A stretch of 53,079 nucleotides of DNA from Aequorivita sp. (GTDB lineage Bacteria > Bacteroidota > Bacteroidia > Flavobacteriales > Flavobacteriaceae), in the NCBI GenBank assembly GCA_026646335.1, contig JAPKFY010000006.1, positions 1-53,079 on the forward strand, written 5' to 3'. Positions within the stretch are counted from its first letter, which is position 1, and every line of letters begins with the position of its first letter. Shown here in pieces: positions 1-53,079 of this stretch. A program made the translations under genes and the position numbers. The notes beneath the pieces were generated by a model. The model was given only the letters and a program-made list of their open reading frames with translations, searched no databases and had not been told where the DNA came from.

Positions 1-1
1 A

Positions 2-970
2 AAAAAAATACTATTGCCAGCATTTCTGTTTTTGGTTTTTATTTCAAATGCGCAGAGCGTTTACAATTTCCAAACAGAAAATAATACTTATGTTAACTTG
101 ACAGGAAGTACTTCCTTGAACAATGGTGCCGTATGGGACGATCCAGGTTATACCATTCCGCTTGGTTTCAGCTTTGACTTTGGCACCTATACTTTCAGTA
201 CCATTTATATTTTGGAATGGAGTGTGGGCGGGGTTCTTTCATCTAATCCTGTAGATGGAGGCATCGTGCCTCTTTTTGTACCCATAGGGCAAGACTTGAT
301 TGATTTAGGATATTCAAGTGGGATATCGCAATCCAATATTTCCTATAAAACAGAAGGGACTGCGGGAAGTAGAATTCTAAAAATTGAATGGAACAATGTT
401 GGGTTTTTTGATGATTCCACCGAAAGTGATTTTATGAACTTCCAACTTTGGTTGTACGAGGGCACTAATACCGTAGAGTTCCGTTACGGGCCAAGTGTCA
501 TAAACAACCCATCCGAATCTTTTGAAGGTGAAACTGGGCCTCAGGTTAGTTTGATTACTTCGTTTAATATAGACACGCAACAACTTGCAGATAGGGGCTA
601 TTTTGTATCTGGTAATCCTGCGAACCCTACGATAATTACTTTGAATCCAGGAGATCCTATTGTGCTATCGTATCTTCAAGGTATGATTCCAAACGGAACA
701 GTATATCGCTTTTTGCGACAACCATTGTCAGTTCCCAATTTTGATGATATTCATTTTTTGGTATATCCAAATCCAGCGACCCATACTTTAAATTTTAAAT
801 CAAACGAAGGACAAAATCAGGTTTCAATATTCAATAGCCTTGGGCAATTGATTAAGCAAGTAACTACTATTACGGGTTCTATGGATGTTTCAGACTTGCA
901 AAACGGAATTTATTTTCTGCAACTTGAAACTTCAAAGGGAAAAGCTATTGAGAAATTTATAAAACAATAA
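2..970 (+). CDS. Secreted protein with C-terminal type IX secretion (Por) sorting domain; start codon just outside the window
   Basis: Frame opens to the window edge (KKILLPAFLFLVFISNAQS signal peptide); C-terminus VYPNPATHTLNFKSN...QVSIFNSLGQLIKQ...DLQNGIYFLQLETSKGKAIEKFIKQ is a typical type A T9SS sorting domain. Confidence 0.85.
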   Translation, partial: KKILLPAFLFLVFISNAQSVYNFQTENNTYVNLTGSTSLNNGAVWDDPGYTIPLGFSFDFGTYTFSTIYILEWSVGGVLSSNPVDGGIVPLFVPIGQDLIDLGYSSGISQSNISYKTEGTAGSRILKIEWNNVGFFDDSTESDFMNFQLWLYEGTNTVEFRYGPSVINNPSESFEGETGPQVSLITSFNIDTQQLADRGYFVSGNPANPTIITLNPGDPIVLSYLQGMIPNGTVYRFLRQPLSVPNFDDIHFLVYPNPATHTLNFKSNEGQNQVSIFNSLGQLIKQVTTITGSMDVSDLQNGIYFLQLETSKGKAIEKFIKQ

Positions 971-1131
971 CCACTAAGGTATTGATTGGAAATTTTAAAA
1001 TCAGAAAACAACCGCACAAAGGGATAAGCATTTTCGTTTATCCCTTTTTTTTATACTATTTTTGCAAAGATTTTGAAAAAAATGAATAATTGTCACCCTG
1101 AGCTTGTCGAAGGGTTGAAACCCTTCAAAGA

Positions 1132-2253
1132 ATGAAATATCAAACACGAAAAAAAGCACTTATTTTACTGGCAGACGGAACTATTTTCTACGGAAAAGCG
1201 GTTGGGAACAAAGAGGGTTCGGCCTTCGGCGAAGTTTGTTTCAACACCGGAATGACGGGCTACCAAGAAATCTTCACAGATCCATCTTACTTCGGTCAAA
1301 TTATGGTTGCCACCAACGCCCACATAGGGAATTACGGTGTTAACAAGGATGAAGTAGAGTCTGAAGGAATAAAAATAGCTGGTTTGGTGGTGCGTAATTT
1401 CAGCTACCACTACTCACGTCCGGCAGCAGATGATTCCTTGGAAGAATTTTTAAACAGAAACAACTTATTGGCCATAAGCGATGTTGATACACGTGCCTTG
1501 GTGTGCTACATCCGAGATAATGGTGCGATGAATGCAGTTATTTCAACCGAAGTGGATAAAATTGAAGACTTGAAAAAACAATTGGCCGCAGTGCCAGATA
1601 TGAACGGTTTGGAACTCGCTTCAAAAGTTTCCACTAAAGAACCTTATTTTTTTGGAAACGAAAACGCCAAATACAAGATCTCTGCATTGGATTTGGGAAT
1701 AAAGAAAAACATTCTCCGAAATCTGGACAAAAGGGATTGTTACATAAAAGTATTTCCCTACAACGCTTCTTTTGCAGAAATGGAAGCTTTCAATCCCGAT
1801 GGTTATTTCATTTCCAATGGTCCCGGCGACCCAGAACCTTTAAGCAGCGCAATAAAAGTTGTAAAAACAATTTTAGAGAAGGAATTGCCAATGTTCGGCA
1901 TCTGTTTGGGGCATCAAGTTTTGGCATTGGCCAACGGCATTTCAACTTATAAAATGCACAACGGTCATCGCGGCATAAACCATCCGGTGATGAATCTTGT
2001 TACTGGTAAAGGCGAAATAACTTCACAAAATCACGGTTTCGCCATAAATAAGGAAGAGGCAGAAGCCAACCCAAATATAGAAATAACACACGAGCATCTC
2101 AACGATCATACTGCTGCGGGAATTAGGCTGAAAAACAAACCTGCGTTTTCGGTGCAATACCATCCAGAGGCAAGCCCGGGGCCGCATGATGCCTCATATC
2201 TTTTTGATCAGTTTATTGAAAGTATTGAAAAACATAAATTACAAACCGCTTAA
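1132..2253 (+). CDS. carA: Carbamoyl-phosphate synthase small subunit
   Basis: Glutamine amidotransferase class I motif FGICLGHQVLALA, QYHPEASPGPHD; N-terminal FGEVCFNTGMTGYQEIFTDPSY. Confidence 0.96.
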   Translation: MKYQTRKKALILLADGTIFYGKAVGNKEGSAFGEVCFNTGMTGYQEIFTDPSYFGQIMVATNAHIGNYGVNKDEVESEGIKIAGLVVRNFSYHYSRPAADDSLEEFLNRNNLLAISDVDTRALVCYIRDNGAMNAVISTEVDKIEDLKKQLAAVPDMNGLELASKVSTKEPYFFGNENAKYKISALDLGIKKNILRNLDKRDCYIKVFPYNASFAEMEAFNPDGYFISNGPGDPEPLSSAIKVVKTILEKELPMFGICLGHQVLALANGISTYKMHNGHRGINHPVMNLVTGKGEITSQNHGFAINKEEAEANPNIEITHEHLNDHTAAGIRLKNKPAFSVQYHPEASPGPHDASYLFDQFIESIEKHKLQTA

Positions 2254-2262
2254 AATTTTATA

Positions 2263-2297
2263 GACCCCAAAGGTTTCAAAAACCTTTGGGGTCTTTT
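2263..2297 (+). terminator. Rho-independent terminator after carA
   Basis: GACCCCAAAGGTTT/AAACCTTTGGGGTC stem followed by TTTT. Confidence 0.75.
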
Positions 2298-2325
2298 CAA
2301 ATAACTATTAACCTCTAACTATTAA

Positions 2326-3621
<1,296 letters not shown>

Positions 3622-3640
3622 TTTGAAAATAATGATTTGA

Positions 3641-3670
3641 AAAACCCTGCCATAAGCAGGGTTTCCTTTT
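3641..3670 (+). terminator. Rho-independent terminator after eno
   Basis: AAACCCTGC-cataa-GCAGGGTTT stem followed by CCTTTT. Confidence 0.7.
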
Positions 3671-3802
3671 GATTTAAAAATCCACAGTATGATTGATGTA
3701 TTAAGGATTTTTTAACCTAAGATAACTGAGGAATGATAAAAAAATTACTAGAATTTTTGTATTTTTACGTTTCTGAATAAATTAAAAAACACACAATACT
3801 TT

Positions 3803-5089
<1,287 letters not shown>

Positions 5090-5109
5090 TATTAAATTTT
5101 AATATTTTT

Positions 5110-5140
5110 AAAAGCACTTCGGTATCGAGGTGCTTTTTTT
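5110..5140 (+). terminator. Rho-independent terminator after gltA
   Basis: AAAGCACTTC-ggtatc-GAGGTGCTTTTTTT. Confidence 0.8.
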
Positions 5141-5151
5141 ATATTTGCTTT

Positions 5152-6066
5152 ATGATCAATTTAAACATCAACGACGAAATTTCACGATTGCGTGCTGTAG
5201 TTCTCGGTCGTGCGGACAGCAATGGCCCTGTGCCAAAACTGGAGGATGCTTACGACCCTAAATCAGCCGAACATATTAAAGCGGGAACCTATCCAAAAGA
5301 TGAAGATATGGTAGCCGAAATGGAGGCGGTGGCTGAAGTATTTAAAAAATATGATGTAAAGGTGTATCGCCCTCAATCCATAAAGGATTACAACCAGATT
5401 TTCTCTCGCGATATCGCTTTTGTTATTGAAGATAAATTCATAATCGCCAATATTCTCGATGACCGCTCCATGGAAATCGAGGCCATTGAGCACGTTATTA
5501 ACCAGATTGATCCTTCAAAAATTATAGAATTTCCAGAAAACGCACATATTGAAGGTGGTGATGTAATGCCTTGGGGCGATTATATTTTTGTGGGAACCTA
5601 CTACGGCGAAGATTACCCCAGTTTCATCACGGCACGTACAAACATGAACGCGGTAAGGCATCTTCAAAAGCTGTTTCCGCATAAAAAAGTAAAATCTTTC
5701 AGCCTCAGAAAAAGCAATACCGTTGCTGATGAAAACGCCCTGCATTTAGATTGTTGTTTTCAGCCACTTGGCAAAGGAAAGGCAATCATCCATAAAGAAG
5801 GGTTTTTGGTTGAGGAAGAATATGAATGGCTCATTAATTTCTTCGGAAAAGAGAACTGTTTTCATATCACCAAACAGGAAATGTACGATATGAACAGCAA
5901 CATCTTCTCCATTTCACCAGAGGTTGTTATTTCAGAAAAAAATTTTACAAGATTGAATACCTGGCTTCGCGAACAAGGTTTTACTGTTGAAGAAGTGCCG
6001 TATTCAGAAATTGCCAAACAGGAAGGATTGCTCCGTTGCACTACTATGCCTTTAGTGCGGGATTAG
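5152..6066 (+). CDS. Dimethylarginine dimethylaminohydrolase / amidinotransferase-family (guanidino-modifying) enzyme
   Basis: ENAHIEGGDVMPWGDYIFVGT, ALHLDCCFQPLGKGKAIIH, C-terminal GLLRCTTMPLVRD active-site Cys context. Confidence 0.8.
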   Translation: MINLNINDEISRLRAVVLGRADSNGPVPKLEDAYDPKSAEHIKAGTYPKDEDMVAEMEAVAEVFKKYDVKVYRPQSIKDYNQIFSRDIAFVIEDKFIIANILDDRSMEIEAIEHVINQIDPSKIIEFPENAHIEGGDVMPWGDYIFVGTYYGEDYPSFITARTNMNAVRHLQKLFPHKKVKSFSLRKSNTVADENALHLDCCFQPLGKGKAIIHKEGFLVEEEYEWLINFFGKENCFHITKQEMYDMNSNIFSISPEVVISEKNFTRLNTWLREQGFTVEEVPYSEIAKQEGLLRCTTMPLVRD

Positions 6067-6221
6067 GTTACTTTATTTTTTGATTTACCAAACTGCTTTT
6101 CTAATTAATAAAAGTGTGCTATTTGTAAGGCATTGTAACTATTTGTAATTCGCATTAAATAACACTTCAAAGGCTTATTTAACAAAAAAACCGTCTGCTC
6201 TTTCACAAAAAATTAGTAAAC

Positions 6222-8426
6222 TTGGCGTATCAAAATTTTAACACTTTGAAAAGATTAAACTCCCTAGCTTTTTTACTGCTGTTTTTGACAGCCTTTTCCA
6301 CCCTTACTGCCCAACAAAAAAACATAACCAATGAAGAAATTTGGAGTGGCACATTCCGTACCCAAGGTCTGGACGTTCTGCGTTCATTAAACAACGGAAA
6401 GGAATATGCAGTGCTCAATTATGACAGAGAGAACAAGGCTTCGACGGTTGATGTTTATGATTACAAAAGTGGTGACAAAGTACGAACACTTTTAAACAGC
6501 AAAGATTTAAAAGGGATTGATTACGTTATTTCTTATGAATTCAACAAAGACGAATCAAAAATTCTTTTTACAACAGAACTGCAACAGATTTACCGTCGTT
6601 CTTCTTTGGGCTCTTATTACGTTTACGATATAAAAACGAAAGATTTCAGCCTTGTTTCAACCAATAAAATCCAGGAACCCACTTTCAGCAATGACGGCAG
6701 TAAAATAGCCTACGGTTTTGAAAACAATCTATACATTAAAGATCTGAGTTCTGGTGAAACCAGACAAGTAACCTCTGATGGTAAAAAGAACAGCATCATT
6801 AACGGCATTACAGATTGGGTTTATGAAGAAGAATTCGCCTTTGTTCGCGCTTTTGAATGGAGCGTTGCTGGTGACAAACTTGCTTATATAAAGTTTGACG
6901 AAACCGATGTTCCCGAATACACGATGGATGTTTATGGCAACAATTTATATCCTTCTGCCGAAACCTTTAAATATCCAAAGGCTGGTGAAAATAATTCCAA
7001 AGTTTCCTTACAGCTTTATGACCTTGGCAGTGAAAAAACCTCCACTGTAGACCTTTCAAAATACAACAGTTATTACATTCCACGGTTGCTTTGGACCAAT
7101 GACAACAATTTTTTGAGCGTTCAGCTTACCAATCGCCATCAAGACGTGCTCGATTTGGTTTTTGTGGATGCTTCCAACAATACCGCAAAATTGATTTTAG
7201 AGGAAAAGGATGCTGCCTATGTTGATGTTACGGACAATCTGACTTTTTTGAATAACAACAGCTTTTTCTGGACCAGCGAGAAAGATGGTTGGAACCACAT
7301 TTATCACTATGACAAAAACGGGAAACTGCTGAACCAAGTTACCAAAGGCCCTTGGGAAGTGACCGAATATTATGGTTTTGACGAAAATACTGGACGTGTC
7401 TATTATCAAAGTACCCAAAACGGCAATATTAACCGCGATGTGTATTCCATATTGCCTTCGGGAAAAAACAAAGTGAGATTGTCCCAAAAAACGGGAACCA
7501 ATGATGCCGATTTCAGCGCGGATTATAGTTATTATATTGGGTCTTTTTCAGATGCTACAACGCCTTATATTTTCACACTTAATGAAGCCAAAACTGGAAA
7601 GCGGCTTCGCGAAATAAAAGATAACAACGATTTAAAAAGTCGTCTGTCTTCCTATAAAATTTCACCCAAGGAGTTTTCAACCATAAACATCAACGGCGAA
7701 AACTTGAATATGTATATGATAAAGCCCTTGGATTTTGACGAAACAAAGCAATATCCGCTGTTTCTTTTCCAATATTCAGGACCAGGTTCGCAACAGGTTG
7801 CTAATAGTTGGATAAGCACTAATGATTACTGGCACCAAATGCTGGCAAATGAGCAGGACATCATTATAGCATGCGTTGACGGTCGTGGAACAGGCTTTAA
7901 AGGCCGCGATTTCAAAAAAATGACCCAAAAGGAATTGGGCAAATACGAAGTACAGGACCAGATTGCCGTTGCAAAAAAATTAAGTGACCTTCCATACATT
8001 GACGCTTCCCGAACTGGAATTTGGGGTTGGAGCTATGGTGGGTTTATGTCGTCTAACGCTTTGTTTCAAGCACCCGATACTTTTGAAATGGCGATTGCTG
8101 TTGCTCCCGTTACCAGCTGGAGATTTTACGACAGTATTTATACAGAGCGCTATATGCAGACGCCTCAGGAAAACCCTTCAGGTTATGACGAAAATTCCCC
8201 GCTTACCTACGCCAATAAATTGAAAGGAAAATTCCTTTTGGTACACGGTAGTGCCGATGATAACGTACACGTTCAAAACACTATGCGTTTGGTTGAGGCT
8301 TTGGTACAGGCCAATAAACCATTTGACTGGAGAATCTATCCAGACAAGAACCACGGTATTTATGGAGGTAATACCCGATTGCATTTATATACTTTAATGA
8401 CGGATTATATCAAGAAAAATTTATAA
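6222..8426 (+). CDS. Prolyl oligopeptidase family S9B, dipeptidyl peptidase IV-like
   Basis: DPPIV N-terminal propeller (SDGKKNSIINGITDWVYEEEFAFVRAFEWS), catalytic GIWGWSYGGFMSS, HGSADDNVHVQN, DKNHGIYGG; signal peptide; true start may be a few codons downstream. Confidence 0.92.
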   Translation: MAYQNFNTLKRLNSLAFLLLFLTAFSTLTAQQKNITNEEIWSGTFRTQGLDVLRSLNNGKEYAVLNYDRENKASTVDVYDYKSGDKVRTLLNSKDLKGIDYVISYEFNKDESKILFTTELQQIYRRSSLGSYYVYDIKTKDFSLVSTNKIQEPTFSNDGSKIAYGFENNLYIKDLSSGETRQVTSDGKKNSIINGITDWVYEEEFAFVRAFEWSVAGDKLAYIKFDETDVPEYTMDVYGNNLYPSAETFKYPKAGENNSKVSLQLYDLGSEKTSTVDLSKYNSYYIPRLLWTNDNNFLSVQLTNRHQDVLDLVFVDASNNTAKLILEEKDAAYVDVTDNLTFLNNNSFFWTSEKDGWNHIYHYDKNGKLLNQVTKGPWEVTEYYGFDENTGRVYYQSTQNGNINRDVYSILPSGKNKVRLSQKTGTNDADFSADYSYYIGSFSDATTPYIFTLNEAKTGKRLREIKDNNDLKSRLSSYKISPKEFSTININGENLNMYMIKPLDFDETKQYPLFLFQYSGPGSQQVANSWISTNDYWHQMLANEQDIIIACVDGRGTGFKGRDFKKMTQKELGKYEVQDQIAVAKKLSDLPYIDASRTGIWGWSYGGFMSSNALFQAPDTFEMAIAVAPVTSWRFYDSIYTERYMQTPQENPSGYDENSPLTYANKLKGKFLLVHGSADDNVHVQNTMRLVEALVQANKPFDWRIYPDKNHGIYGGNTRLHLYTLMTDYIKKNL

Positions 8427-8454
8427 AAATCAACCCTAACTAATATTAAATCTT

Positions 8455-9858
8455 ATGTCAGACGCACTTCAATATCAAAAGCAAAAGGAATTATTTGGGC
8501 ACCCAGTGGGGCTTTTCATACTGTTTTTTACCGAAATGTGGGAACGTTTTTCCTATTACGGAATGCGAGCCATTTTGGTGCTTTACTTGGTGGCAGAAGC
8601 AACTAGCGGTAACCCAGGTTTAGGATGGACCAACGGTGATGCGCTTTCGCTTTACGGAACTTATACTATGTTGGTTTATGTGGCTTCCATTCCAGGAGGT
8701 TGGATTGCCGATAAATTCTTAGGTCAAAAGCAATCTGTACTTGTCGGAGGTATTTTACTTGTTTTGGGTCATGGAATTCTTTCTGTGGAACAAATGTGGG
8801 CATTCTATACAGGTCTTGGACTTATCATAGCAGGAGTTGGGATGCTAAAACCGAATATCTCTACAATGGTAGGCGGGCTATATAAGGCTGGCGATATTAG
8901 AAGAGACAAAGGTTTTACTATATTTTATATAGGAATAAATGTAGGTGCTTTCCTTTCAAGTATAATTGTTGGCTACGTAGGTGAAGTTTATGGATGGCAT
9001 TACGGTTTCGGTCTTGCTGCTATTGGGATGGCTTTAGGGCTTATTCAGTATTTAGTAGGTCAGAAACACTTAAAATTCGTTGGAAACAACACGAACAAAT
9101 CTATTGATCCCGAAGAACAAGCGGCTATGAAAAGACCGCTATCAAAAATTGAAAAAGATAGAATGATTGTATTGTTCATCTCTTTCATTTTGGTAATTGT
9201 ATTCTGGGGTGCCTTTGAACAAGCTGGAGGTTTAATGAATATTTATGCTTCCGAGAAAACCAATAGAATGTTGATGGGTTGGGAAGTGCCGGCATCATGG
9301 TTTCAATCACTGAACGCCATGTTTATAATTATTTTGGGAACTGCCGTTGCAGCATATTGGGCAAAACGAAAGCTTAAGGGAAAAATTTCGACCTCTCTTT
9401 TTAAAATGTGTCTCGGCTTGATAATAATGGGTATGGGCTTCTTCTTTATGACCGCTGCCGCTGCACAATTCAATATTGAAGGTTCATCTGCAATGTACTG
9501 GTTGGTATTGGCATATCTGTTCCACACCGTTGGAGAATTATGTCTGTCACCAGTGGCGCTTTCCTACATTACAAAATTAGCTCCTCTGAAATATGCTTCG
9601 CTTATGATGGGTGTATACTTTGCAATGACCGGTTTCGGTAATAAAGTTGCCGGCCTTTTGGGTGAATCTGCCTCAGATTTGGGCGAATACACTGTGTTTA
9701 CCGGAATTGCGGTTTTCTGTGTTGCGTTTGGATTATTAGTGTTATTGATAAGAAAGAAACTAGAAAAACTTACACATGGTGCTGAGGATAACGAACGTGA
9801 ATTTCTCGATAATGAACCTTTTGAACTGGCCGATCCAGACTTTAATAAAAGAAATTAA
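8455..9858 (+). CDS. Proton-dependent oligopeptide transporter (POT/PTR2 family MFS)
   Basis: ExxERFxYYG motif FFTEMWERFSYYG; GMLKPNISTMVG; multi-TM. Confidence 0.93.
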   Translation: MSDALQYQKQKELFGHPVGLFILFFTEMWERFSYYGMRAILVLYLVAEATSGNPGLGWTNGDALSLYGTYTMLVYVASIPGGWIADKFLGQKQSVLVGGILLVLGHGILSVEQMWAFYTGLGLIIAGVGMLKPNISTMVGGLYKAGDIRRDKGFTIFYIGINVGAFLSSIIVGYVGEVYGWHYGFGLAAIGMALGLIQYLVGQKHLKFVGNNTNKSIDPEEQAAMKRPLSKIEKDRMIVLFISFILVIVFWGAFEQAGGLMNIYASEKTNRMLMGWEVPASWFQSLNAMFIIILGTAVAAYWAKRKLKGKISTSLFKMCLGLIIMGMGFFFMTAAAAQFNIEGSSAMYWLVLAYLFHTVGELCLSPVALSYITKLAPLKYASLMMGVYFAMTGFGNKVAGLLGESASDLGEYTVFTGIAVFCVAFGLLVLLIRKKLEKLTHGAEDNEREFLDNEPFELADPDFNKRN

Positions 9859-9893
9859 TATCGTTTAACCAATCTAATCAACACCCATAAGAT

Positions 9894-11684
9894 ATGAATA
9901 CGGATATTGAAAATCTATTTAAGGATAAAGTTTTAGGGCATCCCGCGGGACTTTTTATACTCTTCTTTACCGAAATGTGGGAGCGTTTTTCATTCTACGG
10001 AATGAGAATCCTCTTAGTGCTTTTTTTAACCGCACCACTCCTTAGCGACAACCCCGGTTGGGATTGGCCTAGAGAGCATGCCCTGGCGCTTATTGGTACG
10101 TATGCTTCACTTTTATACTTAACCCCAATTATTGGTGGTTGGATAGCCGATAAAATAACTGGCTATAGAATGGCGGTGGTCATTGGTTGTATAATTATGA
10201 CTTTGGGCCATGCATCTATGGCATTAGAAACAACATCTTCATTTTATTTAGGCCTTGCACTTCTGGTTATCGGTACAGGTTTTTTTAAGCCGAATATTAC
10301 CTCTATCATCTCAGAAATGTACAAAGGCAAGGAGTCCAAAAAAGACGGTGCCTATACTATTTTCTATATGGGCGTAAATGCAGGGGCATTCTTCGGAATG
10401 ATGCTTTGTGGGTATTTGGCCGAAAATTATGGTTGGGCTTGGGGCTTCGGTCTTGCCGGTATTTTTATGTTCTTCGGAATGCTTCAATTTTTATTGGCAC
10501 ACAAAATTTTTGGAGACATAGGAGCAAAACCTTCCAAGGTTCACGAAGTGGAAATACCTCAAAACATAAATGAAAAAGCACCCGAACTACGGGAAGATGG
10601 TGTAGAAGTGGCACCTATCAAATTGAACCCATTTACAATGTTCGACTATGTTTTAATAGTGCTATCATCCGTGGGTGGATTGCTTTACCTGTTTAATGAT
10701 CCATTGGAGACTATTTATTCAAAATCCTTGGTGCCCTTTGAACTTTGGGGCATGAATGGAACTAATGTAGTTGTTCTAGCTGCATTAGCGATGTTCTTGA
10801 TATTGTTGGTGACCCGAATTGCGCGTTACTTACCAATTGTGAGGGATAGATTGATCGCAGTTTCCATCTTTGGACTTTTTACGGTTTTCTTTTTTGCATT
10901 CTTTGAGCAATCTTTAGGCTCTATGACGCTTTTTGCGCAGGATTATACCAATAGAAATCTTACTGGAGACTCTGCCATTATTTTCAAAATAATAGATGCG
11001 CTTTTAACCACAGTTCCTTTAATAATAATTTCTTGGGTTATTTATTTATTGGTTAAGAAGACCCATAGTAGAATAGCTTTATCTAATGTAGCTCTCGTAA
11101 TTGCCTTTATCGGTATTTGGGGATTGGTTATTTTTAGATTGATAGATAAATTCACCCAAACAGAATTAGAGGTAGATGCCACGTGGTTCGGTATTCTAAA
11201 CTCATTCTTCATTATTACTTTAGCGCCCATATTTTCAAAATGGTGGGAAAGTAAATACAACCCAAGCGCGGCTGTAAAATATGGAATTGGCTTGATTATG
11301 TTGGGCTTGGGCTTCGCCATTCTTTCTTATGGAGCCTCAGATATTCCTCCCGGAGCAATGACGGCGAAAGTGAGTATGGTTTTCCTTATTTTGGCGTACT
11401 TAATGCACACAATGGGCGAGCTTTGTCTTTCTCCCTTAGGATTGTCTTATTTAAGTAAATTAGTGCCAGCGCGAATGATTGGCTTTATGTTTGGGGTTTG
11501 GTACCTTGCAATTGCCGTTGGCCAAAAAGCTGCGAACACAATGGGCGGGATGATTGATAAAATTTCGTCAGAATATTCCATGGGGACCTTCTTTTTGATA
11601 TTTACGTTAATTCCTATTGCGGTTGGAGTTATTTCGATGTTGCTAAACCCGGTACTTAAAAAATTAATGCACGGTATTCGTTAG
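9894..11684 (+). CDS. POT/PTR2 family peptide transporter, longer paralog with additional hydrophobic segments
   Basis: FFTEMWERFSFYGMR, GFFKPNITSIISEMYKG; 596 aa vs 467 aa in the upstream paralog. Confidence 0.92.
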   Translation: MNTDIENLFKDKVLGHPAGLFILFFTEMWERFSFYGMRILLVLFLTAPLLSDNPGWDWPREHALALIGTYASLLYLTPIIGGWIADKITGYRMAVVIGCIIMTLGHASMALETTSSFYLGLALLVIGTGFFKPNITSIISEMYKGKESKKDGAYTIFYMGVNAGAFFGMMLCGYLAENYGWAWGFGLAGIFMFFGMLQFLLAHKIFGDIGAKPSKVHEVEIPQNINEKAPELREDGVEVAPIKLNPFTMFDYVLIVLSSVGGLLYLFNDPLETIYSKSLVPFELWGMNGTNVVVLAALAMFLILLVTRIARYLPIVRDRLIAVSIFGLFTVFFFAFFEQSLGSMTLFAQDYTNRNLTGDSAIIFKIIDALLTTVPLIIISWVIYLLVKKTHSRIALSNVALVIAFIGIWGLVIFRLIDKFTQTELEVDATWFGILNSFFIITLAPIFSKWWESKYNPSAAVKYGIGLIMLGLGFAILSYGASDIPPGAMTAKVSMVFLILAYLMHTMGELCLSPLGLSYLSKLVPARMIGFMFGVWYLAIAVGQKAANTMGGMIDKISSEYSMGTFFLIFTLIPIAVGVISMLLNPVLKKLMHGIR

Positions 11685-11704
11685 AACACAATACATTATA
11701 TAAA

Positions 11705-11740
11705 ATTAGCGTTCCTTTTTTATGGAACGCTAATTGTTTT
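11705..11740 (+). terminator. Rho-independent terminator after second POT gene
   Basis: TTAGCGTTCC-N8-GGAACGCTAA then TTGTTTTATT. Confidence 0.65.
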
Positions 11741-11769
11741 ATTATTTTGAAATTTTTAAAAAGATTTAG

Positions 11770-12303
11770 ATGAAAAATATATTACTGCTTGTTTTTTTAT
11801 TTACCATAGGCTCTGTTAATTCACAGGAAATTAAGTGGATGACGATGAACGAGGCCATTGCGGCACAAAAAAAGGAACCTAAAAAGATCTTTATGGATGT
11901 CTATACCACTTGGTGTGGGCCTTGCAAGATGCTCGATAAAAATACTTTCAGCGATAAAGAAGTTATTGAATACGTAAACAAAAACTATTATGCAGTTAAG
12001 TTCAATGCTGAAGGAACAGAAGTGGTAGACTATCAAGATTTTGTCTATACCAATCCTAATTATGATCCGGCAAGAAAAGGTAGAAATTCGCAACATTTGT
12101 TTGCGCACGCCTTAAAAGTAAATGCATACCCAACTGTTGTTTTTTTTGAGGAAAACGGAGACCTTATTCAGGCTGTACCTGGTTATAGAACTCCACAACA
12201 GCTTGAAATTTTCCTAAAAATGATCCAAACTGATGATTATTTGAAAATTACCACAACAGAGGCATGGGAGGAATATCAAAAGAACTTTAAATACACATTT
12301 TAG
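11770..12303 (+). CDS. Secreted thioredoxin-family protein
   Basis: Signal peptide; TTWCGPCKMLDKNTF CGPC motif; NAYPTVVFFEENG cis-Pro loop. Confidence 0.88.
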   Translation: MKNILLLVFLFTIGSVNSQEIKWMTMNEAIAAQKKEPKKIFMDVYTTWCGPCKMLDKNTFSDKEVIEYVNKNYYAVKFNAEGTEVVDYQDFVYTNPNYDPARKGRNSQHLFAHALKVNAYPTVVFFEENGDLIQAVPGYRTPQQLEIFLKMIQTDDYLKITTTEAWEEYQKNFKYTF

Positions 12304-12339
12304 AATAGCATTTTCGGTTTCATATTCGGGCTATTCTAG
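12301..12339. terminator. Bidirectional hairpin between convergent thioredoxin and comEC genes
   Basis: TAGAATAGC ... GCTATTCTA inverted repeat overlapping both stop codons. Confidence 0.5.
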
Positions 12340-14355
12340 TGAGAAAGCTCCTTCTTTGGCAGTATGGCTGAACGGGAGCTTTTTTAATTGGCAGGTTTTC
12401 TTCCAGCGCTTTACATAGGTAAAATAATTACTGCCATCTGCAACAATCTGTTTTGGCCTCAAGCTATCTATAAGCCGGTTGAGGTTTACTTTTGGACTAT
12501 GGGTGAGCAAAAGCGTATGGATTTTTTTTCGCTTTGGGTAGATTCCCAAACTATCCAAGATCAGTATGTTTTTCTGGTTATATTTAAATAATTGGGGAAG
12601 TTTTTCTTCAGAATAAGTATCAATATTGATTGCGGTTATATATGATTTTATAGGATAGGTTTCAGAAATATTTTCAACAAGATCGCTTTTGAAAACCACA
12701 AAATTCTTCCCATTTTTATGGCCAATCAAAGTCTGTTTGCTTTTCTGAAAAATCACAAATTGGTTTGCTGAGGTCCTGAATTCATCATAAATATAAATTG
12801 TTATAAATCCTGAAATAACCAATAGCGAAACCACTAGTCTTCTGTACTTCATTTTCATTAGAAGCAATGCCAAAGCAATTATCACCATATATGCACCAAC
12901 AACTTTCAAAGTTGAAAAATGGATGTTTTTAAAAAGAAATTCATCCTGCACCGCAACCCAATGAATAAACCCATTAAGCCCTTCAATCAAAAAGTTATAG
13001 CTTGAAGCGAGCCAGTCAGGCAGGATTTCCAAAGTGGCCAATATTACAATCAAAATTCCACCGCACATTAAAACAGTTAAAAATGGCAGCACAACAATAT
13101 TGGTCAACAAAAACAATCCGGGAAATTGATGAAAATAGTACAAGCTTAATGGCAAAACGCCAATTTGCGCACTAACGGTAACGGCCACTATTGTCCAAGC
13201 TTTGCGGACAATCCAGTATTTTGAATAGCCAACTTTGTAGAAAACAGGAAGTAGCCAAACAATAAAAAATACAGCCAAATAACTCAACTGAAACCCAACC
13301 TGAAACAACCATAGCGGGTTAAATATCAAAAGCGCCAAAAATGATAGGAACAATGTGTTTATCGAATTTGTTTCCCGATCAAAAAGTTTGGCAAAGGCGA
13401 AAAAACTAAACATGGTTACCGCTCTAGTAACTGAAGGCGACAGGCCCGAAAGCAAGGCAAAACCCCATAGCAGTAAAACAATCAAAAGGGAATGGAAGAT
13501 TATTCCGTATTTCAAACGGGATAAAGGTTTGAAAAGAAATGCGAGTATTACATACAGAATTCCCACGTGAAGTCCTGAGACTGCTAATATATGTACGGCT
13601 CCGGCAGCTGCATATTCACTGTAAAGATTTTTGTCAATGTCTTTCTTTTCGCCCAAGACCAAAGCTTGGATAATGGCGCGCTCTTCGGTTTTTAGTTTCG
13701 TTTTTTGAAGTTTTTCAACAATCCCAGTGCGGAAATTTTGGGCTATTCCCCTTAAGGTCTGGGTTCCGGTGCTGGTTTTTAAAATTTCTTTTTCAGAAAC
13801 GCGCAACTGCCCATAAAGTCCCAACGACTCCATGTATTTTGAATAATCGAATTGGTAGGGGTTCAAGGGTTTTGGAATATCGGAAATGGTGCCGTAAACC
13901 AATAAAATTTTATCTGCTGAAAACGATTCTTTTATGGAGTCTTTGGAAACATTCAGCAATACTTTTCCATGTGTTGGCACACCATTTATGGCGTTTACCT
14001 CCGCAATATATTTCAAACTGAAATTGTCAGGTTTTAGGCTTTGTTTGATTTTCAACTGTAACAATTCCGCTTTGTTTTCAGAAGCATAATGCAAAAAATG
14101 ATGCGGTTGAAACCGTGGTAGCCTAATTTGATAATTGAAATAACCAATGGTAAAAAAGCATAAATATGCGGCAATTCCGAAATAAACATTTTGAATCAAT
14201 TGCTTTCGGGCCCAAAGCCACAAAACTGCCACCCCAAAAAGAAGTGCCAAAAGATATTTTAAAAGAAAGGTTGTAGTAGGGAAAAAGTGTGCAATGAGAA
14301 TTCCCAAGCCAAGGAAAGCCGAAAACCTTACAACTGCAAAGTTTATGAATTTCAT
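12331..14355 (-). CDS. ComEC/Rec2 family competence protein
   Basis: Competence domain: HILAVSGLHVGILYVILAFLF, LLSGLSPSVTRAVTMFSFFA, multi-TM; N-terminal DUF4131-like. Confidence 0.9.
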   Translation of the reverse strand: MKFINFAVVRFSAFLGLGILIAHFFPTTTFLLKYLLALLFGVAVLWLWARKQLIQNVYFGIAAYLCFFTIGYFNYQIRLPRFQPHHFLHYASENKAELLQLKIKQSLKPDNFSLKYIAEVNAINGVPTHGKVLLNVSKDSIKESFSADKILLVYGTISDIPKPLNPYQFDYSKYMESLGLYGQLRVSEKEILKTSTGTQTLRGIAQNFRTGIVEKLQKTKLKTEERAIIQALVLGEKKDIDKNLYSEYAAAGAVHILAVSGLHVGILYVILAFLFKPLSRLKYGIIFHSLLIVLLLWGFALLSGLSPSVTRAVTMFSFFAFAKLFDRETNSINTLFLSFLALLIFNPLWLFQVGFQLSYLAVFFIVWLLPVFYKVGYSKYWIVRKAWTIVAVTVSAQIGVLPLSLYYFHQFPGLFLLTNIVVLPFLTVLMCGGILIVILATLEILPDWLASSYNFLIEGLNGFIHWVAVQDEFLFKNIHFSTLKVVGAYMVIIALALLLMKMKYRRLVVSLLVISGFITIYIYDEFRTSANQFVIFQKSKQTLIGHKNGKNFVVFKSDLVENISETYPIKSYITAINIDTYSEEKLPQLFKYNQKNILILDSLGIYPKRKKIHTLLLTHSPKVNLNRLIDSLRPKQIVADGSNYFTYVKRWKKTCQLKKLPFSHTAKEGAFSLE

Positions 14356-14460
14356 ACCCCAAGACTTTAAGTTAAACCTAAAATCAATTGGAGAGAATAA
14401 ACTTAAATGTAGGAAATATTTCTCAGAAAAGCAAAGGTGCCAAAAAAGAAGATCGCTATG

Positions 14461-15057
14461 CTAAATAACCCGTCGGACCTCTACAAAAGCCTTTTTCCAG
14501 TAAGCTTCATCGAGCGATGAAATGATGACTCCTGCACGGGTTGTGGAGTGAATAAACTTCACCTCGCCGCGTTTTGACTCAACTACTAGGCCTACATGGT
14601 TAATGGTATTTCGGCTGCTGGTTTTGAAGAATACCAGATCGCCTTCTTCAATATCCTTAAAAGAAATAAGAATGCCCTTGGTAGCCATATCGCGCGAAAT
14701 TCTGGGCAGGATGATGTTTTCCTTTTGAAAAGCGGTACAGACTAAACCAGAGCAGTCCATTCCCGCCTCTGTGGTGCCGCCAAATTTATATTTTGTGCCT
14801 TGAAAGGTTTTGGCATATTCAATGATATCCCTTTTTATTTCCTTCGGACTTTCTTCTGAATTTTCAGAGTCCGATGTTACTTCAGCGTTCGCCGTGGTAG
14901 TCTTGTTATTTTTGTGAGGGGTCACTTTCCGTACCGTTTTGGTGTTCGGGCCGTTTTTGCCAATAATAGCTTCGGGAACCTTTCCCGTGTTCTTCGTACT
15001 TCCGCAGGAAACAAGGAATAATGTGAAAAAAGAAAGGAGCAGTAATTTTTTCATCAA
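14461..15057 (-). CDS. NlpC/P60 family (C40) cell-wall peptidase lipoprotein
   Basis: Lipobox LFLVSCGS; catalytic GMDCSGLVCTAF, INHVGLVVE. Confidence 0.88.
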   Translation of the reverse strand: MMKKLLLLSFFTLFLVSCGSTKNTGKVPEAIIGKNGPNTKTVRKVTPHKNNKTTTANAEVTSDSENSEESPKEIKRDIIEYAKTFQGTKYKFGGTTEAGMDCSGLVCTAFQKENIILPRISRDMATKGILISFKDIEEGDLVFFKTSSRNTINHVGLVVESKRGEVKFIHSTTRAGVIISSLDEAYWKKAFVEVRRVI

Positions 15058-15098
15058 TGGGGAATAGCTAATTAATGTCTAAAAATATGAAATTTTAT

Positions 15099-16217
15099 TT
15101 ACTTTGGCTGGATTGAGGAATGAATTAGTTTGGCAGTCTTTTCACTTGCACCGCGACCGCCAAGTACCTTTTCAAGATCGTAATAGTCCAAAAACATGGT
15201 AGCGCGTTTGTATGGATCCAGAATATTGGTCAATTCCTCTTTCAGTCTTTTTTTGTTGAAATCAGCTTGAATAAGTTCAGTTACAACCGTTTTATTGAGA
15301 ATTAAATTTACCAATGAAATATAGTCCAATTTAATCACGCGTTTTGCAATTTCATACGAAACCCGGCTGCCTTTATAGCAAACCACTTGCGGCACTTTAA
15401 ACAGTGCCGTCTCCAATGTAGCGGTGCCCGAAGTAACCAAAGCAGCTTCCGAAATACTCAAAAGGTCATAGGTTTTGTTGGTTACAAAATGCACATTTTT
15501 TGTGGTGAGAAAGGTTTCGTAAAACGATTTTTCCTGACTTGGTGCACCAGCGATTACAAATTGATACTCCTTAAAATCCTTCGCCACGGAAATCATTATT
15601 TCCAGCATTTTTTTGATTTCCTGTTTTCTACTGCCCGGAAGCAGGGCGACTATTGGCCGATCGTCCAGTCCATTCTCTTTTTTGAACGTCTTTGGATCAA
15701 CCTGTTTTTGGGTGTAGATAGCGTCAATCAACGGATGGCCCACAAAATGCACGGGAAAATTGTGCTTTTCTTCGTAAAACGCCTTTTCAAAAGGAAGGAT
15801 TACATACATCTGGTCCACATCATTCTTTATTTCTTTGATGCGGCCTTCCTTCCATGCCCAAATTTGGGGCGAAATGTAATAGTGGGTTCTGTAGCCTTTC
15901 TGCCGCGCCCATTTGGCAATGCGAAGATTAAATCCTGGATAGTCTATAAAAATAATGACATCAGGGTTGAAGGTTTCGATATCCTTTTTGCAGAATTTGA
16001 TGTTTTTAAGAATGGTGCCTAGATTCAGGATTACTTCTGCGAAGCCCATAAATGCCAAATCTCGGTAATGTTTTACCTCAGTTCCACCAGCGGCCTTCAT
16101 CAAATCGCCGCCCCAAAAACGGAAGTCGGCTTCAGCGTCTTCCTCTTTTAAAGCTTTCATTAAATTGGCTCCGTGCAAATCTCCGGATGCTTCGCCTGCT
16201 ATGAGGTAATACTTCAT
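15099..16217 (-). CDS. lpxB: Lipid-A-disaccharide synthase
   Basis: MKYYLIAGEASGDLHGANLMKAL; FIDYPGFNLRIAK; YISPQIWAWKEGRIK; LLPGSRKQEI. Confidence 0.95.
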   Translation of the reverse strand: MKYYLIAGEASGDLHGANLMKALKEEDAEADFRFWGGDLMKAAGGTEVKHYRDLAFMGFAEVILNLGTILKNIKFCKKDIETFNPDVIIFIDYPGFNLRIAKWARQKGYRTHYYISPQIWAWKEGRIKEIKNDVDQMYVILPFEKAFYEEKHNFPVHFVGHPLIDAIYTQKQVDPKTFKKENGLDDRPIVALLPGSRKQEIKKMLEIMISVAKDFKEYQFVIAGAPSQEKSFYETFLTTKNVHFVTNKTYDLLSISEAALVTSGTATLETALFKVPQVVCYKGSRVSYEIAKRVIKLDYISLVNLILNKTVVTELIQADFNKKRLKEELTNILDPYKRATMFLDYYDLEKVLGGRGASEKTAKLIHSSIQPK

Positions 16218-16231
16218 TGGTCTTGGTTAAA

Positions 16232-16305
16232 GGGTTGCAGGTTGCAAGTTACAGGTTGTAGTGGTGCAATAAAACTTGCAACTTGTAACCTGAAACTTGC
16301 AACTA
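16232..16305. repeat. Intergenic imperfect inverted repeat built of GTTGCAAGTT / ACAGGTT units
   Basis: ggttgcaggttgcaagttacaggttgta ... aacttgcaacttgtaacctgaaacttgcaac between lpxB start and ddl stop. Confidence 0.7.
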
Positions 16306-17280
16306 CTTTAGTACATTCTGTATCAATATATCAAAAAATTCCGTCAACGTCATTCCTGCTTCCCGCGCTTGTTTGGGAATGATACTTTCCGTTGAAAGCC
16401 CTGGATTGGTGTTTATTTCCAGAAAGTAGGGCTTCCCTTTTTCTATGATGAATTCACTGCGGGTGATGCCTTTCATATTCAGCAGTTTGTATATGCGAAT
16501 GGCTTCTTTCTTGACCATTTCGGTTTCTTCTTCTGAAATTCTAGCTGGGGTAATTTCCTGTGACTTCCCAAGGTATTTTGCTTCGTAATCGAAGAATTCA
16601 TTCTCTGAAACAATTTCGGTCACTGGAAGCGCTATAATTTCTTTCCCTTTATTGTAAACCCCGACGGAAACTTCGGTTCCAACCAAAGCGGTCTCTATGA
16701 TTATTTCGGAATCTTCAGTAAATGCTTTTTCAATGGCCGGCATTATTTCGCTCATCTCGTTCACTTTGCTAATGCCGAAACTGGAGCCAGAACGATTCGG
16801 TTTTACGAAACAGGGTAAGCCGGTTTTTTTTACAATTTCTTCCAAATTGATTTCGGTGCCTTCATTCACATAATAGGAATTGGCAGCACGAACGCCGAAA
16901 TTTTTCAAAACTGAAAGACAGTCGCGCTTGTTGAAACTAAGCGCAGCTTGATAATAATCTGTACTCGTGTGCGGAATTCCCAATAGTTCCCAATAGGCCT
17001 GCAAATAGCCATCTTCCCCGGGCGTGCCGTGAATAGTGTTGAAAACAGCATCGGGATAAATGGTTTCGGTGCCGTTGTCAAAACTGAAATCGGCTTTGTT
17101 TACGGGATGTTTTGTGCCGTTTTTAGCAAGAAAGTACCAGCCTTCCTCCAAAATATGGATTGGATATACTTCATATTTATTTTTATCGAGGGCGTTGCAA
17201 ACCACGCCGCCACTGTTTATCGAAATCTCGAACTCGCTGGAATAGCCGCCCATGGCCACGGCAATATGTTTCTTTCCCAT
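16303..17280 (-). CDS. ddl: D-alanine--D-alanine ligase
   Basis: GKKHIAVAMGGYSSEFEIS, NTIHGTPGEDGYLQAYWELLGIPHT, FVKPNRSGSSFGISKV, YFLEINTNPGLS. Confidence 0.96.
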   Translation of the reverse strand: MGKKHIAVAMGGYSSEFEISINSGGVVCNALDKNKYEVYPIHILEEGWYFLAKNGTKHPVNKADFSFDNGTETIYPDAVFNTIHGTPGEDGYLQAYWELLGIPHTSTDYYQAALSFNKRDCLSVLKNFGVRAANSYYVNEGTEINLEEIVKKTGLPCFVKPNRSGSSFGISKVNEMSEIMPAIEKAFTEDSEIIIETALVGTEVSVGVYNKGKEIIALPVTEIVSENEFFDYEAKYLGKSQEITPARISEEETEMVKKEAIRIYKLLNMKGITRSEFIIEKGKPYFLEINTNPGLSTESIIPKQAREAGMTLTEFFDILIQNVLK

Positions 17281-17390
17281 AACAAATGATTAAAAGCTGC
17301 GTTAAATATCTGTTGAAACAAAAATATCACTTATCCATAGAAAGATACTAACTTTGGGTTTTATATTTTTGCGCATTAACAAACAAACGT

Positions 17391-18023
17391 ATGACTTTTT
17401 TCCAATTTGTGTTTTCCAAGGCATTTTTGAAGCAGTTGCTTTTGGCGATCGTTGCTATTTTAGTTTTGGCATTTTTGATATTGTGGTGGTTACGCTTCAC
17501 TACAAACCACAATGAAACGATTGAAGTGCCTAATCTCGCTAAAATGTCTTTGGACAAAGTAGAGGAGAAGTTGGACGAAATGGATCTTCGCTATGAAATC
17601 TTAGATTCAGCAAACTACAATCCCGATTATCCGAGATATTCCGTAATTGAACAAATTCCAAAACCTGGCAAATTTGTAAAAGAAGACCGAAAACTTTATT
17701 TAACGCTGAACCCTTCGGGCTACCGAAAAATTGAAGTACCTGATATATTGGGTAGAACCCGTAGACAAGCCGAACCAACACTTTTGGCAATGGGTTTTGT
17801 GATTGGAAAAATAAGCTATCGCCCGCATATTAGTGACAATGTCTTGGAAATGCGTTATAAAGGCGAAAAGCTTGACCCGGGCACTCCACTGCAAAAAACA
17901 TCGATAATTGATTTAATTGTTGGCGACGAATCATTGAACAGAATTCAATCTGAAGATAATTCTTCCGAAGAAAACCAAGAAGCGCCAGATAATAGTGAAG
18001 AAGAGAACAATGGCGAATTTTAA
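17391..18023 (+). CDS. PASTA domain-containing membrane-anchored protein
   Basis: N-terminal TM helix; PASTA repeats VPNLAKMSLDKVEEKLDEMDLRYEI...VIEQIPKPGKFVK; VPDILGRTRRQAEPTLLAMGFVIG. Confidence 0.87.
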   Translation: MTFFQFVFSKAFLKQLLLAIVAILVLAFLILWWLRFTTNHNETIEVPNLAKMSLDKVEEKLDEMDLRYEILDSANYNPDYPRYSVIEQIPKPGKFVKEDRKLYLTLNPSGYRKIEVPDILGRTRRQAEPTLLAMGFVIGKISYRPHISDNVLEMRYKGEKLDPGTPLQKTSIIDLIVGDESLNRIQSEDNSSEENQEAPDNSEEENNGEF

Positions 18024-19056
18024 CGAAGAAGAAATTGACGATACAGATGGTAATGATGATCTTTATGAACATTACCGCTTTAAGGCAGACAAAGGGCAGG
18101 GCGCATTAAGGGTAGATAAATACCTGATGAACCTAATTGAAAAAGCTACCCGAAACAAAATTCAAAAAGCTGCAACCGCCGGTAACATATACGTAAACGG
18201 CGTTCCCGTAAAATCAAATTATAAAGTAAAAGGAAATGATGTGGTTACGGTGCTTTTTGAGCATCCACCGTATGAATTTCTATTGGTTCCCGAGAATATT
18301 CCGTTGGATATTGTTTATGAGGATGACGCCGTACTTGTAGTGAACAAACCAGCGGGAATGGTTGTGCATCCCGGACACGGAAATTATAGTGGAACACTTA
18401 TAAATGCACTGACCTATCATTTCGAAAACCTTCCGAATAATAGCAGTAATCGTCCTGGACTTGTCCACAGAATAGACAAAGACACAAGCGGGTTACTGGT
18501 AGTGGCAAAGACGGAGGAAGCCATGACCCACCTCGCCAAACAGTTTTTTGACAAAAGCACGGAGCGCGAATATGTAGCCCTTGTTTGGGGAAATGTTGAA
18601 GAAGAGGAAGGTACCGTTGAGGGCAATATAGGCCGTCACCCAAAGAACCGTTTGCAAAACACCGTTTACGAAAACGACGAAGAAGAAAAAGGAAAACCGG
18701 CCGTTACACATTACAAAGTTTTGGAACGGTTGGGGTATGTAACCCTTGTTTCCTGTAGATTGGAAACGGGTCGTACCCACCAAATACGTGTGCATATGAA
18801 ATATATAGGTCACACACTCTTTAATGACGAACGTTACGGTGGCGAAAAAATATTGAAGGGAACCACTTTCAGCAAATACAAACAATTTGTGGAAAACTGT
18901 TTTAAAGTATTGCCACGCCAAGCTCTACACGCACGTACGCTAGGTTTTGTACATCCAGTTAGTGGTGAATTTATGCGTTTTGAATGCCCCATCCCCGAAG
19001 ATATGGAAACTTGTTTGGAGAAGTGGCGGAATTATTCGCAACACGTTATTGAGTAG
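18010..19056 (+). CDS. RluA/RluD-family 23S rRNA pseudouridine synthase
   Basis: S4 domain plus RPGLVHRIDKDTSGLLVVAKT catalytic motif, RLETGRTHQIRVHMKYIGH; probable start MANFNEEE at 18010. Confidence 0.94.
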   Translation: MANFNEEEIDDTDGNDDLYEHYRFKADKGQGALRVDKYLMNLIEKATRNKIQKAATAGNIYVNGVPVKSNYKVKGNDVVTVLFEHPPYEFLLVPENIPLDIVYEDDAVLVVNKPAGMVVHPGHGNYSGTLINALTYHFENLPNNSSNRPGLVHRIDKDTSGLLVVAKTEEAMTHLAKQFFDKSTEREYVALVWGNVEEEEGTVEGNIGRHPKNRLQNTVYENDEEEKGKPAVTHYKVLERLGYVTLVSCRLETGRTHQIRVHMKYIGHTLFNDERYGGEKILKGTTFSKYKQFVENCFKVLPRQALHARTLGFVHPVSGEFMRFECPIPEDMETCLEKWRNYSQHVIE

Positions 19057-19139
19057 AAATTCCAAATCACAAGTGCCAAATTCCAAAAAGTATAATTGTA
19101 AAATAAAAAGAATTTAAATCAATATCAATTTCTTGGTAT

Positions 19140-19385
19140 GTGCTCCTTCCCCTTGTAAAAATTTTAAATATTAAGTTCAGTTGTTGTTTAAGGGGAAGGT
19201 GGCCCCGACTTTTCTGTCGGGGACGGAAGGGGTTTTTGGTATTTTCGTTTTTACCTCGTGTACCCGCCTCGTCCGCTAAAGTGGCTACCTCCCGAAACAA
19301 GTTCGGGACAAGCTCTCCCTTGCGGGGCGGGGAACACCCACCCCGTCTGCTTCGCAGCCACCACACCCTTGCAGGGCGGGGAACT
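19140..19385. repeat. GC-rich intergenic repeat island (non-coding)
   Basis: Contains CTTCCCCTT...AAGGGGAAG, CCCCGAC...GTCGGGG, CCCGAAACAAGTTCGGG inverted repeats and a 19-nt direct repeat cccttgc(g/a)gggcggggaac at 19317-19335 and 19366-19384; contrasts with surrounding AT-rich DNA. Confidence 0.65.
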
Positions 19386-19548
19386 CTCTTTAGTCTTAAC
19401 AAAAAGTTAAAGTTCCAATTCTTAGTGCTTTTTAGAACTGTTTCAGGGTTTAGAGTAGAGAATCGGATTATATTTGCAAGTTGACGAATTTTACTGCTTT
19501 CAGTATGTTTTTCAACTCTTATTATAATTATTAAACTCCCTTTAACTA

Positions 19549-21690
19549 ATGAGAAAATTTATTCTTTCCCTTATTATCGCTGCTTTTGTTCTGCCTATGC
19601 AGGCCAATGAAGGTATGTGGTTTTTAATGCACATTGAACGGTTGAATTATCGCGATATGCAAAAAATGGGCCTTCAGCTTACGCCCGAAGAAATTTACAG
19701 TATCAACAACGCCAGCCTCAAGGATGCCATAGTGCAGTTTAACCGTGGCTGTACTGCTGAAATTATTTCAGATAGCGGGTTGGTGCTTACCAACCACCAC
19801 TGTGGTTATAGCCAAATTGCCGAACTTTCAACTGCTGAAAATGATTATCTGACCAACGGATTTTGGGCAGGGAACAATTCAGAGGAACTAAAGCCAAAAA
19901 AACTTTCCGTTCGCTTTTTTGTGAGAATGGACGATGTTTCAAAGCGTATTTTGAGCTTGGTGAATGATGATATGACTGAAGCTGAGCGCGAAGCAACTAT
20001 CAACCATGAGATTGCGAAGATTGAGCAAGAAAACAACGAAGGTGGAAAATATACCGTTTCGGTAAAATCCTTTTACCAGGGGAATGAATTTTACTATTTT
20101 GTTTACCAGGATTATAACGATGTGCGTTTGGTGGGAACACCTCCTGCGAGCATTGGAAAGTTTGGTGGTGATACTGACAACTGGGAATGGCCAAGACATA
20201 CGGGCGATTTTTCACTTTTTAGGGTTTATGCCGATAAGGACGGAAACCCCGCGGAATATTCAAAAGATAACGTGCCTTTGAAGCCAAAGCACCACTTGAC
20301 CACAAGCATTAAAGGTTTTGAGGAAAATGATTTCGCAATGATTTTAGGTTATCCGGGCCGTACCAACCGCTGGATGCCTGCGGGAGGGATTGAGCAGAAC
20401 GTGGAGTACGCATATCCAGCTTGGGTAGAGGCTTCAAAAACATCTATGGACGTGATGAAGAAATATATGGATAAGGACCAGCAAGTAAAGCTTGACTATG
20501 CTTCCAGTTATGCATCCATAGCCAATTATTGGAAAAACCGCCAGGGAATGATAGATGCACTGAAGCAGCACAAAACTGCGGAAAGCAAACGCAATGATGA
20601 AAAGGCTTTTCAGAAGTGGGCTTCCAAAAAGGGCAATAAGCAGTATGCGGATGTAATTCCGGTTATTAATAACTATTATAGTAAAACGAATGTGGCAAGT
20701 GCCCACAACAATTATCTGGGACTGTTGGTGCGCACCCGTATGGCATCCATTCCATATCGTTTGGGCAACGCAATTGATTATTATTTACAGCAAAACGAAG
20801 CAAAACAAGCAGAGGTTAAGCCACAATTGGATGCTGAAATCAACGATCTGTATGAGGGACTTTACCTTCCTTTGGAAAAAGATGTTTTGGCGGCTCAGCT
20901 TAAATTATATTCCACAAAAGCCAAAAATATAGCTCCGATGGTTGCCCAAGTTGCCGAGGCGAATAACAAGACTGAAGCAGGCTGGAATGAATACATAAAT
21001 ACTGCTTTCCAAAACAGCATCTTTGAATCCAAAGAAAAGTTGGAAGCCTTTATGGCAAACCCAAATGCTGACATTTTAAAGAACGATCCGTTGTTTCAGC
21101 TTTCTACAGATTTGATGACGCGTCTGCGCTATAAAACGGAAGAGGAAAAACAATTGACCAATGATTTTGAGCACGCTTACAGATTGATGGTACAGGGAAT
21201 GAGAGTTCAAAATCCAACCGAGAAGTATTATCCAGATGCCAATAGCACACTGCGCCTTACTTACGGAAAGGTAATTTCCTTGCCTGAGGACAAACGTAAC
21301 GATGCCAATAAAAATTACTATACCACTTTAAAAGGGACGGTTGCAAAATACCAACCCGGCGATGCTGAGTTTGATATGCCGAAAAGGTTGATTGATCTCT
21401 ATGAGAAAAAAGATTTTGGACAATACGCCGATGCTGATGGCTATTTGCCTGTAAACTTTTTGACCGATAACGACATTACAGGCGGAAACTCCGGTTCTCC
21501 AGTATTGAACGGAAAAGGGGAACTGATCGGCTTGGCTTTTGACGGTAACATTGAAGCCATGGCGGGAGATGTTATTTTTGATGACCAACTGCAACGCACT
21601 ATCAATGTTGACATTCGCTATGTGTTATTTTTGATAGATAAATTTGCAGGGGCAAGTCATATTATTGATGAATTGACTTTATCGAAATAA
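19549..21690 (+). CDS. S46 family dipeptidyl-peptidase (DPP7-like)
   Basis: NRGCTAEIISDSGLVLTNHHCGY, GFWAGNNSEELKPKKLSVRF, TGGNSGSPVLNGKGELIGLAFDGNIEAM. Confidence 0.93.
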   Translation: MRKFILSLIIAAFVLPMQANEGMWFLMHIERLNYRDMQKMGLQLTPEEIYSINNASLKDAIVQFNRGCTAEIISDSGLVLTNHHCGYSQIAELSTAENDYLTNGFWAGNNSEELKPKKLSVRFFVRMDDVSKRILSLVNDDMTEAEREATINHEIAKIEQENNEGGKYTVSVKSFYQGNEFYYFVYQDYNDVRLVGTPPASIGKFGGDTDNWEWPRHTGDFSLFRVYADKDGNPAEYSKDNVPLKPKHHLTTSIKGFEENDFAMILGYPGRTNRWMPAGGIEQNVEYAYPAWVEASKTSMDVMKKYMDKDQQVKLDYASSYASIANYWKNRQGMIDALKQHKTAESKRNDEKAFQKWASKKGNKQYADVIPVINNYYSKTNVASAHNNYLGLLVRTRMASIPYRLGNAIDYYLQQNEAKQAEVKPQLDAEINDLYEGLYLPLEKDVLAAQLKLYSTKAKNIAPMVAQVAEANNKTEAGWNEYINTAFQNSIFESKEKLEAFMANPNADILKNDPLFQLSTDLMTRLRYKTEEEKQLTNDFEHAYRLMVQGMRVQNPTEKYYPDANSTLRLTYGKVISLPEDKRNDANKNYYTTLKGTVAKYQPGDAEFDMPKRLIDLYEKKDFGQYADADGYLPVNFLTDNDITGGNSGSPVLNGKGELIGLAFDGNIEAMAGDVIFDDQLQRTINVDIRYVLFLIDKFAGASHIIDELTLSK

Positions 21691-21721
21691 GGTTTTTTAG
21701 AAAAAGATTACATTAATTCTT

Positions 21722-21762
21722 AACCCACAAGTCCAAAAATATTGGATTTGTGGGTTTTTTTT
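21722..21762 (+). terminator. Rho-independent terminator after S46 peptidase
   Basis: AACCCACAAGTCCAA-aaata-TTGGATTTGTGGGTTTTTTTT. Confidence 0.8.
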
Positions 21763-21931
21763 ATTGGTTTTCTTGCTGATTTTTTAAAGCCAAAATACCG
21801 AAGGGTTTTCTTGTTCAAATGACTAGAAAGAGAACTATTTTTATTTGGGCAATTACAATCAACGAAATACGGATATTAATATCTTAATTTAATTTTTTCA
21901 ATTAACTTTAGCGCTCAAAAAAGAATACACA

Positions 21932-23320
21932 ATGAGCGAAAAAATGAGAACATTGACGGAACCATTTAAGATAAAGATGGTTGAACCCTTGACCGTAACT
22001 ACCGAGGCCTACCGAACAGATGCCTTGAAAAAGGCTGGATACAATACATTTTTACTTCGGTCGCAGGATGTTTTTATCGATTTATTGACCGATAGTGGTA
22101 CTGGGGCGATGAGCGACAAGCAGTGGAGTGGCATCATGATGGGCGATGAAAGTTATGCAGGGGCACGAAGTTGGGAGCATCTTGAAAGGGTGGTAAAAGC
22201 GCTTACGGGAATGGAATATGTGCTCCCCACGCACCAAGGCCGGGCTGCGGAACGGATTTTATACACCATCCTCGGGGGGCCGGACAAACTGTTTGTCTCC
22301 AACACACATTTTGACACTACGCGCGCAAATATTGAATACACTGGCGCAACAGCTATTGACATTGTTTGTGAAGAAGGAAAGGACAATGAAACGGATTTGC
22401 CTTTTAAAGGAAATATAGACCTAGAGAAGCTAGAAAAATTGCTTGTTGAAAATGGGCGTGACAAAGTTGCCGCGGTAATTATGACCGTGACCAACAACTC
22501 CTCTGGGGGCCAGCCGGTAAGCATGGAAAACATGAAAGCCGTGCGGCGCATTTGTGACAGGCACGGGATTATGATGGTGATTGACGGATGTAGGATTGCT
22601 GAGAACAGCTATTTCGTTAAACATAGGGAGGCAGCTTATTCGGAAAAGACTTATGAGGAAATAGCTCGGGAAATGCTCAATTTGGGCGATGCCTTTGTGA
22701 TGAGCGCCAAGAAGGACGGCTTGGTGAACATGGGCGGATTGCTGACCGTAAAGGACGAGGCGCTTTCCATTAAATGTAGAAATCTGTTGATTATTTCGGA
22801 AGGATTTACCACTTATGGCGGCCTATCGGGAAGAGATATGGAAGCCTTGGCCATTGGTTTGGGGGAGGTTTTTGATAAGGATTATCTGCATTATCGTATA
22901 AAGAGTACGGCTTATTTAGGTGAGCGGTTACGGGCAAAGGGCATTCCAGTGGTTTGGCCAATAGGCGGCCATGCGGTTTATATTGACGCCAAGAAATTAT
23001 ACGGCAACATTCCGGTGGAGGAATATCCAGGGCAAGCTTTAGTGGTTGACCTATATCTGAAAGGAGGCATTCGCAGTGTGGAGGTGGGCAGTGTGATGTT
23101 TGGGAAATACGACAAAGAAGGAAAACTGATCCCAGCTGCAAACGAACTGGTCCGATTGGCAATACCACGGAGGGTTTACACCCAAAGCCATATTGATTAC
23201 GTATTGGATATTTTTGATGATATCCTGGAATTGAAAGCTCAAAAGAACGGTTATGCAATTACGTATGAACCGCCTTTTCTAAGACATTTTACAGCACATT
23301 TTAAACCTCTTAAAAAATAA
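21932..23320 (+). CDS. tnaA: Tryptophanase (beta-eliminating lyase)
   Basis: PLP fold: FVMSAKKDGLVNMGG; tryptophanase-type residues (FDTTR, GIRSVEVGSVMFG, C-terminal LRHFTAHF). Confidence 0.88.
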   Translation: MSEKMRTLTEPFKIKMVEPLTVTTEAYRTDALKKAGYNTFLLRSQDVFIDLLTDSGTGAMSDKQWSGIMMGDESYAGARSWEHLERVVKALTGMEYVLPTHQGRAAERILYTILGGPDKLFVSNTHFDTTRANIEYTGATAIDIVCEEGKDNETDLPFKGNIDLEKLEKLLVENGRDKVAAVIMTVTNNSSGGQPVSMENMKAVRRICDRHGIMMVIDGCRIAENSYFVKHREAAYSEKTYEEIAREMLNLGDAFVMSAKKDGLVNMGGLLTVKDEALSIKCRNLLIISEGFTTYGGLSGRDMEALAIGLGEVFDKDYLHYRIKSTAYLGERLRAKGIPVVWPIGGHAVYIDAKKLYGNIPVEEYPGQALVVDLYLKGGIRSVEVGSVMFGKYDKEGKLIPAANELVRLAIPRRVYTQSHIDYVLDIFDDILELKAQKNGYAITYEPPFLRHFTAHFKPLKK

Positions 23321-23324
23321 TATC

Positions 23325-24710
23325 ATGGCAAAATTAGACAAAAGATCCTGGGCGGAACCCTATAAAATGAAGATGGTGGAACTGCTCAAAATGACCACCA
23401 AGGCACAACGTGCAAAAGCGGTAAAAACAGCAGGTTTCAACACTTTTTTGTTGCCCTCTGAAGATGTGTATATCGATTTGTTGACCGATAGCGGCACCAA
23501 TGCAATGAGCGACAGGCAGTGGTCTGCATTTATGACCGGGGACGAGGCTTATGCGGGAAGCAAGAGTTATTACAATATGGAAAAAGCCATCAAGGAATAT
23601 TATGGCTATGAGTACATAATCCCAACACACCAGGGCAGAGGGGCGGAGAATATCCTTTCACAGATTTTAATCAAGAAGGGAGATGTTGTTCCAGGGAATA
23701 TGTATTTCACCACCACCCGCTTGCACCAAGAATTGGCCGGTGGAAAATTTGAGGACATTATTATTGATGAGGCACATGATGCTGCGAACGAATTTCCTTT
23801 TAAAGGGAATGTCGATTTGGGCAAACTGGAAGCCTTGGTAAAAAAGCACGGTGCTGCTAAGATTCCCTATGTATGTATCGCCACCAATGTGAATATGGCC
23901 GGAGGACAACCCATAAGCATGGAAAACCTGAAAGCCTTGCGAAAATACACGCATAAACACGGCATCCGTATTATCCACGATATGACGCGGGTTGCGGAGA
24001 ACGCCTATTTCATCCAACAAAGGGAAAAGGGATATGAAAAGGCAAAAATAAAGGACATCGTGAAGGAAATATGTTCCTTGACAGACGGAGCAACCATGAG
24101 CGCCAAAAAGGATGCCTTGGTAAACATTGGTGGATTTTTGGCAACCAACGAATGGGATGTTTTTGAAGAAGCAAGGAATTTAGTGGTGGTTTACGAAGGA
24201 TTGCATACTTACGGAGGCCTTGCGGGAAGAGATATGGAAGCCATTGCAGTTGGTATCAAGGAAAGTGTAAATGATTTTCACCAAAGGGCTAGGGTGGGCC
24301 AAGTGGAATATTTGGGAATGAAAATGGAACAGTACGGTATTCCTATCGTGAAGCCCATTGGTGGGCATGGTGTTTTTGTGGATGCCAAAGCCTTTTTGCC
24401 GCATTTGACGCAAGATCAATTTCCCGCCCAGACCTTGGCGGCCGAAATATATCTGGATTCGGGCGTGCGGACCATGGAAAGGGGTGTGGTTTCGGCTGGA
24501 AGAAAACCCAACGGTGAGAATTACTATCCAAAATTGGAGCTGGTCCGTTTTACCATCCCACGCAGAGTCTATACGCAGGCGCATATGGACGTTATTGCCG
24601 AATCTGTAGCGATGGTTTATGACAAGCGCAAGAAAATAAAAGGTTTGAAAATGGTTTACGAACCCAAATACCTCCGTTTTTTCCAAGCGAAATTTGAACG
24701 GCTGAAATAG
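23325..24710 (+). CDS. tpl: Tyrosine phenol-lyase-type beta-eliminating lyase
   Basis: TMSAKKDALVNIGGFLA; TPL-type residues (YFTTTR, GVRTMERGVVSAGR, C-terminal LRFFQAKF). Confidence 0.82.
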   Translation: MAKLDKRSWAEPYKMKMVELLKMTTKAQRAKAVKTAGFNTFLLPSEDVYIDLLTDSGTNAMSDRQWSAFMTGDEAYAGSKSYYNMEKAIKEYYGYEYIIPTHQGRGAENILSQILIKKGDVVPGNMYFTTTRLHQELAGGKFEDIIIDEAHDAANEFPFKGNVDLGKLEALVKKHGAAKIPYVCIATNVNMAGGQPISMENLKALRKYTHKHGIRIIHDMTRVAENAYFIQQREKGYEKAKIKDIVKEICSLTDGATMSAKKDALVNIGGFLATNEWDVFEEARNLVVVYEGLHTYGGLAGRDMEAIAVGIKESVNDFHQRARVGQVEYLGMKMEQYGIPIVKPIGGHGVFVDAKAFLPHLTQDQFPAQTLAAEIYLDSGVRTMERGVVSAGRKPNGENYYPKLELVRFTIPRRVYTQAHMDVIAESVAMVYDKRKKIKGLKMVYEPKYLRFFQAKFERLK

Positions 24711-24869
24711 ATAGGCCAATGGCCCTGAAGCTAAAGTGCCCGGTTTCCCTTCCTGCGTTTTTTATCGGGTTCGTGGGCTAGGAAGATATGGATAGTCGCG
24801 CTTCCAATTTCAACGGAAAGAAAAAGGCAACCGTAATTATAACAGAAATTTTCAGTAAATTTATTTGGT

Positions 24870-26057
24870 ATGATTTCAGTAGAAGCAGCGAAAAAATTAA
24901 TTGTTGTAACGGCAAAGTCTCTTCCTCCGGTACAACTGGAAATTTCATTGGCCTTAAATCAAGTTTTGGCTGAAGCTGTTTTTTCACCTATTGATTATCC
25001 GCCCTTCGATCAGTCTGCAATGGATGGGTTTGCTGTTTTCCATTCGGATATTCTTGAACAAAAAGCAATTGATATCATCGGGGAGGCTCCTGCGGGAAAC
25101 CCATTTAAGGGAAAGATTTCCAACGGACAGTCGGTGCAGATTTTTACAGGAGCAAAAATTCCCGAAGGAGCAGATACTGTTATTATTCAGGAAAGAGTTT
25201 CTATAGAAAAAGGAAAAATCGTTTCTGATGGCTCGCCTTTGGTAAAAGGTGCAAACATCAGGGAAAAAGGTTTCCAAATTAAAAAGGGAGATGTTGCGCT
25301 ACACAATGGAACTGTTCTCAATCCTGGAGCTATAGGCTTTCTGGCGGGACTGGGAATTGCTTCAGTATCGGTTTTTCCAAAACCCAAGGTTTCAATTATC
25401 GTTACGGGCAATGAACTGCGAAAACCGGGAACACAACTTAAAGATGGGCAGATATACGAGTCGAATTCCTTTGCCCTAAAAACCGCACTCGAATCAATAG
25501 GAATTGTTATGTACCAGGTTTCAAACATCGGTGATGATGAAGGAGCTACAAAAGAGTCTCTTGCCTTCGCCATAACAAATTCAGATGTTGTATTGGTGTC
25601 AGGCGGAATTTCCGTTGGGAAATATGATTTTGTTGGGAAGTCTTTACAGGAACTTCAAGTAGAAAACATTTTTTACAAAATTGCCCAAAAACCGGGAAAG
25701 CCCTTGTTCTTCGGAAAGAAGAACGACTGCTTGGTCTTTGGTTTGCCAGGAAATCCTGCAAGTGCCCTGAGCTGTTTTTATGAATATGTTTGTCCGGCAC
25801 TGCGGATTATGCAGGGATTTACGGAGGTATTTCCAAAAAAATACCTTCCCATTTCAACAGATTATGAAAAAAGAGAAGGCCTCTCCCTTTTTCTGAAGGG
25901 AAAAACCTCAGAGGGGAAAGTGAAGGTGCTCGATGGACAGGAATCCAACAATATTGGGTCTTTCGCCTTGGCTGATTGTCTTATTTACCTTCCAGCCGAC
26001 ATAGAAAAGGTAGAAAATGGAGAAATGGTTGAGGTGCATTTGATCAGCAATAGATAG
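24870..26057 (+). CDS. moeA: Molybdopterin molybdenumtransferase
   Basis: FDQSAMDGFAV, IFTGAKIPEGADTVIIQE, IIVTGNELRKPG, VFGLPGNPASALSCFYEYV. Confidence 0.96.
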   Translation: MISVEAAKKLIVVTAKSLPPVQLEISLALNQVLAEAVFSPIDYPPFDQSAMDGFAVFHSDILEQKAIDIIGEAPAGNPFKGKISNGQSVQIFTGAKIPEGADTVIIQERVSIEKGKIVSDGSPLVKGANIREKGFQIKKGDVALHNGTVLNPGAIGFLAGLGIASVSVFPKPKVSIIVTGNELRKPGTQLKDGQIYESNSFALKTALESIGIVMYQVSNIGDDEGATKESLAFAITNSDVVLVSGGISVGKYDFVGKSLQELQVENIFYKIAQKPGKPLFFGKKNDCLVFGLPGNPASALSCFYEYVCPALRIMQGFTEVFPKKYLPISTDYEKREGLSLFLKGKTSEGKVKVLDGQESNNIGSFALADCLIYLPADIEKVENGEMVEVHLISNR

Positions 26058-26102
26058 TATTGTCCCTTTTTAAAAAGAATAGAAAAAAGACCTTTTAGAA
26101 TC

Positions 26103-26852
26103 ATGCTAGAGATCGTAACGGCCTATCCAGTTTTTTTCCTCCTCCTCCTTTTTATAGTGGCTTTTCTGTATGCCTCCGTAGGCCATGGGGGAGCGAGCGG
26201 CTATTTGGCACTGATGGCACTGTTTGGAGTAATGGCCCCGGCGATGATGAAGTCGTCTGCGCTAATAATGAACATTTTTGTCTCCTCCATTTCCTTTTTT
26301 CACTACTACAGAACCGGGAATTTCCGATGGAAATTGTTTTTTCCCTTTGCCATAGCATCCATTCCTATGGCCTTTATTGGGGGCTACATAATTCTGGAAC
26401 CTATGATTTACAAAAAAATATTAGGGGTAATCCTGATATTCCCAATTTTGAGGTTTTTTGGGGTCTTTGGGAAAACAGAGGGACCCGAAAAAGAAGTCAA
26501 ACTGTTTTGGGCATTGCTTATTGGTGGGATAATTGGGATGCTATCAGGGATGATCGGTATAGGGGGTGGAATTATTCTTTCGCCCGTAATTCTCCTTTTG
26601 CACTGGGGAAACATGAAACAGACCGCAGCGGTTTCCGCACTGTTTATTTTGGTGAATTCCGTAGCGGGACTTTCTGGAATGTTCAGCACTGGGATTGGGA
26701 TTGATCCTTCGGTTTATCTATGGGTTGCCGTTGCCTTGGCGGGAGGATTTGCAGGGGCCTACTTGGGAAGCAAAAAATTTAATAACTTAGTACTGAAAAG
26801 GATACTCGCCGTGGTCTTGACTTTGGCCTGTATAAAACTTTTGGTAACGTGA
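26103..26852 (+). CDS. TauE/SafE (sulfite exporter/DUF81) family membrane protein
   Basis: Multi-TM, duplicated GHGGASGYLALMALFG ... GMIGIGGGIILSPVILLLHWGNMKQTAAVSALF motifs. Confidence 0.87.
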   Translation: MLEIVTAYPVFFLLLLFIVAFLYASVGHGGASGYLALMALFGVMAPAMMKSSALIMNIFVSSISFFHYYRTGNFRWKLFFPFAIASIPMAFIGGYIILEPMIYKKILGVILIFPILRFFGVFGKTEGPEKEVKLFWALLIGGIIGMLSGMIGIGGGIILSPVILLLHWGNMKQTAAVSALFILVNSVAGLSGMFSTGIGIDPSVYLWVAVALAGGFAGAYLGSKKFNNLVLKRILAVVLTLACIKLLVT

Positions 26853-27442
26853 AGAAGGACAAGGTGACAGGGGTGATTTTGGCTGGCGGGAAAAACTCGA
26901 GAATGGGTGCCGACAAGGGTCTGCTGTTGGTCAATGGGGAAAAAATTGTAGAGAGAGCGATTGAGGCAATGAAAGCTGCGGTGGATGAAATTATGATTAT
27001 AAGCAACGGCAATAATTACGATTACCTTGGATACAAGGTGTACACCGACATTATTAAGGATTGTGGGCCAATGAGTGGGATTTATACGGCGCTGACTTAT
27101 AGCAAAACCGAAAAGAATTTTGTGGTGAGCTGTGACCTGCCTTTCCTCAATAGGGAACTTGTGGGTTTTATTGTTGAAAATTCCGACAGTTGCGAAATAG
27201 CAATTCCGAAACACGGTGAAAAGTTGGAACCCCTTTGCGCCGTTTATGATAAATCGTGCAGGGAAGGATTTGAAGTACTGTTGCAGCGCAAAGAGTTGAA
27301 ATTGCAGAATGCGTTGCGGCATTTTAAGGTGAAACAAATTCCAGTTCCTGAAAATATTTCAGCAGGAAGCTGTTTTGAAAACATCAACACCCCTGCCGAA
27401 TATGAATTGCTAAAATTGAAGAAGGATGGGTATTCAAATTAA
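26849..27442 (+). CDS. mobA: Molybdenum cofactor guanylyltransferase (GTG start overlapping previous stop)
   Basis: VTGVILAGGKNSRMGADKGLLLVNGE; DCGPMSGIYTAL; VVSCDLPFLNREL. Confidence 0.92.
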   Translation: MKKDKVTGVILAGGKNSRMGADKGLLLVNGEKIVERAIEAMKAAVDEIMIISNGNNYDYLGYKVYTDIIKDCGPMSGIYTALTYSKTEKNFVVSCDLPFLNRELVGFIVENSDSCEIAIPKHGEKLEPLCAVYDKSCREGFEVLLQRKELKLQNALRHFKVKQIPVPENISAGSCFENINTPAEYELLKLKKDGYSN

Positions 27443-27659
27443 AGTTTTCGGACAGCTGGCTGATATTATCGGGAGCGACGAGCTACAGCTACAGGATATA
27501 GACGATACTGGCACGCTTCGGGAAAAATTGATTTCGGATTTTCCGAAACTTGCAAACTATCCCTTTGTGGTTGCCGTGGGCAAAAAAATAGTGAATGGAA
27601 ACCAAAAATTAAATGCCGACGATGTGGTGGCACTGTTGCCGCCATTTGCGGGAGGATAA
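27426..27659 (+). CDS. moaD: Molybdopterin synthase small (sulfur carrier) subunit
   Basis: 77 aa ubiquitin-like protein ending VALLPPFAGG (C-terminal GG). Confidence 0.9.
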   Translation: MGIQIKVFGQLADIIGSDELQLQDIDDTGTLREKLISDFPKLANYPFVVAVGKKIVNGNQKLNADDVVALLPPFAGG

Positions 27660-27660
27660 T

Positions 27661-28797
27661 ATGTTATCGAAGGAAGAAATATTGAGGTACAACAGGCAAC
27701 TTTTGCTTCCCGAAATCGGGTTGGCTGGGCAAGGGAAGCTAAAAAGTGCGCGCGTGCTTGTGATTGGTGCGGGCGGCTTGGGTTGCCCAGTGCTGCAATA
27801 CCTCTGCGCTGTGGGGGTAGGCCAAATTGGGATTGTCGATTTTGATATAGTGGAGGGAACAAATTTGCAGCGACAGATTTTGTTCAATGTTTCGGATGTG
27901 GGAAAACCAAAAGCGAAAACGGTAAAGAAAAAACTTCAGAAACAAAACCCTTTTGTTGAAATTGAGGTTTTCAACGTAAAACTTTCTGTGGAAAACACAC
28001 TTGAAATATTTTCAAATTACGATATAGTCATTGACGGCACCGATAATTTTGCCACTCGATATCTGGTAAATGACGCTTGTTTTCTCCTAAAAAAAATATT
28101 GGTGTCCGGTTCCATTTTTAAATTTGAGGGACAGGTCTCAGTTTTCGATTTCACGAAAAACAATTGCCCTACCTACCGGTGCCTGTTTCCTTCGCCCCCT
28201 TCGGCGGAACACGCCTTGAGTTGTGAGGAGATTGGTGTTCTGGGCGTACTGCCAGGCATTATTGGGACCTTGATGGCAAACGAAACCATAAAAATCATTG
28301 TGGGGATTGGAGCTGTCCTTTCGGGGAAAGTTTTGATGTTGAATGCGCTCAGCACAAATTTCCAAACGGTTGAATTTGAAAGAAATTCCGAAGCCGTAAA
28401 GGCAATTCCCCAAACCGAATCGGCATTCAAAAGGATGGATTACGAGTTTTTCTGTGGAAACAGACCGGCAGATATTTCCATCAGGGAAATTTCTGTCGTG
28501 GAGCTGTTCGGTTTAATTTCCTCAAAGGCTGGAATCCAGATCCTCGACGTGCGCGAAATGTGGGAGCAACCTGAAATTGCCGAGTGGCAGAGTTTAAAAA
28601 TTCCACTCGGGGAAATTGAAACCCGCGCCGAAGAGATTTCTAGGGATAAAAAGACAATCGTGGTCTGTAAGGTTGGAATGAGAAGCCAAAGAGCAGTTGG
28701 GGTTTTGCAAAGTAAATTTGCGTTCGAAAATCTTTTCAACCTGAAGGGCGGTGTGATGGAATGGATAAAAACCACAAACAAAACCCAAAAAGTATGA
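27661..28797 (+). CDS. moeB: MoeB/ThiF-type adenylyltransferase fused to C-terminal rhodanese domain
   Basis: RYNRQLLLPEIGLAGQGKLKSARVLVIGAGGLGCPVLQYLCAVGVGQIGIVDFD; C-terminal ILDVREMWE...IVVCKVGMRSQRAV rhodanese; start taken at ATG 27661. Confidence 0.92.
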   Translation: MLSKEEILRYNRQLLLPEIGLAGQGKLKSARVLVIGAGGLGCPVLQYLCAVGVGQIGIVDFDIVEGTNLQRQILFNVSDVGKPKAKTVKKKLQKQNPFVEIEVFNVKLSVENTLEIFSNYDIVIDGTDNFATRYLVNDACFLLKKILVSGSIFKFEGQVSVFDFTKNNCPTYRCLFPSPPSAEHALSCEEIGVLGVLPGIIGTLMANETIKIIVGIGAVLSGKVLMLNALSTNFQTVEFERNSEAVKAIPQTESAFKRMDYEFFCGNRPADISIREISVVELFGLISSKAGIQILDVREMWEQPEIAEWQSLKIPLGEIETRAEEISRDKKTIVVCKVGMRSQRAVGVLQSKFAFENLFNLKGGVMEWIKTTNKTQKV

Positions 28798-29240
28798 GTG
28801 AGAAAAAAAGGCATAAGGTTTTTGTTAATGGAGCGATAGGCCCTGATTTTATTGCCGAATCCATAGCGAAACACAGCAGCAAGAAAAATATAGGCGCCCA
28901 CGATATTTTCCTCGGGCAAATTCGCAATGATATTATTGATGGCAAAACAGTTCAGGCAATTGAATATTCAGCCTATGAGGAAATGGCAGAGGAAAAGTTC
29001 CACGACATAAGGGAAAAGGCATTTGCCGGTTTCAACCTTAGCTGTATGCATATTTATCACAGTTTGGGAAGGGTAAAAGCGGGAGAAATATCACTTTTTG
29101 TTTTCGTATCTTCCCAACACCGAGCCGATGCATTTGGTGCCTGCCGCTTTATTGTGGAGGAAATAAAGGCACAGGTTCCCATATTCGGAAAGGAAATATT
29201 TGAGGATGAAACCTATTCATGGAAGATAAACACAGAATAA
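28794..29240 (+). CDS. moaE: Molybdopterin synthase large subunit
   Basis: AIEYSAYEEMAEEKFHDIREKA, MHIYHSLGRVKAGEISLFVFVSSQHRADAFGACRFIVEEIK; start overlaps moeB stop (ATGA). Confidence 0.93.
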   Translation: MSEKKRHKVFVNGAIGPDFIAESIAKHSSKKNIGAHDIFLGQIRNDIIDGKTVQAIEYSAYEEMAEEKFHDIREKAFAGFNLSCMHIYHSLGRVKAGEISLFVFVSSQHRADAFGACRFIVEEIKAQVPIFGKEIFEDETYSWKINTE

Positions 29241-29243
29241 ACT

Positions 29244-30176
29244 ATGGTTGATGTAACATTTAAAACCTCCACCCTTCGCGAAGCAACGGCAACCGCTGTT
29301 GTGAAAGTGGGCAGGAAGGAAACCATTGAAGCGGTAAAAAACAAAACCGTTCCCAAGGGCGATGTGCTTGAATGTGCGCGCACAGCGGGACTTTTCGCGG
29401 TAAAACGCACTAGCGACATGATTCCCGATTGCCACCCGATGCCGGTTGAGTTTACGCAGATACGCTATGAGCTTTCGGAAATAGAAATTAAAATTGAAGT
29501 GGAAGTTCACACCGTTTATAAAACAGGCGTTGAAGTGGAAGCAATGCACGGGGCTTCCGTGGTGGCACTGACCATTTATGATATGCTGAAGCCCATTGAC
29601 AAAGAAATTGAAATTTCTTCCATCAAACTTCAAGGGAAGAAGGGCGGCAAGTCTGATTTTTCGGATAAATTCAGAAAAAATCTGAAAGCGGTCGTGATTG
29701 TTTGTTCGGACAGTATTTCAGCAGGCAAGAAAGAAGACTATTCGGGAAAGGTCGTTGTCAAAAAATTGGAATCTTGTGGGGTAATCATTTCCGAATATTC
29801 AATTGTTCCCGATGAGATTGAAATCATCCGGGAAAAAATTGAAACACTTTACACAAAGAATGATCTTATCATTTTTACCGGCGGAACGGGGCTCTCCCCG
29901 AGAGACACTACCCCAGAGGCAATTCTCCCTTTGCTGGATAGGGAAATTCCAGGTATTATGGAAGCTGCCAGAAATTATGGGCAGGACAGGACTCCGTACG
30001 CCATGCTCTCGCGCGGGATTGCCGGAATGAAAGAAAATTGCTTGGTGCTTGCCATACCTGGTTCCACCAAAGGCGCAAAAGAAACGATGGACGCGCTTTT
30101 CCCTTCGGTGCTCCATATTTTCAGGATAGTGGAAGGGGCAAGGCACGACACCTCCGCCTTCGGCACCTCCCCTTGA
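29244..30176 (+). CDS. moaCB: Bifunctional MoaC-MogA/MoaB fusion (cPMP synthase plus molybdopterin adenylyltransferase)
   Basis: N-terminal Moa[30 protein letters not shown]...[20 protein letters not shown]-terminal MogA/Moa[20 protein letters not shown]. Confidence 0.92.
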
Positions 30177-30267
30177 AAAAAGAGGAGGAACGTCACCACG
30201 TAGTGTGGTTACGGCATACCCAAGTGAATTGGGCTCAGGTTCTCCACTAAAAAAAGAGGGAGGAACG
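30176..30267. repeat. Intergenic repeat element with near-duplicate ends
   Basis: aaaaaagaggaggaacg at 30176-30192 and aaaaaagagggaggaacggg at about 30249-30267 bracket small palindromes (accacgtagtgtggt, cccaagtgaattggg). Confidence 0.5.
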
Positions 30268-30315
30268 GGAACGACTTAATAAAGAATAATAGAAAATAAC
30301 AATAGAAAATAAAAA

Positions 30316-30702
30316 ATGATAGCAACCAATTTCGATGAAAAGTATTTCATGTATGACAATTTTGCGATATGGGAAATCCGTTCCATGGATGATTTTTTTG
30401 ACAGCCACAGCATGATGCGGGAAATATTCGAAAATGAATACGGAGCTCCATTTTCACAGAAATCTACTGCGGAATTCGATTTTATGGGGGCCGGATTTGC
30501 AATTATTGAAAAATTGTTGGACTGTTTCCGGGATAAACATTTTTTTGTTTTTTCCTCAGATGATGAAAACCATGATGTTCTCAAGGGGTTGCAGGACAGA
30601 AAGACAATCAACTTCGGGATGGATATCTATGTGCTTAACCCTGCACGGATCTATGTTTTGGAAATGGACAAGAGCAAAAATCCCCAGGTATACGATATAT
30701 AG
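30316..30702 (+). CDS. Conserved-looking small hypothetical protein downstream of Moco operon
   Basis: 128 aa ORF, same strand as Moco genes, no recognised domain. Confidence 0.65.
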   Translation: MIATNFDEKYFMYDNFAIWEIRSMDDFFDSHSMMREIFENEYGAPFSQKSTAEFDFMGAGFAIIEKLLDCFRDKHFFVFSSDDENHDVLKGLQDRKTINFGMDIYVLNPARIYVLEMDKSKNPQVYDI

Positions 30703-30822
30703 GTATGAGGGATTAGGAATGGGGTTTGAATTGTAAAAGTCTTAAGTTGGTTTTTTGTAATATTTAAACTTAAATTATATCCATGCATTTATTGTAGCGC
30801 CATCAACATACCAAACACTCTT

Positions 30823-31272
30823 ATGACGGACCGTTCAACAGTAAAAAGCAATTTGCGTTACCATAAAATCATTATGGTCGTTATTGTATTGGTCTATATT
30901 TGGGTGCAATACGAATTCAGTTCTGGAAATTGGAGCTATAGTGATGGTACTCCCAAGATTGTTGGGGAGCAAGTGGATGGGCGTGACGAAGGGACTTGGA
31001 CCTGGTTTTATGAAAACGGGGAAAAACAGATGCAAGGCACCTTTCACAAAGGAAAGCGCAACGGACCCTGGACCATCTGGGACAATAAGGGAAATAAAGT
31101 AAGTGAAAGTTTATATGAAAATGACAAGTTAAACGGAAAATTCACGCATTGGTATCCAAATGGAAAAATGAAAAGTGAAGGATATTATCTGGACGATAGA
31201 CTTACCGGAGACGTTACCAATTACAATGAGGATGGCAGTATCAAGGAAGTGAAAAGTTATTCCAATAATTAA
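30823..31272 (+). CDS. MORN-repeat / YwqK-family protein with N-terminal TM segment
   Basis: Repeats GTWTWFYENGEKQMQGTFHKGKRNGPWTIWDNKGNKVSESLYENDKLNGKFTHWYPNGKMKSEGYY. Confidence 0.8.
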   Translation: MTDRSTVKSNLRYHKIIMVVIVLVYIWVQYEFSSGNWSYSDGTPKIVGEQVDGRDEGTWTWFYENGEKQMQGTFHKGKRNGPWTIWDNKGNKVSESLYENDKLNGKFTHWYPNGKMKSEGYYLDDRLTGDVTNYNEDGSIKEVKSYSNN

Positions 31273-31297
31273 CTAGCAAATAAATCAAGACATAACC

Positions 31298-32425
31298 TCA
31301 CTTATCTATCATTGCTTTTAATTGATTGAAGTCAAAATTTTTCTCAAAGCTGTCCTTCAAGGAAACCGTTGGGGTATACTCCGCTAAATAGTCCCACCAA
31401 ACTAGAATAAATTGAGCGGCATCAACGGGCAATGATTTTTTGAAGTAGTTTTCATTCTTTACAACAACTTTATAATACCCGTCCTTTTCACTGCCAAAAC
31501 CACGGTGACTCCCTTCTGCAATTGGAATGGCTGTTTTTTGCAACTCCGTTTCAGGAGTATTGGCAAGATAGTTGTCTATGTCAACTAATACTGGAGGCTC
31601 TTGTTTGGTAAAGTTTTCCATATTTTCTTTTGACTGTCTTCTGATTTCTGGTAATTGAGCATTAAGTTCTTTCAAAATCATATCCCGCATCTCGCCAGTA
31701 TATTCTTTTTTAGCATCCTCAATCATTTTGAGAAGTTCTTTTTCTGCATTACTGATTAACCCTTTGGTTTTTTCAAGTTCCTTTTGCCAATAATTACGGA
31801 TAATTTGAAGATATTCCCGTTGGCTTAGCTCCCTGTATGGTTTTTGATTATCGTGGGTTAGCAAAACGGCATATGCATGTTCCTTTCCAAAAGCGTCATA
31901 AAGGGGCATATCTTTAAAATTACCAAGTTGATGGGCCAAACGAAATAATTTTACAGGTTTGCCTTCATATTCAAAGGCCTCGCCATAAGACTGCATAATG
32001 GACATGCCATGATTAATAAAAATATCGACCCCGGTATCGGTAAGATAAGCTTTATCGGTTATCAGTTTATTTCCATTCTCTTTGTTACACCAAAAGGGAA
32101 ACAAAGTCATCGAAAATGTATATGCAGCAACTCCTTTTGGCGCATATTCACTGTACTCATCCAGATATCCAACACCATTATTAATTACATAACCACCTAT
32201 GCCAACAGGATAAAAATCAAGAAACAATTTCTTGATGGTTTCCCCCTTTTTCAAAATTGCGGCCTGTGTATTGGGTGGGGATGAGATTTCTGGAACAACT
32301 GGTTTTGATTTTAAATATTCCCAGTTGTTTTTTAAAGACATGATGTGTTCATCATTACATGTTTGGGCAAAAATTCCTGAAAGCCCCAACAAAGCAAATG
32401 CCTGAATTAAGACCTGTTTTTTCAT
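31298..32425 (-). CDS. Secreted protein of unknown function
   Basis: 375 aa, signal peptide MKKQVLIQAFALLGLSGIFAQ; 6 nt from upstream gene (operon). Confidence 0.75.
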   Translation of the reverse strand: MKKQVLIQAFALLGLSGIFAQTCNDEHIMSLKNNWEYLKSKPVVPEISSPPNTQAAILKKGETIKKLFLDFYPVGIGGYVINNGVGYLDEYSEYAPKGVAAYTFSMTLFPFWCNKENGNKLITDKAYLTDTGVDIFINHGMSIMQSYGEAFEYEGKPVKLFRLAHQLGNFKDMPLYDAFGKEHAYAVLLTHDNQKPYRELSQREYLQIIRNYWQKELEKTKGLISNAEKELLKMIEDAKKEYTGEMRDMILKELNAQLPEIRRQSKENMENFTKQEPPVLVDIDNYLANTPETELQKTAIPIAEGSHRGFGSEKDGYYKVVVKNENYFKKSLPVDAAQFILVWWDYLAEYTPTVSLKDSFEKNFDFNQLKAMIDK

Positions 32426-32431
32426 AATTTT

Positions 32432-33361
32432 TCATTCTTTACAATATTCCCTTTCACTCTGTTCCCCTATGATCATAATATACAGACAGGCCTTAGCTGT
32501 GTATTGATTGGGGCGGATAACCCACTGATGGGTCTCAGCCGCAGGTTTAGAATGTTCATCGGTTACCAATTGCCCATACTCCCATTTTCGATAGTGCCTG
32601 TCAGTTGGGGTCAATGTAATGCTGTTTCCAGAAATTGTATAAGTACCAATAGTATAAATGGAAATCTTATAGGTGGGTCTCGACGATGTTGCCAAAAAAG
32701 ACTGCGAATAGCTTCCGTCGGCTTTAAATTCATATCCACCGCCTTTACTTAAGCCAGAGCCTATCATATTGCCGGTGGCATCATCATAATAGTTTATCTT
32801 GCTCCCTGTTAGGTTTCCCCAACTGCCTAGGATATCCAAGGAACTACTAGAGGCTAAGGAAGCATCATTTTGTTGTGGATTATTCTTAACTTCTTTCTCC
32901 ATCGTATTTAAGTTAATCACAGATAAATCCTTTATTTTTCCAATATAAAGACTTGCCTCCTTTTTCCCAGGGAAAATGTACATCAACAAGTTTTGGCCAT
33001 CCTTGCTCAGGTATAAATAGGAATGATCTCTTACCGAAGTTTGCAATTTCCATCCGCTTGAATCCAAATTTTGAATGACGCAAAAAAGCCATGCCTCTGC
33101 ATCGCTTTTTTGTTTGGTTTTATTTTGCCAAGAGAATACTTCCAATTCCGAAATGGTTCCAATACCAGATTCCAGTTCTAAGGTGGTTTTGGCCACATCT
33201 ACAAAAAAACTACGTTCGTCTTTTAGAACTTCAGTGGAAAACGCAAGGTCTGTGAGCTCAGAATATCGGGTAGGTACAACACTCTTTTGAGCTATTAAGC
33301 CCATACTTCCCATCTGATAAAAAAGAAAGATGACTATCGATATATTAATAAGTGTTCGCAT
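32432..33361 (-). CDS. Secreted protein of unknown function (lipocalin-like C-terminal region)
   Basis: 309 aa, signal peptide; LGSWGNLTGSKINYYDDATGNMIGSGLSKGGGYEFKADGSYSQSF...GTYTISGNSITLTP. Confidence 0.7.
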   Translation of the reverse strand: MRTLINISIVIFLFYQMGSMGLIAQKSVVPTRYSELTDLAFSTEVLKDERSFFVDVAKTTLELESGIGTISELEVFSWQNKTKQKSDAEAWLFCVIQNLDSSGWKLQTSVRDHSYLYLSKDGQNLLMYIFPGKKEASLYIGKIKDLSVINLNTMEKEVKNNPQQNDASLASSSSLDILGSWGNLTGSKINYYDDATGNMIGSGLSKGGGYEFKADGSYSQSFLATSSRPTYKISIYTIGTYTISGNSITLTPTDRHYRKWEYGQLVTDEHSKPAAETHQWVIRPNQYTAKACLYIMIIGEQSEREYCKE

Positions 33362-33442
33362 TTAAAGATTTATTTAAGAAATTGACTAAAAGGATATTTT
33401 TAATTTGCCTGCTTAACTTATATTGAACCATTTAACTCAGTA

Positions 33443-34390
33443 TTATTGCTTTGCAAGATTCCATTTTATCCTAACATTGCCACATGTTCCTTCCCCCCAT
33501 ATTTTTCTATAATCAATGTCGCTACTTGAATTCTTATTTTCATCACAAGTGGTAAGGATCGAAAAAACTGCATTGGGAATAGTAATCCCATTACAACTTA
33601 CATCGAAGGGATCTGTAAAAAAGCTAATTCCATGGGTGTTCCCACCTACCATAATTTGATCTTCCTCTTCTGTCCAAAGACTTAATTCACCATGTAACGG
33701 CAAAACACCAGTTACCGCTGTACAATCTTTGGCATCGTAAGAATAACCCAATGACCCTCCAATTGAAGTAAAACTGTCTGAATTCTGGCCACTTTCCTTG
33801 AATAGGATATCTCCAAAGGCACGATATTTAAAATCTGGGGTACTACATACTATTTCCACTGTCCCATAATAGACGCGTAAATCATCCAAAATGGTAATCA
33901 TAGCAACCACTATCGTTTTACCTTGGCCATCGGTTTGAATTTCTGCACTTACCTGGATTGTTTCGTCTGAAGGTTTAACTGAGGGGGCGGTATACGTGGC
34001 CGTATTGATATCATTGGCTACTATTTTCCCTACTCTGTCGTTTCCGCCTTCGATACCGTTTACACTCCATTTTGATACTTTGAGAATTGGCAATAGAGGT
34101 GCTAATTCCACGTTAGGATCACATTCAAAAAGAAAGCCAGCAATAGCACCATCATCCCCCGTCAAGCTAGGCCAGAAACAATATCTCACTTTTAAAAGTT
34201 GCGATTGACGTACTTTAAGAACCGTATATGGAGGCCTTATTTGAAGGCCCTTAAGAGGAGAAGGATCTTTATAAGCCTTTTCTTCCCCAGCATCCGATTT
34301 ATTTTTGTTTGCAAGCTTGTCTTGTGCAGATCCATTCTGTACCCCGTGCATAAAGAATAGAATCGATAAATACCATAAATAGTTTTTCAT
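33443..34390 (-). CDS. Secreted protein of unknown function
   Basis: 315 aa, signal peptide MKNYLWYLSILFFMHGVQNGSAQ; no recognised domain. Confidence 0.72.
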   Translation of the reverse strand: MKNYLWYLSILFFMHGVQNGSAQDKLANKNKSDAGEEKAYKDPSPLKGLQIRPPYTVLKVRQSQLLKVRYCFWPSLTGDDGAIAGFLFECDPNVELAPLLPILKVSKWSVNGIEGGNDRVGKIVANDINTATYTAPSVKPSDETIQVSAEIQTDGQGKTIVVAMITILDDLRVYYGTVEIVCSTPDFKYRAFGDILFKESGQNSDSFTSIGGSLGYSYDAKDCTAVTGVLPLHGELSLWTEEEDQIMVGGNTHGISFFTDPFDVSCNGITIPNAVFSILTTCDENKNSSSDIDYRKIWGEGTCGNVRIKWNLAKQ

Positions 34391-34409
34391 AACGTGTTGA
34401 TTTTAATTT

Positions 34410-34456
34410 TAAAAGTAGTTGTTATGACAAATCCGTAATTCCCCTTTTAAGGGGAT
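34410..34456 (-). promoter_or_regulatory. Putative promoter with upstream palindrome TCCCCTTAAAAGGGGA, 23 nt, then TACTTTT -7-like box
   Basis: Minus-strand read: TCCCCTTAAAAGGGGA...aattacggatTTGtcataacaacTACTTTTA; same arrangement as at 37093-37138. Confidence 0.55.
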
Positions 34457-34461
34457 TTTTC

Positions 34462-35091
34462 TTAATTATCGACGGACAATAAGTTTTGTTCTATTGCCAA
34501 TTTGACCATACCCGCAGAGTTATGGGCACCAATTTTTAAGAGCAGGTTTTTGCGATGGGTGACTACAGTGGAGGTACTCAAAAATAACCTGTCAGCAATG
34601 TCAGTATTGGTAAGTCCGTCCGCAATAAGTTTTAATACCTCCTTTTCCCTTCTGGTAAGTACCGGCACAGGTATTTCACTTTTGTATTTTAGCAATTGGG
34701 CGGCTTCCCTGCTCAGATAAGTGCCCCCTTGTTCAACGATCTGCAAAGCACCTATAATTTCCTCTTTTGTGGCATTTTTTAACATATATCCCGAAGCTCC
34801 GCTCTCCAACATTTTATTAATAAAACTTTTTTGATTGAAGGTACTGAGCCCAATAATTTTTATTGAAGGGTATTTCTCTTTTACCTCCTTACAAAGGTCT
34901 ATCCCACTTTTGTCGGGCAGGTTGATGTCCATTAAAATAATGTCGGGTTCCTGCACGCATAATTCCGCAAGACAGAATGCCGCATTTTTTGCGTTACCGC
35001 TCCATATTATGGACTCTTCGTGTTGCAACAACGACTTTATTCCTTCAACGACCATATAATGGTCATCTACGATAAACAGTTTAATATTCAT
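34462..35091 (-). CDS. LuxR/NarL-type response regulator
   Basis: REC: LFIVDDHYMVVEGIKSLL, PDIILMDINLPDKSG; HTH: VLTRREKEVLKLIADGLTNTDIADRLFLSTSTVVTHRKNLLLKIG. Confidence 0.93.
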   Translation of the reverse strand: MNIKLFIVDDHYMVVEGIKSLLQHEESIIWSGNAKNAAFCLAELCVQEPDIILMDINLPDKSGIDLCKEVKEKYPSIKIIGLSTFNQKSFINKMLESGASGYMLKNATKEEIIGALQIVEQGGTYLSREAAQLLKYKSEIPVPVLTRREKEVLKLIADGLTNTDIADRLFLSTSTVVTHRKNLLLKIGAHNSAGMVKLAIEQNLLSVDN

Positions 35092-37046
35092 AATTCAAAG
35101 GTTAGTTGTACCGAGGTCCCGTTTTCGGGTATTGATTGTAAATCGAGCTTTCCTTTAAGAAAATTAATCCGGGTATAAATATTGCTCCAACCTATCCCCT
35201 TATTATTCTCGATTGATTTTGGGTCAAAGCCAATTCCATCGTCCTCAACGGTCAATGAGAGATTGTCTTCGTTTTTGATCAATTGCACAATAACAGATTT
35301 GGCCTGTGCGTGTTTTAATGAATTATACACCAACTCTTGCACAATTCTATAAATATTGATCGCTTTTGATTGTTCAATGGTATAATCCTTCATGCCGATG
35401 GATTGGTAGGTTACATGTGTATTCCCTGTCTGGTTTATATTGGAACAAAAGTCCTCCAGTGCGGTGTCCAGCCCGAACTTCACCAATGTTTCAGGCATCA
35501 TATTATGTGCTATACGCCTAATTTCATCAATAGAGGTATCTAGCATTTTCATGCCCTTTTCAAACTCATTCTCATTCTCTTTTGGAATGGTTAAGTTGCC
35601 TTTCATATTCTGAAACGAAAACTTTATCCCCGATAAAAGCCCTCCCAGACCATCGTGCAAATCCTTGGCCACGCGCACCCTTTCTTTTTCTTCGCCCGTC
35701 AACACCGCCTCGGTAGCCATCAACTGTTGCTGAATCTCCAGTTCGGTTATCCGCTTTTGTCTTAAAATCAATTTTTGTTTATAATTTTTCACGAAGAGCA
35801 CCACTAATAAAATCAAAATGCAGACCAGTGATAATAACACTATATTCAAAATGTTCTTATTGGCAATTTTTAGTTGTTGATGTTGTGATTTGCTCTCCAA
35901 TAATGCTATTTTTTCTTCCTTGAGTTCATTTTCATATTTTTTCTCAAGTTCTATTATTTTGTGCTGTAGGTTTTCATTCAATACTTGTTCGGATAGGGTA
36001 TTCTCTTGCTCTTTGTACCGCATATATTCTCTAATATTGCCTAATGCAAGGGAGGTGTTTGACAAAATGCCCAAACTGGTCAATTGTTCCCTTTTCATAT
36101 CGTTCTCACGAAATATATCATTGGACAAGGCCGCAAGTTCGTTTGCCTTTTTCAGTTCGTTTCTATATAATGCAACCGTTGATAGTTGGCTTATGGCAAT
36201 CCCTTCGCTTTGAACATCGCCCAACTCCACGGCCAGTTTTCTCGCTTCTAGGGCGTGTTGTTCCATAGCATCAAATAGCAGTTTTTTCTCCCAGGCTTGG
36301 GCAAAATTCAGGTGGATGGAAACTTCAAGATATTTATTGTCCGTTTTTCTGCTTATTAACAAGGCTTCATCCAGCACTTTAATAGCTTTACTGGGTTGGT
36401 TCAGCGCAATATAACTGATGGATATATTGTTCAATGCGTTGCTTAGGTCGAAATCCAGATTGTTTTTTCTGGATAATTCAATTGCTTCTTCGCCAAGTTC
36501 GATCGCCTTATCAAAGCGTTTCAATTTTTGATATACGGTCTGTAAAATATCGGAGGCCCTAGCAGTTAACACATCGTTATTCAATTTTTCAAAAATTCTT
36601 TTTCCCCTTAAATAATAGGATACTGCCGATTCATAATTATTTAGCAATTGATAAGAAGTACCTGTGTTGAACAGACATTTTGCAAGGGCCAATGAATCGC
36701 CGATTTCCTTGGAAACGTTTATGGATTTAAGGTTTAGCTCAAGGGAAGCGTCATAATCCCCCTGCATATTCAATATATAACCATAATTGGAGATATATTT
36801 TAAGGTGCCTCTTTTGTAGTTTAACTCTTCACTAAGTGCCCCTGCTTCTTCATAGTATTTTTTTGCGTCTTCTGGATTAGAACCTTCATACTGCTGCCCA
36901 ATATTTATAAGCAACAGCACCCTTGTGGTATCCATATCGGACTTGTTATACAGCATCAGCAAACTATCCAAATTCATTACTGTTTGGGCACTCACTTTGC
37001 CAAGTATCAAAAGCATTGGAATTAGGAAGAAAGTGTATTTCATCAA
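35088..37046 (-). CDS. TPR-containing sensor histidine kinase (HisKA_3 type)
   Basis: Signal peptide, TPR array, TM segment, KDLHDGLGGLLSGIKFSF phospho-acceptor, HATPase ...SLTVEDDGIGFDPKS...GIGWSNIYTRI; overlaps response regulator. Confidence 0.92.
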   Translation of the reverse strand: MMKYTFFLIPMLLILGKVSAQTVMNLDSLLMLYNKSDMDTTRVLLLINIGQQYEGSNPEDAKKYYEEAGALSEELNYKRGTLKYISNYGYILNMQGDYDASLELNLKSINVSKEIGDSLALAKCLFNTGTSYQLLNNYESAVSYYLRGKRIFEKLNNDVLTARASDILQTVYQKLKRFDKAIELGEEAIELSRKNNLDFDLSNALNNISISYIALNQPSKAIKVLDEALLISRKTDNKYLEVSIHLNFAQAWEKKLLFDAMEQHALEARKLAVELGDVQSEGIAISQLSTVALYRNELKKANELAALSNDIFRENDMKREQLTSLGILSNTSLALGNIREYMRYKEQENTLSEQVLNENLQHKIIELEKKYENELKEEKIALLESKSQHQQLKIANKNILNIVLLSLVCILILLVVLFVKNYKQKLILRQKRITELEIQQQLMATEAVLTGEEKERVRVAKDLHDGLGGLLSGIKFSFQNMKGNLTIPKENENEFEKGMKMLDTSIDEIRRIAHNMMPETLVKFGLDTALEDFCSNINQTGNTHVTYQSIGMKDYTIEQSKAINIYRIVQELVYNSLKHAQAKSVIVQLIKNEDNLSLTVEDDGIGFDPKSIENNKGIGWSNIYTRINFLKGKLDLQSIPENGTSVQLTFEL

Positions 37047-37091
37047 AAGAGAATTTGCCTACTCTAATTTACTTAATATAAGAGCATTAAT

Positions 37092-37138
37092 ATCCCCTTT
37101 TCAGGGGATTTTTTTCTTGAATACCAATGATACTTTTG
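37092..37138 (+). promoter_or_regulatory. Putative promoter with upstream palindrome TCCCCTTTTCAGGGGA, 23 nt, then TACTTTTG -7 box
   Basis: TCCCCTTTTCAGGGGA at 37093-37108; TACTTTTG at 37131-37138 matches the Bacteroidota TAnnTTTG element. Confidence 0.6.
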
Positions 37139-37166
37139 TTTGTATAAATCCAAAATTCTTTCAATC

Positions 37167-38450
37167 ATGAAAACAGTTATATATATTTTGTCAATTGTGT
37201 TCTTTTTATTGGCACCCAGCAATCTTTCGGCTCAGCTTTTAAAAAAAATGAAGGATAAGGTTGAAAGTAAAATCGAAAAAAAGCTTGATGGGAACCTAGA
37301 AAAAAAGGATGACGGACAACCGGAAAACGATGAACCAAGCGTAGCGCAAAACGAAAACGGAACTGAAACGGGTAATCCAAAGACTAAGGCAAATACAAGC
37401 TACACTTCAAAATTTGATTTTATACCTGGAGAAAAGCTGATTATTTCGGATGATTTTAGTGAGGATGCAGTTGGAGATTTCCCCGCACTATGGTTTACTA
37501 ATGGTTCAGGAGAAGTAGTGACCATCGACGGTTTGGACGGGAAATGGTTGATGATTAAAGGAAGATCACAAGCTTTCATCGACCGCTTACTGGAATTACC
37601 AGACAACTTTACCGTTCAGTTTGACCTCTTGTGTTCTGTGCCGTTTTCGTGGTCCTCAGATGTTTTTAATTTATATATGGAAGATGTCATAGATCTGGCT
37701 AGATACAGAGAAGGAAACAATGGTGGTGAGATGTCATCAAGAAATATTAATTATCATTTTTGGCTGGATTTACATCCCGGTTTGCTTAATCCCGGATCCT
37801 ATACTACGAAAGGATACGGTCATTACCGATTAAATAAGGTAAGTGCAAAACTTGAACTGAATGAAATATGGATGCCAAGTGCCGAAAAGAGTCTGCTTAA
37901 AGTATCTATCTGGAGACAAGGGCAAAGGTTGCGTTTATATTTAAACGAAAACAAGATTCTTGATCTGCCAAAATTATTGCCCGAGGACATGAACCCAAAT
38001 TTATTTGTATTCGAACCGTATAGCCTGGGGGATGGAGACCACTATTTTATTGGGAACCTGCGTATTGCCGTAGGCAACCCGGATACCCGTAATAAACTTT
38101 TAAATGAAGGCAAATTGGTCACAAATGGCATATTGTTCAATGTAAACTCTGATAGAATAAAACCTGAATCTTATGGTGTTTTGAAAGAAATAGCCGGGAT
38201 TTTAAAAGAAAGTGGCAACATAAAAGTAATGATAGTAGGACATACAGATAGTGATGGCGATGAAAATAAAAACATGGAATTATCTGAAAAAAGAGCTAAA
38301 TCTGTTAAAGATGCCTTGGTTACCGACTTTGGTGTAAAAGCTGAAAATTTGGAAACAAGTGGCAAAGGAGAAACTGAACCGTTAGTGCCCAATAGCGATA
38401 ATTTAGGCAAAGCCCAAAACCGAAGGGTTGAATTTACACTATTGAAATAA
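37167..38450 (+). CDS. OmpA-family protein
   Basis: Signal peptide; C-terminal OmpA domain NSDRIKPESYGVLKEIAGILKE...VGHTDSDGDENKNMELSEKRAKSVKDAL...GKGETEPL...NRRVEF; start taken at ATG 37167. Confidence 0.9.
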   Translation: MKTVIYILSIVFFLLAPSNLSAQLLKKMKDKVESKIEKKLDGNLEKKDDGQPENDEPSVAQNENGTETGNPKTKANTSYTSKFDFIPGEKLIISDDFSEDAVGDFPALWFTNGSGEVVTIDGLDGKWLMIKGRSQAFIDRLLELPDNFTVQFDLLCSVPFSWSSDVFNLYMEDVIDLARYREGNNGGEMSSRNINYHFWLDLHPGLLNPGSYTTKGYGHYRLNKVSAKLELNEIWMPSAEKSLLKVSIWRQGQRLRLYLNENKILDLPKLLPEDMNPNLFVFEPYSLGDGDHYFIGNLRIAVGNPDTRNKLLNEGKLVTNGILFNVNSDRIKPESYGVLKEIAGILKESGNIKVMIVGHTDSDGDENKNMELSEKRAKSVKDALVTDFGVKAENLETSGKGETEPLVPNSDNLGKAQNRRVEFTLLK

Positions 38451-38491
38451 TAGCATTTTCACATTTTTTATGAGCTTATGGAAGTGAGGGG

Positions 38492-38950
38492 TCATTCCGG
38501 CAGTTCAAATTCTGTTTCCCATTCTTTTCCCGAATCGATAGCCTTTAATTTTACGTTTAAAAAAGAATGATCGCCACGCTTCAAGTGTGTGCGGCCAATG
38601 ATTTTGCTCTCCCCGTTCTCGGAATCCTTCGGGTTGATAATATCTCCAATCCTCGGCATAAAGGGGTAAAGGATGGTGAGTTTTTCATCTTCGGTCGAGA
38701 CCAGCCCAGAAGCGGTTTCAAAAAGGATTTCCTCAAACTTCTCAGCCAGGATTTCGTCGTTTATCTCTTTTTTTGCCTTGTCGGAAATTTTGGAGGTCCA
38801 GTCTGAAAATTTGGTTTTTGTATCCTTCTTTAGCTTCTTCCTGATGTAATCCGGAAAGGGGGAACGGATGTGCCCCTGGTCGGTAAACCAGAAATCAAGC
38901 GCTGTTTCAACCATTCCGTCTTCTGGTATCGGTTCTGTGTTTTTTGTCAT
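38492..38950 (-). CDS. Hypothetical protein next to moaA
   Basis: 152 aa ORF immediately downstream of and co-oriented with moaA; no recognised domain. Confidence 0.65.
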   Translation of the reverse strand: MTKNTEPIPEDGMVETALDFWFTDQGHIRSPFPDYIRKKLKKDTKTKFSDWTSKISDKAKKEINDEILAEKFEEILFETASGLVSTEDEKLTILYPFMPRIGDIINPKDSENGESKIIGRTHLKRGDHSFLNVKLKAIDSGKEWETEFELPE

Positions 38951-38972
38951 TTGTGTATTTATTTAAAAAGAA

Positions 38973-39998
38973 TCAGCCACCTATGTTCACCATACTCCGA
39001 TTCTTTTGATTTTGGGAAGAATCCGAAAAATCCTTAAACGAATCCATTCCGCCCCGCATGGCTTTTTTGTTCCAAATCGATTCTAAGATCTTGGGAATAA
39101 TATCTTCCCCCTTTCTCATTGCCGAAAGCAGGTCAGTCTCGGTTCCGGAGAACAGGCAGTTTTTTATTTTTCCGTCTGCCGTGAGGCGAATTCGGTTGCA
39201 AGTGTCGCAGAAAGGATTTGTAACGGAGCTGATGACGGCAAAAGTTCCCAGATGGTCCTTCACTGCATAATTTTTTGCGGTATCGTTCACGGCATCCTTC
39301 AATTTCAGAATATCATCTCCGTATTTCTTCTCGATTTTTGTGATAATTTCCATAAAGGAAACGCCTTTGCTCCAGTCCCATTTGTTTCCTGTGAAAGGCA
39401 TAAACTCGATAAAACGTATATGTACATTTTTATCGCGGGTCCAGGCGACAAAATCGCAAATTTCGTCGTCGTTCACCCCTTTAATTATCACTGCGTTTAT
39501 CTTGACGTGGAATTTTTCCTTTAACAAAAGATCGATATTTGAGATTACTTTATCAAAATAATCCCTGCGGACAATGGAATTGAATTTTTCTTTCTTGAGA
39601 GAATCCAGGCTTAGATTGATGGATTTTAGTCCGTTGGATTTTAGGGTGGCTATATAATCATCCACTAAAATTCCGTTTGTGGTGATTGCAAGCTCGATGG
39701 GAAGCTGGGACAGTTTCGTAATAATTTCTTTTGCGTCCTTTCGCACCAAGGGCTCACCACCCGTAAGGCGGATTTTCTTCACCCCGAGGGAAACAAATAT
39801 CCTTGCCATTTCCATCACTTCCTCGGCTGTCATAAACTCGGAACGTGGCCTAAGCTGGATCCCTTCCTCGGGCATACAGTAAAAACAGCGAAGGTTGCAC
39901 CGCTCCGTCAATGAAATGCGCAGGTAATCGTGGACTCGGTTAAACTGGTCGGTGATCAGTGATCGGTTATCGGTGCTTGACTTGTCCATTTTGTTCAA
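38973..39998 (-). CDS. moaA: GTP 3',8-cyclase
   Basis: Radical SAM CNLRCFYC; GGEPLVRKD; C-terminal CDTCNRIRLTADGKIKNCLF; C-terminal GG. Confidence 0.96.
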   Translation of the reverse strand: MNKMDKSSTDNRSLITDQFNRVHDYLRISLTERCNLRCFYCMPEEGIQLRPRSEFMTAEEVMEMARIFVSLGVKKIRLTGGEPLVRKDAKEIITKLSQLPIELAITTNGILVDDYIATLKSNGLKSINLSLDSLKKEKFNSIVRRDYFDKVISNIDLLLKEKFHVKINAVIIKGVNDDEICDFVAWTRDKNVHIRFIEFMPFTGNKWDWSKGVSFMEIITKIEKKYGDDILKLKDAVNDTAKNYAVKDHLGTFAVISSVTNPFCDTCNRIRLTADGKIKNCLFSGTETDLLSAMRKGEDIIPKILESIWNKKAMRGGMDSFKDFSDSSQNQKNRSMVNIGG

Positions 39999-40045
39999 GT
40001 TTTAATTTTTTGCGATTGCCGTTTTTATTGGTGATCGGTTATCGG

Positions 40046-40789
40046 TTAAAATTTTTCCATTTCTTCCTGAAGGAGTACAAACTCTTCCTCTGAAATATAT
40101 TTCTGTGCAAGCGGAAAAAGCGTTTCGTCTTCACGATAAATGTGAAGTTTTATAAGTTCCACCAACTCACGTGATGTTTCATAAGCTGTATCGAGCACAA
40201 AGATCCTTGAACGTTCATCTGCCATTCGGGTTGCTAGGCCGAGTAGGTTGAAAGCAAGCGCGCCGAGCTGGATAAATTTTACATGGTCGTCTTCCATAAC
40301 ATCTATTGCGGTAACCTGTTTTACGCCTTTGCTGTGCTCGCCCGCCTGGATTAATTTTTTATTGAGGATGGGGAACAATACTTTTTCTTCCTTTCTGTTG
40401 TGTGGAAGAAGGTCTTCATCAAAGCTTTTGAAAAAATTTGAGAAGGATTCATTTATTTCCTTGGTAAGGTTGTACCCGTTTGTTTTGTAGGCTATTATTC
40501 CTTTTTCAAATTCTTCCACTACTTTCAATACCTCGCGGTGTTCTTCCATAAAGATTTTTATGGAAGAATCCATTTCTTCTTTTTGAATATCGACTTTTCC
40601 CGGTTCCTCATAAGCGTTTGGAGGATCCATTGGGGAATCTTCCTGATTGTCCAGACCTTTACCAGTTTGCTTTTTTACAGGATCGACGTCTTGCAAGGAT
40701 TTTAGATCGAGTTCATTCCTGTTTTTTTGATTTCTTTTTAATATTTCAGGTGGGAATTCTCGTTGTTCAGGCTTTTCGGTATTAGACAT
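40046..40789 (-). CDS. Hemerythrin HHE-domain protein
   Basis: IFMEEHREVLKVVEEFEKG...DLLPHNRKEEKVLFPIL...VMEDDHVKF...LIKLHIYREDETLFPLAQKY. Confidence 0.87.
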   Translation of the reverse strand: MSNTEKPEQREFPPEILKRNQKNRNELDLKSLQDVDPVKKQTGKGLDNQEDSPMDPPNAYEEPGKVDIQKEEMDSSIKIFMEEHREVLKVVEEFEKGIIAYKTNGYNLTKEINESFSNFFKSFDEDLLPHNRKEEKVLFPILNKKLIQAGEHSKGVKQVTAIDVMEDDHVKFIQLGALAFNLLGLATRMADERSRIFVLDTAYETSRELVELIKLHIYREDETLFPLAQKYISEEEFVLLQEEMEKF

Positions 40790-40833
40790 AGCGTTATGTT
40801 TGTTATAAAAATAAGGTAATTTTGGTAGGCTGG

Positions 40834-40854
40834 AAAATGATATTTGTCATATTT
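40834..40854 (-). promoter_or_regulatory. Putative CRP/FNR-superfamily type palindrome upstream of hemerythrin gene
   Basis: aaaatgata-tt-tgtcatattt; right half identical over 10 nt to the site at 51660-51669. Confidence 0.5.
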
Positions 40855-40864
40855 GGAGATAATA

Positions 40865-41986
40865 TCACACTAAAGGCTCTTTTTTAATTTTCTCCTTTTT
40901 CGCAAAAAGAGACTTAGCCGATTTATGGACTAGACCAATGAAAGTGGCCCCCCAGGCTATCAATGCTATATAGACAAAATACTTAGGGAGGGGCAGTAAA
41001 AATTCCAGATCCATTGCTTTGGCCATCATATAGGTGGAAACCGTGTACATTCCCAAAGGGAATACGGCTCCCCAATATAGGGGGTCGTAGGTAAGGGGGA
41101 ATTTTTTGTAAAAATGCCTCCAACAGGCCAGGATTATGAGCATGGGAATCCACCAAGTCCCGGTGGCCCAATAAAAAATGGAAAATCCCTTGAGAAAAGC
41201 AAGTGTGGAAAGCAGGAATGGTGCGTGTGGGGTGTTCATAATGAGCAAGGAGCCGGCCAGGGTTGAAATTGCCATCGCCCCCATACTGATCCAGTAGGGT
41301 GGGGATAGGTCTCCCGGCGAAAATTTAAAAAACGTATAGCGATAAAAGATAAGCGAAATCATCCAGATATACTGCATACCGCCCCACAGCCACATGGAAA
41401 ATGCAAAAAAGTTAATGATGAGTTTATAGGATTCAAAATGCTCAGACAGTTGTGCACTCAAAACCGCAAGAGCCTGTGTGGATACAACGGCAAGCAACCA
41501 TGCGCCGTTTATCCCTTTTTCAAGAGGAGGCTTGTTTATCTTGATGGTGAAAGTGGTGAAAATAGTATAGGTAATAATCAACCAAAGAACAATGCCCAGT
41601 ATCCACAACGGCAATGCTAAAGTATAGTTTTCCCATAAGGTCAGGATTTGCGATCCCAGAACGCAAGTTCCGGCAACGGTGGTAAAAAAACCAACCCCTT
41701 GGGTGTGGCTGAAAAGATCTTCGAGAAACTCTTTCCTGAACAGCAGGATACGCAGAAAAGTGAGCCCGCACAAAACAACATAGGTAAAAATATTCAACCA
41801 GAATAGGATCATGGCTATTAGGGTCATTCCCAATAAAAAACAGGCAATGGAAACAATGCCCGTTGCCATTACCATTGCAAAATAGGAGGGCGACAGGTTT
41901 TTTATTATTCCTTGGATACCGTCAAAAAAATAATTTTTTGGTTGATGGGTCGCGTTGCCCGTTGTATGTTGAAATTCATTTTTCAT
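40865..41986 (-). CDS. TDT/TehA/SLAC1-family anion channel-like membrane protein
   Basis: LSPSYFAMVMATGIVSIACFLLG N-terminal signature, 10-TM pattern. Confidence 0.82.
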   Translation of the reverse strand: MKNEFQHTTGNATHQPKNYFFDGIQGIIKNLSPSYFAMVMATGIVSIACFLLGMTLIAMILFWLNIFTYVVLCGLTFLRILLFRKEFLEDLFSHTQGVGFFTTVAGTCVLGSQILTLWENYTLALPLWILGIVLWLIITYTIFTTFTIKINKPPLEKGINGAWLLAVVSTQALAVLSAQLSEHFESYKLIINFFAFSMWLWGGMQYIWMISLIFYRYTFFKFSPGDLSPPYWISMGAMAISTLAGSLLIMNTPHAPFLLSTLAFLKGFSIFYWATGTWWIPMLIILACWRHFYKKFPLTYDPLYWGAVFPLGMYTVSTYMMAKAMDLEFLLPLPKYFVYIALIAWGATFIGLVHKSAKSLFAKKEKIKKEPLV

Positions 41987-42061
41987 AAAAAGTCTACAAA
42001 GGAGACTAAGCTTTCATTTGTGGCTGGCTGCCAACCATAAGAAGTTTACTTTATCTCTGTT

Positions 42062-43540
42062 TTATGCTTTTGCCTTTTTCGCAGCGATGCGCTGGGAGAT
42101 GATACAGATCAATGCTATCACAGCAAGAAACATCCAACAAGTGGTCCACACTCCCGTTCCTTTGAGCAGATAACCGAAAAGAATGGGATTGAAAAATCCG
42201 CCAAGACCTCCTATTACACCCACGATTCCACCTACCGTTCCTATACTAGTGGGATAATCGTCTGCAATATGTTTGTATACGGCCGCTGTCCCTATGCCCA
42301 ACATTATCCCAAGGATAAAGACCAAGCTAAAGAAAATCCATTTATTTGCCTGGAAATAGATATGTGTGTAACCTTTAGCCAGAAGTTGTCCCTTACGTAC
42401 TGTGTCGCCTTTTTGAACCTGTGGTTCTTGCCAGAAGGAAGAAGTGGGGAGGGGAGTGAAGTCTTCATCGGCATTGTGGAAAATACCTAAACGGACTTCT
42501 GTTTTTGAGGTGTCCTTGCCTTTTGTTTGAAGGGTATATACGGCATCATCTATTGTGATGGTACTATCGGAAACTTCGGTTACTAAGCCAGGTTTGCCGG
42601 CCATAACGCCCTGACCGGGGGCGCGGATTTCCATACGGGGAGGAAAAAGAAAAAATAGACATATAAGAGAGACGACGAACACCCAAGTAAGGACAAGGCC
42701 TGCCCCCACCTTATCGGAAAGCCAGCCACCGACTGCACGGATAAGGCCAGCGGGTAAACTAAAAGCAGAAACCATGATGCCCGCGGCAACAATGGACAGG
42801 GAATACATATTGACATAGTATGGCACAAGCCATTGTGCCAAGGTTACAATACTCCCAAACACGAAAAAATAATACAATCCAAAGCGCCATACCTTCATTT
42901 CCTTCAATGGTGCCAGGCGTTGCGCCATGGTTTTAATATCTGGAGTTTTCTTATTATTAGTAGCCAAAAGAAAAAGAACGGCCATGGCTACTAGCATTGC
43001 GGCATACAATTGTGGTAAAATGCGCCATCCTTCTGGATTGGCTCCGTGCTCGGTAAGATTGTTGAGGATGCTTGGAGCAAAGAAAGTTGTAAGGGCAGCT
43101 CCCGCATTTCCGATCCCGAAAATCCCCAGAGCTGTGCCTTGTTTTTCCTTTGGGTACCAAAGAGAGGTATAGGCCACTCCTGCGGCAAAAATACTTCCCG
43201 CCATTCCAAAACCGAAACTCAACAAAAGAAAGGAAGTGAAGCTATTTGCCTGTGACAAAAAGAACATTGGAACAGCACAGAAGAGCATTATGGCCCCCAT
43301 TACCCACTTGCCGCCAAATTTGTCTGTGAGCATTCCAACTGGCAAACGGAAAATGGAGCCTACCAATACCGGAACACCCAACAACCAACCTATTTGAACC
43401 GGACTCCATTTGAATATATTGTTATTGACAAGATAAGTAACCAGTACACCATTCATCATCCAAGCGGCAAAGCATACTGTGAATGCAAGTGTGTTAAAAA
43501 ATAAGATTCGGTGTGATTTGCCTGTGGCTACGGTCTCCAT
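42062..43540 (-). CDS. narK: NarK-type nitrate/nitrite MFS transporter with inserted soluble segment
   Basis: GIGNAGAALTTFFAP nitrate signature, FRLPVGMLTDKFGGKWVM; adjacent to nar genes. Confidence 0.9.
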   Translation of the reverse strand: METVATGKSHRILFFNTLAFTVCFAAWMMNGVLVTYLVNNNIFKWSPVQIGWLLGVPVLVGSIFRLPVGMLTDKFGGKWVMGAIMLFCAVPMFFLSQANSFTSFLLLSFGFGMAGSIFAAGVAYTSLWYPKEKQGTALGIFGIGNAGAALTTFFAPSILNNLTEHGANPEGWRILPQLYAAMLVAMAVLFLLATNNKKTPDIKTMAQRLAPLKEMKVWRFGLYYFFVFGSIVTLAQWLVPYYVNMYSLSIVAAGIMVSAFSLPAGLIRAVGGWLSDKVGAGLVLTWVFVVSLICLFFLFPPRMEIRAPGQGVMAGKPGLVTEVSDSTITIDDAVYTLQTKGKDTSKTEVRLGIFHNADEDFTPLPTSSFWQEPQVQKGDTVRKGQLLAKGYTHIYFQANKWIFFSLVFILGIMLGIGTAAVYKHIADDYPTSIGTVGGIVGVIGGLGGFFNPILFGYLLKGTGVWTTCWMFLAVIALICIISQRIAAKKAKA

Positions 43541-43696
43541 AAGTACTTTATGATTTTAATTTACAAAGGGTCCTGTATATAGTCGGATCGAACATTTTGA
43601 TTAGGTTGTTCATTCTCCGTCATTGTTATTTTAAAACCCATAAAAATGACTATGTTTTTTATTGGTCCATTATAGAATTTCCAATAGATGCCACCG

Positions 43697-44041
43697 TCAT
43701 TTTACCTGGTATGTAATCACTAAATATATTCCCCACAAGACAAGGATTGTCATAACAATGGCAACGATAGTACTGGCTTTGGTCATTCTTTTGAAAATGG
43801 AAAATTCAGGTTTGAACAAGGGTTGTCCGTATTCACCCAATATTCTATGTGCTTTTCGCATTATAAGCACTGCAGTCACTACCATAACGATTATCACCAA
43901 TGCAAATCCGTAATAAAATACTTTTGTTTCCATATTAGTATTTGCCGCGCTCTGTGCCATAGCGCTTTCACCGATCAGTGCTAGAATAAAACAGGAAAGG
44001 GCAATCTGATATTTTGGTAAGGAAAGGAACGAAGTTTTCAT
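43697..44041 (-). CDS. Small membrane protein of unknown function in nar operon
   Basis: 114 aa, signal-like N-terminus plus two TM segments, between narI and narK. Confidence 0.7.
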   Translation of the reverse strand: MKTSFLSLPKYQIALSCFILALIGESAMAQSAANTNMETKVFYYGFALVIIVMVVTAVLIMRKAHRILGEYGQPLFKPEFSIFKRMTKASTIVAIVMTILVLWGIYLVITYQVK

Positions 44042-44063
44042 ACGCGCTGATTTAAGGTCTTGA

Positions 44064-44786
44064 TTAGTTATTCTTTGATTTGGGCCCTACGCGATGCGCT
44101 TTCGAGGTCCGAATGCCTTTGCGGTTCCAGTTCCACATAACCTGCTGGTAACTTCTCCAAGCATAATCAATTGGATATACCAAAAAGTGCATAAAACGGG
44201 TAAATGGGATTATACCAATAATGGCAAATGCAGAAACTACGTGGATTTTGAGCGAGAGGGAGGTGACACTGGAAATAGCATCGATTTGTGGATCGAAAAT
44301 AAAAATGGAGCGAAGGTATGGTGTAAGAAATGTTGAAAACCAAGCGGAGCCCCAACGACTTGTGTAGGCCACCAACAATCCAGAGATAATCTGCACCAAT
44401 AGCACTATAAATACCACAAAGTCCATTTTGTTCGTTACCATTTGCACACGTCTATCTGTCAGTCGTCTATAAATAAGAAGCACAAGGCCGAAGAAAGCGG
44501 ATAGACCAAAAACAAATGCGGTTGTTTCCAATATAAGCAGTCTAACGGGTTTTTCAGACCATATTATCACACTTGCTGGAAACAGAAAGGCGATCAAGTG
44601 TCCGAAGAACAGTACGAACAACCCCCAGTGAAATAACTGGCTTGCAAGAAATAGTTTTTTTCCCTCGAGAAATTGTGAGGAAAGTGAGGAAACCGTAAAT
44701 GGCCTGTTTTTATATCGGTAAATAGATCCGATTAGAAAAATCACTAGACAGGAGTACGGAAATACAACAAATAATAAATAGTCCAT
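44064..44786 (-). CDS. narI: Respiratory nitrate reductase gamma subunit (cytochrome b)
   Basis: FPYSCLVIFLIGSIYRYKNRPF; FHWGLFVLFFGHLIAF; His-containing TM segments; position after narJ. Confidence 0.93.
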   Translation of the reverse strand: MDYLLFVVFPYSCLVIFLIGSIYRYKNRPFTVSSLSSQFLEGKKLFLASQLFHWGLFVLFFGHLIAFLFPASVIIWSEKPVRLLILETTAFVFGLSAFFGLVLLIYRRLTDRRVQMVTNKMDFVVFIVLLVQIISGLLVAYTSRWGSAWFSTFLTPYLRSIFIFDPQIDAISSVTSLSLKIHVVSAFAIIGIIPFTRFMHFLVYPIDYAWRSYQQVMWNWNRKGIRTSKAHRVGPKSKNN

Positions 44787-44788
44787 AG

Positions 44789-45517
44789 TTAGTCAAGTTT
44801 ATTCAAAGTCGCAAAATCCTGCGCCTCTGAGTTTTGTTTATGATTAATGGTTTGCAGTGCGGTTTGTTTGTTGAAAAATGCCCGGTGATGCGAAGAAGTG
44901 AGGACTGTGTCGCCCTCCGCAACCATCACTTTCTCACCAAAATCTTTTCTCAGGACTTCAAGCAGGGCGGTAAAACAATTTTTGTAAACATTTCCGTGAT
45001 TGAGTTCTTCCTGAATTATTGCCCGGTGCATTTTTCGAAGTATTTTCATTTTCATGTCAACTCTTGCGGAATCAAATTCCGCAATCATCTTTTTTACACA
45101 GGGAATAAAGATCCTCCAAACCAAATCCTCCACGAACACATCGTCTTCTGATTTTGTCATCAGGGTGAGGACATTGCATATATTATCGGAAAGGTCGGTT
45201 CCGCAATCGTTGTTTATCTTGATTTGCTCCTCTTGCATATTCAAAAGAAAAGCGCCCCTCTTGTAATCTTCGCCGAACATCACATAGCCCAGATCGAGAT
45301 AGCAAATGGGCTGGACATCAAAAGTTTTTGTGAAAAGCTCCCTCGTTTCATCAAGCGGGCGATTGTTCAAGGATTCGCTAAATGGTTGGAGCTCTTTTCC
45401 TGCTTCCGGATAAAACTCATCGAGAAAATTCTGGTTCTCTTTTAATTGGAGCATAAAATCTTCTTCAGGATACCTGAAAAGGTTTGCAAGCAGCGAATAA
45501 TGGTCACGATCTTTCAT
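44789..45517 (-). CDS. narJ: Nitrate reductase molybdenum cofactor assembly chaperone
   Basis: LLANLFRYPEEDF ... YLDLGYVMFGEDYKRGAFLLNMQ; located between narH and narI. Confidence 0.9.
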   Translation of the reverse strand: MKDRDHYSLLANLFRYPEEDFMLQLKENQNFLDEFYPEAGKELQPFSESLNNRPLDETRELFTKTFDVQPICYLDLGYVMFGEDYKRGAFLLNMQEEQIKINNDCGTDLSDNICNVLTLMTKSEDDVFVEDLVWRIFIPCVKKMIAEFDSARVDMKMKILRKMHRAIIQEELNHGNVYKNCFTALLEVLRKDFGEKVMVAEGDTVLTSSHHRAFFNKQTALQTINHKQNSEAQDFATLNKLD

Positions 45518-45529
45518 CTTTTATTTTTT

Positions 45530-47023
45530 TTACCAGCCTCTTTTAGGTGTTTCCTTAAACCCAAACCCGGTTGAACCTTTCACATCGGCCGTGCTTTCCA
45601 GCATTTCGATTGATTCTTCCCTGTGCGCGGGCGGAATTACAAACCGTTCGTCAAAAGTTGCCAAGGATGTCAATCTGAAAATAGCGTCGGCTGTGTCTGC
45701 AGCCATTTTCACTTCACCCATGGCCATGTCAACTATTCCCTGCTCCACATCGCCAACGGTAGTCTGCCTTCTATGCCATCTTACGGCCATCAGGCGCTTG
45801 AGCACTTCAACAATTTTGTCGGTATTTCCTGCTGTAAAAAGATTGGCGAGGTATTTAATGGGCAGGCGATCGTTATTAATTCCCCCCCAAAGAAACTGAG
45901 TGTTCGATTCTTCGTACACTCCGTCCTTGACGGTTGCCATTCCCGGCATAAGTGCCGGCACATAGAATAAATTTGGCAGTGTCCTGAATTCAGGATGAAG
46001 TGGAAGTGCTATTTTCCATTCCTTCACAAATTTGTAAACAGGAGATTTTTGGGCGGCCTCAATGGTTGAATCGGCTATGCCATTTTTCCTTGCTTCCTTG
46101 ATAACTTCAGGGTCAAAGGGATCGAGATAGATACCTAATTGCGCATCCACCAATTCGTCTTCATTAACAGAAGCTGCTTCCTGAATCTTATCGGCATCAT
46201 AGAGCATAACCCCTAAGTATCGGATTCTTCCCACACACTGGTGCATACAGGCAGGTGCTTGGCCTGATTCCAAACGCGGGTAGCACAAAATACATTTCTC
46301 TGATTTTCCTGTGTGCCAGTTGTAATAGGATTTTTTATAGGGACAGGCGGTAACGCACATTCTCCAGGCTCGGCAAACCTGCTGATTGATTAGTACAACT
46401 CCGTCCTCTCCTCTTTTGTAGATAGCACCTGAAGGGCAGGAAGCTACACAGGCTGGGTTTAAACAATGGTTGCAGATTCTGGGCAGGTAAAAAAATGTCA
46501 TTCTTTCCAATTGGAACATAACTTCCTGTTCCGAAGCGCTGAGGTCTTTGAAGTTTACATCCTTACGGGCATAATCTGGTGAACCTCCCAAATCGTCATC
46601 CCAGTTTGGCCCTGCCTTAACATCCATGTGCTCTCCCGTAACAAGGGAAACAGGCCGTGCCGTTGGCTGATCATCACCTTCGGGGGCGGTGAATAAATCC
46701 TCATACTTATAGGTCCAAGGCTCGTAATAATCATCCAGCACGGGAAGATGCGGATTGTGAAATATATTTTTCAGACCCCTGAGCTTTCCCGCTCCCTTAA
46801 GCGATACGGAGTTTCCATTTTTCTCCCATCCTCCTTTGTATATTTCCTGGTCTTCCCATTTGGTGGGATAGCCGGTACCCGGCTTTGTTTCCACATTGTT
46901 CCACCACATATACTCTGCACCTTTCCTATCCGTCCAAACATTTTTGCAGGCGATGGAACAGGTATGGCACCCGATACATTTATCGAGATGAAAAACCATT
47001 GATACTTGTGACCTAATGTCCAT
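45530..47023 (-). CDS. narH: Respiratory nitrate reductase beta subunit
   Basis: FHLDKCIGCHTCSIACKNVW; CNHCLNPACVASCPSGAIYKRGEDG; CRAWRMCVTACPYKK; CILCYPRLESGQAPACMHQC. Confidence 0.97.
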   Translation of the reverse strand: MDIRSQVSMVFHLDKCIGCHTCSIACKNVWTDRKGAEYMWWNNVETKPGTGYPTKWEDQEIYKGGWEKNGNSVSLKGAGKLRGLKNIFHNPHLPVLDDYYEPWTYKYEDLFTAPEGDDQPTARPVSLVTGEHMDVKAGPNWDDDLGGSPDYARKDVNFKDLSASEQEVMFQLERMTFFYLPRICNHCLNPACVASCPSGAIYKRGEDGVVLINQQVCRAWRMCVTACPYKKSYYNWHTGKSEKCILCYPRLESGQAPACMHQCVGRIRYLGVMLYDADKIQEAASVNEDELVDAQLGIYLDPFDPEVIKEARKNGIADSTIEAAQKSPVYKFVKEWKIALPLHPEFRTLPNLFYVPALMPGMATVKDGVYEESNTQFLWGGINNDRLPIKYLANLFTAGNTDKIVEVLKRLMAVRWHRRQTTVGDVEQGIVDMAMGEVKMAADTADAIFRLTSLATFDERFVIPPAHREESIEMLESTADVKGSTGFGFKETPKRGW

Positions 47024-47042
47024 AGTTTTATTGTTTATTTTG

Positions 47043-50000
47043 TTAGAATTCTACTTTGTTCATTTTCCTTACAAGCACGTGGGTATCGCGGTTTGCACCA
47101 ACAGGGCCCCAATAATTGAGGTGAAATGAAAACTGGGCATAGCCACCCACCATCAAACTTGGCTTTAAGTGCACGCGTGTGAAACTATTATGGCCACCGG
47201 CCCTTCTGCCCCCTCTTTCCTGTGATTTTGGGACCGAATAGGTCCTTTCGGGCGAGTGATAGACAATGCAAACCCCGTTGGGAATTCTGGAGCTTACGCA
47301 GGCACGTGTACAATAAACTCCGTGGTCGTTATAGACTTCAACCCAGTCATTGTCTTTTACTCCAATTGCTTCTGCATCTTCCTCGCTCATCCAGCAGGGC
47401 TCCATTCCCCTGGAAAGGGTAAGCATTCTAAGGGTATCCCCATAAGTGGAGTGGATATGCCATTTACCGTGTGGGGTTAAGCAATTGAGCATTTTTGCCT
47501 TCCCGTCATTCAAGGTTTTGCGGATGTCGCCGTAAACAGAGGGAAGCGGGGAAGGTTTATAGGTTGGAAGGTGCTCGCCAAAAGCGATATAGCCTTCATG
47601 ATCCAAATACATGGACTGTCTTCCCGTGAGTGTTCTCCAGGGAACAAGTCGATCCACATTATAGGTAAAAGCACAATAAGCCCTACCGTTGTTCATCAAG
47701 CCAGACCAGAGGGCAGCTGTGTTGTAGCGTCTCGGCTGTGACTGCAGGTCCTTGTAATCAACCCTCACATCTTTGCTTCCCGCGCCAAGATCAGCAAGAA
47801 CAAGTCCAGTTTTCTTTTCCATATTCTCATAAGCCCTAACATTCAGGTATCCATTGGTGAGAGTGGAAAGCGTGAGCACTGCATTTACAGCTTCAATATC
47901 CTCTTTCAAAGATGGATACTCCATGCCATTGATTTTTTGGACATGGCGCTTGTCCTGGTGCATTTCTTCATACACATCATCTGCCATAAAACTAACGCCG
48001 TGTGCCCCGATCGGTTTTGTCCTTATATTCGGGCCAAGGGTGATGTATTTATTGTATATCTGTGTATAATCGCGTTCTTCTATCACGATTTTGTGCATTG
48101 ATTTCCCAGGGACTGGTTCACATTCCCCTTTGTACCAATCCTTAATAGAAGGTTGCGAGATTTCATCTATTGAATCGTGTGAAAGTGGAAGGTTTACCGT
48201 GTCCATTATTGGATCGGGCATATAGGATTTAGCCAATTCACTTACTTTCTTAGCGATCAATTGAAAGATCTGCCAATCGCTTTTCGATTCCCACACAGGT
48301 GCAACTGCTGGAGAGAGGGGATGGATAAAGGAGTGCATATCGGTTGAATTGATATCTGCCTTTTCATACCAGGAGGCTGTTGGCAAAACAATATCCGAAT
48401 AGAGGGCAGAAGTATCCATCCGGAAATTGATATCGACTATCAAATCCATTTTTCCTTTTGGGGCTTCCCTCCAGATAATTTCTGAAACGTGTTCCTGTGC
48501 AACCTCATCGGCTATATCGTTATGGTGTGTGCCCAGATAATGGTTGAGCATGTACTCGTGCCCTTTGGCAGAGGACATCAGCGCATTGCCCCTCCAGATG
48601 AACCAGTTGCGCGGAAAATTTATTTCGTTGTCGCAATCGGCGATAGCGTAGTTCAGTTTTTTCGACTTCAACTGATCTACGATGTAATTTCGTATTTCCT
48701 CTTCAGTTTTTGCCCCGCTTTTTTGGGCATCGGCAACCACTTCGAAATTATTTTTATCGTACTGTGGATAGAAAGGCATCCATCCGTTTCTCACGGCCAT
48801 TACCGCCATATCTGCGGAATGCATATTTCCGTATTTACTGTTGTCGGGGATTGAATTGTATTGTGCCTGATTGGCATCGTACCGCCATTGGTCTGAATTG
48901 ATGTAATGCCAGATGGGGGCCTGCTGCATTCTAGTTGAACCCTGCCAGTCCTTTGCCGACATAATGGCGCCCCAGGAATCTACGGGAGCCAATTTTTCCT
49001 GGCCTACATAATGGTTCATTCCGCCACCGTTCACCCCATTGCAACCAGTGAACAACTGTGCCTGGATTGCTGCGCGGTACATTAGGTTTCCGTGGAACCA
49101 GTGATTGATACCCGCACCGGTAATGACCATGCATTTTCCTTTTGTTGTTTCCGCGGTGTCGGCCCACTCACGGGCAAACTTGATGACTGTATTTCTTCCA
49201 ATACCCGTGAAGATTTCGTTCCATGCAGGGGTATATGCCGCTTTTTCATCTTCATAATCTTTTGGGTAATCTCCCGCGAGGCCTCTTCCCACGCCGTAAT
49301 GCCCCATCATAATATCATAACTGGTTGCCACGGGAATTTTTTCTCCATCAATGGTTTCAATATATTTTACGGGAACTCCCCTTAGGGCTTTTTTCTTTAA
49401 CCCAAATTCTGTGTACTCTACTTGGAATACATCATCACTGTCATTTAGAAGCGTAAGTCGGGGGTCGTATTCTGAATTGTCCACGCCGTCCTCATAGAGT
49501 AAATTCCACTTGGCGATATTGTCTTTTTCTTTGTCCCAGCGTTGCCCCATACTTCCTTTTGGCATTACCGCTTTTCCGGTCTTGGAATCGAGATTCAGAA
49601 ATTTCCACTCTCCGTTTTCCACTCCTTTATATTTGGCTATTCTGTTTGCCCTTAGGAATTTTCCTGGCAAGTAATGATCTCCCTCTTTGATAAGCTCAAC
49701 GAGAAATGGACAGTCGGTATAGCGTTTCACGTATTCCATAAAATAGGGAACCTGTCTGTCAACGTGATATTCTTTAAGGATAACGTGGGTAACTGCCATC
49801 CAAAAGGCACCATCACTACCGGCATGAACTGGAATCCATTGATCAGCATGTTTTGCTACCATACTGAAGTCGGGCGACATTACCACGGTTTTGGTCCCAT
49901 TGTGTTTTGATTCGGAAAAAAAGTGGATGTCGGGGGTACGGGTCATTCCCAAGTTGGCGCCCATGGAAACACAGAACTTGGAATTGAACCAGTCCGCACT

Positions 50001-50672
50001 TTCGCACACATCGGTCTGTTCGCCCCATACTTCGGGAAAAGCTGGTGGCAGATCGCAATACCAATCATAGAAACTTAAACTCACGCCACCCATCAGTTGG
50101 AGATAACGTGTGCCCGAAGCGAAACTCAACATAGACATTGCGGGAATGGGAGAGAAGCCAACGATTCTGTCAGGGCCATATTTTTTTACAGTATAGAGAT
50201 TCGCCGCGGCAATCAGTTCAATTACTTCTTCCCAATTTGCCCTTCTGAACCCACCTTTTCCTCTGGCCCTTTGGTAGCGGGCACGGTTGGTGGGATTGCT
50301 CTGAAGGTATTCCCATGCTTTAATGGGATCGCCTCCTACGGCTTTTTTTGCTTCCTTGAACAGATCCATCAACGCACCTCTCATCAAAGGATATTTCACA
50401 CGGATTGGGCTGTAGAGATACCACGAATAGGAAATTCCCCGTTGGCAGCCACGGGGCTCGTATGGAGGAAGCCCTTCTTCGAGCAATGGATAGTCCAGAG
50501 CCTGTGTTTCCCAAACCACGATTCCGTCCTTCACATGGATATTCCAAGAGCATCCGCCCGTACAGTTTACACCGTGTGTGCTTCGCACCACTTTGTCATA
50601 TTGCCAGCGGTTGCGGTAGAACTCTTCCCACTTGCGGGTCTTCGGAGAAATAATGTCTTCAATCCAACTCAT
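47043..50672 (-). CDS. narG: Respiratory nitrate reductase alpha subunit
   Basis: [40 protein letters not shown]; no Tat signal peptide at N-terminus. Confidence 0.97.
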
Positions 50673-50709
50673 AGTATTTATTATTTAGAATTCATTAATG
50701 CGATATTTT

Positions 50710-51585
50710 TTAATACGATTTTACCTGACGCTCAAATATTCTTTTGTTCACGGCATATTTTTTTCTGCGGAACCAAACCAAAAACACGATCCCAACCCAC
50801 ATTGCAAAGCCGATAAACCCGTATTTAAGTAAGGGGTTTGTTGCCGTCGCCGTTTGGGTCGTGCTTTCTTTTTCCACTTTATTGAGAAAGGAAACGACCG
50901 CATAAATTTCACTTTCGGTCATTGGTTTGTTTTTGTATGCCTCTGTCATTGCAGGGAAGGGTGGGGCGTTTAGGATGCCGGTAAGACCCGCGTCGCCTCC
51001 CATCCTGGTGTAAACGGTGGTCAGGTCTTTTGCGAGCAACCCGCCCGGGATAATTCTGTCTGTGTTCAGATTGTGGCAAAAAATACATGCAGCTCCTCCA
51101 TTTGCCAATCTTTTATTGCCTTCAAAAATATGTTGCCCGAGCAAAATTTCTTCCTCACTCGCGATGTCTGAACTCTTGATTGGCTCTTGAGGCTCCGAAA
51201 TGGCAGCGGTTGCAGCCACAGGAACTTCTGCTGCGGAACTTTTGGTATTGATATAGTCAATGACCTCTTTTATTTCCACATCGGAAAGATTCTGGTCTGG
51301 CATGGGTACTTTGTTGTACGCCTCAAACGCCGCTATTGCATCGGGATCGCCGCTCTCTATTAATGTTTGTGATGATTTGATCCACTTGATCAACCATGCC
51401 TCGCTTCGTTTTGTGGACATCCCAACTAAATCTGGCCCCACTCGTTTTCCGCCACCAACGGTATGGCAGGCCGCACAGGAATTTTTGAATATTTGTTCAC
51501 CGTTTTGCGCTTGTAATGTAATTGTGCTGATGAAGAAAATAGCTATAACCACTGTGGTTTTTAAGGGTTGTGAAAGTGTAACCAT
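50710..51585 (-). CDS. Diheme c-type cytochrome with C-terminal membrane anchor, upstream of narG
   Basis: Two heme motifs CAACH and CIFCH; signal peptide after MVTLSQPLKT; C-terminal TM YGFIGFAMWVGIVFLVWFRRKK; start taken at 51585. Confidence 0.9.
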   Translation of the reverse strand: MVTLSQPLKTTVVIAIFFISTITLQAQNGEQIFKNSCAACHTVGGGKRVGPDLVGMSTKRSEAWLIKWIKSSQTLIESGDPDAIAAFEAYNKVPMPDQNLSDVEIKEVIDYINTKSSAAEVPVAATAAISEPQEPIKSSDIASEEEILLGQHIFEGNKRLANGGAACIFCHNLNTDRIIPGGLLAKDLTTVYTRMGGDAGLTGILNAPPFPAMTEAYKNKPMTESEIYAVVSFLNKVEKESTTQTATATNPLLKYGFIGFAMWVGIVFLVWFRRKKYAVNKRIFERQVKSY

Positions 51586-51646
51586 ATTGACCCGTTTTAT
51601 AATTTGAAGATAAATTTGTGTTAAATTTAAAGAACGGAAAAAATCC

Positions 51647-51670
51647 AAAATATGACAAATGTCATATTTT
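51647..51670 (-). promoter_or_regulatory. Perfect 11-nt inverted repeat upstream of cytochrome c-narGHJI
   Basis: AAAATATGACA-aa-TGTCATATTTT, 62 nt upstream of the cytochrome c start codon. Confidence 0.7.
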
Positions 51671-52128
51671 ATTATATAGATTCATTCTTTATAATTTTAT
51701 TCTGTTATTGGGAAGAATCTTCTTGCTAATTATTAAATATATAATGGAATACGCAGGTTTTTTGTTAAAAAAATGAATCGAACCGCTAGACCGTACACGC
51801 CCTTATGATTATTTGGATAAGAAACCCAATAAAAGGGTACACTTTTATTTTACTCAAGCTGTTTTGAAAAAGATCGCGAACTAAATTACCTGTTTTGTCA
51901 ATGGTGAAAATCGACGGTTCCTTTTTTAAATTTTTTAATTTCGCTTATATTAAGGTATAAATTTCCAATCTCCTCAGTTAGAGCAAAAAGCTTTATTCAT
52001 TTCAGAAATGGTTACGGTGGTATTTTATGGAACACCTTTTTATCGTTTTATTTAGTGTGGGGAGCAATAGGATTTTAATAAAACACCGGGTTGGTTTCAT
52101 ATAACAGAATAAATCGATACGGATATAA

Positions 52129-52473
52129 ATGAGAATGGATTCAGTATGCTTCGATGAGGGGCTGGCTGTCTGCCTGGCGCCGTTCGATGAAGCGGGTGCG
52201 AAAGAGGTCCTTCGCACGCCGGACACGTGGGAGCCGGTGATGGGGATGTTCCTGGGCTACCCGGCCGAGTCGTGGGAGGCTGGTGGGCAGGAACCGCGCC
52301 CGCCGTTCGAGAGCATGTTCTTCGAGCAGAATGCGGCGGAGCCGTTCGCGCGCGACCCGAAGGTAGCGCAAACGCTGGCGGATTCGGGGCTTGGCGGACG
52401 GCCCGCGCCGGTGCCCTGGCGGGAACGCGAGGTGCGCGCCCTTTCGCGCATGCTCGGCCTGCCGCAGGAGTGA
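52129..52473 (+). CDS. C-terminal fragment of a nitroreductase-family protein (5' truncated at the composition junction)
   Basis: EPVMGMFLGYPAESWEAGGQEPRPPFESMFFEQN resembles nitroreductase C-termini (GYPAE...RPP); ORF start is at or before the junction and likely artefactual. Confidence 0.55.
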   Translation: MRMDSVCFDEGLAVCLAPFDEAGAKEVLRTPDTWEPVMGMFLGYPAESWEAGGQEPRPPFESMFFEQNAAEPFARDPKVAQTLADSGLGGRPAPVPWREREVRALSRMLGLPQE

Positions 52474-52483
52474 GGTAGCTGGC

Positions 52484-52828
52484 ATGACGGACCTTCAAAC
52501 GGCCGATGTACGCAATGCGGAGACGGTGCACCGCTGGCTGGCGAGCCGCCTGGACCTCTGGGGCCGGAAGGCGCTCACCGACGACCTGGTGGAGACGCTC
52601 ACGCGGTTCTGCCAGCGAATCGGCAAGGCACCGGACGAGATGGTGGACGACTGCCTGCGGCCGGGGAAGGACCGCGACGTCTTCGTGCTGCGAACGCGCG
52701 CCCGGCGGGATTATATGGAAAGGATTGAGGAGTTCGAGGCGGAGACGGGCAGCCGCGAGCAGGCGAACATCGTCCGCAGCTTCCTCATCCACAACGGCGT
52801 GGCGATGAACCCGGACCTGCTGCCTTAG
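52484..52828 (+). CDS. Hypothetical protein in GC-rich segment
   Basis: ATG start, third-position GC bias, MTDLQTADVRNAETVHRWLASRLDLWGRKALTDDLVETLTRFCQRIG... Confidence 0.5.
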   Translation: MTDLQTADVRNAETVHRWLASRLDLWGRKALTDDLVETLTRFCQRIGKAPDEMVDDCLRPGKDRDVFVLRTRARRDYMERIEEFEAETGSREQANIVRSFLIHNGVAMNPDLLP

Positions 52829-52837
52829 GGGCCCCGG

Positions 52838-52960
52838 CTACACCTCGTCGGCGAGCTTCTGTCCGGATGCCTTGAGCAGAGGGCGGGCAACGGCCACCAT
52901 CGCCTGCCACCATGGTTCGAAGACCGATGCCGGCAGGTTGCCGCACCGGTGGAGGGCTAT
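52838..52960 (-). CDS. C-terminal fragment of an unidentified protein, truncated where the 16S fragment begins
   Basis: Minus frame ALHRCGNLPASVFEPWWQAMVAVARPLLKASGQKLADEV-stop, open into the junction. Confidence 0.4.
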   Translation of the reverse strand: MALHRCGNLPASVFEPWWQAMVAVARPLLKASGQKLADEV

Positions 52961-53079
52961 TTCGCCCATTGAGCAATATTCCCTACTGCTGCCACCCGTA
53001 GGTGTATGGACCGTGTTTCAGTTCCATTGTGGGGGGCCACCCTCTCAGGTCCCCTACCCGTCGTCGCCTTGGTGAGCCG
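52961..53079 (-). rRNA. Partial 16S rRNA gene fragment (antisense orientation)
   Basis: Reverse complement reads GACGGGTAGGGGACCTGAGAGGGTGGCC...GGAACTGAAACACGGTCCATACACCTACGGGTGGCAGCAGTAGGGAATATTGCTCAATGGGCGAAA, the conserved 16S region around the 341 primer site, then abruptly leaves rRNA homology. Confidence 0.9.

Follow-up and report, generated by a model that had tools for sequence, protein, structure and literature searches.

Two promoters on either side of a kinase/regulator operon

What is the function of two matching palindromes that lie on opposite sides of a single operon encoding a sensor kinase and a response regulator? The question is raised by a 53,079-nucleotide stretch of DNA from Aequorivita sp. 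(contig JAPKFY010000006.1), which was analyzed as a whole and is referred to as the window. The kinase/regulator operon, on the minus strand, lies between two promoters that each combine a palindrome with a -7 box. The locus consists of the following features.

31298..32425, minus strand: predicted secreted protein, 375 aa, close behind 32432-33361
32432..33361, minus strand: predicted secreted protein, 309 aa, 44% identical to the Muriicola gene L106:8469-9386
33443..34390, minus strand: predicted secreted protein, 315 aa, predicted target, without a Pfam match
34410..34417, minus strand: -7-like box TACTTTTA of the secreted-protein promoter
34440..34455, minus strand: predicted operator of the secreted-protein promoter, TCCCCTTAAAAGGGGA, a perfect 16-bp palindrome
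34462..35091, minus strand: NarL/FixJ (LuxR-type) response regulator, 209 aa (Pfam Response_reg and GerE)
35088..37043, minus strand: TPR-containing sensor histidine kinase, 651 aa (Pfam TPR, HisKA_3 and HATPase_c)
37093..37108, plus strand: predicted operator of the OmpA-family promoter, TCCCCTTTTCAGGGGA, a 16-bp 7-2-7 inverted repeat
37131..37138, plus strand: -7 box TACTTTTG of the OmpA-family gene, matching the Bacteroidota TAnnTTTG
37167..38450, plus strand: OmpA-family secreted/outer-membrane protein (Pfam), 427 aa, predicted target

The regulator consists of a receiver domain (Response_reg, E 1.1e-23) and a C-terminal GerE helix-turn-helix (E 4.4e-19). Its gene overlaps by 4 bp that of a HisKA_3 kinase, the kinase type that partners NarL/FixJ regulators. 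Both palindromes are made of inverted 7-bp half-sites that are 2 bp apart, TCCCCTT-TT-AAGGGGA at 34440 and TCCCCTT-TT-CAGGGGA at 37093. The copy at 34440-34455 sits between the regulator stop codon and the next gene (33443-34390). Its box, TACTTTTA, follows 22 nt after the palindrome and 19 nt ahead of the ATG at 34390. On the other side of the operon, TACTTTTG follows 22 nt after the palindrome and 28 nt ahead of the OmpA ATG. The latter box matches TAnnTTTG exactly, and TACTTTTA deviates from it at the last base. A first-pass annotation of this DNA had reported identical palindrome-to-box spacing in both promoters; a pattern search of the sequence bore this out, except that the distance is 22 nt and not the 23 nt given there. 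The same annotation pointed to a TTG 11 and 10 nt before the boxes. These trinucleotides are present, but orthologous promoters do not conserve them, and they do not belong to the shared signal. No TTG of a -33 TTTG box occurs 17-23 nt before the -7 box in either window promoter, and the window contains no Rfam match.

The secreted-protein gene 33443-34390 has no homologues among 59 relatives. The gene behind it, 32432-33361, is likely co-transcribed with it, and its Muriicola relative also lies near the same kinase/regulator pair. The third gene, 31298-32425, is close enough on the same strand to be assigned provisionally to the same operon as 32432-33361.

Rarity of the arrangement

Eight site matches with up to two mismatches were found in the window, compared to a mean of 1.3 in shuffled sequence. 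The genome assembly (3.05 Mb, 163 contigs, 94% complete) contains the palindromic CCCCTNNNNAGGGG at 13 places versus one in the reversed control. Most of the other places belong to an unrelated repeat type in which CCCCTTYRAAGGGG lies inside longer GC-rich repeats of the GGGAGGGGATGT type, and none of them has the same spacing and box. When the complete arrangement TCCCCTNNNNAGGGGA-N22-TANNTTTR was required with no mismatch, the two promoters reported in the first-pass annotation were the only genome matches; matches with three mismatches were about as frequent as in the control.

A dispersed repeat with the core CCCCTTYRAAGGGG and flanks such as GGGAGGGGATGT is found in this genome and in other members of the genus (L001-L005, L008, L010, L011, L013).

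Conservation at orthologous loci

Homologues of the regulator inside the genus are all distant (up to 52% identity). True orthologues with 56-74% identity occur in the wider family, in hosts including Maribacter sp. MAG PFL5, Muriicola jejuensis and M. marianensis. At these loci in other genera, the site is present in the gap between the kinase and the divergent gene, and in three of them it is also present just 3' of the regulator gene. The same two positions and the same spacing as in the window recur in Maribacter, Muriicola and others, and the Maribacter MAG carries the arrangement with no mismatch. The same-genus regulator homologues G001 and G020 have a variant site, TCACCCTTTTACGTGA, and make a weaker case. 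OmpA homologues of the same genus are uninformative because they are neither beside such a pair nor preceded by the motif.

While the promoter signal stays, the genes behind it vary. An OmpA orthologue with 54-61% identity (BLAST) lies beside the same kinase/regulator pair in L105, L106 and L107; at other orthologous loci the divergent gene encodes a different secreted protein. The gene 3' of the regulator encodes 723-728 aa in Muriicola and 315 aa here. Among the 48 predicted targets, the two in the window included, the Pfam domains point to exported proteins; examples are type IX secretion tails, YadA head, OmpA, and astacin-like and M48 peptidases.

A second copy of the site lies upstream in several orthologous promoters, at a start-to-start distance of 36-37 bp or 24-26 bp, as expected if two dimers bind. 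Tandem sites ~37 bp apart were seen in the kinase-upstream gaps of L113, L110, L108, L111 and L114. In several tandem pairs, also in Chitinophagaceae, the well-matching halves are the left one of the distal copy and the right one of the proximal copy (TCCCCTTTTTCCATGA ... TCCTGTTTTTAGGGGA).

Spacing between the site and the -7 box

The window and 12 orthologous loci supplied the 18 promoters on which the motif was defined. A box of the form [TG]ANNTTT[GA] was found in 18 of the 18, at an offset of 22 (10 promoters) or 23 (8 promoters), and nowhere else within offsets of 5 to 44. Shuffling gives a chance of 0.009 per site. Because the box definition had been chosen on these same promoters, the spacing was examined again at new loci. 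A scan of public genomes gave 80 orthologue loci, of which seven duplicated the first set. The remaining 73, mostly from Chitinophagaceae but also from Cyclobacteriaceae and Prolixibacteraceae, were searched with the site list and box unchanged.

The held-out loci contained 158 site matches versus 6 in the reversed control. Exact boxes occurred 5 times at offset 22 and 17 times at offset 23, with two or fewer at any other offset. When one mismatch was allowed, the numbers were 15 at 22 and 59 at 23, with 1-10 at any other offset. One held-out locus (L264) has a close counterpart in the training set and related species are represented, which means that these counts are not independent events. 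A fixed distance from operator to core promoter, here 22 or 23 nt, is a trait of class II activator promoters.

Which regulator goes with the site?

The first-pass annotation had assigned the palindrome to the adjacent regulator, and the comparative counts support this assignment because the site follows one regulator subfamily. There were 160 oriented site matches in 48 of the 73 orthologue loci (654 kb) compared to 10 in 5 of 65 loci of other TPR-kinase/NarL pairs (391 kb). The remaining 25 orthologue loci had no site at the threshold used; some of these are cut by contig ends, and for others the cut-off may have been too stringent or the target may be located somewhere else. Across 400 genomes of the family, all seven matches to site, N22 and box with zero or one mismatch were at loci of a regulator orthologous to 34462-35091. 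In other words, the signal is not scattered over genomes apart from promoters, an outcome that would have spoken against the original proposal. At many of the held-out loci a site is also oriented towards the kinase gene, implying probable autoregulation in those relatives; in the window it does not.

Another line of evidence comes from regulators with the recognition helix TVEKHRKN. Their loci contain TACCC-N6-GGGTA palindromes instead, most of them at a distance of 23 nt from a -7-like box. There are several per locus (L190:772, 1276, 1440 and 4411; L192:762 and 3854; L200:1439 and 3580); nearly all of these copies lie 23 nt before -7-like boxes, and some face the kinase operon. The number of matches to the TACCC-N6-GGGTA matrix in its own loci is only descriptive since the matrix was trained on them, but it finds just 10 matches in the 654 kb of first-subfamily loci. 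The code is not a simple residue code, because the window regulator has VTHRKN in its recognition helix where nearly all orthologues have DTHRKN, and the site is unchanged. Other subfamilies were represented by 65 held-out loci, in which 5 and 7 palindromes had their centres 30 and 31 nt, respectively, ahead of intergenic -7 boxes. These are the two highest counts among 105 centre positions (mean 1.14, sd 1.23; the count of 5 is tied with one other). The counts, together with the split between the two palindromes, suggest that the geometry of the site is general and that its sequence seems to be subfamily-specific.

A model for promoter activation

The findings converge on a model, held here with high confidence, that the palindromes are operators of the NarL-type regulator, with 7-2-7 architecture and a centre near -42.5, and that they serve to activate the neighbouring secreted and outer-membrane protein genes. 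According to this model, a phosphorylated regulator dimer would bind the two inverted 7-bp half-sites. Transcriptome mapping in F. psychrophilum places TAnnTTTG at -12 to -5 (PMC9723704). If this box position applies, a 16-bp site 22 nt upstream is predicted to span about -50 to -35 with its centre at -42.5 (-43.5 for 23 nt), which would fall within the range of about -41.5 to -44.5 for class II operators. The centre of the dimer would then be ~42.5 bp ahead of the transcription start, the place at which an activator of the class II type contacts RNA polymerase, and the dimer could turn on promoters that possess a -7 box and lack a canonical -33 box. Its targets would be the flanking secreted and outer-membrane protein genes, so that the kinase/regulator pair and its payload would form a local module. 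Sequence comparison establishes the sites, their constant spacing, their conservation and their association with one regulator subfamily. DNA binding, phosphorylation, the start sites and activation rather than repression are what we infer from sequence, together with the sensing of a signal by the TPR kinase.

How does the proposed operator compare with known ones? The closest sequence relatives of the regulator in the PDB are VraR and DevR (5hev, 3c3w), and NarL is also among its PDB relatives. VraR and DevR share the receiver and GerE domains but come from other phyla and have other operators. The consensus of the NarL half-site is TACYYMT. The half-site TCCCCTT/AAGGGGA fits it at five of seven positions and differs at positions 2 and 6; the window sites have NarL-like geometry only and are not NarL sites. 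The geometry is that of E. coli ogt and yeaR, where a NarL/FixJ regulator with a HisKA_3 kinase likewise uses a 16-bp inverted repeat of 7-bp halves and a 2-bp gap, with the proximal site immediately ahead of the core promoter and tandem sites in some promoters (PMC7419079). NarL binds such 7-2-7 repeats and acts from positions -44.5 and -77.5 to activate ogt (PMC7419079). Differences from NarL are the kinase, which has TPR repeats and is not a NarX sensor, the Bacteroidota -7 box, and the predicted local regulon of neighbouring surface proteins. In class II activator promoters a weak core promoter adjoins an activator site at about -42, where the window operators are predicted to lie; the core promoter here is, in contrast, of the Bacteroidota sigma-A type (TAnnTTTG at -12 to -5), and activation is predicted.

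Alternative explanations

Could the palindromes be hairpins that act as intrinsic terminators or belong to a dispersed repeat, with no regulator bound to them? Among non-regulatory readings this is the strongest, since each copy is followed by a T-run on the plus strand and nearly the same 20-mer, CCCCTTTTNAGGGGATTTTT, follows a tRNA-Arg gene in two genomes of the same genus. Both copies look like terminators in that orientation and fold as hairpins, and other CCCC..GGGG repeats exist in the genome. In these two genomes (L044:1501-1520 and L045:1501-1520), CCCCTTTTTAGGGGATTTTT lies directly after the tRNA-like gene, where a terminator is expected, and apparently acts as one. The tRNA-Arg copy, however, follows its gene in terminator orientation, whereas the window copies precede promoters at a fixed distance from the -7 box. 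The T-runs are on the plus strand, but neither copy has a plus-strand gene ending ahead of it, and on the minus strand, at the end of the kinase/regulator operon, no T-run follows the 34440 stem. The T-run is also missing at most orthologous sites. A terminator or repeat would leave unexplained both the box distance of 22 or 23 nt (all 18 defining promoters and the peak in the held-out set) and the restriction to one regulator subfamily. Orientation, the disappearance of the T-run among orthologues and the constant distance to the promoter were the grounds for rejecting this reading, which we consider highly improbable. That the two window promoters are alike by chance has a negligible probability. 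The pair was picked after the fact in the first-pass annotation, but the mismatch-free repeat in the Maribacter MAG, the held-out peak at 22/23 nt and the 400-genome scan all contradict coincidence.

Two other alternatives accept that a protein binds the palindrome. It is very unlikely that this is a DNA-binding protein other than the adjacent response regulator. While binding by the adjacent regulator is a comparative prediction, the sites adjoin the same regulator across several Bacteroidota families, are seldom found next to other TPR/NarL pairs, and give way to TACCC..GGGTA where the regulator subfamily has another recognition helix. It is somewhat less far-fetched, though still unlikely, that the regulator binds and represses, its dimer covering the -33 region and blocking polymerase. 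The site does overlap the -33 position, and the sequence by itself is no proof of activation. However, a centre at -42.5 or -43.5 with exact spacing is typical of an activator that contacts RNA polymerase, repressor sites are not usually tied to one spacing, and the tandem upstream sites of some orthologous promoters resemble the NarL-activated ogt promoter. The lack of a canonical -33 box also argues against repression, but this evidence is weak because a -33 box could not be identified in F. johnsoniae, and its absence is not diagnostic in flavobacteria (PMC7366714).

Genomic neighbourhood

The module (31298-38450) lies inside a nitrate respiration and molybdenum cofactor cluster (24870-50672) that includes the following genes.

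29244-30176: moaC/moaB fusion
38973-39989: moaA
42062-43540: narK-like gene
45530-47023: narH
47043-50672: narG

Since orthologous modules elsewhere are not beside nar genes, the module 31298-38450 may be an insertion. A link between the kinase/regulator pair and nitrate respiration, which the nar and moa neighbours might suggest, was considered and set aside: the window has no further high-scoring noncoding site, and orthologous pairs lie in other neighbourhoods.

Implications for Bacteroidota signalling

TPR-kinase/LuxR pairs are abundant in Bacteroidota. The open-access papers searched describe neither this operator nor a DNA target for any such pair. NarL-type operators and activator sites near -42 are already known; the conservation seen here across the phylum is unusually clear. 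Within the literature searched, a widespread, little-studied signalling family gains its first predicted DNA target. For one widespread subfamily the comparison supplies an operator, a spacing and a list of targets, and for a second subfamily it supplies another operator. The assignment of regulator to target becomes directly testable with small promoter fusions, and the arrangement offers a candidate design for regulated promoters in flavobacteria. A broader idea, which we regard as a serious possibility that falls a little short of probable, is that Bacteroidota TPR-kinase/NarL pairs share one promoter grammar. Each subfamily would have a 16-bp palindrome set by its recognition helix and placed 22-23 nt from the -7 box, and a constant promoter would drive an exchangeable local payload of secreted and outer-membrane proteins. 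If this is true, the targets and operators of such systems would be readable from sequence.
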